Positions 1-64,000 of a DNA stretch of 64,000 bases are shown in pieces. The stretch's first letter is position 1; the number at the start of each line of letters is the position of its first letter. The position numbers and the translations under genes are program-made. Where the stretch lies: NCBI GenBank assembly GCA_010093485.1, contig MU001502.1, positions 1,446,057-1,510,056 on the forward strand, written 5' to 3'. The notes below the pieces were generated by a model. The model made no database searches, was not told where the DNA came from, and saw only the letters and a list, made by a program, of their open reading frames with translations. This DNA comes from Karstenula rhodostoma CBS 690.94. Lineage: Eukaryota > Ascomycota > Dothideomycetes > Pleosporales > Didymosphaeriaceae.

Positions 1-488
1 TGATCAACTCCATGCTCAATGTATCTGTGTCTAGGCCGAGATTTTTGTTTTTCTTGATGGTACTGTCGCGCAAAAAACGGACGCACTAGATTTTCTTCGT
101 CCATTTGCTTCGCATCAGACATAACGTAGGACTGCGTTTTCGCGAACTCAAGAGGGTCAAACTCTGGTAAAGCCTCTGACTTAATCTTCCTCAGAATGGA
201 ATTGTTCAAAGGTAGCCAGAAGTCATCGACATTCTCACACTCGAACCGCTTGAAGACATTGTCGCCGTCATGGAACCCTAGCATACGCAACAAGGTGTAA
301 AGTCTGACAGTCTCCTTATTCCAGTGCTGCGAATATTTCGTCCAGTTGTGGCAATAGCTTTGCCGAATACTCAGCCGTGTGCCGATAGCGCGGTAGACGG
401 ACTCGTCTATGTACTTTCCGATCGTACTTTCGAAGGGGCTTTGAGGTATCTTATGATCTAGCGAGGCTTCGTTTGTGGCTTCGTCCAT
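1..488 (-). CDS. Partial hypothetical protein, N-terminal part
   Basis: An open frame starts at an ATG at 488 and runs leftward with no stop to the window edge, so about 162 N-terminal codons are visible and the C terminus lies outside. The start reads MDEATNEASLDHKIPQSPF. There is no signal peptide or obvious transmembrane segment. The composition is charged and globular, with aromatic-rich stretches such as HNWTKYSQHW and NVDDFWLPL. I do not recognise the family. The layout (short acidic leader, then a helical domain with a conserved-looking LLRMLGF segment) loosely resembles N-terminal regions of large fungal kinase- or HET-associated proteins, but that is only an impression. It is divergent to the siderophore transporter gene to its right. 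Confidence 0.5.
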   Translation of the reverse strand, partial: MDEATNEASLDHKIPQSPFESTIGKYIDESVYRAIGTRLSIRQSYCHNWTKYSQHWNKETVRLYTLLRMLGFHDGDNVFKRFECENVDDFWLPLNNSILRKIKSEALPEFDPLEFAKTQSYVMSDAKQMDEENLVRPFFARQYHQEKQKSRPRHRYIEHGVD

Positions 489-1017
489 ATTGTGCCGATC
501 ATAGTAGGTAAAGACCAGCTCCTGTGTGCGAGATTGAAGGAGGCAAAGAGCAGCGACAAGGTTGATGCCTAGCCAGACGCTGCGTCACCAAATATTCGGG
601 ATGATGCATGGATATCACAACAATACGAGGCGCTTAGTGTGTGGCGTGCACCTTGACGTATCGTTGGCTGGTCCGGTTGCAGATGGTTCGCTCGCGTGGC
701 TCAGCCTCCGTTACTCTTGCTGGCTCAGCTCTCCAGTCAACGCCATCCATATATTGGAATATGTGGCCAAGCTCGCTACACATGTTTTTCTGCTGTATCG
801 CACGCCCAATCCGGCTGCATTGGCGTCGCGGCATGCATCGTGGGCGGCAAAGCCCACCTGCACCAGGCTGAGGGGCTTGTTGCCTTGTTTGCATTGACCA
901 CCACACACCGGATCTTCCCTCATATCTCTTATAGGCCGCGACTCGGGCGTCAGCCTCTGCTGTGACAATTTCGTTGATTGTCGAAGCCTGGAGGTAGATT
1001 TTGGCGTGCCGAAAATC
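489..1017. other. Divergent intergenic region
   Basis: This is the shared upstream region of the left-edge gene and the siderophore transporter. The short open frames here overlap on both strands and show no family features. I saw no clear ATCWGATAA-type iron-regulator site. Confidence 0.5.
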
Positions 1018-3010
1018 ATGGCAGGGGGCGATTTGGGACTTCGACTATCTGAGAGACGTGTCCAAGACGATCAGAGCGAGAATACCCATGATGCGATCCC
1101 CAACGGAGCTTTAAACGAAGACCCAGATACACAGGCCGGTGTCGCGCGAATTGAAGCTGTGAGTAGGACTTGGGATAATCCATCGCTTATCATCGCATAT
1201 CTCACGTACGTCGCCTCTTAATACATTGTTTCATATACTAATACCAACAGCCTGTTTCTTATAGCAAATGTCACATCTCTCGAGTTGCAAGTCACCAGTC
1301 TTATGACGCCATACGCTACCAGCGCCTTCCAGCAGCACTCCTTAGTCTCCACCGTTACGGTCGTTCAGGGTGTCGTCAGTGCAGTGATTAAACCGCCGAT
1401 GGGCAAGATCGCTGACGTTTTTGGCCGGTTAGAGTCCTTCACCATATCCATATTGCTTTATACCATTGGATACATCCAGCAAGCTGCATCGACAAATGTC
1501 GAGACATTTGCCTCCGCACAGATTTTCTGGGCGGCTGGTTTCAACGGCTTCCAGATCTTACAGCAAATATTCGTGGCTGATACTACCGACTTGTCGAATC
1601 GTGCTTTATTCTCCACCCTGTTCGATGTGCCATTCCTGTGGATGGTATGGGCAGGACCAGAACTGAGTACCAACATACTGGACAGTACAACGTGGCGTTG
1701 GGGCTACGGCATCTGGGCCATCATAATGCCCATTTGCTTTATCCCACTGGCAGGAAGTCTTTGGTGGAGCCAGCAAAGAGCCAAAGAACGTGGACAAGCG
1801 ATTCCGAGCGCGCTTAGAGGCCAGAGTAAATTCCAAGTTCTGGAGAATCTGTGGATCGACTTGGATGTATTCGGATTACTGTTACTTGCTGCTGCGGTGT
1901 CACTGATACTTCTGCCGCTCACTGTAAGTAGGCATATCATTCTTGCGCGAAGATTTGCTGAGATCCTGGTAGTTAGCGCCCAGCGCTGAGGGAAAATGGA
2001 GGAATCCCAGCATGATTGCGATGCTTGTGACCGGGATACTGTTCTTGATCGTTTTCCCCTTCTGGGAGACTAGCACAAAGCTGGCTCCTAGGGCATTCTT
2101 CCCACCCAATCTGTTCAGGAACAGGACGATCATCTTAGGGACTCTGATCGCCTTCTTCTACTTCAGTAAGCTCCAGCGTCATTGTTTCAGAGCAACCAAG
2201 GTCAAGGCACACATACTAACGGTGTCCACAGTGGCATTCTACATGTCGGTTTTCCCTTACTTCTACTCCTACCTCCTCATAGTCCAGAACAAATCCATCA
2301 CCACGGCTGGGAACATTACGCGTGTGTTCTCTTTGAGCTCGACCGTATCCTCTATTGTCGTCTCGCTCCTTATCAAATTTACTGGACACTACAAATACTA
2401 TGTCACTGTCGGATCGTGTATCTACCTTCTGGGCATGGGCATAATGTTTCGATACAGAAACGAAGACGCATCGACCGCCACACTCGTGGGCACACAAATA
2501 GCGATAGGCGTAGGCGGAGGGTTTCTCAACGTTCCAGTCCAACTCGGCGTCCAAGCAAGCGCGAGTCATCAACAAGTCGCTGCAGCCACGACGGTCTGGC
2601 TCACGCTGTTGGAAGTCGGCGGAGCTGTTGGATCAGCTATTTCAGGGGCAATCTGGAGCACATATGTTCCGCGCAAGCTGCAGCAATATCTGCCTGCCGA
2701 GACCGTCGCGAACGCTACGATCATCTTCGGCGACATCACTATGTCTTCGGACTACATCACGTACCCCCACGGCTCACCAACACGCATCGCAATCAATCGT
2801 GCATATCAGGAGACCATGCGTCTTTTGCTAATTGGCGCTCTCATTGCAGCTACGCCGATTGTACCGTTGACGCTCTTCTTGAAGAACTACAAGTTACGTG
2901 AGATGAAGCAACCTGTAGAGGGCCGTGTGATAGGGAGTGCCGAGCGGAGGACAGGGCAGAATGGGGGATTCTGGCAGCGATGGTCCAGAAGACAAGAAAC
3001 TTCTATCTAG
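1018..3010 (+). CDS. Siderophore-iron transporter, MFS (SIT/Mir type)
   Basis: A plasma-membrane H+ symporter of the fungal SIT/ARN/Mir family, which imports ferric siderophores. Four exons are predicted: 1018-1205, 1251-1923, 1991-2165 and 2232-3010, giving about 604 aa, the usual length. Introns are 45, 67 and 66 nt with GT-AG ends, and the first has a TACTAAT branch site. Family signatures in order are the acidic cytosolic N terminus, the first membrane segment (LIIAYLTLFLIANVTSLE), YATSAFQQHSL, a GKWRNPSMIAML segment after intron 2, GLGMGIMFRYRN-like and IGVGGGFLNVPVQLGVQAS segments, and GGAVGSAISGAIW, followed by the luminal YITYPHGSP loop and NRAYQETMR. Fourteen membrane segments are expected. 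The ATG at 1018 is the first in frame; the upstream GTG at 1006 is not needed. No biosynthetic siderophore gene is visible beside it, so the substrate is unknown. Confidence 0.93.
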
Positions 3011-3196
3011 TATGTGTATTCTCGACAAAGACGGCGAGTTAGAGAGGCGTCCGTCAACTGTCGACCTGTTGTAAGGCTTTTTTGGGTGATAGGCGCCTGT
3101 CGGCGGGCCAACGACAAACGCTGCAGGTCTCTCTCACTTTCTATTGCCTTCACTTGAGCAAGACCTTTTGAGACTAGCGCGCGCCGCGCCGACAAG

Positions 3197-3204
3197 TATA
3201 TAAA
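3197..3204 (+). promoter_or_regulatory. Putative TATA box (TATATAAA)
   Basis: A full TATATAAA lies on the plus strand between the siderophore gene and the recombinase gene. If used, it would give a 5' leader of roughly 400 nt before the ATG at 3649. The assignment is positional only. Confidence 0.3.
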
Positions 3205-3295
3205 CAGCCCTCGTTTGGCTTCTCCCTTCTTCTTCTACCTCGCTCGGTCCCGCTCCACAGTCGGATAACTGTGGCCGTCGCCTTCGGGCGGCGCG

Positions 3296-3385
3296 TCGAC
3301 AAGCTTTCTGCCGCCTCCATGCGCGCGGCAAGGGTAGTCCCCTTTCAATCTTTCGACAAGATCTCTACTGCCTCCATGCGCGCGG
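3296..3385. repeat. Two 33-bp imperfect direct repeats, 57 bp apart
   Basis: Copies at 3296-3328 and 3353-3385 both begin TCGACAAG and end CTGCCTCCATGCGCGCGG or a one-base variant. They lie in the presumed leader or promoter of the tyrosine recombinase gene. Confidence 0.6.
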
Positions 3386-3648
3386 TGTTCAAGTTCGATT
3401 TTCCTGGACATGTGTTGTTGCGAGCACGTCTTCGCCTGCCTTGCACGAAAGGGAAGTCGCGATGCGCATGAAGACGGAAGTCGCACCCAACAACATGACT
3501 TCCACGACCACCGTTCGCTTTCCTTCACCCAGACACCTCACTTCTCGCACATGCATCAACATGTGACCTCGCCATCAGCAAGTCTTTCGACTCTCTCACT
3601 ACCAGCTCGCATCGCTTGTCTTCATCACCCAGCTGGGGTAGAGTCGCG

Positions 3649-6081
3649 ATGTCCCGCAGGTGTTCCGTCATTCTCGAGTAAGTTATGACTCCAGCTGCCC
3701 ATATACTGTACTAACGATGCCTAGTTCTTCGGAAAATGAAGACGAGCTCGATATCGACTTCACTCCAGCTGTGCGGGAGTCGCACCCGCGAAAGCCATCT
3801 CCACTTGCAGCGTCTACCGGACCAGTACTGAAACCAGCGTCCACGTACAACCGATTTGCCCATGCCGGGGCAGCAAGCTTGGTCAACATCAAGGAGTACT
3901 CTGAGGAAGATCGTGTTTCTTGCTACACGTTCCTTGATGAAGCCAAACTTCTCAATGTTCAAGGAACACCGCGTGAGCTGTACACCCGCACACTATGGCA
4001 GAATCGACTAGAAGAGTTTATGGACACAACCGCAACCAAGACAAAGACCATGACTCCCGATGCAAAAGATCTGCAGGCGTTCCTTGTTTGCATGACTCTA
4101 CGAGCTCGGCCAACACCAGACCGAGTACCCTCGTACATGTGGTTAGAGCATGCTCGTCAGACCGTCATCAAAATCTGCAAGTTCAAGTTCAAGGATTTTG
4201 CACTGTCCGATCATGAGGAAGCTCACATGAACAACGTCATGGCCCAGCTACTCGTCGCAGGCAACGTGACGAAAGATCCCATCCGTGCGAAGCAGTGGAT
4301 CGGTTCAACTATCGTCCGACAGCTCGTCACAGGTCTAGTTATGCAAGCACATAAAGCTGGGACACTCAGTTGGGATGTCACAATCGCCAAATGGCTGTCG
4401 ATTGTCCTGGTGTCGGCGCTTGGATGCCGAGTCGGAGATGTGATGATGAGTCAGTTCGACGAGCACGAACTCCCGTTCCTCGCCTACCAGGATGTCAAGT
4501 TAACCCTCAAAGACGATGGATCTGACCTCAGTGATCTGGTTGCTGTCATCACCATTCGTAACGAAAAGGGTCACAAGTATGACCCGGACAACAATCGGAT
4601 CGTACTCCTAAAGTCGCTGACATCACCTCAACATTCCCTCATGGACCCGATCATGCTTTTACTGATTACTGCGCTCCGGTATGGGGAAGTGTTCGAGACT
4701 TCAATCGAACAACTGCTCGGTACTCTGCGCACCCATCGTCGGGTCATCTGGAAAAACCCACAAAATCCCGTTCTTTGCAAATTTGAAGTGTCAGGCAGAG
4801 CAGTGGAAATCGGCCAAGCAACCTGTACCCAACAACTCTCGCGAACACTGCAAGAAGCAGTTGTTACTTCTGGGATTAGCACGCCATTAGCGCCCCACGA
4901 TTTACGGCGTGGCGCCGCCCGCGACGTTGCCCATTCGTCCGGATATGCCCGTGGCCTTGCCAATTCTTCAGTTCAAGCAGCCATCGGTCACGCTCAGAAT
5001 GCGAACAATCTAGAGGTAACCTCTAAATATGTCGGCCAGGCTGCCATTGATCGCTACACTGCTCGTGTTGAAGAACCGTTCGTCGATCCAATATACAATG
5101 TCAGCGCAAACCGAGATGTTGCAAATCGTCAGCCCGACGGAAAAGCACGGCCAACCGAGGTTACTCAGTTTTGCGAAGCGAACGGGTTGTCGGTCGATGA
5201 TCCTCGTTCACGGAAGAAAGCGTCGGCGCTCATGGCCAAGCGTCGCCTAGAAGACTGGACCGATGCAACGAAAAAGCGCCCACATCTTGAACGTACCGCA
5301 GAGGGTGACCAAAATCTAGACGAATGCCTTGTGGATGCCGTTCAAGGTCAGAGCCTCGAGAGCCTGACCGCTGGACCTTCAGAGACAGGTGTTCTCCCAT
5401 TTAGCACCGATCACCTATCATTCGTGAAAGAGTACAGCCGTATCAACGTCAGCAAAAACTACACCTTGGGAACGACTAGGTCTACTGGCGATGAAGAGAG
5501 GAGCACGCTGAGCAAGAAGATCAATGGTAAGTAACACTGAGCGTGTTGATTCAGCATACACTGACTTCAAACTAGGCAACAGCCGTGACGAAGCTTCGCA
5601 ATTCGAATTTGCCTGCAAGAACGCGCACTTTGGCTGCCCACACATAACAACAATCTTCCCTGAGCTCCACCGGCATGAAACTCTCTGCCGTTACACGTCA
5701 ATCGATGCTGCTGCCGAGATAGCTGCCAAAGATGCGAAGAAAACGTTGCCATGCGACCAATGCGATAGAACTTTCGCAACAGACGAAGCCCTGTTCGATC
5801 ACAGACGCAAAGTGCACAACTGGAAATCGCGTTCCTGTGATAGTTCTGGCTGCGATAACTCGGTCGTTTACTCTACCGACTATGAGTGGAAGAAACACCT
5901 CGACACGCACTGCGCTTTTCCTCCCACGCATTGCCGATACCCGCAGTGCAGTTCGAAAAACGTCTTCCAGAAAGCCAATACCTATCGCCAGCATCTCCGA
6001 CGGTCACACGATGTGAAAGGTACAGCGGCTGATGTTTTTCTGCCAGATGAGTACAAGTCCATACGTGGCCAACGCGCTTGA
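3649..6081 (+). CDS. Tyrosine recombinase with C-terminal C2H2 zinc fingers (Crypton-like)
   Basis: Predicted exons are 3649-3677, 3725-5526 and 5576-6081, giving about 778 aa. The first intron is canonical (GTAAGT, TACTAAC, CTAG), which puts the in-frame ATG at 3717 inside it; hence the start at 3649. The second intron (GTAAGT, CTGAC, CTAG) joins the recombinase frame to the zinc-finger frame without a phase break. The catalytic pattern of tyrosine recombinases is visible: Arg about 245 in GCRVGDV, Lys about 291 in NEKGHK, HDLRR with His 401 and Arg 404, GH with His 432, and Tyr about 445 in SKYVG. Downstream come one classical C2H2 finger (CDQCDRTF to HRRKVH), a CX4C finger ending HLRRSH, and two looser Cys/His clusters. 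This is a mobile-element integrase or a domesticated derivative. DUF3435 'captain' proteins of Starships are an alternative relative. No terminal repeats or cargo were identified. Confidence 0.72.
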
Positions 6082-6789
6082 GGGGTATTAAGCATAGCAG
6101 TCAGTGGCATATTTACGTTGTTTGGTGGATGGGGTGAAGGATAGGATTTATTGGGTCTAGTAATGAGAGTATGGATTCGTCTATTGGGGCAATTAAGAAC
6201 AGTGTATCTATCGGAATAGCTTGTGGTCATCTTCACATCCAACAGTCTTTTCTTCCAAATGCGGTACTCTTTGTTTTGCTTTGAACCTGTATATACCAGA
6301 AAGTGAATGCAAGGGCAACTTCGTATATCGACGCGAACACTAATAGAAGCGGGATATATTGGCGGAAATATATATCGCTGCGTACATACAGCTAGGGCAA
6401 ACATTTAAACACTACATTGCGCCTCCTAGAGTAACACAGTGTAGTTGGACTTCTACCTAAGCGTTGGAACATAATTAGAATAAAGGCTTGTTTGCTACCT
6501 AAATTGCTAACTAGCTTATTCTACCTTATGTTATCCTGTTATAGCTTAGATAGCAAGAGTCTAACTAAGGTTATTATTAAGATTATAGCTACGTTTAGAG
6601 CTTGCCTTTTTCACTATTTAGAATCTAAAACTAAGCTCTCTTAGGTTCTTGTAAAGGAACACCTAATTTAAACTAGAGTAAAGATGCTGAATAATATTGT
6701 AGTATTATTATACACGAGAAAAAAAGGGAGAATATACAACCCTCTCTTAGAGTTATATCAACTTTACAAGTAAGACGCAATGGAAAAGC
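6082..6789. other. AT-rich, gene-free stretch (possible mutated element relic)
   Basis: From about 6410 to 6780 the sequence is much more AT-rich than anything nearby and full of TA, TTA and CTA triplets with no coding frame. It looks like fungal DNA altered by repeat-induced point mutation, or a decayed element. It lies between the recombinase gene and the tRNA gene. I could not identify a parent element. Confidence 0.4.
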
Positions 6790-6803
6790 AAAAAAAGCAA
6801 AAA
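6790..6803 (-). terminator. RNA polymerase III terminator T-runs
   Basis: On the minus strand, T5 at 6803-6799 and T7 at 6796-6790 follow the 3' end of the tRNA-Phe gene by about 10 nt. No run of four or more T occurs on the sense strand within the tRNA gene and its inserts. Confidence 0.8.
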
Positions 6804-6812
6804 GATTGATGC

Positions 6813-7031
6813 TGTCGCTTCTGTGGATCGAACTAATGCTAGGTTAGCGAACCGCGTTATCGAACGATAGCTTTAATGTGGACTTACCACAGTCTGTTTT
6901 GGGTCAGTATTATCGACCTGAGGATCCATTGATTGTAATAACTTACACCTCCAGATATTCGAATTGAACCGAAGTTTGCCGCCGAGGCGGATTGCTTCAG
7001 TCTGGCGCTCTCCCAAGTGAGCTAAAGCGAC
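6813..7031 (-). tRNA. tRNA-Phe(GAA) with a canonical intron and two spliceosomal-type inserts
   Basis: Exon pieces on the minus strand are 7031-6995, 6956-6947, 6893-6888 and 6832-6813. Joined, they give a 73-nt tRNA-Phe: acceptor GTCGCTT pairs with AAGCGAC, D stem GCTC with GAGC, anticodon stem CCAGA with TCTGG around a CTGAAGA loop, variable loop AGGTA, T stem CTGTG with CACAG around TTCGATC, discriminator A. Segment 6994-6957 (38 nt) sits at the standard position after the base 3' of the anticodon and contains CTTC, which can pair with GAAG. Segment 6946-6894 (53 nt) starts GTAAGT, has CTGAC at 6907-6903 and ends CAG. Segment 6887-6833 (55 nt) starts GTAAGT, has CTAAC at 6847-6843 and ends TAG. 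Box A (TAGCTCACTTGG) is present. Box B (GTTCGATCC) is complete in the DNA because the insert's final G replaces the exon G. A Pol III terminator follows. Confidence 0.85.
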
Positions 7032-7714
7032 TTGCTGAGTTGTTTCATGCAAATTATTTGAATGTAAGCATATATATTCCAGTAATATCTGGAGAATGAG
7101 TAATGATAAGCTTGTGGCACTAGTTGGATGGTAAGCGAAAAGTCTCCGAGTGGTCCCGCGTAGTGGGTGAGCCAGGGTCATCAGTGACGCTACTTAGAGC
7201 CACTAGACGAGCGATGAGACGCATTCAATGCGCGAAATCAAGCACCTGACTCAATGTTCATGGTAATAAGACAGTATTTCGAATTGCTTGGTTTTGCGGT
7301 GCACCTCCTACGCGTTGGACTGGTCGGGCTCCACACCGCACACGAAGTCAGGTTCAGACATGTGTTCCTATCTGATGGTTTGATGTTGCTTTGCAATAGC
7401 TCAGGGAACTTGAACATAGTCTGGACTTCTTCTATCTTCGGATGCCAGTAACAGAGCAGCGCTACCATCTGTAGTATCTCTCCTCTTCTGGACATCACGT
7501 GATTGCCGTAAGAATAGTGGCTTGCAGCACCAGCGCCAAGACTGGGTCTGCGCTAAGGGTCTGCGCTAGCCCGCTTCCCGATGTCGCGCTCTACGACACC
7601 AAAACACGCCCACCAACACAGTGTATACGCGACGATACCCACCAAATGAGCCGCGAAACACGCGCCAACTCTCGCTCACTCAACTCGTCGTAGGAAGATC
7701 TGGTTGACATTTAC
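7032..7714. other. Intergenic region upstream of Mif2
   Basis: Unique sequence with no convincing coding frame. It serves as the 5' flank of both the tRNA-Phe gene (minus) and the Mif2 gene (plus). Confidence 0.5.
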
Positions 7715-10393
7715 ATGGCGCCCGCAAAAAAGCGCGAAACGCGCGAAAATCAGTTCTACGATGTCGGCGTGCAGGGAAGGTGATAAACACGGCTATTTGC
7801 GCACGTCGCAGTAACTTACAGATACAGGAAAACGGGCATAACCCTCGAGGACAGAGGCGTACGCGACGAACATGGCCTTGAGCCCATATCCGGGATCTTC
7901 TCGTCGCCAGAGAAGTCCCCGCCAAAGCGTGCTTCGAATCAAACCGGTGGGACGATCACAGATTCAGAATCCATGGACCTCACAAGTATGTGTACTGGGG
8001 AATGCATGCGCAAATGCGATATGTTCCCTGTATGCAGGAAACGACTAACCGCAATTGCAGGTCCCATTGTCCAGCCAGCACCATCCGCTGCGAAATTGCT
8101 CCGCAGTGCCAGAACGCACCTGCCACCCCCAAAGGCGCGTTCGCCCATGAAGACTTCACTAGGATCTTCCCCACGTCGCCAGTCGTCCATGGGGCCCCGA
8201 GCGCAACCGGAGCCCGTATCGAGCCCCTCGCGCTCCTCCTCCCACCCGGTTATAAGCCGGCGCCTGGATTTTGAACAAGAGGAATCCAGTCTGCAGGAAA
8301 CACCAGCGTTGAGTGGCTCTGGACAAAGACGAGGAACCCGCCGAAGCATTTATAGCATCGAACCATCACCCAGCCGCATCACAAATAGCGCCATGGAGGA
8401 GACGATCCAGGAGGAGATTTCCGCTGCTGAAGAATCGGCGATTCTCAATGACATTGGGGAGGAAAGCGGACTTCAGGACATAGCGAACGACACGGTCCTG
8501 GATGCGGAGTCAGAGATCGTCGAGGAAGATGCCGAGGCTGACGTGGATATTACTGCGGACGCAGAAGTCGAGGTTTCCGTGGATGCGGAGGAGTCGGAAG
8601 GTGTTCTGGAACCCGTCAAGCAACCTGCTAAAAGAGGACGCAAGCGAAAAAACGATACCGTGGACCCCGCTGTAATCGAGGAAGAAGCCCCCGAGCCTCG
8701 AAAACGAGGACGAAAGCCTCTTGAGAAGAAAGACAAGAATGTGGCCGTCGCGCCTGCTGCACCATCGCGGCGTTCTAAGCGCGTCTCAGATATCACTGAA
8801 CAAGAGACAAGCACCCTGCAAGACGCCTCTGCCGAAGCTGCGGAGGTGGTCGACACTCCTCCTGTAGCCCCTAGACCACGTGGCCGACCCCCAAAAGCTG
8901 CTGCAGCCCCAGTAGAGATGCCTCCGCCAGCAAAGAAGCAAAAGCGTCAGGCAAAAGAGCCAGAGAAGGAGCATGTACAGCCCCTTTCCAAGAAACCGAA
9001 AGCCGCACCAGTGCCGAGGAAAAAGGCCGATTCCAAGGATGCAGAGCCGCCATCGGAACAAGAATTAGCAGAAAGCGGAAAACTCGTCGACGTATATGGC
9101 AAGCCTATCTCGAAGGCTGACCTGGATCAGATGTCCACCACAACGACAGGGACAAGATTCGGTCGAGGTCGTCATTTGTCTGTTTTCCGCGAACTGGAGC
9201 CCGACTCTGCCGCCACCGTGGGCCGCACTGGCAGACATCGCGTAAAGCCGATCAACTTTTGGGCCAATGAGGCTGTCTCCTATGACCCCACCGGGAACAT
9301 GCAAGCAGTTGTGAACAGGGTTTACCAAGAGCCCCCGAAGGTCAAAAGGAAGACAGCAAAAAAAGGTCAGAAGAGGTCACTTTCTGCGGTTGAAGAAGAC
9401 GAAGACGAGGACGAAGTAGGAATACAACCTTGGGAAGTCGAAGGCAAAGGCAAGTTCAAGGGCAGCTACAAGGGTTATGATGTGGCAAACAAGATCTCGA
9501 CAAACAATCTCATCGAAACTAGTAAGCCAACTCTCGATTCTCTCCGAGGTAGTCATGCTGACATGCGTAGCAATTGCCTGGTCCGACGAAGGCATCCAGC
9601 CAAAACCCCTGCCAGACGGGTCTTTCAAGTTCATTAAATTAGCTTCGGGACATGTTAATGACGACGACCAAAGCAAGACCTACTTGAGCTGGGGATTTCT
9701 CGAGCTTGAGGAAAATCAGATGAAACGCGCAAAAAACAGCTCAGCTATGCACATGGTCTTTCATGTCGCGAGCGGTGCTGTAGAGATTCGGGTTCACGAG
9801 AACATTCTCACTGTGCGACGCGGTAGTGTATTCCAAGTCCCTCGTGGTAAGTCCATCCTCCCTGCCACCTTCAGAACTCCGTCACGCAGAGCATCTACCC
9901 CAAAACCGCGATACACGACAGCTTTCCTTCCCTCTACACTCTCACTCTTTTGCACTCCACATCCTGTGCGACGGCGGTGAATTTATGCTTAAACCCGGTG
10001 TTCTGTCCAACAATGACTACGGGAGTTTGCATCACTTTGCTTCATCGCACAACGTCGCACGCCCGCTTGGGCAAGCGAGCGTCGTGTGGCTGGTGCATGA
10101 ACAGTGCGCTGCTGCGTTCCACACATGCTGTGTAACATGCCGCCCTGCTCGTTTGCCACCGTTTTGCATCGTTCGCGCAGGACGCACATACCAAGCCCCC
10201 ATCCTTGCAGGCTTGCTTTTTCCGACCTCGTATCACGTCCTCGCCTTTCTTACCTTTTCTGTACCCATGGCGTTTCCCGCTTACTAACGCATCTCTGGCA
10301 GGCAACATGTACAGCATCAGAAACGTCGGCACGAAAACGAGTCGCCTCTTCTACGCCCAAGGGTGCGAGATGCGGGTTCTTGCCGAGGACTGA
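7715..10393 (+). CDS. mif2: Inner kinetochore protein Mif2 / CENP-C
   Basis: CENP-C family protein that binds CENP-A nucleosomes at the centromere and recruits the Mis12 complex. Exons are 7715-7779, 7828-7985, 8061-9521, 9571-9846 and 10302-10393, giving about 683 aa with all phases consistent. The N terminus (MAPAKKRETRENQFYDVGVQ, then GRKTGITLEDRGVRDEHG and GIFSSPEKSPPKR) matches the fungal Mif2 N-terminal block. The middle is acidic and disordered with AT-hook-like KRGRKRK, KRGRKP and PRGRPPK motifs (the last near residue 345). The CENP-C motif lies at about 460-480 (GRHRVKPINFWANE). The C-terminal cupin dimerisation domain occupies about 562-683 and includes HVASGAVEIRV, FQVPRGNMYSI and RLFYAQGCEMR. 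The last intron is 455 nt, long for this genome, and ends with TACTAAC and GGCAG. Confidence 0.95.
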
Positions 10394-11270
10394 GCTTTCT
10401 CTTCTTTCTCTGCTGTTCACCGGATGTCCTGACTCGTTAGGTGCATTTGTTCGGGTACCCGAAGAAGCGGTGAGGAACACCATTTGGCGGCGACTTGGGG
10501 GTTTTTCTTCGTTTGGTACAAGAGTTTCGATATGCGTCTGGGATGGTTGTGGTGCGCGTCCCGGGGTCATGGTTCCTGTTAGCGCAACCCTGATGTTTTC
10601 GGTTCGTGTGGGGGGTTAGTGTGACCTGTGTCCGGTGAAGGTGGATGCAGTGCGGTTCGCGCTATGCTGTGGAGACGCGCGCATGGCGCTTGGAGTAGGT
10701 GCATAATGGAGTTTTGAGCGTGGTTCGCGTGGTTCGGTTGCGTGCCCAGCCCTGGAGTACGATGGATCACGTGGGCATGGGCGGACCTGGGAAGCGATCT
10801 CGGTTGGTTTCCTTCACAACAAACAAACATGTTTATGTCGATGGCAGATCTTGCACACCGCCACATCCATATCCACATCCACTTGACTGGATTCCCCGAA
10901 ACTCCCTCACTGCCACCCCAGACTATCCCTAACCTAGCACTCCACACCGCCTTCCAGTGCTCTTCACCGCCACATGCACTCGCCCAATGCCCTCTTTGTG
11001 CGCCTCCGCTCCCAGCCGTCGATCTTGCGCTGCGCTTTGCTCGGGGTGGAGCATCGTGGCGAGGTGGTTGCGCGGTGCTGTGCGGCGTTGAATGCCACTA
11101 GGCACGGCGTGGTACGAGGGTCTACGGCATCGCGGGCCATGCTAGCGTATGTAGGGGACTGCTGTTAGGCGTGGTGTTGTGGCACTGTTGATGAAGACAT
11201 GGGTAGGCGGGTGCTGCGAGGAGGGGGAGGGAGGGAGGTACGGCCGCGGAGAGTGGCTGCAATGTGGGAG

Positions 11271-11293
11271 GTAGTAGGTAGGTAGGTAGGTAG
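11271..11293. repeat. TAGG microsatellite
   Basis: About five tandem TAGG units in a G-rich context within the convergent intergenic region. Confidence 0.85.
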
Positions 11294-12040
11294 ACATGGC
11301 CATGGGTATGCGGCAGCTCGCGGGAATGTCTCGGGGAAGGTGTTGCTCAGCCAGTTAAGTCGGGCCAAGTCAGGTTCCTGTGCACGGTAGGTATCGTAGA
11401 GTGACAGCTCGCGGTTCCGCAAACCGCTCATCTGCAGCTGCAGCAGCGCGACGCGGCCGCCGTGCAACGCTGCCCAGCAGGTAACAGCTCAGGGACGGCC
11501 GCAGCAGCGGTGCCACGCAATCGAGGGACGACGACGACTCGCCACACGGCGTTTCGTACCACCGAGCCTACTCGCGTCTGCCGCGCGGTGCTACGGCGTT
11601 GCGTCCGGGGAAGCGGAAATAAGTGCGAGATGAAATGAGATACGATGCGATGCGATGGCGGCGCGCGTTGAACGGTGAAGGAGGGGAGGCAGTGTGGCAG
11701 CGTAGGCAGGTAGGCAGCAACGCGTGGATTTCCAGTTTCCAGCTTTGCCATGGATACTTTGAGCCGGTGGCACCATATGGATGCAAGAGGGGCAGGCCGT
11801 GGCGTGAGGGTATTCGACGACGTATAGTGTGTGTGGTAGGGTGGCGAGCGGTGAGGATGCGGTGCTGGCACACTTGACTTGACCTGTCCGACTTTCCCCC
11901 CCCCCACCAGATAAGAGATAATAGGGGGTTTAGAGAGGGCGGTACTGTTTTGAAATTTACGCTGCGGAGGCGCGGCGTTGTGGGATGGTGCTAGAGCTGC
12001 TTTGAGCGGTGACGCTGGGGGGTGTGTGTGGCTGGGGGCT

Positions 12041-12132
12041 TGGGATGGTGTCTATCTGAGGTCTGGGATGGTGTCTACCTGAGGTCTAGTATGGTATCTA
12101 TCTAAGGTCTGGCATGGTGTCCATCCAGGGTC
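12041..12132. repeat. Minisatellite, four 23-bp units
   Basis: Four head-to-tail units of 23 bp at 12041, 12064, 12087 and 12110, each a variant of TGGGATGGTGTCTATCTGAG plus GTC. The first two differ by one base; the third and fourth are more diverged. Confidence 0.9.
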
Positions 12133-13484
12133 CGGGCTTTTGAGCATTTGAGATGATTTCAGTCGGGGGTTTAGTAGATTCGAAAAGTGAAGGGGGGGTT
12201 GAAGATGCGCTGTGTGCAGGTGGATCGGGTCTGGAGCATAGTATGCAGTCAGCGCGGGTGAGGAAACACAAGCCCAGCAGTACAGCAGTCAAGACACACA
12301 CAACAGCTCGACCCCAAAGTCGATTACAAAGCCCTCGCGTGCTCTTGCAAGCAGCGACAATGCACTGTTTAGGACTTCGATGGGTGCCAGACACGCATAC
12401 GCTAAGAAGTCTTGACTGCAAAGTCGTCGGAAACACTACTTGAGGGTTCGCACTGGCGAGGAAACCACACCCAACGGTTACATTCCGATGCGAAGATTCA
12501 GAGGGATGCGGGTGGGTTTATATTTCCCCAACAAGATATGCGACGGGTTGGCACGGATACAGTTCACGAAAGAATACCCTACCCCGAACGTTCGTCCAAG
12601 CCATGGAGAAATCATTGTTACCTCATCACTCTACAACTCCCAAGCTATATATTGTAGAGATTCACTATGAGGTAGGGTGGCTCAATGAAGTAGGGGGGAC
12701 AAGAAGGTGTTGTGCTTTGCCAATGCGCAAAGGGACCAAAAAAGCGGCAGCTCCCAAGCTACGAGCCCATCTCTCCGTCCCACACATATTGCTTCCATGT
12801 CAAATCGAACTCCCTGCGCAATAACCCCAAAGTACCAGCATACCCCCCTCCCATCTAAAACGTTCAATGACTGCATACCTCCAGTCGTCCCTGCAAGAAA
12901 ACTAACCCGCCCAAACGTAAAACCATGTCTTGACTCGCAACCACATGGGAAGTTCCTTCGATGTTGCAGACGGGAACTGCCACGTAGTGCTTGAAGAACA
13001 GTTTCTCGTCCCCCCCTCCCCCGCGTACGTTGCTCTTGCGTTTATATGGAAGACGGACAGACAGTGCCTCGTTACACCGTGGGAGAGGAACTGTATGTAG
13101 GGCGAGGTAGGCTGGGAAGGTCGGTGTTCTGCATAACATGAGACTGGTATCGGAGATAGCTGGGTCGCAACTTGACAAGTGGGTGAGTGGGGGTTAGCTT
13201 TTGCGTATGTCGAGCTTGGCTGGAGCGGATGGGGTTGTGTTTTGATATATGGATATGGATATGGATAGTCGTAACGCAACGTATCTGCTCGTGTTCAATG
13301 GTTGGCTGTGTTTGTGAGTACATGCGTTTCGTTCTCGGGCTAGCTGTCGTGGGCGGTACTGCCAATCCCGGTTCGGCGTATGGTAGAGTTCTACAATCTG
13401 CAATGGATGGTCTTATTCACTCATGTCAACCAATATGTTGGAACATCACAAACTCCCCCATTTCCCTACTCCCTCCCTCCCGAG

Positions 13485-13793
13485 CCCAACCCAACCCAAC
13501 CCCCCTCGCACACCCTCCCCGATCGCCCCATCTCCACTCCACACCGCCAGCCGTGCGAACCACACCACGCGAGTCAGCCACGCACGCTAGCTAAGGCGTC
13601 CGCGCCTGCGCTACGTAAGCGTCCTTCGTAAAGACGCCGCTAGGACGGATAATTTCCGAGTGGGAGCGATGGATCTTCGCGGCGGAAGATTGGGATTATC
13701 TATGTAGGTGGGTGTGGAAAGCGAGTCGGAGCTGGTTCCGGGGGTATGCGGTGAGGGGGGGAGGATTGCGGATTGTTTGGGTTGGGTTGGGTT
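13485..13793. repeat. Inverted pair of CCCAA / TTGGG arrays
   Basis: CCCAACCCAACCCAAC at 13485-13500 is mirrored by GTTGGGTTGGGTT-type sequence at 13776-13793. The two arrays could base-pair across about 275 nt. One flank is pyrimidine-rich and the other purine-rich. Confidence 0.7.
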
Positions 13794-16700
13794 AGCGAAG
13801 GAGAGGTGAATGAGAGGTGGAGGTTGGGCGAGAGGAAGGGGGTGTGGGTGTCTGGGTGGAGGTGGTGGATGTTGGAGTGGAGGAAAGGCAGACTAAGCTG
13901 AGGTACTGTACTTCGAATGCGAAACGGGCGTTTTTCCTAGCCTTTCCACCACGTTCGCCCACACCATGACGAGGGAAATGGTCCTGGCTAAGACGAAGCA
14001 CTCGACCAAACTCGCAATGAACCCGTCGCTCGCGTGGTCGACCACTGTGGACTCAAGTTAAACTTTCGTTACAGTACCCTTGGCTTCCAAGGCAGCGCTA
14101 GAAGTTTGTCAAGCGCGAGACCATCCGTCATGGGAGGAGCAAGAAGCGGGCTAGGCTTGTTTCAGCGGCACCCGGTGCACGCTTAGGTTGACGCTGGGCC
14201 AGGAGGAGAACAAAACGGGGAGCCACGTTTTTCTCACGCCGCAGCGCAAAGCTTGAGGTCTCGCGCGCGTGCTGCGTGCGTGAACGACGTCGCTAGGCTG
14301 GTGAGCTAGTCTGGCACCAGCGAGCGGGTCCCGAGGGCGCGGATGTTTGCAGACGCCGCGGCTGTTCTGTTCTGCGCGGCTTCTTGACTATCCATGGCTG
14401 AGCTTGGTTTCGAAGCCTATGACGAACAACGGAGGGAGCGGTTCGTTTCCGTTCCGTTCTGCTCGACCAGCACCAGTACGGGGCGAGGAGCGACGAGACG
14501 GTAGACGGCGCATCCTGGTTGCAGGCTTGTGTGCGCCGAGTTTGCGGTTTGCGACACCAGCTCGCTCGCGGAACAGGTGGTGAACCGACAGACGGGCTGA
14601 AGCACTCGCCAGACACGCCGTGCGGGCACTGGGGCTTCAATTTTCTGTGCTGCCTGCGCGACATCTTTCTCCTCCATGTCCCTGTCCCTGTCGAAAGCGC
14701 GTCGCGTCGAGGTCGAGTCGAGTCGAGTCAGAGGTGTCCGCCCGCGCATGAGCATGAAATTTCGTTTGAACATGTTCGCTCGCCGGGGAGAACGGCTCGA
14801 GGCAAATGCCGCATGCATCACGCTTGGGGCGACGCCGGTGGATCGCCGCGTGCCCGCACCGTTGCATCACGTTGATCTATCCGCCCCGGCGAGCCCTCGA
14901 CTCCCTTTCGGCCAGGGGACGAGAGTCGAGTCGCAGCACATCGTCGTTCGTTCCGTGGGCCTTCTATGGTGCTTCCATGATGCCTGCGGCCGCGTCTCAG
15001 AGTCGACAACGGCCACGTCCCCGTCATGCCTCAGCTCGGATTCGATTCCCCCAGGGCAGGACTCATGTGTAGTGCACGCCATGTTGTCAGTCAAGTCAGT
15101 AACCGGGTGGAGCGTTCGAAACGAGCGGTGGCGGCGCGACAGCGACAGGGTGGTGCGGCGAACACGGCTTGGCCCGATCGCGATGCCATCTTCTTTCCTT
15201 CAGCTTCAAGCCGCACAGGTTTCCATCTTCGCTGGTCTCGACGTCGCGGGAGAGTGGGAGAGGACGTCGCCAATCCCACGCATCGCATGTGCGCCAGGGG
15301 TGCGCACCCATGCCATGCCCCAACCCAACCCTGTCCGTTTCATCTTCCCACAGGGAACCACGATCTCCAAACCTTCTCCCACCCTTCGAGAACACCCAGC
15401 CCATGCCCCGTAATCCCATTTCGCAAGGCCGTCCATATACTACGCCTTCTTCCTGTGTCTAGCGAAACCTACACTCCTCCTACTCCACCACCCTCGCCGC
15501 ACGTGCAATCCATGACTGACGCCGCATGTCAAGCCGCCGGCCGGTGGTGGTGGTAGGTAGATTCTCAGCCCGCAGGCATGGCTCGAGAAGGTTTGTTTGT
15601 CGTCGTCGCTAGGCCTTGCACGCGGTCAACCCGAGTCAATTAATCAATCAATCCAATCCACGCCTGCTCGCTCGTCTCACACAACAAAAAACGCGAACGC
15701 GACCACGCTCCGCGCGTGCATGGCGGAGGTGATTCGCAGCCCTACCCGCTTCGACCCCCGAGTCACGCGCTCGCTCGCACCTGAGCCGAAAAAAGTGAAG
15801 CAAGCTAAGCCCACGCACGCACGAACGCGTCAGGCATCCTCAACAGAACGGACGAGAGAGTGTGTGTCCGTGTAGGTGTGTGGGTAGGGGAGGTGAGAGA
15901 GAGCGGTGACAGCGCACGCACTGGGCGGGAGCTGGCTGCCACGTAACTGACCGCATGTCTGAAGTGTGCCTGACGCCTTCGCTCGCGGGATACGTCATCC
16001 GCGGACGAGGGCGCCTCACCGCCATGAGCGAACGCACCCCCGGAGCCACACAGCAGGAAAATGGCGAGGTGTGCTGTGCGGCCTGGGTTGTGTGGCGGAG
16101 CGAAGGAGTATCTATCGTATCGATCGATCACTGGGCGAGCAATATGTATGGGGGAGAAACGAACAGGAGATAGTTTTGTTGTAGCGATTGCGCTAGATAC
16201 GTTTCCCATGGACTGTGATGCGAGTGTGATACGATACGTATATGCTAGCTCAGGGCATCGCCCACCGCGAGTAATGATGCTGGAAAGAACAGGACAACGC
16301 TCGCTCCAAGATGTAATGTAATGTATCCCTGATGCAGAAAAAAATGACCCGAAGAGAGACCGCTGCAAATGCACAAGCACAATCGTGAGCGCTAACCGCC
16401 AATGAGGTGTATCTATCCAAAACAATGGAGGAAAGAAAAAATGCACACGCTATGATGTTGTAAGACAGGCCGAGAAACCAGAGAAATAATGAGGGATGAG
16501 AAATGTTGGAAAAAAACACGCCGCCCACGCTAAATGCCAACGATCATAGCTTGCCCCCGCTCGATATGCTGCGATGATTAAGCGCTTCATGTTCAACCCA
16601 CCATGTCTTGAAAACCCAGGCCAAATTATGGCAAATGTGATGCGTCCCATACCCGTCCCGTTCCAACCGTGTACCGTATGTGCGTGCCATGCTGTTCCTG

Positions 16701-16874
16701 CTCCCTGCCCAACCCGTCCGTATACACCAGAATCCCACATTAAGTTCGCACTCTTTCGCGGTCCCTGCCCGCAAAATTGCAATAAGCCGTCCATGCTCGT
16801 TCGACGCCTCGTTGACGCACAGTCGGTTGGCCATGCTATACCTGGAGGAGGCGGGTATAGCATGAAGATTGGCG

Positions 16875-18428
16875 TCAGGCCGTGGTGGCCGGTGGCCCAA
16901 GCCGTGCCTGCTCGGCCTCGTCTGCGTCTCCTACGCTCCGCTTCAAGCTCTTGACGCTGCCGGTACCGCTCCGCAGGGAAACTCGATCGGGACTCCTTCC
17001 ACCTTGACTCGGCGCGTCGCCGTCAGCCCGCTGGCCTTGTACACCCTCGTCGTCGCGTTTTCTCTTGCCGAACGGCTCGCCCAGTTGCCCCTCATCTTCC
17101 CTCGTGGGCGCCGGTGCGGTTCTAGCTCCACTGATGAGATCAGCTTCGGATTGGGGATGGAACGGTGGCATAGCTGGTCCGAGTTGAGGAGGTACACTGT
17201 TTCTGGCGCGTCTTCGGCTGAATCCCTGGCTGGAGTTGCTGTCGGAGCGGCGGTGGGAAGGATGTGTGGCTGCTTGTGGTAGCGGAGGTGGTTGAAATTG
17301 TTGCTGCTGTTGTGGAGGTGGTGGCTGAGCGTACTGCATTGACTGGGGTGCGTTTGTAGGCGTGAAGCCATGCGAAGGAGGCATCTGGTTTTGGATAACG
17401 GGCGGAGGTGGCGGTTGTCCAGAAATGGGAACAGGTGCGGACGCGGTAGGAGGTGAGTTGAGGCCCGTGTTCGTAGCCGAAGGGTGCAGTTGGAAGACGG
17501 GTGCGTTCGCGCGTGCGCTCATTTCTTGTTCCCCCAGCTGCCAGTGCATAGACTCGGCAGACCGCCACGGTATGCCCATCTCTGTGGCCACCTTCTGCCA
17601 CATCTGGTCCTTGAAACTATAGCAACGTCAGCCAATGGATAATGTAAGCCGCAATGAGGCGTACTGCGGGGTTAGAGGGATGCGGGCGTCGACTCCAAAT
17701 GCTCAGGATGAGATGATGAACCAAAATACGAGGAGCCGCGAGTGCAAGGGAGCACGTGGTACATACCGAGCGTAGAGTCGCGCCAGCTTGTTCTTTTTCT
17801 CCTCGTCCCAGACCGCACGTTTCTCTAGGTAGTTCTGGTAGCGTAACCGGCACGAGATGGAGCTTCTTCCGGGTAGGCGCTTTGCAATGTCATCCCATTT
17901 CATGCCCTGTCCTCGCAGTTCTATGGTAAGGTTGTCCTCTTCGGGCGTCCACTTGGATTGCTTCTTTGCTGGACTTTCCTCGGGGAGTGGCGTCTGGGAG
18001 GTTGCTCTCTTAAGCATATGTGACGGGGGAGATCCATTTGAACCTGTCGAAGTAACGGTGACGGGAGCTCCGGAATAGAGAGGTCGGAACTGTGGTGGTG
18101 GCGGTGGGGGTCCTGGTTCCTGTTGTCGATGCAGCTCCGAGATGGCAGGGAGTACCGGTCCGCCCTGCATTGACACAGCAGACATGGGTCCTTGCGGTGA
18201 GTAGGCTGGTATCGCACCATATTGCGGCGAAGAAGTCACGTAAGCTGGCACCGGAGCATGAGCGGGCGGGGCGTTTGCGTATACTGGAGGGTGACTGTAG
18301 GGCGGAGAGGCTGTGATGGGGGGGTATGCTCTCGCTCCCCCAGTGGATGCGGACCCTATCGAGATGGAACTCTTCTTGCTCGCTGGGGATTCCGAGCCCC
18401 GCGGCTCGATGAGTAGATTGATATCCAC
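16875..18428 (-). CDS. Myb/SANT-domain DNA-binding protein
   Basis: Two exons, 18428-17767 and 17616-16875, joined by a 150-nt intron with GTATGT, CTGAC and TATAG; about 467 aa from the point shown. A Pro/Ser/Tyr-rich disordered N terminus precedes a SANT/Myb domain (SKWTPEEDNLTIELRGQGMK, then KRLPGRSSISCRLRYQNYLE). A second helical part spans the intron (DEEKKNKLARLYARFKDQMW, then PWRSAESMHWQLGEQEM). The C terminus holds Pro/Gln-rich tracts and a basic GKRKRDDE motif. It is probably a nuclear transcription or chromatin factor; the exact orthologue is not known to me. The first codon shown is GTG (VDINLLIEPRG), a TAA lies nine codons upstream in frame, and no AG acceptor lies between them. 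Either initiation is non-AUG, an unseen exon joins further in, or translation starts at the later ATG in PMSAVSMQGG. Confidence 0.85.
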
Positions 18429-21400
18429 GATGGGCAGGGAGGACCGGTATTACACCAGCCCATAAGTCGAAGTGAGAGTTGTCGTGTTCCTTGTACCTAC
18501 ACCAAGGTGTTTGATGGATTTGCAGGTTGTGACAGCAAACTGGTGAAGAGTTTGAAAAAGTGGCTCGTAGCAGCGGTGGTGATGTCGACGAGCGCGTTGA
18601 CGAGGTCACGGAGAGGGTCGATGTTGTATGAATTGGGCGAGATGGAAGGCTGACGGGTGACGGGGAGGCGAAGGAGCAGCGCGACGCGAGGTACGGCGTT
18701 GAGCGCGCCAGTCAGACAGGGACCGAAGGTGCTGGGTACGCAGGTGGGTACAAGCAGGCGGGACTTGTGGCAGGTGATGATTCCTACGCAAGAAGGGGAA
18801 AGAGCTGCAGGAGTTGAGGAGCAGAGAAGCAGGCTGGTGGTCGGATGCTTGGGTAGCGTCCAATGTTCCGATGTAGGTCCAAGGTAACCAGTTGGGAGCG
18901 GAAACAGGCGATAGTAGACGTGAGTGGTCGTCCTCGGAGCTATCAAGAAATAGCACTGTGCAGAGAGCAGGGGCGTGAAACGGGGCCACCCAATGGGTCT
19001 ATGATGGCAGACGAGCTCAGCCACTAGGTGCGCGCAACAGGAGGAAGCGTAGCGTTGGAGAGCAACGGATGCGGTCTGGCGAGCGAACAACTGGGACTGA
19101 GGTACTTGAGGGCACGGGTAGTTGAGTAGAGTTGGTTAGGGCCGGTGTGGGTGCGACGGTAATGCCATGCATTCTTGGACAGGCCCTGCTGGTGGCGCGT
19201 CGCTGTCCGTCGGGGGTAGGGATCTAGGGTATACTGGCTTTGGCGTCTTCAACTTGACTGACTACTTTGTGCTTGACGCTGGCTAGCTCTGTGCTGGCGG
19301 CGCCACTGCTGGGAGCCGGGATAGGCCACGGACCCTGGCGAGGCAGGACGGCGGATCAGGAGCGGCCCTAACGAGGTCGATGCTAAAAAGAAAGAAGCCA
19401 GACGCCCGTATTGCCAGCGTCGGTCGCAACAAAGAGCAGACGGGCTGCCGTTGCTAGCAGAGCAGGGCGATGACGTGTCCCCCACTTTGCAGCATGGCGC
19501 ACTCGGGGCTCTGGCGGCCATGGTTGCCCTGGCTGCGTCCCCTCGACGCCCTCTCTGCCCTCGCACGTCTCGGTTTGATTTGACGCCCTCTCTGGCAGTG
19601 TCAGGCCGCAGCGGGGTGCAGGAACAGGGCTGCAGCAGGACGCGGTGCTGTCAAGACGCCGTTTGCACAGTTGCGCTCGCAGCCTCCATGGCACGTACGA
19701 CGGGCGAGGATGCAGAGGCGATGCAGCAAATCAGGGGCGGTGAACGGCTCCAGGGATCTGTAGGCTTGCTTAGGCTTGCGTAGGCTTGCTCGCTGGCAAG
19801 GGGCCGGGTTCTGCTGCAGCCAGGAAGCGCGATGACCTGGCGTAGGTAGACGTCTCTAGCGCGGCGAACAAGATCTGCACATCCTTCGCCCTGCCCTACG
19901 GTTATCTGACGCCAAATGAGTCGCTACCGAGAAGTTGTCGGGAACGCTGACTTCATTATGGCGGTGCAGCTGGTGATGTGTTCACGCCCACATGCTTGAT
20001 CTCCTCGGTCCGTCACCACCTGCAACAATCTGCCATGGGCGACGACGCCGGCGTGCGAAGAGCGGTGAAAAGCGGTCCGGTGCCGAGCACGAGGCCGTGA
20101 CGTCTAGCTTGGTCGGTAGACAGCTCAGTGCCGCGCTCCAGCCTGCACGTGAGGTGCGCTGGCCCGGCCCTGGCCACGTCGACATGGTCGGCGGATGAGG
20201 CCGACGACATGGCCACTGTGTACACACTATACGGCCTGGGTGGGTGCGTCGTCCGGGCTGGGTAGGTCAAGCGGGCACATGCGGTTGGGCAGGGTGCATC
20301 ACAAAACAGCCTGTGTCGGAGATTCACCATGATGCGCATAAGGCGGTGTATAGAGGCCTGATTCATCTTCACGCCCGAACCGCAGCACTTGGGGGACGAG
20401 GTTTGAGGGCAGTTTGGAGGGAGGCGCTACCGGTGCTAGAAGGACCGAACTGCATTAGCCCGGCGTGGCCAGGTGGGTGGAGGAGGACGCACGGGGACAG
20501 TGTTCTTGAATAAAAGGCGCGAGGCGGGCTGCTGGCGGAGAGGCTTGCGAGGCGGGTCCGCTGCCGTGCACCTTGGTTGCATTATTATTGTCATTGCAAT
20601 CTGTGTGCACTGTGCTGTACTGTATGTATATTCTTCCAGAGCCCCGGTCTGAGGCTGCGAGTCCCGGCACCCCGTCTCGTGCGCCTTGTGGCTCGTTTGC
20701 GCCACAGGGCCACAGGTGGCGGCGTCGGGCTGCAGGCGGGTTGGCTGGCAGCAGACGTGTGGGGAAGACGCCGTGGGTGCTGCCAACGACGAGGGCTCTG
20801 CGACTGGGATACGAGGTGCATATTTTTAGGAAGCAGTGCATGGAACAGGCGGTGAGGCCCGTTCGCTGTCATGTCACTGTTGGACGTCTGCTGTGCGGCC
20901 AGCACTGCACCTCACCATGACCGAGAGCGCCCTCGCCCACGCCCACACGGCCGAACGACGGCGGCAAGATTGGGTGCTCACTGATCCATCCTCGGTGCCG
21001 CGGCGAGGGGGGCCGCAGGCCGCAGGGAGCAGAGCAGAGTCATTAGGAGCAATATCACCGGCCTTGGCTGACCAGGCACGGCAGTGGCAGTGGCAGTGCG
21101 GGCGTTCCTTTTCAAAAGCAACGCCTGGAGCGAGAGGGCGGCGAACTGCTGTTTCCAGCGGGCGTGGGTGTGGGATGTGTGCGGGAGCGGTGCGGCAGCC
21201 AGCAAGCGCTCGTCAGTCTCGTCTCGTCTCGTCCGGAGCGCGTGGGGAGCGACACCATCACCCATGTCGGATGAACCACGCCTGCCGCGATGCAATTCAT
21301 CGCGCTGGCGGCTGCTTGGTGCAAACTACCGCCTTGGCCCTTGGCCCGCCTCGCCTCACCCACTGCACACTGCACACTGCACACTGCACACTGCAACTGC

Positions 21401-21727
21401 ACACTGCACTGCACCCCTGCCGGCCTCGTCGCCCGCCCGCATCCGCTCTGGTTGTCCAGCTTAGGCACCCTCTGCAGGTCATACCGACCAGCTAACCCGA
21501 CCTAACCACTCTCGGACCGCGCTTTACAGGCCGGTGAAGGCACGCGTTGGTGCCCATCGCACCTGCTTGTCCGAGAAGGTAGACGGGGCCATCGTACTTG
21601 CCTCGCGGAACAACTCGGCACCGTCCAACTTCTAGCTTCGACCTACGCTACCCCAACACCAGCCCTTTTCGTCTGGTGCTACCCTCCGCCTGACCGGCAC
21701 CTTCGATCCAGCCCTTCACTTGCCAAA
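18429..21727. other. 3.3-kb divergent intergenic region
   Basis: Shared upstream region of the Myb/SANT gene (minus) and the tubulin cofactor B gene (plus). I see no convincing coding frame. It contains a 10-bp triplet repeat (TAGGCTTGCT) near 19763-19792 and the 7-bp repeat listed separately. Its length suits long leaders or complex promoters. Confidence 0.5.
21361..21414. repeat. ACTGCAC tandem repeat
   Basis: About seven copies of a 7-bp ACTGCAC unit with two slipped units, some 310 bp upstream of the tubulin cofactor B start. Confidence 0.9.
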
Positions 21728-23886
21728 ATGTCCCTCAGTTCGGCTGCCGACGTGCCCCTGCAAATCTCCTCCGCCAGCTCCTCGTCGGAGCGCCGCATAT
21801 CTCCTTCGTGGTCCATAGCCCACCTCAAGACGCGCCTCGAGACCATCACCGGCATCCCCGCCTCATGCCAACAGCTCGCCCTGCGTGTCGGCTCGCAGGA
21901 CCCCATCCCCATCTCTGCCGCCGATGAAGAGACTGCACAGCTGGCCGTCTACCCGCTGCAGCCGTACGCGGAGATCACCGTACGTCCAACTTGCCTCTAC
22001 ATTGAACCGCACCACTAGCGTCCCCACGCGTTGCTCGTCGTGTCCTCTCTCGAGCTGCCACATCTTCCTATCTGAAACACTTTGGGCCATGTATGTCAGC
22101 ACTCAGCAAGCCTTGCTCATGCTGCCACGCCTAGCCTTGCCTCTTCTGACAGGCCTATTTTTTGAGGCTTTGGACCCCAGCCTGCCCAGTGTACACGCAC
22201 TGCCGATGCCCCACATTCCACAATGCACTCAGCCCCTCTCTGTCTTTGTCATCGCTTCTCCTACGCCCGCTACCGAGTGGCCCTGGGGCGAGACTGCTCA
22301 TCGCTACGAGTTCGCCTATCGTCATCGATACGAGCTCCTTTCCTTCTCGTCATGTGCTTTTGTTTTTGGACCCCACGCATTCGATTGGTCCCATTTCGTC
22401 TACCCCTGCCTTCAGTCGTCTGAACGTTTTCGTTCAATTTGCCATCAAGTCGATCAGAGGGCTTGACGCATTGTCTTTGTGTCTAACAGTGGATTTCTAG
22501 GTCGGTGACACACGTCCGCCGGGAGCCCGTACTGACTTCTCGGATCTGGCTTCTGTGCCGAAATACGAGATGCCAGTCGCAGAATATGAGACCCGAACAG
22601 ACAGCGTCCTGGCCTGGAAGAAGAACCAGAAACTCGGCCGCTTCGACCCGAACGCGCCGACTATCGAGCAGCAGAAGATCCGAGCCTCCGAGCGCGAGAT
22701 TGAAGAGAGGGGTAAGTACATTGCTGTTTGATCATGCGTTCGCGAACTCGTACGGTTGTGGCTGTGTGAAACCACCCAGAGAAAAGCAAACACAAAGCCG
22801 ACACGATATACCATCCCGGGAGATGCTCGTGCAAGACGCAAAACGTCAAGAAGCGGTGCCATCCGAGCGCCAGAAACGGACACCTGCAGATGTTCGCGGA
22901 GACGTCGGACGCTACTCCGCCTGGCACACGCAGCTCGCCCATGTCTCAGCCATTAATCACAGTCGAGCAGGCTTCTACCTTTGAAGACTCGATGCAAATA
23001 CCTCGCTTCTCATCAACGTGCCTTTGCTCGCCTTGATGACATCCTAGTCTGGCGAGCTGCATCGCGTCTTGGCGAGCCGGGAAACTGTGCAACCGCATCC
23101 AATGCCTCGACACTTGAACGTTCCTGTGACGACTACAAACCGACTTCAGTTTCGTATTGGAAACAGCCCAGAACTTTTGCCAGTCAGTAATGCTCTGCGA
23201 GTCAAACCATCTTCACGGGCGGCGACTCTGAGCGAGCAGACCTGAAGATGACGTAGCCATAATAGCTGCGCTAGATACGAAGCTGGCGACAACAATCTCC
23301 ACGCTGCGTAGTAGTATGCTTTTGCAAGTTAGACTGGTTTCGTCATGGCCATTCCCGGCGATTGGGAAACTTTACGCTCGTCTCATCGCCGAACCAATCC
23401 AGAGCTTCGAGTCGGAACCGATGGGCTTGTCGTTATTGCTTCGGATAAATTAGGTTTTGTAGGCTATCTGCAAGGCACCGGGGGCTGCTCGACTTCCGAG
23501 GACAGCAACCATGCGACAATGACACTAATCCCGGCGACCACGTACGAGTTCGCGCAAACGCAGATGAATCCCCCGAATAACACTTCACGGTGACTAACTG
23601 GGGCTTTGCAGGAATTGTTCTCGGCGCCCGCGTACGCATCCTTCCCGAGTCCGACGCTCGACGAGGCACGGTATCATACGCCGGTCCTGTTCCTGAGATT
23701 CCAGGCATAGGGTTCTGGGTCGGTGTCACGCTCGACGAGCCCACGGGGAAGAATGACGGCACGGTGAACGGGAAGCGGTACTTTGAGTGTGGCAAGAACT
23801 GTGGCGTCTTTCTCCGTGCTGAGCGGTGCGAAGTGGGCGACTTCCCTGCTCTGGATCTGGGCGATGAAGATCTCGAGGAGCTGTGA
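21728..23886 (+). CDS. Tubulin-folding cofactor B (Alp11/TBCB type)
   Basis: Cofactor B takes part in alpha-tubulin folding and dimer turnover in the cytosol. Exons are 21728-21979, 22501-22711 and 23612-23886, giving about 245 aa in consistent phase. The N-terminal ubiquitin-like domain covers about residues 1-95, ending around YPLQPYAEITVGDTRP. A charged linker follows (KYEMPVAEYETRTDSVLAWK and IRASEREIEERG). The C-terminal CAP-Gly domain has GTVSYAGPVPEIPG, GFWVGVTLDEPTGKNDGTVN and GKRYFEC. The protein ends in an acidic DLEEL. Introns are 521 and 900 nt, an order of magnitude longer than most introns here, yet both have normal splice and branch signals (GTCTAAC and GACTAAC). I found no hidden exon inside them. 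Confidence 0.93.
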
Positions 23887-25657
23887 GTGGGATGTATCAG
23901 GGCAGGAACGGGAAAAGACACGACGATGAAGATGGTTTCCCTGACCATAGCGACGTCTGTCGAGACACGGCTTCGACGTGGAGGACTGCAGGCAAGCAGC
24001 TCAAGTCTGCAGCCTTATACTAGGCAGATGAATGAAAACGCAGTCCCTGCATACGCCCATCATCGGTGCCATGAGCGTCCGTAAATCCTGATGAGACCGA
24101 TGCCCTTCAGAAATACCTCCAAAGACCAAACGTCCACCGCTTTCTCAAACCCCATTGCCCTTGCTACCCCCTACCCCTCCCTCCAGCGCTCTTCTCCGCC
24201 AACCCCCCACCCCCCACCATACATATATGCCCCTCCTCGCCATTCTAGCCCGCCTCGCTCGCTACACCGTCATCGTCTCACATGCACCGTCTCCCGTTTT
24301 TTTTTCTTTTCCTACTATACAGCCTCGACTCGACACTTCTTTGTGTGTCTCATCTGCTGGGTCACTGGCGTAGCTGCAGGTACAGTTGGGATGTGGGGAC
24401 CTGGGGCGTTGGAGCTGGAAGGGAGGAGCTGGGGTGGGTGAGCTTTGCGCTTTTATGTTGTTTGGAGCGGCCGAGCGCCAGGCCAGTGGCGGCATGGAGG
24501 TGGGATGATGCGCTGGACCATGGGATCTTGAGTTTCTCTAGTGCTGGCGCGGTAAGGGCACGCAGGATCAATAGTCCAGTCGATGTGGGCTTCAAGGGGA
24601 TGGCGGGAGCCTGGGGTGCGTGAGCTGGATGTGCATCTCAGATGTACAGAGGAAGGGACCTCCAACACGGTGGACGTATGGTAGGGTATCCCCCGATGAA
24701 TGTAGTGTCCTAGGTAGTTGGAGAACAATACCGCACGGAAGAAGGCTGAAGAAAACTTGGCGAGGTGTCGTCATCGAACATGCATTGTCTGTGCAAGACG
24801 CTTCCAGCCACGTACGGCGTGAGAGAAAATGCAACGCGATGGTGAAAGACGATTAACGTGTGCGTGGCGGAAGGTGTACTGCTTGATGCCGATATGAATG
24901 TGTCACGTGCCCCCGTGGGGCTGCTGCTGAGGTACATACAATAGCTCGTAGAAGAACTGCGTAGGATGTGTTACTATCAGATAGGCAATGCACAGGCTAG
25001 TTGTGCGTAGCGTTTGGGGTGGCACTGTAGGTCGACGGTCACTGCGCCTCTCGGCTTACGGGGTGCGTGGGATGATTTTGTGTGGATTACTGATACAAGC
25101 TAACTGTCGGGATGAGGGCCTGGGCCTCTGCTCTTGAATTCGTGTTTGGGGCGACTGGAGAATCAGCTAAGGTAAGAGTGGATTGCAGGAAGAGACGGCC
25201 ATTGCGGCCTGCCAAGAATGCCATGGTGCGTCTGGGTTAGGGTAACTGCGATTCAATCATCCCCCACAACTTCTTGAAATGTCGTGAGAGCATTTGTCTT
25301 TGCACGAGAAAGCTGTTGTGCGTCATGTGTACGTGGAAGCCGGATGGATTTTTCGCAGACCTTAGAGGTAGCGCGGGTTAGGCTTGGTAGTATTTCTTAG
25401 GATGACTGGCGCATGATGCGTCTTCAAAGTTGGGAGTTCAGTGTATAATCGACGGCCGGTCTGATCTAAGAGACTCCAACTTTACAGCGCGTCATGGCGT
25501 GTGTGCACATGGGCATTCTAACCTCAGGGCTGGCAGGGATTCTCAACTTGATCTGTTTTCGGAGTCGTCGTTTTCATGGATGGGTCATGACTTCAAATAT
25601 GTAATTCGATCAAGGGTTAGCCGTTACTTGTCAACCTCTTGTTGTGCCAACTACCAT
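23887..25657. other. Convergent intergenic region
   Basis: Between the 3' ends of tubulin cofactor B and the FAHD1-like gene. No coding frame with recognisable features; a C-rich tract lies near 24170-24230. Confidence 0.5.
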
Positions 25658-26711
25658 CTACTCGAACTTAACCGTATTCACCAAACTCCCAATCCCCTCG
25701 ACATAAATCTCCACCTCGTCGCCATCCTTCACAAAGCCCTTGGGATCCTACATCAAAGTCAGCAAACAACCCAGCAACCTCAACAAGCGCACTCACCATG
25801 AACACCCCCACCCCGCTCGGCGTCCCCGTCATAATACACGTCCCCGCCTGCAACGTCGTCCCGCGACTCAAATGCTCCACAATCTTCCCCACGCTCCAAA
25901 TCATATCGTCCGTCCCCGTCTCCTGCCTCTTCTCCCCGTTGACCTTCGTCCAGTACCTGAGCCTATTCGGATCGCCCCCAATCGCACTCGCACTCGCAAT
26001 GCACGGCCCAATCGGCGCAAACCCATCGAAGCTCTTCGCATACCCAAACTGGCCCCCGCTGACGGACGCAGGCAGCTGGAAGTTGCGCGCCGACACGTCG
26101 TTGCCGACGGTGTAGCCGAGGACGTAGTCGGCGTAGTCTGCGGCGGCGATGTTCTTGCCCGTTTTCCCAATCACGATGGTGAGTTCGCCCTCGTAGTCGA
26201 GCTGGGACTGGCACTCCTTGTGGACCGAAATCTCCGCGCCGGGGCCGGAGAGCGCGGTGGGGGGTTTCATGAAGATGGTGGGGAACGTGGGGATGGGGAG
26301 GTTGCCCTCTTCGGCGTGTTGTTTGTAGTTGAGGCCGACGCAGAGGAAGATGGGGGTGGAGGGGAGGGGTGGTAGAAGTTTCTTGATGGTGCCCTGCTTG
26401 TCGGTTTTCTTGAATCCCGCGTCTATGCTGCCGGAGAGGAGTTGGACGGTTTTGCCGGCGACGTCGCGGGGGAGCTCGGAGGAGCCGAAGTCGCCGTAGT
26501 GGATTTGGCCATCTTCGCCTTTGAATCGGATCAGCCGCTCGAAGAGTGCCATTCTGTGGAATCTCTGGCTGGCAAAGGGCCTCCTTTGGTGCGCTCCTGG
26601 ACTTTGGAAGATTGTTGTCTGTGTGGATGTTGATGGTTTGGTAAACGGCTGTGCGGATGTCAATTGGCGTCGGACAAGGCCACAGAGTAGTGAGGTTGGG
26701 CGTAGGAGCAT
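25658..26711 (-). CDS. Fumarylacetoacetase-family hydrolase (FAHD1-like acylpyruvase)
   Basis: FAH-superfamily enzyme; FAHD1 relatives act on acylpyruvates and oxaloacetate in mitochondria. Two exons, 26711-25797 and 25747-25658, with a 49-nt intron (GTGAGT to TAG), about 334 aa. The ATG at 26711 gives an Arg- and Ser-rich, acid-poor leader (MLLRPTSLLCGLVRRQLTSA) that looks like a mitochondrial presequence. A second Met at MALFERLIRF (26552) could give a cytosolic form. The catalytic fold is visible in order: FLCVGLNYKQHAEEGN, FMKPPTALSGPG, then the metal-binding DYEGELTIVIGKTGKNI, DYVLGYTVGNDVSARNFQ and IMTGTPSGVGVFM. After the intron the chain ends DGDEVEIYVEGIGSLVNTV. Confidence 0.93.
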
Positions 26712-27040
26712 TATGCTGCAGTTGACGTGCAGCTGCGCTTCTATATATCTGAGATGTGGTAGGCCGACGCGAAGCCGGGGCTGCCCCACGTTACGAAGTG
26801 GTGGGGTGGGCCCATGGGCCAGGCGTTTGTTCGGCATATGATGCGCCGACGCTTTCATACGTGCGGCTACTGCTCACGGGACTTCGCGTCTGGGAGCTCG
26901 GGTGCTGATTTGGTGCCGATATACGAGGAATAAGAAGCACGCGATTGTTCCACAGTAAGTTATCTTGTTGGTCTGATTGATTGTTTCGACATCGTACAGA
27001 GCCGCTCGGAATCCATCTCCTAGGCAGAAGAGTTCATCAC
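26712..27040. other. Intergenic spacer, promoter side of the FAHD1-like gene
   Basis: 329 bp between two minus-strand genes. It must hold the FAHD1-like promoter and the 3' end of the Ssl1 gene. No element was recognised. Confidence 0.5.
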
Positions 27041-28629
27041 CTAGCCCGCCATCTCCACGTCTCCATTCCCATTCTGCATCTCCCCTGGGGTATCAAGTTT
27101 ACTCAAGCAGCCTGGGCAATTGTGCAGCACCATGTGACAAAACATATCGCAGTCGATGCAGAAATGGCTCTCGCACACCCTGCACTCGTACCGCGAGCTC
27201 TCGCTCGCCTTCTGCACGTCGCTGTCCTCCTCATCCAGTCGCAGCTGACGCATCTGTCCGTCCATCTGTCCATTCACATCCTGGCCATTAGTCTGCTGTT
27301 CACCGTCGACGTCTCCAGACTCTGGAATTTCAGGGAACACCGTGAGGCAGCCTAGACAAGACTTGGTACCCTTCTCTCTTGCACGCTGCCAGCTCACTTC
27401 GGCCCAGTTCCGGAGAGGGAACAGGTGGTGGTAGCTTCGCGCAAGATGCGTCGAAAGGAGGAGTGTGAGCTGGCAGCTGGGACAAGTGATGGGCAGACTG
27501 CACACTTTGGCGCTGCACCGTGAGCATGTGTAGCCGCCTGTAGTCAATGCGCCATGGCACGCGCACATTGTCGGGTTCTCTTCGACGACTCGTGAGGGGA
27601 AGCCCATCATCATGAGGGCAGCTGCGGACTCTGGGGGTGCGGTCTCTTGTGCGCTTTTCGTTGCGCGAACCACTGGGGGTGTGGTAGTCGCGAGTAGAAG
27701 CTCGCGGAGGAGCTCTTGATCTGTGGCTACAACGTACTCGCTTTCGTCTCCAGCGTTGGTTTTGTTCACAATCTCGGTGCATATCTTGAGCCGGGCGCCC
27801 ATGCCGATTATGCTGACGCGAACGCGATCGCGTACACAAGCTCTGATAGTCTGATGGATGTCGCCTGGGTCCAAGGATAACAATGACCCAAACACGATGA
27901 TGACTTCTCGCGTTCCATGGCTCGGAGTGTGATATAGCGTTGCTCTCGCCAGCTCCAGCGCGTTCTGTAGACTGGGTGAGCCTTTGGGCTCCTTGGAGAA
28001 GTCCTGAGGATTCAGAGGTGTCCGTAGCCCTTGGATCGCAGCGGCGTGCTCCGCGGGGTTTCCCGACAGCTCTGATACTCTGATGCAGAGCCCGTCGTGC
28101 ATGCCAAGAACGCTCATCTGGGATATGGGATTCTGCTCGAAGAACTCGCGAACGTACTCTTGCGCGTACTGTATCATAGCGTGGAATCGTGTTGGTCGCA
28201 TATCCTTCTCCAACATAGCTTCCGACAGATCGAGAACGAGGACGACGTGCCGTATGATACCGCGCTGAAAGGGCTTCGTGTCCTTCCGCAACCTTTACCA
28301 GTGGCCTGTCAGCGCTGCACGTAAGTGCAGAGGCGCACGGCAGGTACGTACCTCTTGCGCTTCCGCTCCTCATCCATCTGCTGTATACTCTTCTCCGGTA
28401 TGTCATTGTCCTCAATCTCCTCGAATGTGGGTATGTATTCCTCCTCGTCCGACGAGTCGCCTTTCCTCCGCTCCCAAGCCTGCGCCTTCCGCTCTGGTTT
28501 TTTTGCCTGCGCCATCTGCGAATTTACCATCTTCCTAGCAGCGGCCGCACTGGAGCCGCCGCCCCTGGGCCCTACGTACTCGTCATCGGAGCCGCTGAAG
28601 TCTGACCCTGAGTAGTCCGACCCGGACAT
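27041..28629 (-). CDS. ssl1: TFIIH core subunit Ssl1 / p44
   Basis: Subunit of the TFIIH core that stimulates the Rad3/XPD helicase in transcription and nucleotide excision repair. Two exons, 28629-28352 and 28292-27041, with a 59-nt intron (GTACGT, GCTGAC, AAG), about 509 aa. The acidic Ser/Asp-rich N terminus (MSGSDYSGSDFSGSDDEYVG) is followed by the Ssl1 block RGIIRHVVLVLDLSEAMLEK that opens a von Willebrand A-like domain, which continues through REVIIVFGSLLSLDPGD and VSIIGMGARLKICTEI. Cysteine-rich zinc modules come next: CACHGALTTGGYTCSRC and CPSC, then at the C terminus CRVCESHFCIDCDMFCH and CPGC. The stretch between them (residues roughly 430-460) is a low-complexity Gln/Asp linker. 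Confidence 0.96.
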
Positions 28630-29335
28630 GGTGACTGCGAGCGGTGTGCGGCGAACAGTGTAGAGGTCGTCGCGCCCGCAGCCGATTTTCTCTGCCGCAC
28701 CGCGTGCGCGGTGTTTTAGGAGGTCGACAACAAGCTGATCAGAGTTTAATCGACGCGCTTTCAGGTGGTGGCGTAGTGCGGGATCTTAACAAAGCGTCGG
28801 CTGGGAGTCGGTCGATGACGTTGCGCGGTTTTTTACTTGACGACGGACTACTGCCTGATGCGTTTCGGTAAGTGATCGAGAGGTGGGGCGCGAGTGGTGC
28901 CTGAGGACCGGAGGGTGTGGAGAGGTTCGCAAGTGTGCATCACGAACCATGCCACTACCCGTGGCGCTGGAACGCATGAGCACGTGATGCGCTTCGCACG
29001 CGGCGACCGGCTTTGTCTGAGGGTTCAACGTCCCTGCAATCGCTAGTGTAGATGTAGCTCCAGGTAACAGGGGCTACACTGTAAGCAGAAAGGTTGTGTT
29101 TACTGTAAACATACACGCTGGACTTTTTAATTTGGGTGAAACTTCAACAACAACTGAGTGATTACATAGATTCAAGCTACATTATGTGTACACCGTGACT
29201 CGGACGCTAGCATGCCGTCCATCCATCATCCTCCAAGCTGGTATAATGCTGTGCTAGAAAATCATCATAAGACATTAAATATCGCCAACTCCGAATCCTT
29301 GCTTGATATATTATTACCTCCACACATCATCCACT
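28630..29335. other. Intergenic region, promoter side of Ssl1
   Basis: 706 bp between the Ssl1 start and the 3' end of the Chs7-like gene, both on the minus strand. No further coding frame is supported. Confidence 0.5.
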
Positions 29336-30513
29336 TCACGAGTAACCTGAGCCTCCTACACCGGGAGTCGGCCAGTCGTCTTCGGTTATGCTCGACCAGA
29401 ATACCCAGATCATTACCACGGCTAGAAGCGTGAACAAAGTTTCGAATAGACCTCCGTTGATCTTGCCGTTGGTGCCATCGCAAACATGGACGCTGATGAC
29501 ATACTGGAAGACCTGTCCGATGGCAAACAGGATTACTGCCGCAACGAGGTAGACTGGAGAGGTTAGTGCATTCCCAGAGGAGGATTGGAGCAAGTACGTA
29601 CCCATGGGCTTCATCTCGCCAAGAACACGAACGACAAGGAAGGTTTCCAAGCAGAAAAAGACGAACAGGAACACCAGAGGCGCCAGCTGATAGAGGGTGT
29701 ACAGGGCGTAGGCGCGGTTGTTTTGAAGGGTGTCGTCGAAGTAGCCGGTCCAGCTGAATCCTGTGTCAAGCGCAATATAGCCGGTTCCAATGAAGAGAAT
29801 AGCGGCGGATACGAGAATGAGGCCGAGGGACATGGCCGTACCGTCATCGAGCAACTGGTATCCGACAAGACCATTGAGCATGAGCATCCAGGCGGTTGCA
29901 ATGATGGCGGCGATATGGACAGCGACAAAGGCCTTGCGCACTGCGCTGTCGAGTGGGAATCCGCCGACGGTGAAGATCTCGCAGATAGAAATTATTATGT
30001 AGCCGATGAGGAACAGTTGCATCTCCCTGGTCTTGGTCAGTCGGTTGTCGTACGTGAGTTAGTGTCAGGGCAGCACACCTTCTCCCTACAGCTGCCTTCT
30101 TTTTTTCAGACCTCCACAGAAGGAACAAGCTGATGAGAATCGCTATGCCGCATAGTATTATGGAACCTGCTCCGGTCAACAGCGGTTCGGCCCCGCGCGA
30201 TTGTGGGACTAACCCAAGTTTGCCAGCACTCTGTCACCTGACAATGTGATTCCTGTCAACGTGCAGGCGTCGGCCCCCCATCCTGTTCCCTCCTTCGTGG
30301 GCGCTTGGTTAAAGAGCTGTCGCGGGAAACGTTAGCACGGGGGTACGAGGCGCAGGCCTGGTGCGATTGTCGAGCGAGAACCTACATAGCACACTGCAAC
30401 ATGTTAGTAAGATAGACTTGACAACAAAGGAAGGCGCAATGCATACCGGGTAACGTCGACCAGAGGTTTCCGCTGTCGCGACAGAAGGTGTCGAAGTAGC
30501 CATAGCGCGACAT
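29336..30513 (-). CDS. Chs7-like chitin synthase export chaperone
   Basis: Multi-pass ER membrane protein of the Chs7 family, which helps chitin synthase leave the ER. Six exons: 30513-30447, 30393-30386, 30316-30214, 30166-30079, 30026-29602 and 29553-29336, about 302 aa. The second exon is only 8 nt (TGTGCTAT). It is required to join the start (MSRYGYFDTFCRDSGNLWST, then LPVCY) to LFNQAPTKEG in phase, and it recreates the family-like P-x-C-x-L-F block. The alternative ATG at 30503 runs into a stop after the first intron. Later signatures include LANLGSIILCGIAILISLF, RSEKKKAAVGRREMQLFLIG, GFPLDSAVRKAFVAVHI, YIALDTGFSWTGYFD and FWSSITEDDWPTPG. About seven membrane segments are expected. Introns are 53, 69, 47, 52 and 48 nt with consistent GT-AG ends. 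Confidence 0.9.
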
Positions 30514-32180
30514 GATTGACTGGCCGGGTGCTCGGCGCCTACAGCGCGGCGGGTCGTAGGGGGATGCCTTTCAAGACAGGGCGCAAAGGGTCGCGCGGTG
30601 CGAGGCTGGTGTTGTAACGGGAATGCTCAGTGGGGTAATGATAGTGAGGTGGAGAGGGAGCCAGCGACGAGGCTGTACGAGAGTCGCAGCACCGGCCGTG
30701 GCTGGTTTTGAAACAGGATATTGTTGGCTGGGCACTGGGGTGCAGGGGAGGTCGGTTGCGGTGCGCTAACGTGTGCAACGATTGACGCTAGGTATGGTTG
30801 ACGGCGTGCGAACTGGCGCTGTCGAAGGACGACGAGTCGACGAGGCTGACGTCCGCAAGAAACAGCTCGGCTCGTGGATAGATGCGGTGGTGCAAGAGGC
30901 GGCGCGCGGCACCCAGCGAGGAAGAGCAACAGCTTTCATGCAGCAAGCGACAAACAAATTGCATTCACAGCGAGCTGCCCAATCAGGCCGCGCACACTTA
31001 GCCGGTCTCAGATACGAGAAAGGGGGCCGTGCATGCATTATGACCGTGGTCTGCCCTCGCAGCGCTTGTCGCCTGCCTGGTTGCACGTCGCGCGTCGCGG
31101 TCGAGGCATGGAGACGGTGGAATTGGACGCATCTTTGGCCATTGATGTCGACGACACAGGTCTCGCGCATGGATCGCGGCTCTGCATTGCCCTCGAGCCT
31201 GTGATTCATGACCTCACGCGGCGGTGGACCTCCCGATAGATCGCTCGCTAGACAGTACTCTTAAACATGGACATGGTCGGCGCCGGCGACGAACATGATC
31301 GTGTGCATGTCGTGTCGCGAAACATCCCTTGCCCCTTGACGATGCACATCAACACACCCCGCCCCAGACACCGCGTCGTGAAGATTCGTTTGGCATGCAC
31401 GCGCCTGCGAACGAGTCTCGGCTCCCTGTGTGCACATGTCTTGGGTGATTCAATCATGTCCGCTTCGAATGCCTCGACGTACAGACGGTCGATGCACGAC
31501 TACGCTCTACGTGGCAAAGATCAAGGAACACGTGTCGCTATATCAATCGAAGGCTGGACGGCTGGACGGCTGGACGGCTGTTCTGCTCGAGGTGTCGTGG
31601 GGTACCTCGAACTACGCTGCGCTACTCATATCTGAGGGTACGCTGCTAGATAGTGCCAGGGCTCATCGTGAACTACAAGCTAGAAATGCGGACAGTCTGT
31701 ATACACAGACCCAGGCGACTGGTCTTGTTCCCGTGGTAGATATACACAGTACGCCGACCAGGAGGGTCATCAGGAACTGGATCTCGGGCTGCGGGCCATG
31801 TTCACGTGCCCAACCATGCCCACACGCGGGGACCATTCCAGTTGCCCAAATTCGGTGCCTCCCGTCGGGTGTAGACGGCTGCAGCTCGAAGCGACCGGCG
31901 TCATCGCGCTCAAAAGCGCCCATTCTGCGCGGGTTTCCGCACTGCGAAACTCGAATTGATCCTTCTTATCGCGGCTCGCACCAAGTCGGACCGGATATAC
32001 GTGGGCGCTTGGCGCAAATCAGGGATCAGGACAGCTGCGATCGCTCCTATTCAGATCACGAAGCTGTGGCACCCTGTCCCCACAACCCGCTTATTCCCCA
32101 ATGTGACCGTTTTGACCGCCTTCACTCTCTGTTCCTTGCCTCTGGTCCGGTGACGTGCGTCTGCTTCTGCCCATCTCGAC
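30514..32180. other. Divergent intergenic region
   Basis: Upstream of the Chs7-like gene (minus) and the sugar transporter (plus). The longer open frames here lack recognisable features. A GGCTGGAC repeat of about three units lies near 31552-31580. The missing first exon of the sugar transporter should lie in this region. Confidence 0.45.
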
Positions 32181-34518
32181 TTGGAGTTAGGCTGCTCCAA
32201 CCAGCCGCCAACCTTCAAGATTCCTTCCCACTCGTACAACAGAAGGCCTGCCGACATCCCGCTCCACACCTTTTCCTCCTCGGCTCGCCAGAGAAGCAGC
32301 GACGCGGCCCATCTGCTGCACGACGACGACAAGGAAAGCACTCACTCTTCCTTCGACACCCCCGAGTCCGACTCGGACCTCTCGCTGTGGAGCGACACTG
32401 GTGACCTTGTTGACCAGCTCGCCGACCAGGAGGACCCCCTTCGCATCCGCCTGCGCGACTCGCTCGAAGGAGGCAGCTCCTCCCGGCCTCGCCGCCAGCA
32501 GAAGCGCGTCCGCTACGAGTCCGCAACCCGCTTCAACGAGAAGGAGCGAGGACTCCGCCTCGAGGACATCGAGATCCCCGACCCGGGACCGCGATCCATA
32601 TCCAAGGCTGAGCGGATACTCGCGTCCATCATGGCACCCAACGATGGGCCCTCCCGTATCCACGGGCTGCACGGGAAGAAGCTGATGTGAGTGCAACTGA
32701 TTGCAGTAGGGACTCTGGGCTGACCATGTTATAGCTACTTCACCAGCGTCTTTGTATCATTAGGTGTATTCCTGTTCGGCTACGACCAGGGAGTCATGTC
32801 CGGTATCATCACGTACGCCGCCTCGCAATCTTCCGTTTCCGACCATATCTAATCAACACCACAGGGGTATATACTTCAAGGACTACTTCAATCAGCCCAC
32901 GGCGGCGGAACTGGGAACCATGGTCGCTATTCTGGAAGTTGGAGCATTCATCTCCTCTCTGCTTGTCGGCCGCGTTGGAGACATGCTAGGCCGTCGTAGG
33001 ACAATCATGTGGGGATCGATTGTCTTTGTTGTCGGTGGTGCCTTGCAGACGTGTTCTAACGGCATGGCCATGATGATGCTGGGAAGAATTATAGCAGGTC
33101 TGGGCGTAGGTGCACTATCCACCATTGTGCCCGTCTACCAGTCCGAAATCTCGCCGCCGCACAACAGAGGCAAGCTGGCCTGCATCGAGTTCTCTGGAAA
33201 CATCACCGGATACGCCGCCAGCGTGTGGGTCGATTACTTCTGCAGCTATATCCAGAACGACTGGTCGTGGAGAGTGCCTCTCTTCATGCAGTGCATCATG
33301 GGTACTCTGCTTGCCGTTGGCAGCCTGCTCATTTGCGAATCCCCCAGGTTTGTCCCCCTGCGTTGCTGACGCACATCGTACTGACCCAAATCAGGTGGCT
33401 GCTAGACAATGACCATGATGAGGAGGGTATTGTGGTTATTGCCAACCTTTACGGAAAGGGCGATATCCACAACCAAAAAGCTCGAGATGAATACCGAGAA
33501 ATTAAGATGAATGTGCTTCTGCAACGTCAAGAAGGTGAACGCTCATACTCCGACATGTTCAGACGCTACTACAAGCGCGTATTCATCGCCATGTCCGCCC
33601 AAGCCCTTGCGCAACTCAACGGCATCAACGTCATCTCGTACTATGCCCCGCTCGTCTTTGAGGAGGCTGGCTGGTACGGCCGTCAAGCAATTCTGATGAC
33701 CGGAATCAACGCCATCACGTACCTGCTCTCCACAATCCCGCCTTGGTATGTGGTTGACACCTTGGGCCGGAGAAAGATCCTACTCACTGGCGCGCTCGCC
33801 ATGGCGCTCTCGCTCTCCGCCATATCTTACTTCATCTATCTCCGCACCAGTTGGACAGCGAACCTCGTCGTCATATTTGTCATGATTTACAACGCCGCGT
33901 TTGGTGCTTCGTGGGGACCAATTCCATGGTTGTACCCGCCTGAGATTCTGCCACTTTCCATTCGCGCCAAAGGAGCCAGTTTGAGTACGGCAACGAACTG
34001 GGCGTTCAATTGGCTTGTTGGAGAAATGACCCCAATCCTGCAAGAGCATATTCAGTGGCGCTTATACCTCATTCATGCATTCTTCTGCGCTGTTAGTTTT
34101 GTTATTGGTAAGTTCCTAAAGAAAATAGCTGGAACAATGCTGACATGAGCTAGTTTGGTTCCTTTACCCCGAAACAGCCAATGTTCGCCTTGAAGACATG
34201 AACTCCATCTTCGGAGATGCCACCTCAGTTCAGCCGACCCCGCAAACACTCGCTGAAGCAGAATCCCTGTTCAGCGGAAGCGCTCGATCTCCTGTACCTT
34301 CGCTCGACATCCGACGTGGCGCAGCAGAGAGCGCCATTCCCGGTCTGAACATCGACCCGCCCGACAACGTCGACGGTCTGGATAAGCCAGCAAAGGAGGG
34401 TGAGAAGGGCGAGGGCATTGGTGGCTGGATCTCGAACATTGTCAAAAGAAACAAGGGCAATGGCGAAGGCGATTCAGGAGGGCAGTACAGACGGGTCGGG
34501 CAAGACGAGGAGAGCTAG
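32181..34518 (+). CDS. MFS sugar transporter; 5' end unresolved
   Basis: Sugar-porter-family major facilitator in the plasma membrane; substrate not predictable. Exon ends are fixed by phase: up to 32686, 32735-32812, 32865-33347, 33395-34107 and 34154-34518, with introns of 46-52 nt. Signatures include LGVFLFGYDQGVMSGIITG, GRVGDMLGRRRT, IVPVYQSEISPPHNRGKL, CESPRWLLDN, the central QLNGINVISYYAPLVFE, DTLGRRKI, WGPIPWLYPPEI and YPETANVRLEDM. A long cytosolic N terminus carries the protein-like segment RRPADIPLHTFSSS and an acidic DSDLSLWSDTGDLVDQLAD stretch. That frame has a TGA at 32151 and no ATG before the one near 32630 (MAPNDGPSRIHG). An upstream exon spliced near TTAG (32190) or CCAG (32204) is likely. 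The start given here is a non-ATG open-frame boundary. Confidence 0.85.
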
Positions 34519-35447
34519 GCGTCGCCTCCGCTTGTATTTCCGGGATTCGAAGCATCATCATATACTGGTTTGGGAAGAGCTCAGCATGCCATGATACCTT
34601 TGCGACGCATGCAAATTTTGGATTGATCGGTTGATATAGAAGGCGTACTGCATGGATGTTAGATCGGCATGGCTGCAAAAGTTAATGCAGCTTTGCTTGT
34701 ATTTTCTCTTTGGTGCGTGGATGCTCCGGCACTTGTAGAAATGAAGCACGCGGCAGCATGTACAATGAAGCAGGCCTCTGGTGTCAACACGAAGATGGTA
34801 TAAGCTGATTAGTCGGTGGGATTTTAGCTGTCCCTAGGGTGACTTGGGCGTATCTACGATTTTGACTAGATGCAGTATCGCATCGTAGCAGGCAATGTTT
34901 GCGGCATATGCTTGAATGGAAAGCTTGGTGCAGCGCTGCTCTGGCTGTCGAGACAAATGCGCAAGGATATGATGAACGTCAAAGACCTTTGACAACACAT
35001 CGCACGGGCTGCAAGCAAAATAGCGCTACTGCGATCCAGCGAGAACGGAGTTCTCACGTGACTCGAAGACGACAGGTGTTCCTTCCCCAAATCTGGCCAC
35101 GCCCCTGCCTACGCGACCGGGCCCTTGCTCAGCTCCAACATCGCCTTGCAGTAGAATTTCTATTTCGGTACCAGCTCTCCTGCGTAGACTCTCCACCGAC
35201 GGGGGATACTCTGTCGTGTGTATTTCATCTTCCGGGTTGCTCACCTTCTTCTATCCCATTGTAATAACCTTCGACCGCCGCTCGTTTACGTGGTCAAGCT
35301 CCGCAGCCACGCACCACCAGGCCACCTCAGCCCCCACCGCGACTCGACCGCCGCCCATTGCGGACTTGATTTTTCTTGCAACGTGTCCCGGCCTGCGTGC
35401 GACTGACTGAACGAGGACCAAGGAGACAGCGCTGCAGACTCCACAAC
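34519..35447. other. Intergenic region upstream of the PMT gene
   Basis: Between two plus-strand genes. The part nearest the PMT start is CT-rich as in many fungal promoters. No gene seen. Confidence 0.5.
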
Positions 35448-37832
35448 ATGGCGTCGAACGCACAAACAACGGGCGCAGACCCCAGAGCGGAGGAGCTGCG
35501 GAGAAGAAACGTAGCTGGTCAACCAGCTACCACACCGCAGGTGGCACAGGCACCATCGGCAGAGAAGTCAAAGGAGAAGGTAGGCGCTTGGAGGCTTCAG
35601 CTGCAACTATAATTTCATGGGATATCGCAATTGACCTACCTCCAGGCTTTCAGCGTCATTGGCTTCCTCGACGACTACGAGTTCATATGGGCCCCGCTGC
35701 TCTTCACGGCCCTCGCCTTCTTCACACGCATGTGGAAGATTGGCCTTTCGCCGATTGTCACTTGGGATGAAGCCCAGTACGAACCCTCCTCTCCGCACCG
35801 TTGCATCCATCGCTGACAGCCAACGCAGTTTCGGAAAGTTCGGTTCCCACTACCTCAAGCGCGAATTTTACTTCGATGTCCACCCTCCGCTAGGGAAAAT
35901 GCTCGTCGGTCTCTCTGGATACCTCGCAGGATACAACGGCTCGTTCGAGTTCAAGTCGGGAGAAAAGTACCCCCCGGAGCTTAACTACACCTTTATGCGC
36001 CTTTTCAATGCCGTGTTTGGCGCTGTCTGCGTCCCATTGGCATACTTCACCGCGAAGGAGCTCAACTTCCGGAGGCCAACCGTATGGCTCGTTACGCTCA
36101 TGGTCCTGTTCGAGAACTCGTACACCACCATCAGTCGTTTCATCCTGCTCGATTCTATGCTGCTCTGCTTCACCTTCACCACCGTGTTCTGCTGGTCCAA
36201 GTTCCACCGTTACCAACGCGACCCGTTCTCGCCAGAGTGGGGTCTGTGGTTGATGCTGCTTGGTGTGTCCATTGGCTGTGTTTGCAGTGTCAAGTGGGTC
36301 GGTTTCTTCGTCACTGCATTGGTTGGGCTGTACACCATTGAAGATCTGTGGAACAAGTTTGGCGACCTGAAGATGCCCAAGGTTGAGCTGGCCACGCATC
36401 TCGCTTTCCGCGTCTTTGGTCTCATTCTGATTCCCCTCGCTGTCTACATGTTCTCTTTCTACATGCACTTCATCATACTCGAGAACAGTGGCCCGGGAGA
36501 TGCCCAGATGAGCTCCCTCTTCCAGGCTAATCTGCGCGGTACTGAGGTCGGAAAGGACAGCCCTCTGGAGGTTGCTTACGGCTCGCGTGCTACCTTGAAG
36601 AACATGGGATACGGCGGAGGTCTGCTTCACTCTCACCACCAAACTTACCCCGAGGGCTCGAACCAACAGCAAATTACCTGCTACCACCACAAGGACTCCA
36701 ACAACGACTGGTTCTTCTACCCCAACCGTCACGAGGCTGGTTACTCGCCTGAGGAAGCGCTTCGCTACCCCGGAAACGGCGACGTCATTCGTCTAATCCA
36801 CGCTCAGACTGGCCGTAATCTGCACTCCCACAACATTGCTGCTCCCGTGACCAAGGCCGACTGGGAGGTTTCTTGCTACGGTAACACCACGGTTGGCGAC
36901 ACCAAAGACCACTGGAAGATTGAAGTTGTCCGTGACGCAGCCTCGCGGGACCACTCCAAGATTCGGACCCTAACGACCTCTTTCCGCTTGAAGCACATTG
37001 ACCTTAACTGCTACTTGCGCGCTGGCAACGTGAACCTGCCGCAGTGGGGTTTCAAGCAGATCGAAACCACCTGCGTTAAAGAGAACAAGCCCCGCGATGT
37101 CTACACCCACTGGAACGTGGAAAGCCACTGGAACGAGAAGCTGCCGAACGGCAACCCCGACTCCTACAAGTCTCCTTTCCTCCAAGATTTCATTCACCTC
37201 AACGTTGCCATGATGACGTCCAACAACGCACTGGTACCTGACCCGGACAAGCAGGATGATCTTGCCTCCAAGTTCTGGCAGTGGCCCTTCCTGCATGTCG
37301 GTCTTCGCATGTGCGGTTGGAACGACGACAGTAAGTATAGTTGTATCGTCTCATGAGTGTTAGCTAATCTGTTATAGTCGTCAAGTACTTCCTTCTTGGC
37401 AACCCCATCATCTACTGGGGCTCTACTGCCTCCCTCGGTGTCTTCGCCCTCCTGGTTGCCTTCTACCTCATCCGTTGGCAACGCGGATACGAAGACCTCA
37501 AACTTGCTGAAATCGACCAAATCCACTACTCCGGTCTGTACCCCGTCATCGGCTGGTTCCTGCACTACATCCCATTTGTCGCCATGGGCCGTGTCACTTA
37601 CGTCCATCACTACTACCCGGCTTTGTACTTTGCTATCTTGACTTCCGGCTTCTGCATTGATTTCGCGACGCGCAAGCTGAACAAGCAGGTCAGCTGGGCT
37701 TTGTATGGTACTCTGTACGTTGCCATCATTGGGCTCTTCTGGCTCTTCAGGGCTATCTCGTTTGGTATGGAGGGACCGAGCTCGCAGTGGAGTCACCTCA
37801 AGTGGTTCGAGAGCTGGAGGATCACGGATTAA
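35448..37832 (+). CDS. Protein O-mannosyltransferase, PMT2 subfamily
   Basis: ER membrane GT39 enzyme that transfers mannose from dolichol-phosphate-mannose to Ser/Thr of secretory proteins. Exons are 35448-35579, 35646-35776, 35829-37330 and 37378-37832, about 739 aa; introns are 66, 52 and 47 nt. The catalytic first loop has WDEAHFGKFGSHY with the Asp-Glu pair at about residues 85-86, then REFYFDVHPPLGKMLVGLSG. The central luminal MIR region contains LHSHHQTYPEGSNQQQITCY, then LIHAQTGRNLHSHNIAAPVT and HIDLNCYLRAGNVNLPQWGF. SGPGDAQMSSLFQANLRG is characteristic of the PMT2 group. C-terminal membrane helices include GWFLHYIPFVAMGRVTYVHH. PMT2-type enzymes usually act as heterodimers with PMT1-type partners. 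Confidence 0.95.
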
Positions 37833-38690
37833 GGGACAGCGATGAGCTTGTCTTCACATCTATGAACATGCGAAGGATCGCATGCAGTACTTCACTAGAT
37901 ATCCTGTTGCCCGGGATCTTCGCTGGGTATCGGAAACAAGCTTCCGACATGTATTATCTCCACTTCTTTTTGTCATGTAGGGACGGTTGGTGTTGGGTTG
38001 GGTGGTAAAAGATTACGAGTGAATTGATGGTGTTGTCTCATATGTCATGTGCGCATGGTGTTCTGGGGATGGAGATTGTACCTTGTAGGCGGGATTTTGA
38101 TCCAGGTTTGGGGTGAGTGAGAAAGGGAGAGGCAGGCGCAGGAACGGCATCGCTAGTAATGTATAGATATAAAGATGTTTTACGGGATGTGCGCTGCTCG
38201 AGTGAGGTTGCTTGGGCAACGCTGTACCGCTGAGGGGGCGCGAGAGGGTGCACGGTGGTTTGGTGGGTTTTGGAGTGGTGGGTGGGTTGGCAGTGCGGAT
38301 ACGTCGTTTGGTGTTGTTCTGCGCTGCAAAGAGTCACATCCACGCTGTCTGTCCTGTGTGCGAAGGCATTGGTGATCTTATTATTGAACACCCGTGCACC
38401 TGGCGTGATGCTTTCACCTAGTCCAGTGTGTGTAGTATATGTATCCTCTCGTTCACTCTCACCAGCCCTCTCACGGTAGACCTCGAGTGTTTGCCGCAAG
38501 TAAGTAGTTAAGGCGCCGTCTTGCGTCTGGTCGTGGACTTTCCTTCCTACTCCGCCGCTCCTCTGCAACCTTTCTTGACGCGAGTGAAGGCTGGGAGGTC
38601 TGCTTGATCGATATAAGAAGCTTGACGCGCAACGCACTCTTTTTCCACAGTATCGACCTCGATCTGGATGTCGATGTCGATGTTATTAAG
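37833..38690. other. Intergenic region downstream of PMT2-type gene
   Basis: 3' flank of the PMT gene and 5' flank of the predicted small secreted peptide gene. No other coding frame supported. Confidence 0.5.
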
Positions 38691-38902
38691 ATGCAACTCC
38701 ACCTCAACCTCTTCCTCGTTTCCTTTTTCTCCGCGGGCGTCGATGCGTGCAAGTGCCGCAACCGACTAATCTACCGCTTGGTAGATCCATCCCCATACGT
38801 CTCCGTCTCGTATACTGACTCCACCCGCACACCCAGGGGACCCGTCCTACGCTTGCAACGGGTTTGTGCATCGCGAAGGATTGCAAGGGCTGGGTCGACT
38901 GA
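38691..38902 (+). CDS. Predicted small secreted Cys-containing peptide (51 aa)
   Basis: Exon 38691-38780 starts at an ATG and encodes a hydrophobic leader (MQLHLNLFLVSFFSAGVDA), then CKCRN. A 56-nt intron at 38781-38836 has GTAGAT, TACTGAC and CCCAG. Exon 38837-38902 continues in phase to LCIAKDCKGWVD and a stop. The mature part would be about 32 residues with four cysteines. I do not recognise the family. The short length and leader resemble fungal effector-like or antimicrobial peptides, but a chance combination of an open frame and an intron-like segment cannot be excluded. It opens the gene-poor island between the PMT2-type and HookA genes. Confidence 0.38.
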
Positions 38903-39479
38903 AGGGGGTTCACCAAGTGCTTCAAGAGTCTCGGAAGGCGAGTGATTGTCGGCGTTTTGAGGCTTGAGGGCGGTGTATGTGCTTGCGGTGTGTATTTCTC
39001 TCGTTGGTGGGTATTGAGGATCTTGAACGTGTGGGTTTTTTTTTGGTGAGGATGGATGCATGAGTATTGTTTAGGAAGTTTTAGTTGTTGGATGGATCGG
39101 AGGGTGGAGGGATTGTGGATTGGTTTTGAGCAGGTGGATGGAGTGGATAGTATGCGCGTCTGCTCTCGTGCGTGCGCTACTGTTGGTACTAGGAAGGTAT
39201 TGTCTCGCCGGTCTTTCTGTGCATGCTTCGGACAAATGCGTGGGCCCAGACTGGCGGGCAAGTATACGGGCGCTTGCGTGTTCGCGGGATTGTGTCATGG
39301 GCATATTTGCTGGATTTCCTCCATGTCAGGAATTGGTGCTTATCTTCACCATTGGAAGATGATGGTGATGGAGAGTGGAGGGTATATAAATCGCCTCTAG
39401 GAGCAATCTTCCTAAGCACACTTCTGCTCGGACTCAGATCCGTTTATGGGTTATGACCTGGGTTCTCTAAAAACGTACA
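38903..39479. other. Intergenic sequence
   Basis: No coding frame or repeat supported. A run of nine T lies near 39038-39047. Confidence 0.45.
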
Positions 39480-42400
39480 CCCACAGGTACATGTGCTTTC
39501 GAGCAGTCGTCAAAAGGGGTTATGTCGGCATCACATGCCTCGGCTGGCTTTCTGTCAAAAAAAAAAATATCACTGGTTGTCTCTATGTTTCTCCCAATAT
39601 TCGACGTCTCACTCCAAAAGTTAAGCTCGCAAAATCCATGTCTGTTTCCTTCGGAGCTGGAACACGACTACGACTACGTCGCGCTCTTGCGGTTCAGAAA
39701 GTTACCTAGATGAATGCAATGTTTCTGTGAGCACTGAACCAAAGGATCGAGCAGCTGATACCATGGTGCTCCCGCATTTCGACACCCACATCAAAGTCCT
39801 CGTACCTGAAATTCATGTTCTTTCCTTGGGTAGCAAGGCCCTATCAATGCAGTAGATGTATGCCTTCTGCTGAGTCAAAAATACATTAGATCCATGTGCT
39901 TGCCTTCTGGCTCTCTAGAGTCTCAAAAAGAAGTACTACATGTCTCGAAGCGACTCAAGTTCAACTCTCTTCCAGTCATGGTGCTTTCGCCTCCCTGCAC
40001 CAATACCAAGAGATTGGACGACATCCCTTTACGTCCTCCTCGTGTACTAAGGCTAATTTCGGCAATCTTGCATGTTCTTCTCTCTAGACCAAAAAGACAC
40101 TTCGTCGGAAAAATATGACCACCTACCGTTAGTTCAACATCAACATTCTCAACACGTATGTCCACATGGCAAAGGGGCCCAATAAAAAGATCGATGTATG
40201 GAATGGTACTCTTGTCCGAGTAGGATCTATCCAAACTAGTGGAGCACGCCGACCATGTCCTTGTCCTTGTCCTTGTCTTGCGCGAAAGTCTCCGTGAGCT
40301 TCACTATGGTGCTCTCGCATAAAGTCAGTCTGGCCAAAACGGAGGAAAACTGACACCATGTCGTTGTCCTGCGCGAAAAGCACTCACTAAAATGCGCAAT
40401 GTCTCCCTTCCGCTGGGCCAAAGGTGAAGTGGTTGAATGGCATGCGCTTCCTCCGCCGTCTCCAAAAAGTATTAGTTCATGTGCCATGTCGGTGGGTGAA
40501 ACAGGTACAAAACGATATGGCATCATGCCATGGTACCTTCTCTCCTGCTGGATCCCAACCAAAAAGTACACCTGCTCGATAGATGAGTTTTTGAACATCG
40601 ATGCGTCCAGAAATGTCGATAGCGAGTCTCCAAGTTTCCGCCCTGGTGCTAAAAGACCGACTCGGACATGCTGATGGGGGAGGGCGTTCCATCTCCGGCC
40701 ATTGCACAAAATAGCATATCTTGCTTTTAAAAACTGTTTTCTGGCGTCTAAAGTCCGCTATTCGAGGACCATATGTCCTTGCCCTTCCGGTCTGCGGTTC
40801 GAGGACATGTTCTACGCAGGCCTGCCTGCTCATGTCAGATTCGCAACAGAAGAACCACCGTGTTGTGCGATTAGAATAGACGAGATGATTGAATACTGTT
40901 TGACGTCTGACACCCCTGGAAAAAAGGAATTTTAGCAAGCAACTATGGCCTGGCCTGGTACCCCACGACAAAATGCGACCCTTGTATGCCTTGTGCCTTG
41001 TTGAACAGCAAATATTAAGACTTCCACGACATGACCACTACCCTTTGGTCCTGGATCCAAAAACAATAAGCAGATCGCAGTATGTTTGTGAGGGCGTACC
41101 GACTCAAAAAGAATGGAGGACTGTGTAGCATGCCGTCTGTGTGGTATCTTTCAAAACAAAAAGCCACTGCAAAACAATGGCCCTGTGTGCACACGACCAA
41201 AAGATCACAGGTTACGCTTTCATGTTATTTTCCGCTTAAAACTCGCACGACACGGATCTATGTGTTTGTGGCTGTGAAATCCAAACCAGCTTGGATCGTC
41301 TGCGGATACTTGTGTGGCAGCTCTCTTTCAAATCGACAGTCGGTTCCTTCATGTTTGTGCTAGCACGCGAACTTAAAATTACAAATGGACCGGGCATGTC
41401 CGCCTGGAGTCTCTTTGCTAGAGGGAATAGCATTGCTTTAGCGCTCGCACTCAAAAAGGGATGTACACAGAATAATTTTGCCTTGGGATCTTCTCCAAGA
41501 CGCTGTGATATCTAGGCCTGCGTCGTCTTGAGCGCACAGAGTAAAGTTCCAGAAACAAGCTTTTTATATTGGTCTGGATCTTCCTCGCAAACTTCAAGCC
41601 CCTTGCTCTCATGTCACCCTGTGGGTACTCGAAGTGACGAGAAGCATGACAAATGCTGTCTGGGTACCTGCTCAAGCAATTTGACTGAGGATTAAAAACA
41701 CATAGACGCATTGGCTCAAGTTTGCGATCTGCATCTTTGGGTCCTTCAGATCTGTTATGTCTCACGTGCATACGAATACATCTGGGCAACAAAAGTACAA
41801 TATTGCCTATGTGAGCCTAGAAGTTCGCCTTCTAAAATAGATAGCTGTCGGTCTCCACGTCGGACTAAAATATGATGAAGACCTACCAAATGTGGGGTTG
41901 GAGAGGGGATTAAAAACTGCCGGTCTCGCCCGCCATGTGGGTGTGTGGGAGGGGGGCCTAAAACCGATGCAGGAGAAAATCTGCCACCACGCCAATCGAG
42001 TCTGGAATCTAAAAGAAGTTAAATAAATGCTGGCCCAGGACCTGCCCTTCAGGATGAACGCTGGTAATGCTATGTCTCTGCAAGCAGCGAGTCCAAAGGT
42101 ACGGTCTATCGAACCATGTTGTTTCCCTATACAAATCTACCATCTATTCCTGATGACACAACAAATACGTAAAAATAATGGTTGTGGTGGACTAGAGCCT
42201 CTCATCGACGCTTCCATAGTGGTTCGCCAGCCTCTCGTTTTCGATGTTGCGATATGCAGAATCATGTATATCTAAACAGACGAACAAAAATTCACGACGA
42301 GATCTATATGCCAGCTTGACGTCTTCTATAAATACACGCCGATTAACGACTGTGTCGTCCCACCACATCAACAGGGTCTTGTGGAGCGAATCCGAATGTC

Positions 42401-42720
42401 AGCTTTGAGTCTCATTCCAAACCAACACGTCACATGATCATGTCTCTGCGAGAGCGGAACCCCAAAAAGGGCAATCTGGACCATGATGTTGGTGCGTTCA
42501 TCTCCTCTGCAAGTCCAACATGTTAAAGGGCGTGGCTCTGCGAGCGCACCAAAAAAGACGAACTACAAGAACGGACATGTTCCGTCTGTGCCGTTCCCTT
42601 GCGCTGCTCGAAAACAATCTGATTCAGGCGTAGTTCTTCCAAAACTCGGATTTTGGATATATGTTCCCCTCTTTCCCCGCTCTCTCAAATTGATGGTACT
42701 ATGATACGATGCCCTGGAAG
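39480..42720. repeat. Array of strongly diverged short repeats (ATG...CAAAAAG motif)
   Basis: About 3.2 kb in which a motif of roughly 40-50 nt recurs irregularly: an ATG in TGT or GGT context, a stretch resembling CTCTGCGAGCGC or CTTTCGCCTC, then C(C)AAAAAG and 10-15 more bases. Copies start at or near 39860, 39894, 39940, 39978, 40072, 40255, 40306, 40358, 40437, 40530, 41082, 41351, 42072, 42440 and 42486. Clearest pairs: 41082/41351 (both ATGTTTGTG, then ACT with C or T, AAAA, then ATGGA); 40255/40358 (both CCATGTC, TTGTCC, TGCGCGAAA); 42072/42440 (both ATGTCTCTGC, then CCAAA). The spacing is uneven and identity is low. No protein-coding gene is supported across it. Confidence 0.6.
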
Positions 42721-43290
42721 CGCTCAAGCGCCCCAGAATACCTGGATGTAATTATATTACTACATGACATGCATGTCAGGTCTTTTTATGGCTGTACATC
42801 GAGTTAAATCCTTCATACAAACCTGATGCTGATCATCATCCATCATGGCACCATGCTCGACATCGCGCAGCAGTCTTACATACGTAATTACTGTTTCATC
42901 TAGCCTTGATCACAATACGCAAATGTAAATGCTCACCATCATAATACCGAATTTAGGCTGTGTCTTCTACACGCCCCAATGAGGCGTGCAGTTCAGCTCT
43001 AATATACGGATCTCACATAGTCCGATTCGAATTTCATCACCCTGTGCTGAGTCGTCAAGACGAATCCCAAAAGAGAATCCGAAATTGAACAATCTCACAC
43101 CTTTATCGACTCATTTTCTAGAGTCTACCCAAGTTTCGGAGATGCGCGTCCAACTACGCCTTCCTCCTGCATATGCAGTCTTACACCCTTAATGAACAAT
43201 ATAGTACCGTCCGCTTTCACACACTCCACCCGGGGGCTGAATCTTAACGCCATGCTATCGCACCGTACGACCAAACTCCAAACAAACGTC
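42721..43290. other. AT-richer intergenic sequence
   Basis: Between the diverged repeat array and the secreted-protein promoter. No gene seen. Confidence 0.45.
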
Positions 43291-43298
43291 TATAAAAG
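43291..43298 (+). promoter_or_regulatory. TATA box (TATAAAAG) of the secreted-protein gene
   Basis: TATAAAAG lies 95 nt upstream of the ATG at 43386 and is followed by a CT- and CA-rich leader, a typical arrangement for an inducible fungal gene. Confidence 0.6.
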
Positions 43299-43385
43299 TC
43301 TCTACATCTCATCACACCATCCTCCACCCCAATCACCCCATCTTATCCCAACATCCCCTTCGCCCCTAAATATCGCACCTTTGAA

Positions 43386-43643
43386 ATGAAGTTCACTGCC
43401 CTCTTGCTGTGTGCGGTGGCAAGCATCGTCGCCGCCAACCCCGCCCCAGCTCCAGACGTCGTTGCTGCCCATGCCCTCGGGGCTACGTGGAGCGAAACCA
43501 GCCAGAAGTTCTGCTGCTATCAGAAGGACTGCAAGTACTATGATGATGGATGCGCTGTAAGTACTTGATGAGTTTGTGGGTGGAGATAGAGGCTGACGGG
43601 GAGGCAGGTCGCTGGGTATTGCTGCCATGGGATTCATCCGTAG
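43386..43643 (+). CDS. Small secreted cysteine-rich protein (68 aa), effector-like
   Basis: Two exons, 43386-43556 and 43608-43643, with a 51-nt intron (GTAAGT, GCTGAC, GGCAG) in phase 0. The N terminus MKFTALLLCAVASIVAANPA is a clear signal peptide. The mature chain has six cysteines in a CC-C-C-CC arrangement: KFCCYQKDC, then DDGC, then GYCC close to the C terminus (GIHP). Without splicing the frame stops two residues after GCAV, losing the last CC pair, so the spliced form is preferred. No family recognised. It has its own TATA box and sits alone between two repeat-rich stretches. Confidence 0.7.
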
Positions 43644-44509
43644 ATGGGGAAGCCGTTGAGAGGGATGTAGGCAGGTGGCTTTTAGGAAAAGGGTGAGATT
43701 TGGGTTGTTGTTGTTGTTTGCGGAGAGGACTCGTAGACGAGTTGATATAAATATGACGTTGCACGCTGTGTCTTGGTCGAACTTTCAAATGTCCAGTGAT
43801 ACTTCTCCGCGAGCATGAATGTATGAATTCCACAAATCTAGCTACCTACGTATATTCTGTTCCCGCTGGTTCCTGGTTTGATCTAAAAGTGTATTTCCCC
43901 AAGCCGAAGCTCTCTAGTAGACGTGAGATTGTGCACTTGTATTTCTCTCCTGTCTTCTCCTTGTTTTCATTCATCGGAGTCTGTGACTAAAATACCTAAT
44001 TTCCCAGTTGGACTAGAACCATCTTTCAATGCCCAAGTACGATTTAAAGAGATACCTGTAATCTGACGAGGAACTTTGGTGGTTCGGTAGAGAATGAACG
44101 GTCTCTTCTGCAAGGAAACAAAAGGCACGCCATGTCTGCCAAAAAGTATACAAAAAGAACAAAAACCGTTCTCTCAAGACTTAGACCATTTCTGTAAGGA
44201 GAAAGACACGCCTTGATATTCCTCCTCCCCGGCGGCCAAGCGCAACAGATACGTACCTGCTCGATATACCTGCTTCATCGCAAACCGCGCCTACCCGTCG
44301 CATCCTCCGCCTTCCCCCCATCAGCGACGAGCAACTCCCTCCCCAAGATCTCCTCCTCCATAACCAGCAAGAGTTTAAGATAGCGTTGTTTACGCTGGCA
44401 TGGGCCCCCTCCAGAGTGCCAAAACCATCCCATCGCTCGCTCTCCTCCATCCTTTCACCACAACACTCACCCGCGTACGCCACCCGCACCCCTTCTTCTC
44501 CCTTCTCCT

Positions 44510-44543
44510 TTCTTCTTCTTCTTCTTCTTCTTCTTCTTCTTCT
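44510..44543. repeat. TTC microsatellite
   Basis: About eleven tandem TTC units within a longer pyrimidine tract. Confidence 0.95.
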
Positions 44544-44570
44544 GGAACTCTCAGCTGTTACAATAACACT

Positions 44571-45739
44571 GACCTCAGATAGTGTGCTCGCATGGCCCGC
44601 AGCCTTGCGGCATACGAGCACAGCGGCACTCGTCTCATCACCGGCCAAAGCTAAGTCTCAATTCCCCTCATTCTGCAGCCTGTTCGCCCTCCTGCAGGTA
44701 TAAGCTTTGCTTTTACATGATGAAACTCCTTTCATGACGAGAGCTGAGCCACGGGGGCGATGATGCACGCCAAACGAAACGCTTTTTGACTTCTGAACAT
44801 CCAAAGAACCGCGTCCGCTTGAGGAACTTGAAGACACAGAATCCGCTGAGTGTTTCTGTGCTTCTAGGTCCTCGTTGATATGCTCCCCCTGTTTCGGTTC
44901 GGTTCGGCCTCAGACAGTGTGCGCGCCGCCGCCTAACGCCTTCAGACGTCGAACGGTAGTCAGCGTGCACGAGTACTTGGACTCCTGTCTCATCATCGGC
45001 CTCTTCTGTCTCACGGCACACATCCGTATCACGTGGGAAGGGTGAGTCTTTGCTGCGGATGATTCCGAACAAGACACCCAGACCCGAGCCTCCTGCCAGG
45101 TGGTTTCATTGTGCTAAAGTGGCTCTCCGTACATCAGGTCCACGACTTCATACACTGCTCCACTGTCTCGACGCTCGCAGGGTGTCTACCACGCGGTGGA
45201 ATGTTGGGGTTGACGGGTGCGGCGGCGAAAGCGAGGCGGCAGTGTATGGAGTGGGATCTTGGGTACGACGGGGCCCTTGTAGCCGAGGAACTGGTCCGGG
45301 ATCGGAGGGTTTTGCATCTGGACTTCATGGACTCACACTGAACGGAGGTGCCTGGGAGATTCGAAGGAAGAAAGGCAGACACTTGGAACAAATATATGTG
45401 CTGGCTCGCTTGGCGTTTGTTGGGACTCAGTTCCATATTGTATTTCCGTGGCTCTTCCGTGCTCAACACTCACAACACTCATGCTTGAATGTGTGACGTG
45501 TCGGCCAGAAGCAAGCTTCTAAAGTACCAGTCCCATCCCGTCGCTCAATTTCCTCTACCCCTTCACCCGCAAGGCGCACACCACCCACCCACCTACCCCT
45601 CCTCCTTCCTCTCTTCCAGCCTTCTCAACTCCCAAACAAACGCTGACCTCAGACAGTATGCCCGCCTTGCCCACCGCCTTGCGGCAATGGAGCTAGGCCA
45701 ACGCACACGAGCACTGCGGCTCCCGTCTCATCATCGGCC
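44571..45739. repeat. Three diverged direct copies of a 76-95-bp segment
   Basis: Copies at 44571-44646, 44908-45001 and 45645-45739. All begin CCTCAGA(T/C)AGT(G/A)TG and end TCTCATCA(C/T)CGGCC, with GAGCAC or GAGTAC in the middle. On the minus strand each reads a DDET- or GDET-containing peptide followed by VLV (for example ADDETGAAVLVC). Sequence upstream of the first and third copies is also similar (CCATCCC(A/G)TCGCTC, then CCTTTCACC or CCCTTCACC), and AACATCCAAA follows both. Confidence 0.7.
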
Positions 45740-46679
45740 ACTCGATTGCTCTTTGACTTGCTCCGAACATCCAAAAGTGGAATGAAGAGTCGACGGAAAG
45801 CCGAACAAGCAGATTGTAATATATATACGCATTGCACACGTGACGGACGAACGGATGGACGGACGGGTCTAGCTTGTGATGGCTTGGTTGCTTGAGGGTA
45901 GGGGGTAGGGGTGGGGTAGCAGCTTGCTTCTTCGGTGGCTGGTGTGGCTCTGCTTGCGTGGTGGTATGGATCGCTTGTTGGGATGTTAGCTAGTTCCGCG
46001 TGCGAAGACGCTTGGAGGGTTTTCGTTTGGATGAGGTGGGGAGGTGTTGGATTGGGGTAGTGGCGCTGTTGGGAGGCGCGGCCACGTACGTCCTGTGGTT
46101 GGGATGACTTTGCGATACTGTGGCATTCGAAGTGGCGACGCGCTATGATGGGCACGGGGTAGCGAGGCATAAGAAAGCTGCGATGTATGGTCGGCTGGAT
46201 GGGGGAGTTCGTTCAGCATGGTGTGTGTTGATTTGGTCCGTCGATATTGATGGCGCCTGTAGACCTGTGAGTTGACCGCTTCTTCTACCTGGAATGCTGC
46301 TGCACCCGATGAGATGAGACGAGATGAGACGGCAAACTCCCTGCGCCAGACCCAAGGCCCAACCCGCCTGCCGCGAGATGGGCACATATGGAGAGAGAGT
46401 TGCACGACAGTACACAACACGACTGATGCTCAAAGCCAGCACCACCGCACCTCTCCTCACCCATCGCAATCGCACACATCCGCAAACTCTGTATTTATTC
46501 CCGCTATACAACCGCCCTCTCCTCTCCTCCCCTCCCCTCCCCCCTCTCTCTCAGACATATATAAACGCCCATCCATGCAGCCTACGAACTGGGTATAATA
46601 ACAACTCGACAAAACGCACCCCTCTTCTCTATCCCTCTCGGGTACCTCACGGCACCCACCCGCCCTCGCCGCGTAGCTC

Positions 46680-49679
46680 CTACCTACGCCCGAGCACGCT
46701 CGTGCCCACAATCGCCCTCTGCTTGCCGAGAAAGCTCTTGGGCGACTCGCTCTTGCGCTGCAGCACGACTGTGTTGCTCTGCAGGCGGGACGTCATGTCG
46801 TACCACGCCGAGGTGATGAGTCTGTTTTCGCGGCGGAGGTTGTCGAGTCCGGCTTGGAGTTCGGCCTGGGACATCCGCGGATTAGCATTGCACTGGCATT
46901 GGTGGGGAAAGGGGCAGTGGAGACGTACCGAGCCCTTCTCCGCGCTCTCTTTCTTCGCCTTGTCGAGCTCCTCACGGAGGGATAGCGATGCGGCTTCTTG
47001 CTCTTGGAGGTCCTGTCTTGGTCAGCCATGTTCCACCGGGGAGGAAAACCAAAAAGAGAGGCACGATGGAGAAGCCCAGACAAGCCGTGCATATGTATAC
47101 TTTCCACCACGCCACATGCAGGACAAACTTGCCATATCAAATAAGAATTGACTGGGCGCATTTGCTGCCACGAGGAGCGAGCTCTGGGAGCGCTTGGGAT
47201 TGGACGGCGAGATCAGGCGCGCGAGCCGATCGCCCCAAGTGCTCTTCCTCGTGTTGTTGCTGGGTGTGGAGTTCGCTTCTGGCACAGGATTGTCTGATGC
47301 ATGTCGCTTGTCTGCGTTCTTCCGACCGGGCGAGCCAACGAGGGTAGCAGCTGACTCTGAGGCTACCAGTCTCTCTCGAGTTGGTTGGCCGTTGGAGAAC
47401 GGCTTCGCATTCCTGTTCGTTGGTGCCGGATGGGGCTGCTTAGAGGCTGAAGGAAGTTGATGATCGCTTACTCTTCTGACATTGTCAAGCGCGGCTTGCG
47501 AATCCGCGACTTTATCTGCGATCTCAGCAGATGTAGCTTCGAGCACCTTGCGCTGGGCATCTGAAGGTGTCTTGATGACGCCTTCTATCTGTTCCCTGAT
47601 TTGCTGTAACATTGCTTCTCGCAGCGCTTGGAGCAGTTCCGGGCTACGGCCGTCACGGGTAGTCAGCGATGCGTACAAGAGACTGCGTGCTTCATCTCTT
47701 GCTACTTCCAAATCTCGGAGCTTCTGGTTAGTCTGTTGCTGCAATGCTAGCATACGGTCATGTTCTGCTTGCAGAGCTTCGTTCTTGACCTTTTCATCGG
47801 CGTCGGATTCTGAACCATGTTAGTTGCGCCCCGTTTGGAGCATCGGAATGCTTACTTTTGTTGAGCTCGTTGCGCAGCTCTGCCATTTCGAGATCTTTTT
47901 CACGGAGCTTGCGCTGTAGTTCTTCGAGCTCAGTCTCTGTGGTGTGAAGTTTTTCGTTCTGTTCCAGAAACGGTCTGCATCGCTATTAGCGGAATGTCAC
48001 TGAACTGCCCACGAAGGACGTACCTCTGGCTCTCCTCGTCCTTGGTAACCAGCATGTCCGATTTGAGCCCTAAGTTTTCTTGCATCTGCTTCAGCGTCTC
48101 CGTCTCCATAGACTTCAGCCGCGCACTCAGGACATCGACCCGCTGCTGCAGAGCTATAGCATCTGCGCTCACACGACCGTCAATCGGCGTCTTCGTATTG
48201 GGGCCGTCTTCTGCGATTTCGCTCCCGTCGTGATTGAGCTCGTCCTCCAAGCTGCCATCACGCGCACCGGTCGCCTCGAAGTCTCGCAGTCGATCCTCAA
48301 GCTCGCGATTCCTGTCCTCCGCCTTGTACTGCATTTCCTTGCTCTGCTCAACTTGCTTCATCAGCACTATGGTCTCATGTTCAAGCCTGGTCCTGCGGCC
48401 CTTCTCCTCGAAGATGGACTGCTCAGAGTTTACCAGTGTTTGAATGTTCTCCTTGTTCACTTTCTCCAGCGCAGCACACTTCTCCTCGATATCTTCCAGA
48501 TCTTGTAGCCTCTCCTTAGCTTGCTGCAGCTCTTGCCGCACCGTCTCGAGGACTTTGGCCTCTTTCGACAGCGACTCAATCTTCTTCTTGAGGTTTTCGT
48601 TCGCCTTGGCTTTCTTCTCCAGCTCGTCACGCTCGGCTTTGACGAGCTGCAGTTGATCCTTGAGCTCCTGCTTTGCATCGTAGTCGTTCTCAAGACGATT
48701 CATACGCTTCTTGAGTGAGTCTATGACGTCCTTGGCGTGGGCATGGTCGGTTTCGAGTCTATCGATGTACTGGCGTTCGCGTCTGAGGTCGTCCCGTAGT
48801 CGCTCGACCTCGTCCGACGTAGCGCCCCCTGGCCCTCGGTCGTCCAGGTGGAGTCTTGCTTCCACAAGTTCTTCCTCTAGATGTGATATCCTGCTTTTGG
48901 ACTTGTTCAATTCTTCCTGCAGCTTTGTGACCTGACTACGCAGCGTGGTCCGATCTTTGTTGGCCTCGAACAGCAGCGCCTCCTGCTCCAGCTCGGAGTC
49001 CTTCCCCAGGGTGGGTCCAACGCCCGACACGGCCCGCGTGGGTGTTCTGTATCCGGAAAGAGATGTTGTGAGCGGCGGCTCGGCCGTGAGCTCTTGCTCG
49101 ACGCCGAGATCTGCCATGCGTTCGTCTAGCGACTGCAACTCCTGTATGCCTCCTGCTATAACCCCCTGCTTCTCGGTATTCAGCTGCCCCATGTGCTCCA
49201 GCATTCTCTGGCCGCTCTTGGGCGATGTATAGGCGGCGAACAATATTGCCATGGTGAGCTTCGCTGTGAGCTGCAGGCTTCCATCTCGGGCGCCCGTCTT
49301 CAGGTCTGGGATCATACGCTTGGTGAGGACGGGCAGTTGGTTGCATTCTTCCCGTATGTAGATGGAGACCTGGCGCTCGATGTGCTTGAGGTTCTGCCAT
49401 TTTGGGATCCAGTTGTCGGCGATGGAGCGGCGGCGGTCGGTGCCCTCGTCGAGGTTGGGCAGCGATTCGTTGAAGTAGTCGGGGTCGATGTCGGCGAGAA
49501 TCTGCCAGAGGATCTGGCCGTCCTCAAGCTGGTTCCATGCGCTGACCCGCCCGACGAGGTCGAACGTGTTCACCTGTGTCGTACCGCTGTTAGACCGTGT
49601 CTCTGGTTGCAAGCGAGGGGGGACGCGTGCGTACCCAGTCGAGGAGAGCTTTCAGCAGCTCCGGCTTGAAGTCGTCCAT
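46680..49679 (-). CDS. HookA-type endosome-dynein adaptor, coiled coil
   Basis: Hook proteins link early endosomes to dynein for minus-end transport along microtubules. Exons: 49679-49635 (MDDFKPELLKALLDW), 49573-48024, 47974-47856, 47809 to an uncertain donor, 47012-46929 and 46865-46680. The N-terminal Hook domain (about 1-165) contains VNTFDLVGRVSAWNQLEDGQ, DIDPDYF and WQNLKHIERQV. A long coiled coil follows to about residue 680. The C terminus ENRLITSAWYDMTSRLQSN is a strong Hook marker for cargo-complex (FTS/FHIP) binding. The fourth exon can end at 47472 (GTAAGC donor, 458-nt intron, about 773 aa) or at 47133 (GC donor GCAAGT, 120-nt intron, about 886 aa). Both are in phase, and the intervening 339 nt has no stop and encodes a Ser/Asn/Pro-rich disordered stretch. 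Confidence 0.9.
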
Positions 49680-50144
49680 GGCCGCCTCGCAGATTTCAGG
49701 ACGCGCAGGCGCACGTGTGCAATTCGAATGAAGGTCGTGTGTATAGCGAGGGGAGCCTATGCATCGTTACGGGGCCACTGTCGCGCGAAGAATAGGCTGT
49801 TCCGTGCAGTCGTGGGGGGTCTCTGGACGCGATGATGCTCGGGAGAGAGCCGCGCTAGCGACGGAATCCAGCGCCTGCCGCAGCTGTGGCCGCGGCTGCA
49901 GGGACAGGGACTCACTGCCGGGCTTGCTTGTTCGTGTTGGGGGGAATGCGGGACCAAGTACCGCTGTCGCAGGCTGTATGTGCTGACGGGCATCGCTCTG
50001 GATGCATGGCATTATATTTCCTCTAAAACGAGGCGCGTCCTCACAACGCTCGCCCAACTCAACCACTTTGGGCCCGCTATTTGGCGGGGGGCCAGGGTTC
50101 GGCGGGAGCCATCGCACTTGTCGCCCAACAACCATGCAGTCACA
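49680..50144. other. Intergenic region upstream of HookA
   Basis: Promoter side of the HookA gene. No element recognised. Confidence 0.45.
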
Positions 50145-50408
50145 TCATTTGTTGGGAGCACCCAGTAGCGGTGCAAGGAAACCTAGCATGTGATTCAAGG
50201 TGTAGGAGAACGAGCACTCGTACTGATAGCAATATCCAACAACGCCGCAGGAGCACCACCCACCACGGCGTGCCTCGCAGGAGAATAGCACGTCAAAAAC
50301 AGACCCATCCTTCACCCAGCGTGCCCGGTACTTGTCCGCACCAACGTTGATTGTGCCACAGCGCCCTTGACTCCAGATGTGCGATATCCCTTCGTAGACG
50401 CGTGCCAT
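50145..50408 (-). CDS. Possible small Cys-rich hypothetical protein (87 aa)
   Basis: A single ATG-initiated frame beginning MARVYEGISHIWSQGRCG, with cysteines clustered in CEARRGGWCSCGVVGYC and YEC. There is no signal peptide. Codon third positions are mildly G/C-biased, as in neighbouring genes. It starts only 59 nt after the stop of the I9-like gene on the same strand, so it may instead be its 3' untranslated region. Not recognised. Confidence 0.28.
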   Translation of the reverse strand: MARVYEGISHIWSQGRCGTINVGADKYRARWVKDGSVFDVLFSCEARRGGWCSCGVVGYCYQYECSFSYTLNHMLGFLAPLLGAPNK

Positions 50409-50467
50409 GTCTCAGTTCCCTTCGCCGAAGTGAGGCGCATGCCGGTATGCTTTGTCGGCGGGCTGTT

Positions 50468-50862
50468 CTAAATGCCCACCTTGTCCCCGTCCTTGGTCTG
50501 CGTGGTCATGATCCCGTCGCCTTCGATAGTCGGCTGGAATCCGTCGCTCCCCAGCGCTTGGATCTCGCCCATCAAGCTCTCGGGAACCTTGGCGGCGAAC
50601 GCGGGAATGATGCCTATGGCCCGTTAGCTGGTGCGCAGCGACTTGAATACTCCCCGCTCGATAGCAGGGCCTGTTCCCACGTACTGTATTCGTGTGTGAT
50701 TTGGGCGCCCTCTGTGTTTCGCACCTTCTCCTTCGCATCCTCGAGGACGCTGCTCGGCGCATCGTTGGGCACGCTGATGATTACGTCGTAGAGCTGTGGG
50801 GTCACGGCCATGGCGACGGCGGCGAAGAGCGCAACAAGTAGGGAGGTGAGTGTGAAGCGCAT
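50468..50862 (-). CDS. Secreted inhibitor-I9-like small protein
   Basis: Two exons, 50862-50685 and 50613-50468, joined by a 71-nt intron (GTACGT, GCTAAC, ATAG), about 107 aa. The signal peptide MRFTLTSLLVALFAAVAMA is followed by QLYDVIISVPNDAPSSVLED, AKEKVRN and AQITHEYSIIPAFAAKVP, then ESLMGEIQALGSDG. This matches the propeptide-like I9 fold (YDVII..., H-x-Y, FAAKVPE) found in free-standing subtilisin inhibitors. It is expected to be secreted or vacuolar and to inhibit or chaperone a subtilase. No protease gene is adjacent. The tail is IEGDGIMTTQTKDGDKVGI. Confidence 0.82.
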
Positions 50863-51870
50863 GTCGGTGGCTGAGTCGAACTTGGTCTTGTAGGCAGCAG
50901 TAGTGCGTAGTTGTATAGTAGCTTGCTATCGGCGGCTGTCTGGGTCGGTAGAAGTATAGTATCGGCTGTGTGTGCAGAAAGGGAAGGTAGGGAAGGGAGC
51001 CTAATATAATGCGCAAACCAGGTATGCGTTCATAGTCCCGTGCACCGAATCGGAAGGTGACGGTGGCGTTACAAAGGGAAGGGGTGCTTGGCGCTTCAAC
51101 CACTCAACGCCCAAGTCTGCCATCCCTCGCTGGCCCCTTCTGGTCGTTCCCAACTGCGTACTACCCCATCTACGTCACGTACCACTCAAGCGCTGCTTCA
51201 TATTCAGATATTCATTGGGTGTTTTGGACTAAGCCTATCCAGTGCATCCATCTCGTTGCGGAGCTACCCAAAATCGGGCCATTCTGCAAAAAAGAAGAGC
51301 AAGACCGTATAGGCAAGCCAGATGTGTAGACCAGTATTCCAAGGGCCACGTGTCCGTCCGCCGTCATTGACAAAAACAAATGAAAGGGTCTGCTCGTCGT
51401 GCTTAGCAGCTTCATCCAGCCGTATGCCGTCGTCACCCCACGACGACCCTTCAGACCAAGTTTTCCGTCTTTGCGCACAAGAAGGCGCTAGTGCTGTGAG
51501 TAAAAAGACACTGAAGGAATAGAAAAATGTGCAAGCAAAGTGTCCTGCCGAAGTAGGGGTACAAGTGAAATGAGAAGTAATTCGTTCCGTAAGCGCCGTA
51601 AGTATGCCCAAGCTCCGCTATGCTCGTGTCGCAGCAATACTAGAGATACACGTCGGCAATGAATGATGAGTCTGACATGGTGAGCAACAGCCCTAGGAAT
51701 GTACTTCCTACCATGACAGACAGATCGTGGTAAATGAAATAAATCTCAACGAGATAAGGCCAACACCAGAGAGCTTTGGCAACTGGTAGGGCAACGTGTA
51801 CCCGTAAGCAATATCTCGATAAGATGTCTCAGAGACGGCGGCCGTAACGTTCGTCATCGTAACTCATCTA
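50863..51870. other. Intergenic region
   Basis: Promoter of the I9-like gene and 3' flank of the PUF gene. One longer minus frame near 51264-51611 starts at TTG, not ATG, and has no recognisable features. Confidence 0.45.
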
Positions 51871-54800
51871 CTAGAAGAAGTTTCCGTTGCCGCCGTTGAA
51901 GTTGCCGTTGGCATGGCCGTTGCCGTTGGGCATGCCGTTGCTGAACTGGTAGGAAGGATACTGTACAGTGTTCTGCAGCTGCGACGGTAGGGGCGGATTG
52001 CTCATACGGTGGGGCTGCGGAGAGGCAATGTTGGTGCCATAGTTGGCAGCTGCGGTGTACATGGGAGCCGTGGCGTAGCCAGAGGAGATTGGACTAGCGC
52101 CAACGTAGGCTGGGTTCTGGTTCGGAGCGCTCGTGACGTGAGGAGAAACGTGTCCGGAAGCACGACCACCGGCATAGGTAGCGAGACGGGACTCACGCTC
52201 CTGGACCTTGCTCTGAATGCGGCGGCCATATGGCGTCTGACGAATACCAGGCAAGATGGGACGCATAGCCTCGATCAAGTGGAGGCAGAGCTCTGTGGGC
52301 GCGAACTCCAGTGCGGTCTGGATAACGTAGTTGCCGTACGAGTCGCGCATAAGCTTCTCCAGCTCCTCCTCTTGCATCATCTCGTGGATCATGACAGCCT
52401 TGGTGTCCATGTCTGCACAGCGGACGCACTTCTCGATGACGTTGGAGCTGAACTTCTGCTTGGACAACTCAGCAATATGTCCTTGGAAGTTGAGGCAGAG
52501 CGGCGTGGTGAAGCTCATTTCGTTGAGATCCAGAATGTACTGCACAACGTAGTTGCCGAATGGGTCCTGGACCAAGTTGAAGCTGTTGGCCGTGATCTGG
52601 CGAACGAGCTGGACCTTCTGGTAGCCAGAGGCGTGGTCAATGCAGCGCTGGAGGACGCAGCAGCCGTGGCGGTGTGTGCCGACGGCGACGCAGTTGTCAC
52701 CAACTGCATCGAAGATAAACTGAGCATCCTCGGACTTCAGGTGGTTGAGGCACTTCTGAATGACGTGGTTGCCATTGAGGTCCTGGATAAGAGCGACAAC
52801 CTCACCACTCAACGCGTTGATGATGACTTGGATCTATGAGAGCGTTAGCACGGTTAATAAGACAAAGGTAAGCTACTGACCTGCTCGGGGGTGGATATGA
52901 ACTCAATCATCTTCTGCAAAGCGCGAGTACCATGCTGATTGAGAGCGATGGAGACCAGCGACGGAGCAGCATTGCGCACCAGATTGTTGCGCTGTTCATC
53001 GGTGCTGAACTCCAACAACTTCTGGCAGAGGTAGTTGCCGAATGGGTCCGTCATGAGCTCGACCACATGAGGAGCAGTCTCCTCGAAAATGATCTGCACA
53101 TTTTCAGGGTCTTTCTCCTCGAGCTTCTTCTGCAAGAAGCGGCAACCATGCTGGTCTTTGCACAGAGTGTAGATGTCCTGGCGTGCCATCGTCTTTAGGT
53201 CATAGTTCAAGAAGCGGTTGGCATCTGCTTTTGCTCGGTCAGCACTTTTCCAGTTGGTGCATGTGTGGAAACATACCGTTCTGCAGGCGGCGGCTCTGAA
53301 TGACACGCGCCTGACTGTCCTGGGGCTGGCCATCACGACCGTAGGTGGTATATGGGTTGTAGCCACCGAACTGCTGTGGACCAGGAGGACCAGGAGGACC
53401 AGGAGGACCAGAGTACATGGGCGGATACATCGGGCCTTGCGAAAGAGACATACCGCCCATGGCGTTGTTCAAGGCCGACATACCGTATCCGACGTAAGTG
53501 GGACCCGGTGAGCCGCCGTTGGAGTACACCGAGTACATCGAAGGCACGGGCGAGGCCATGCTGGACACCATTGCCCCAGTGACAGCAGGAGAAGGAAGGA
53601 CTGGGCCGAATGGGGCGGCGCTCGCATGGAGGGCGGATCCAAACGGACCAGCGTTGCGGTATTCCTGCTCCTTGTTCAAACCAGCAGACAACTCACGGCT
53701 GTGGCGGTTAGCCATAGCGTTGGCCGGGACGCGGCCCAAGCTGGCATTGTGGTTGCGTAGATGCTGCTCAGCGTGAGTCTTGGGGCCGAAACCGTTGGTG
53801 GGGCCGTCGCCGTTCTTCAGAGTAGGCACATCATTGCTGGAGAACGACTGCTGCAGCTTCGGCATGCCATTGGTGTACGCGGCACGCTGAGGGCTGCTCA
53901 GGGCGTACAAGTCAATTGAGCGACGGTTGCTGGCCATGGACTTGGGGGTCTTGTCGCCGTTGAGTGGGCCAACATCATACTCCTCAGCTTGTGAGTCCTT
54001 ACGAAGCGTGTTAGTAGGGAGCGACTGTTGAGCTTGACGATGACGGTGGCCACCCCAACCGGTGGACTGGCCGTCCGGACCGGGTGATTGCGAAAGCGCG
54101 AGATCAAGAGCAGCAGACGAGGAAGACAGCTTAATGCCGTTTCCATTACCATTCTGACGTACCAAGATAGGGACCCCCTCTTTCGTCGTGTTCATCTGCA
54201 ACGAGTAGGGCGCGCCAGCAGTAGACGGGCTCTGCTCATGTTCGTCCTTGAGGAAATCGAGAACGGAGCCCATGTCTGGCATGTTGACTTCGTTGTTGCG
54301 AGCTCCAAGGGGAGGCATAGAGAACCGGTTCGAGCTATTGCAGTCAGCGTAAGTTCGAGAAACGTTCTGGCGTGTCGGAATGAGAACGCGCGTAAGCGTG
54401 GGTCCGTGAACCACTCATGCAAGGAGTACGCTACAAAGGCGGGGTTCACTTACTTGCGGATATGGACCGGGCTCTCGGGCGTGAATTGGTCGTTGAAATC
54501 ATCGCCGTCCTCGTCGGAGTTGCGACGGGAGCCGGGCATAGACTGCGCCGCGAAGCCGTTGCCCTGCTGCGAACGAGCGGATGGCGGCGAAGTGATCTGA
54601 GAGCCAGCGCGACTGCCGCGAGGCGTAGTCAAGCCGGGATTGATGGCCGACATACTGAAACGGTTGGGTCGCGAGAAAGACGACGGAAATCCGGTGTTGT
54701 TTGCGTACTCGGGCGGGGTGGTCGGTCGGCTGTGCTTGCCGTACCTGATGTCGGAGGAGAGGCGGTTGATCTCTTCCTCTTCTTGACGCGACTGCATATC

Positions 54801-55748
54801 AATGAGTTCCATTTCAGCTTCAATACGACGACGCTGCTCTTTCATATACTCGTACTCGAGCTTCTTCTTCTCAAGCTACTCACAGTTAGCGGGCCCGGAT
54901 ACCGTTGGATGAGATACACGCGAGGCGCGCTTCAAGTGACAAGGCGCGCAGTGCAAGCGGAGGGAGGAAGAAAAGAGAATGTCGGTCCCCAAGTACAGGA
55001 GCTGTTGCATACAACGGCAGGAAACAATAGGGTATGATAATTGTTGAGGTGGGGGGGGGGGGAAGAGAGAGAGGGCCTCGGTGGTTGATATATCACCACG
55101 ACAGCGGCGCTAGCGCGGCGTTTGGGACTCGAGTGAAGGCAGGAGCAGGGAGCTCAAAACAAATCGTATCGCGCGGTGAAGGAGGAAAACTTGCTTACCA
55201 CTTGCAGTTTATGGTACGTCTGCGCAATTCGTTAGCCTTGATTCTCGTTCACGTAGGTTATCTTCGAGCGCAAAACAACCGCAGGTGCACTCAATCGGGC
55301 ACGCCGCATACAGCTTCTCTCTGCAGTGCAGGCAGTGTTTTTCGTGGGCAAAGCTGCGCACAGTATCCCAGATCAACCATGCCCACACTTGCATTTTACA
55401 CAAGTCCCATTTTCTCTCACATGGCGACAAAGAAGACAGTGCGCAGATTGTGTTTGCAGCTCAAAAACGGCATGGAAGGAGGCAGCTACATACCGCGGTG
55501 GTAGTGGTGAAATCGGTCGGCTCAGCCGCCTGTCTTCGCTGCTGTCCAATCGGGGACAGAGGGGTGCTCAGTGTCGGGATGTTGTTCGTAGTGAATCGTC
55601 GGTGCAGCTGGCCACGAGCATCGCTGGCAGAAGAAGATGCCATCTGGCTGCCGACGGCACGAAGAGGGCTCGTGAGGGAAGCGAACGACGGCTCTTCGCG
55701 AGGCGACCGCAAGCCACTGCGCTCTCCAATACCCGTGGAGAAGGCCAT
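51871..55748 (-). CDS. PUF-family (Pumilio) RNA-binding protein, Puf4/Mpt5-like
   Basis: PUF proteins bind 3' UTRs and control mRNA decay and translation. Six exons: 55748-55494, 55219-55199, 54875-54454, 54334-53277, 53227-52881 and 52833-51871, about 1021 aa, every junction in phase. The second exon is 21 nt (TYHKLQV) and joins FTTTTA to LEKKKLEYEYMKEQRRRIEA, a helical segment. The N-terminal 560 residues are disordered and Ser/Asn/Gly-rich with a GPPGPPGPPGP tract. PUF repeats then follow: YTLCKDQHGCRFLQKKLEE, LMTDPFGNYLCQKLLEF, IALNQHGTRALQKMIEF, LIQDLNGNHVIQKCLNHL, VGTHRHGCCVLQRCIDH, LVQDPFGNYVVQYILDL, LSKQKFSSNVIEKCVRC and LMRDSYGNYVIQTALEF. The C terminus is Asn/Gly-rich. Orthology to Puf4 versus Mpt5 is not settled. 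Confidence 0.93.
55051..55062. repeat. G12 homopolymer inside a PUF intron
   Basis: Twelve consecutive G on the plus strand, followed by GA-rich sequence, inside the 323-nt intron 54876-55198. Confidence 0.9.
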
Positions 55749-58699
55749 TTTCTACTAGAAATACACTGGAGCACACATCAGCCAATATTCACGGCGCGGA
55801 GGGTACTGCGGGGTGGGCAGGTTGGGCGGTGAGGGGGCTCTGGAGAGGTGCGGCGGGCGCGCGCAAGCTCCCCTGAGGCTTGGAGCTGCAGACAGAAGGC
55901 TCTACGTACACAGTAATGGGTACACAGGGCGGGCGCCCTCGCTGGCCTGGGTGCTGCGGTCCGGTCTGGAGAGAATTCGTCGCTGGTATTGCCTGCGAGA
56001 GGTTCGCTGGGCTACGGTGGAGTGGTCCGAAGCGCTGAGCCGCGGCAGCTTGTGGTCCGTCCGCGCTCCGAGAGGAAGGGTTCTAGACGGTGGACGGTGG
56101 GCCGTGGGCGCAACGGTGAGCTCGGATTGCAAAGGACAGACTCAAGGAAAGAGCGACGACAGTGCCCAAACCCACCAGCGCGCGCGAAGAGTTACAGTAT
56201 TGTACAGTGCGGCGGCGGAGTGCGGTGACGAAGGGCGGCAGTAGACCCTGATGGCTTTAAACGACTGGCTGGGCCTGACTACAGGGACTGACATGCAAGC
56301 CACCGTCTGCCGTATTTTAGCACGTAGCTCGAGTCTCGCTCACGCTATGCCGCCTATATTGGCCCTGCTGGACAGGCACCAGCCCTGGGGCACGCAATTG
56401 CAGTTTACCGTCGACATGGACACGTTCCAGTACAGCAAAGCCGCCGTGCCGCAGTGCCGCAGTGCCGCAGCGTGCGTTTCCGACGTAGTGCTCGTACCGG
56501 GGCCCTGTATGGCTTCCAGCAGGTACATACTGTTGCCAGGTGCACGTCCGCGTCTTGTCGGTGCAGCATCTTGGGCACGTTTCGCCCAAGTTCCCCCGGC
56601 CCCTTGTGTGGACCCGCCCAATTTTGCGCGCGGTAGCCGTGGTGTTTTTAACAGCTACTTGACAAGCGACCGTCTGGGCCAGGACTGCGAGAGCAATAGC
56701 AGCGCAGTGGTGGACCAATGGACGTCATCCGAGTCCATGGCAGCGATGGATGGAGACTGAAATGCACGCTCCCCCAATCGAGGGGTGCGGATCTGCGAGG
56801 AAGCTCTTCACGTCCACGGCCGCTCTGCCGCCGGCGGGGCCTCACCAGAAAGCCGATGCAAGACGCGTACAAGTCCGTGCAGGGAAGCATGGTCGCATCT
56901 ATAAAGTGGCCACCAGGCCCAGCGACCTCGCCAACACGCCTCCGAGCATTCCAGAAGAGGCCCGTCTCGACCCAAGAGCTGGTTCGCTCTGTCCATGAGT
57001 AGGGAGTAGTGCTCCGTCTCCACAGCGTTCGCCCAGTGCGCGGTGGAGGCGCTCGCGGCGTTGCAGGCGTGTGTGACATCTGGCGGGCGAGATGGCCTGC
57101 ACCGTGACTACGCTGCATCCGATCTAGGCAACGCGTGATTTCTCGAGGCAGTCTCACCGCCATGTCGAAACGGAAGCCTAGCCCGACATGGGCTAGCCCT
57201 GCGGCTATCGATAGCGACAAGCGTTTCAGAGCCGCCGCGGCCATTCCCCGCATCCTCCTGCTCCAATCACCGCTGCCTTTGTGCGAGTCTGGCCTGGACA
57301 GCAGCAGACGGGAGCCGCCGTGGGACGTGGGCTCGTACTGTGCAGGCGACCAAGGCCTTCAATCCCATCCGATATCGTCGTGCCGCTGCCGGGAGTGATG
57401 CCATACCTTCGCGGTAAACTGTACGCCCTACTTGGCCGCAACGAGAAGGAGGGGCAATTACCCCGCTCTCCAATGCGATCGAGCACTCAGCCCCCACTGG
57501 ACCACGGTAGCATCGGTCCATTTGTGCGTGATGCGGTACGTATTCTTCTTCTGGGCTCTGATGGTCTTGCTCGACTGCAGCTTGAACCCAAAGAAGCGTA
57601 GCCTTGTTCGTCCCGAGTCCAGCGTCCTCGCCTCCTTCCAATTGAGCTTTCGCCAACGGCTTGCATGCAGCAGAGCCGCTGCACCTGCGTGTGACAGCAC
57701 ACTCGTCGTCCGCCGTGGCAAATCCCGGGCTTTGGTCCAACAGTGAGACGTGGTCTGCACAAGCCAACTACTTTTGCCGTCATGAGTTGGCCGGATGGAA
57801 GCCAGCAGAGGTAGTTTCGTGGTCCGAGAGAGAGCAGGTAGTCCGAGAGGCTGGCGTGAGTACACGTACGTGGAACAAGAGCTACCGGGTCCTTGCGAGT
57901 GCGAGTCGTGGGGCTTTCAGGCGCTAAATTCCGAAGCTGCCAGGGCTGATGTCGGTATCGATCGTGGACTCGCAGCTAGAACACGCCCTGTTTGTGGACA
58001 CTAGGGAGGTGCTGGGCGCTTGAGGAACGTATTGCATGAGGGATTCAAGGGCTGGCCGAGAAGGCGAGTGACGGGTAGGCCAGACCGAAAAGGAACGTCC
58101 AAGTTGTCAAACACGCGGCAGGCTTCGGTGTGTAGGGCGCCGCTACCTTCTAGGGTAAGCCTAATGAAGCCTGGACCCTCTTTCCTTCTTGACTTCACTC
58201 AAGTATCAACAACCTCCTCGCAATGAAGCACACTCGTTCCGCCAGTGATGCTACGCCAATAACCCCCTCGACATGTCCCATCTCCGCAGTATTGATGAGG
58301 TCGCTGCCGTTCAATGTAGGATTGTCGTCGACATGAATGTCATTCACATAGCCAAAACACGTCCAGGACACGTAACCACGTAGAACTTCCGATAATCCCA
58401 CGCCTTGACTATCACAGCAGAGAAGTACTGTCAACACAATTCAGTTCTACGGCTACCAGTTTCCGCACCGAGACACAAGCCGAGCTCCCCGGCGTCAGGG
58501 GGGTGATGTGCCGCTCATCTATACCACACTCCGAACACACCTCCACCACTCCCAACACGTCGATTGCACCCCTACTACCCTGCGCGCATCTTTCCAACCC
58601 ACCGCAGCCCAATCCATCGAATCCTCCTCGAATAAGCAATATCGGCACCACCCACCGCACTTCCTCGCTACCAGGACGTCAACCGTCCAGCCCTTCCAG
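55749..58699. other. 3-kb intergenic region
   Basis: Upstream of the PUF gene. Numerous overlapping open frames, none with a recognisable domain or credible splice structure. A short GCCGCAGT repeat lies near 56448-56470. Confidence 0.45.
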
Positions 58700-58950
58700 A
58701 TGCCAGCCTCTCCTACATACAAGAACAACAAAGTTTCCCCACCAGACTACCCCAACCATCCATCGCTACCCTGAACATCACCGAGGCTGACACCAGGCAG
58801 ATCGACCACCTTCTGTGGTCGTGTCAGAGTGGCGTGAAGTTCAGCTGTCAGCTCGCTGGACGAGGCGTTCGCAAGGCAGATAAGATGGCTTTCATGTTAG
58901 GTAGGGCTTACGCTGGAGTCGGCCCGATGCGTTGGGATGGTAGCGTTTGA
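58700..58950 (+). pseudogene. Probable frameshifted small gene
   Basis: A frame from the ATG at 58700 reads MPASPTYKNNK and then VSPPDYPNHPSLP before a TGA at 58772. The next frame over is open at the same point and continues TLNITEADTRQIDHLLWSCQ, then SGVKFSCQLAGRGVRKADKM, with the strong third-position G/C bias of real genes here, up to a TGA at 58948. The natural join is PSLP-TLNITEAD, so one base appears to be missing near 58770-58772. This could be a true frameshift, a sequencing error, or two exons with a splice I did not identify. A possible donor (GTAGGG) near 58899 suggests another intron. Family unknown. Confidence 0.4.
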
Positions 58951-59497
58951 TCGGGAGAGAAAGAAGCATGCAAAGATGCAGTTAGTGTGTGTGTGTGTGT
59001 GGAGTACGGAAATGATCACGGAAAGGTCAGCTGTACCGGCGGAAGGGGAGTTGAACGGTGAGCTGATTGCAGGTAGTTTTTCACAAGCTGCTTGGAATGA
59101 TATCAACAAACCGGGCAAGGGTGTATGGCCTGGCAAGGGATATGGTATCGGCATGTGCTGCTCAATGTATTTGCAATAGCAGGCACGTGTATCCGAGTCG
59201 TCCAGGCAGTAAGTCTTTGCAGTTGTGTAAAAAGTCCGTCTGTATTAAGGTATGTGTGGACAACAATTAAGCTATCAAAGCCACTACCGGAGAACCTCTA
59301 CCTCTCTGGAACCCATTTGTACTTTACGGTATGTCGATCTGGGGGACATGCCAGAGTCGCAATTGTGCCGGACGCTGAACCGATTCAGCTAGAAAACAGA
59401 TCGTCGAGAGGTGACGGCGGTCGAGAATATGAGAAGAGAGACGGCCTGTATACACAATGGGTAAGAGATAACTTTCATGCATGAATGTCAATCATAC
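58951..59497. other. Intergenic region with a GT microsatellite
   Basis: Contains about nine GT units at 58985-59001. No gene seen. Confidence 0.5.
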
Positions 59498-60071
59498 CTA
59501 GACCATGCCTGCATTCGGATCATGCGGCACGGTGACGAGCGCCTTCGTGCCCTCCAGCTCCTCGCGCCTAGCGATGTTATCGCCGCAGATGTACGACTTG
59601 TACACGTCATCCGACTTGTGGTTTGGCACGTCGCCAGGGCCCTTGCACGAGACGGAGAAAGTGCCGGTGGACTTGCTAGAGCAGTTCTCTCCGGTGAAGA
59701 AGGCGCACGTGGTGGGCTTGCAGACCTGGACGGACTTGATGTTGAAGCCACTACATCTTCAGTTAGTCTTCTGGAATGCTTTGGTGAGAGTGTGGCAGCA
59801 CTGACCGAGGACGTGAGCTGGAATCCACGTTGAGGGGAATGCAAACGGGCTTTTCCCGGACCTCGAAGATGAATGTGGAGTTCCCCTCTGTCCAGCGTCA
59901 GTATGCGCCGCGGATGCAGTACAGGTGTGTTGGGTTGGAGTGCTTACTATAGAACTTATCATCAAAGATCAGGCCCACGTCGCGAATGAGCGGCGTGTCG
60001 ATCATACCAACATGCGGTAGGCCCACGACGGACGCCACGAAGAAGGTGACAAGAAACAAGAGTGTGTTCAT
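59498..60071 (-). CDS. Small secreted cysteine-rich protein (152 aa)
   Basis: Three exons, 60071-59948, 59887-59806 and 59750-59498; introns of 60 and 55 nt have GTAAGC or GTCAGT donors and CTGAC or CTAAC branch sites, all in phase. The signal peptide MNTLLFLVTFFVASVVGLPH is followed by IRDVGLIFDDKFYKGNSTFI, a Pro/Ser stretch and a C-terminal domain with cysteines in VQVCKPTTCAFFTGENCSS, SVSCKGPGD and YICGDN. An N-glycosylation site (NST) and a second (NCS) are present. Not recognised. Its size, leader and cysteine content fit fungal effector-like or cell-wall proteins. The short plus-strand open frames over the same bases are shadows. A TATATAA element lies about 165 nt upstream on the minus strand. 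Confidence 0.72.
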
Positions 60072-60285
60072 CTTGCAATTTGTGGTGATGTAGCGGGAAC
60101 TTGTAATGGTGTCTAACGGGATAAGTGTCGAAGCCTTGAGCTTGAATGTAAAGTCTAAAAGGCGAGACTTTGGTTGCGACTGCCGAGTGTACTGAAAAAA
60201 AGGCGTGGGCGATGGCAGAGAGGGCTGGTCGAGGGATTATATAGCGGGCGGTTTGACGCTAATTGTCGTTCGGGTCGTGGTGCGT

Positions 60286-60357
60286 TTGTGTGAATGTGGG
60301 CGTGACCCAAGGCCCTTCCGCTTGTGTGAATGTGAGCGTGACATGAGGCCTTTCCGT
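60286..60357. repeat. Two 36-bp tandem units
   Basis: Units at 60286-60321 and 60322-60357 both begin TTGTGTGAATGTG and share GCGTGAC and TTCCG, with about six differences. They lie in the promoter region of the minus-strand secreted-protein gene. Confidence 0.85.
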
Positions 60358-61439
60358 TGCGGGCTGTATATAGAGCGTCGCCACGTTTGTTGAGGAATGA
60401 GGCCGGAGCGAAGGGATGGGTCACAACGCCCACCAGCCGAAATTTATCGAGGGCTTTACAGCTGCGACCGTTCGAGCAATTGCAAAATATTCGTATAATG
60501 ATTTTGATGCGTTTCTGTTTGGAAACGGAAGAAACCTCGGAGTCGGGAAAACGGTGTTGGTGTTGGTGTAGGTGAGAGATGAGAGGTCTTGTGCAAGGAC
60601 GGAAGGCGCATTCAACTCCACGGTCTTCCTCTTTCTCGTGCTACATTACGCGGCCCTCGAATCTCCTCGCACAGCCATATGCCGATTTGCCTGCGAATTG
60701 GCGCCCTCCGGTCAGGTGCTCGATCTTCTCGTGTTTTATTACCTGACGCATCCCGTCTCTCGGCGAAAAGGTCGACTCGTTCGTCATATACGCATACCCA
60801 CTCTTCCAGAATAGCCGCATCGCCAACAGACGGACACGGTTGAAAGCACGAATCCCTCATTTTTCGTCGTCTTTTGAGCATATTCGTTGCACCCTTTCTG
60901 GGGCCCTAAGCAGCGCATCCTCTTCATGCTGGTCGATGAATTACCCGTGTCGGATGTTAGTACTTCCTGACGCCTACCTTCATCCCTTCGCTACACGACA
61001 GTTCGGGGAACTTTTCCAAGGCCCAGAATCCATCGGGTCAATGCAGTTGAAAATCTGGCTCCAGTAGTTGAAACCCTCAATTTTCGGGTTCACATCCGAT
61101 ATGGTATGGCAACCCTAAACTATTTTGTCTCACTGAGTTACTCCTCGGGTGCGAATACGAGGCAGGCCCGCCTCGGAGACAATCCAATGGTCCTTACATT
61201 TCGCTCGCCAAGACAGTGTCACCGAGTCTGCCGATATTCTGTGTTCAGCCCGCCACATCCAGCTGAGTCAGATTACTCCGGCCAAGCCATGGAAGAACAA
61301 GCATTGTTTACCGACTGGAGGCGGCATCGACGGCATGCTCAAGGTGCTTGGGGCTGCTGCGGCTGACAGGGTGGCCCAAGTTTTCGGATTGTGATTGCAA
61401 GTCGAAGCCTCGAGCAGCGGGAAGCGGACCACAGACGAG

Positions 61440-61870
61440 TTGACTGACTAGTGAGCTTGAGACTGGTGATTGGATCTTGGCCACCATCTACATCCTAGCG
61501 CGGCGCGACCGTGTTCTGCACCGCCTCCTCCCAAATCTACACGAACAGTTGCAGAGACACAACGTCGCAAGGGCCGACAAACTGAAAGTCGGTCAGGTTT
61601 GCGGCTCGTCCGTTCATGATGAAAGACGACTTCAAAGCCTGCTGCGCCACCGGCCAGCTTACTCCGTTGAAGTAATCGCAACAGTACTGTGGTATCCTTA
61701 TGCATCACCCAGGATGTGGCTCAAGCACGCAAGCAATAGCATAGGCGGGGCCTTCCGTCGACATGTTTTATGGCATATATCACGGTATTCCAGACAGGCG
61801 GTGGAAGAACCTGGCCCCAAACGGTGGCACCGTGGGCAGACATGGTGTAGCCCTCCCGCTAAACCTAATC
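61440..61870 (-). pseudogene. Unrecognised decayed coding sequence
   Basis: On the minus strand, one frame reads GYTMSAHGATVWGQVLPP. Another, further on, reads YFNGVSWPVAQQALKSSF and ANLTDFQFVGPCDVVSLQLF, then meets stops before and after IWEEAVQNTVAPR. The pieces look protein-like but lie in different frames with internal stops, so this is probably a gene relic. Family not recognised. Confidence 0.25.
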
Positions 61871-62283
61871 ACGGCGTACATCGTAGAAATACAGGGAAAG
61901 CGCGTCTACACCCGTCGATAAAACAATTATTCAGCCCCATCTCACATATGATTAGACAGTAAGCTTGGCAACGGCTACACCTGCCTCCAATTGAATAGAT
62001 CCGTTCGGTTTCTCCACCCACTAGATCCTTCCCTACTTTTCTCCGCAGACATGGCTAGGAACAGTTCCTTGTCGGTGTCGAAGCTTTAGGTCTTGGGAAA
62101 TTCAGCCTTGCAAGAATGACCCGCCTTAGGGATGACCACCCACAACCCTCCGTCGGAGTCCCCTCGCGGCACCTACAGTATGACGGAACTCAAATCAAGG
62201 ACGCGACTTCCTATAAGAATGTTCTTGTCGCCACGGTCTAGGCGTCTAACCTCACTCAGACACATACCAAAATACTAAGCATA

Positions 62284-64000
62284 ATGCTGCCGTCCTCCAG
62301 AATACCGCAACGCGCAGGAACGCCTTCAGATTCTAGCCACTCCCCAGAGCTGTCAGAAGTTCAGTGTTACACTTGTCGCCGGAGGCATGTTAAATGCGAC
62401 CGCATACTTCCACATTGGTAAGCCTGATTTGAATGACTTCTTGCAAACCATCTGACGCCAATTTGTAGTGTCAGATGTCGAAAGAAAGGAGTCCAATGTC
62501 TAGGCTACCAAAAGCCTTTGAGGTATCCTTTCAGGAACGGGAACATCTCGCACGATTCTCAACTAGCCCTTTCGAATCACAATCCTCCTCTCAAATTGGG
62601 CGCTCACCGAGCACGTGAGTATTGTTCCCAGCGAGCATTGGGCTGACTTGCCACTCCATAGATGGGCAGATGGGATTGCAGTTCGGGGAAAGCTGAAGGG
62701 TAAATTACAGCCTGTTCTTGACAGTAAGTACAAAAAGGTCTAGGTAGATATCTGAGTCCTTAATCACATGCTAGGCAAAGATATGAACGTAGTACCGAAC
62801 AGCGTGCAACAGCAGACTGCCAGCGCATTGCAAAAAGCAGCACAGCTTGGAGTGCACCGGTCAGACAATTGCTGCAACGATGTAGTCCCTGATCAAAGTC
62901 GGATGTCAGAGATAATTGCATGTAAGTGTTCCGTTCGTCATTGCATAAAAAACCTGCCTACAATACTATCCAGGAAGACTTTCGTCTCCAGGGCTTGATT
63001 TTTGATAATTGTTTACCATGTGATAGATAATTCCACCATCGTCTCGGAACAATTTGTTGGTCAGATAGAAACCAGGCTTGTCGAACGTCCATTCGCGCCA
63101 CTCAATCCCGAGTATACTCAACAATTGCCCAAGCCTATCGTTAACTGCCTTCTTGGCATCTCAGTAGTGTACATGGCATCGCACAATCCGGGGAATCTTG
63201 AGATCGAACGACTGGCTCTGGAAACTAAAGTCAATGTACTCCAAAGCCACAACCAGTTTCTCCGTCTGCCACAAAACCAGCTTGACCAAAGACCAGATGT
63301 CGCTATTACCTGCGCGGTCTTGATCTTCGCCATGGATGTACGTTACCTTGTAGGCGGTTTGGGCTCCCTAACTGTTTCTAGCTTCTTGAGCACGGATTGA
63401 GTAGGTGGATGGTGCATACACTTGGCGTGATGCACGTCATGTCATCCCTTGGTGGTATCGAGAACATCACGCTTCATTACCCGCATCTACACGTGCCTCT
63501 ATTGCATTGTTCTCTCTTCGAAACAGTACGTCCCGATTGTGCTTTGTAGCGAATGTTGCTAATTTGCGAGCAGATGTGGATCGTCACTTCGTATAACCCA
63601 CTAAGAAGAACCCGACATGCTTCTCGGAACGCTCTAGAGGTCCTAATGAACTCGCAGTATGCCAAACACAAAATATTCAATGGTTTTCCGAGTTATTTGA
63701 CCCTCGCTATCTGGGATACTGCAGCCTGCGCACAGAAGATCCTAGGGGTCGACCGCTCGATCACACTTCCCGATATGCACATAAGGGAGCGCACACTTGT
63801 CGACGTAACCTCATTTCAACCCGAGGGAAATACACAAGCCATGAGAGAGGAGTACTCCCGAGATCATCTATCGTGAGTGCTGCTTACACCTTCCATACTA
63901 TGACGCTAATCTAGCAAAGTCATTCGGGTAGGCATCTTGAGCACTGGGACTCAGTTGGCTCAGTTTGGAAAGCAGCCACCGCTATTCTGGTACTTAGATA
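62284..64000 (+). CDS. Zn(II)2Cys6 fungal transcription factor, C-terminal end beyond window
   Basis: Predicted exons: 62284-62417, 62469-62522, 62567-62614, 62662-62723, 62775-62921, 63027-63337, 63382-63525, 63574-63872 and 63915 to the window edge, all in phase, with introns of 42-105 nt. The binuclear cluster is complete across the first intron: CYTCRRRHVKCDRILPHC then VRCRKKGVQC, a CX2CX6CX6CX2CX6C pattern. The linker after it reaches TWADGIAVRGKLKGK, a motif common after the cluster in this class. The later exons (VSEQFVGQIETRLVERPF, VVYMASHNPGNLEIERLAL, ITCAVLIFAMD, HGLSRWMVHTLGVMHV) resemble the fungal-specific middle homology region. The frame is open at 64000. The very dense introns and weak match after 63525 leave some doubt about the last two exons. 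Target genes are unknown. Confidence 0.75.

Follow-up and report, generated by a model that had tools for sequence, protein, structure and literature searches.

The question raised by this locus is whether a nuclear tRNA gene can be interrupted by introns of the kind that the spliceosome removes from mRNA and still serve as a working gene. By the accepted division, introns of nuclear tRNAs are left to the tRNA endonuclease and a ligase and those of mRNAs to the spliceosome, and tRNA genes whose introns bear full spliceosomal signals break that division. The first-pass annotation of the window (the whole 64,000-nt stretch of Karstenula rhodostoma DNA that was analysed) had proposed such a case, a tRNA-Phe gene with two spliceosomal-type inserts besides its ordinary intron, and had known of no nuclear tRNA precedent. 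Likewise, a search of openly licensed PubMed Central papers turned up no account of a nuclear tRNA gene with spliceosomal introns, and reports elsewhere are possible.

Structure of the window tRNA-Phe gene

The tRNA-Phe(GAA) gene occupies 6813..7031 on the minus strand, the strand of all its parts given below, and measures 219 nt unspliced and 73 nt without its three introns, as delimited by folding and ARAGORN. Exon 1 (6995..7031, 37 nt) comprises the 5' strand of the acceptor stem, the D arm and the anticodon arm through position 37, and is followed by a canonical anticodon-loop intron of 38 nt (37/38; 6957..6994). The end of the anticodon loop, the 3' strand of the anticodon stem and most of the variable loop form exon 2 (ATCTGGAGGT, 10 nt, 6947..6956), which borders on intron A, a spliceosomal-type intron of 53 nt at about position 47/48 (6894..6946) with the signals GTAAGT...CTGAC...CAG. 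Exon 3 is only 6 nt long (ACTGTG, 6888..6893), providing the final variable-loop base and the 5' strand of the T stem, and leads into intron B, a second spliceosomal-type intron of 55 nt at 53/54, the border of T stem and T loop (6833..6887), with the signals GTAAGT...CTAAC...TAG. Exon 4 (6813..6832, 20 nt) supplies the T loop, the 3' strands of the T and acceptor stems and the discriminator A. The presumed branch adenosines are 6904 in intron A and 6844 in intron B, the branch motifs ending 9 and 10 nt, respectively, before the 3' end. The coordinates proposed for both inserts and the gene are thus exact, and the splice signals and the third insert at the canonical anticodon-loop site were likewise correctly described.

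Removal of the introns gives a 73-mer that folds into a standard cloverleaf (-24.8 kcal/mol) with acceptor, D, anticodon and T stems of 7, 4, 5 and 5 bp and discriminator A, and ARAGORN calls it tRNA-Phe(gaa), in agreement with the claim that excision restores a tRNA-Phe. ARAGORN made no call anywhere in the window, nor did it recognise the unspliced gene or the gene minus insert A alone, and removal of insert B alone yielded a tRNA-Phe with a 72-nt intron, a misfit; the Rfam tRNA model had no match at the locus. Such genes are easily missed, since ARAGORN and the Rfam model are blank here and the tRNAscan-SE 2.0 paper describes its search for non-canonical introns for the archaeal model.

Box B (GTTCGATCC, 6825..6833) begins with the G that is also the final base of intron B and so is intact in the DNA, as had been pointed out. 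The reported Pol III-type terminator lies just 3' of the gene (6790..6803, T runs of 5 and 7), and TTTT is absent from within the gene (7031-6813). Two open reading frames lie nearby. One, at 3642-5534 and about 1.3 kb from the tRNA-Phe gene, has weak Phage_integrase and DUF3435 matches, both below the Pfam cut-off, and is possibly a Crypton- or Starship-like tyrosine recombinase; the other, at 7787-9637, adjoins the gene and has a Mif2/CENP-C N-terminal domain.

Four tRNA-Phe genes, all interrupted

The genome (44,326,383 bases in 29 contigs, an assembly that may be incomplete) was searched with the 30-nt 5' half of tRNA-Phe. Four matches were obtained at up to three mismatches, each with none, while the reversed control pattern gave 0; a gene differing at more than three of the 30 bases would escape this pattern. 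The four genes lie on four different contigs and all are interrupted, and no intact tRNA-Phe gene was found by this search. The first-pass annotation had suggested a search for other tRNA-Phe genes, holding that many intact ones, with the window copy silent, would make the latter a pseudogene: three more were found, all interrupted and with identical exons, and none was intact.

Other patterns were less specific. The short anticodon-arm word CCAGACTGAAG had 27 matches, the four Phe genes among them; because only 10 of these were fetched as loci and inspected, the longer pattern was used. Nine matches (four forward, five reverse) were obtained with a pattern for introns that end at the T loop, against eight with its reversed control; three are Phe genes, and the other six were looked at with ARAGORN only. 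A 16-mer spanning the junction of exon and intron A occurred in 13 stretches of viral contigs, and in no case did a tRNA-Phe 5' half lie upstream of it; a longer pattern had 0 matches in a collection of genome contigs.

All four genes possess an anticodon-loop intron, in each case with an anticodon-pairing stretch, and a GTAAGT...YAG insert at one common variable-loop site; the second insert, at 53/54, is present in three (on contigs C11, C17 and C18) and absent from the fourth (C6). The exons are identical across all four genes. With splice sites left out, identity between genes is 43-56% for first-site inserts and 49-70% for second-site inserts, compared with a shuffled-sequence baseline averaging 49% (95th percentile 57%). 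The second-site pair from C17 and C18 (70%) is clearly related. Identical exons combined with first-site introns no more alike than shuffled sequence imply that the mature sequence is selected or homogenised; it is conserved while the inserts drift.

Interrupted tRNA genes across the genome

Inserts of this type were found in 22 tRNA genes beyond that of the window, which, with Phe included, brings the total to 26 spliceosomal-type introns spread over 23 genes and 11 kinds of anticodon. All genes found are interrupted for Phe (4/4), His (3/3), Ala(CGC) (2/2), Leu(CAG) (2/2) and Leu(AAG) (4/4), and some of those found for initiator Met (iMet; 2/3), Pro(AGG) (2/3), Pro(TGG) (1/2), Thr(CGT) (1/2), Glu(TTC) (1/2) and Val(TAC) (1/2); these ratios concern the genes found and are no guaranteed totals, the tRNA survey being incomplete. 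As for tRNA-Phe, the searches made found no intact tRNA-His gene. ARAGORN misread the anticodon in some cases, and isoacceptor names, for instance that of Pro(TGG) on contig C3, were assigned by reading the anticodon.

The inserts are distributed over much of the tRNA: in the acceptor stem after base 5 (Thr), in the D arm (Glu, Leu, Pro, Val), near the junction of D and anticodon arms (Ala and one Leu), after A38 (iMet), in the variable loop (Phe, iMet) and at 53/54 (Phe, His). Paralogous tRNA-Leu genes (loci L066, L069 and L158-L161) are interrupted after bases 10, 18 and 25, and these differing sites suggest repeated independent gain.

The loci for Phe, His, iMet, Ala and Leu(AAG) came through similarity or the tRNA model, and the second Ala gene and the Pro genes through a box-B pattern with acceptor pairing. 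Some interrupted genes came from a motif-guided script or a by-eye search for GT-AG inserts, so that other kinds of insert may have been overlooked. Of 1177 candidates in the Rfam tRNA search of the genome, 62 were scored; the first box-B pattern had 331 matches and a narrower one 126, of which about 100 each were listed, further box-B searches closed part of this gap, and the loci fetched are a subset of the places listed. Within the fetched stretches ARAGORN reported 93 distinct loci, comprising seven misread interrupted genes, two odd long ones and 84 ordinary tRNA genes, the last to be set against the 23 interrupted ones.

Two other groups of tRNA-like sequences were encountered. Loci L098 (C9:1051400-1054600), L107 (C15:395800-396800), L129, L130 and L134 combine a box A, a box B and a T-run with acceptor pairing like that of a tRNA, and have a long insertion between the D and T arms; several are clustered, six that were measured span 149-241 nt overall, and one of three that were folded formed a cloverleaf in which the anticodon arm is giant. 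A repeat ending in GTTCGAATCCCACYCTGATCTTTACCTTTTT occurs in several places (L111, L112, L120, L128) and is perhaps a tRNA-related short element.

Intron boundaries and splice signals

The boundaries can be judged from intron-free paralogs where these exist. In 7/7 interrupted genes so compared, the junction fits a GT...AG insertion, the paralog matching over 5-45 nt on its 5' side and 17-35 nt on its 3' side, and the same holds for 3/3 second tRNA-Phe introns compared with the C6 copy. In all ten comparisons one or two equivalent registers are possible, one of them being GT...AG. The chance of such a fit is about 3e-14 for six independent sites and uniform bases, an optimistic figure because the Thr and Glu genes were first noticed through their GT-AG signals. 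The intron-free Val(TAC) gene was left out of this comparison as too divergent.

The 26 introns are 48-67 nt long and all start with GT and end with YAG. Their donors are GTAAGT (13), GTAGGT (3), GTGAGT, GTACGT, GTATGT and GTAAGC (2 each), GTAAGG (1) and GTTAGT (1), and a YTRAY motif ends 8-11 nt before the 3' end in 25/26, the exception being CTAAG in the Leu(CAG) gene on C17. On a combined splice-signal score, with the matrix built from 33 mRNA-type introns of this genome, the tRNA introns have a median of 21.7 compared with 21.5 for those same 33. Random sequence reaches 7.0 at its 99.9th percentile, a value that all 26 surpass; the lowest of them (13.7) lies just above the highest (13.6) of 1300 shuffles of the tRNA introns. 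The mRNA-type introns were chosen by open frames and a required branch motif, and the set contains errors, including one misbounded intron of a protein mannosyltransferase gene.

Introns of that gene, which lies in the window, were also bounded by homology. The best match to a mannosyltransferase of the window is a protein of Paraphaeosphaeria sporulosa (Pleosporales, Didymosphaeriaceae; 98% identity over 88% of the query). Two plus-strand introns, GTAAGT...GCTAAT...TAG (37331..37377, 47 nt) and GTACGA...GCTGAC...CAG (35777..35828, 52 nt), have junctions agreeing with the homologous protein P0001 with 0 mismatches, and a third agrees with one mismatch. These homology-supported introns show signals similar to those of the tRNA introns, which together with the scores bears out the stated likeness of the tRNA-Phe inserts to mRNA introns of the window.

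None of the 26 introns (0/26) is at the canonical position 37/38. The nearest is that of iMet on C5, after A38, for which a single placement exists; this is GT...AG and yields the sequence of the intron-free copy. Self-splicing group I or II introns were considered and set aside: no Rfam match at the gathering score was obtained in the window, which takes in introns A and B of the 26, and 48-67 nt is too short for a self-splicing catalytic core. Chance resemblance was likewise rejected, given the four exact tRNA-Phe 5' halves against 0 in the control, the paralog junctions and the signal scores.

Promoters and proposed processing

All interrupted genes (23/23) have a box B in their DNA, many of them having been found by box-B patterns. 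The final G of the 53/54 introns doubles as the first base of box B. Box A matches the consensus used in 16/23 genes, the four Phe genes having an uninterrupted variant; it is uninterrupted in 20/23 and broken by the intron in the Glu(TTC) gene on C5, the Leu(CAG) gene on C17 and the Val(TAC) gene on C16. TTTT occurs in none of the 26 tRNA-gene introns, which is consistent with Pol III transcription and not evidence for it; as a Pol III signature, T4 avoidance proved not distinctive, TTTT being also absent from 30/33 mRNA-type introns.

Taken together, these features argue, with a probability of roughly nine in ten, for nuclear tRNA genes that work and whose inserts are ordinary spliceosomal introns of the U2 type, their Pol III pre-tRNAs being spliced, on this reading, by the spliceosome; the first-pass proposal of such introns in a functional nuclear tRNA gene is to this extent supported at the level of sequence. 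Pol III would transcribe the whole interrupted gene (121-219 nt), and the nuclear spliceosome would recognise the GTRNGT-like donor, branch site and YAG acceptor and remove the insert as in pre-mRNA. It would have to act early, because the T arm cannot form before the insert is removed; the tRNA body would afterwards fold, have its ends trimmed and be exported. In tRNA-Phe and similar cases the anticodon-loop intron would then be taken out by the tRNA endonuclease and ligase in the usual way. Some features tell against this reading: Pol III transcripts lack a cap, the intron breaks box A in the three genes named above, and the Thr(CGT) gene on C17, with no more than five exon bases and the leader ahead of the donor site, would yield a hard substrate for the spliceosome.

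The cell, this suggests, needs the mRNA-splicing machine for making some of its tRNAs. Every tRNA-Phe gene (four) and every tRNA-His gene (three) found being interrupted, a direct dependence of translation on the spliceosome is to be expected. We consider it very probable that these introns form a further class of tRNA intron whose removal falls to the spliceosome, that tRNA-Phe and tRNA-His, and perhaps tRNA-Leu(AAG), have no source that bypasses it, that a single tRNA-Phe molecule needs two unrelated splicing machines, and that mRNA splicing and translation are thereby directly coupled. Three matters become testable: the splicing of a Pol III transcript that has no cap and is 121-219 nt long, spliceosome activity as a limit on tRNA supply, and intron gain in genes without a reading frame.

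Alternative explanations

The inserts might instead be non-canonical tRNA introns like those of archaea or Cyanidioschyzon, for which the tRNA endonuclease cuts at bulge-helix-bulge motifs. Eukaryotic precedents exist, one with an intron at 53/54, the place of intron B, and the endonuclease is to be expected in a fungus in which ordinary anticodon-loop introns are abundant. However, a 4-bp central helix between intron and 3' exon was possible at 0/26 junctions in the equivalent registers tried, and a GT donor, a branch motif and YAG are not predicted by such a mechanism. Since the canonical introns of the four Phe genes also lack the helix (one of four pairs each), its absence counts only against the Cyanidioschyzon and archaeal type, an explanation that we regard as highly improbable.

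A second possibility is that the interrupted genes are silent relics and that intact copies serve the cell, for which the intron-free paralogs of iMet, Pro(AGG), Pro(TGG), Thr(CGT) and Glu(TTC) and the divergent intron-free Val(TAC) gene could be adduced. Against it, neither an intact tRNA-Phe nor an intact tRNA-His gene was found in the genome searches made, and the Phe exons on four contigs are identical beside first-site introns no closer than shuffled sequence; it is extremely improbable. That the window tRNA-Phe gene itself is a pseudogene was rejected on its standard cloverleaf, the four identical exon sets and the lack of an intact gene among the search results. A different question, that of origin, is whether the introns are recent introner-like mobile elements that landed in tRNA genes by chance, which is compatible with spliceosomal splicing and in keeping with reports of introner-like elements from Dothideomycetes. 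The first-pass annotation had raised this idea, which the search did not bear out: a 990-nt query assembled from 19 of the 26 introns had 18 matches, 18/18 of which fall in interrupted tRNA genes, and with very common words skipped it detected no copy elsewhere. The search scores best candidates only, so that it speaks less fully against an abundant or decayed family; as an origin of these introns we hold introner-like insertion to be very improbable.

Comparison with known systems

U6 is a product of Pol III, and rRNA genes are transcribed by Pol I. The spliceosomal introns of ascomycete rDNA (cited in PMC11889510) resemble those of the interrupted tRNA genes in being of the mRNA type and within a structural RNA gene, whereas the host genes are transcribed by Pol I there and presumably by Pol III here. 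According to a 2017 paper, U3 and U6 were until then the only small structured RNAs for which frequent interruption by an intron was known; the abstract of that paper calls U3 a Pol III gene (PMC5832005). Like the fungal U6 snRNA and U3 snoRNA genes, the present genes carry mRNA-type introns within small structured RNAs; unlike them, the hosts are tRNAs, several of which also require the tRNA endonuclease.

Among tRNA introns, the canonical eukaryotic one at 37/38 is described as having no clear local splice motif and as being removed by endonuclease and ligase (PMC4090602), and it co-occurs with the spliceosomal-type inserts in the same tRNA-Phe genes. The tRNA-Ile(UAU) of Cyanidioschyzon merolae has introns at 12/13, 37/38 and 53/54 (PMC9602550, PMC4090602), and those in its D and T arms are thought to be removed ahead of the anticodon intron (PMC9602550). 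This resembles the order proposed here, while the machine differs, the C. merolae introns being linked to bulge-helix-bulge motifs and the tRNA endonuclease (PMC4090602). Insertions in tRNAs of the Guillardia nucleomorph are given as 3-24 nt (PMC4090602). In contrast to the introns of C. merolae and the nucleomorph, those described here are 48-67 nt long and bear donor, branch and acceptor signals.
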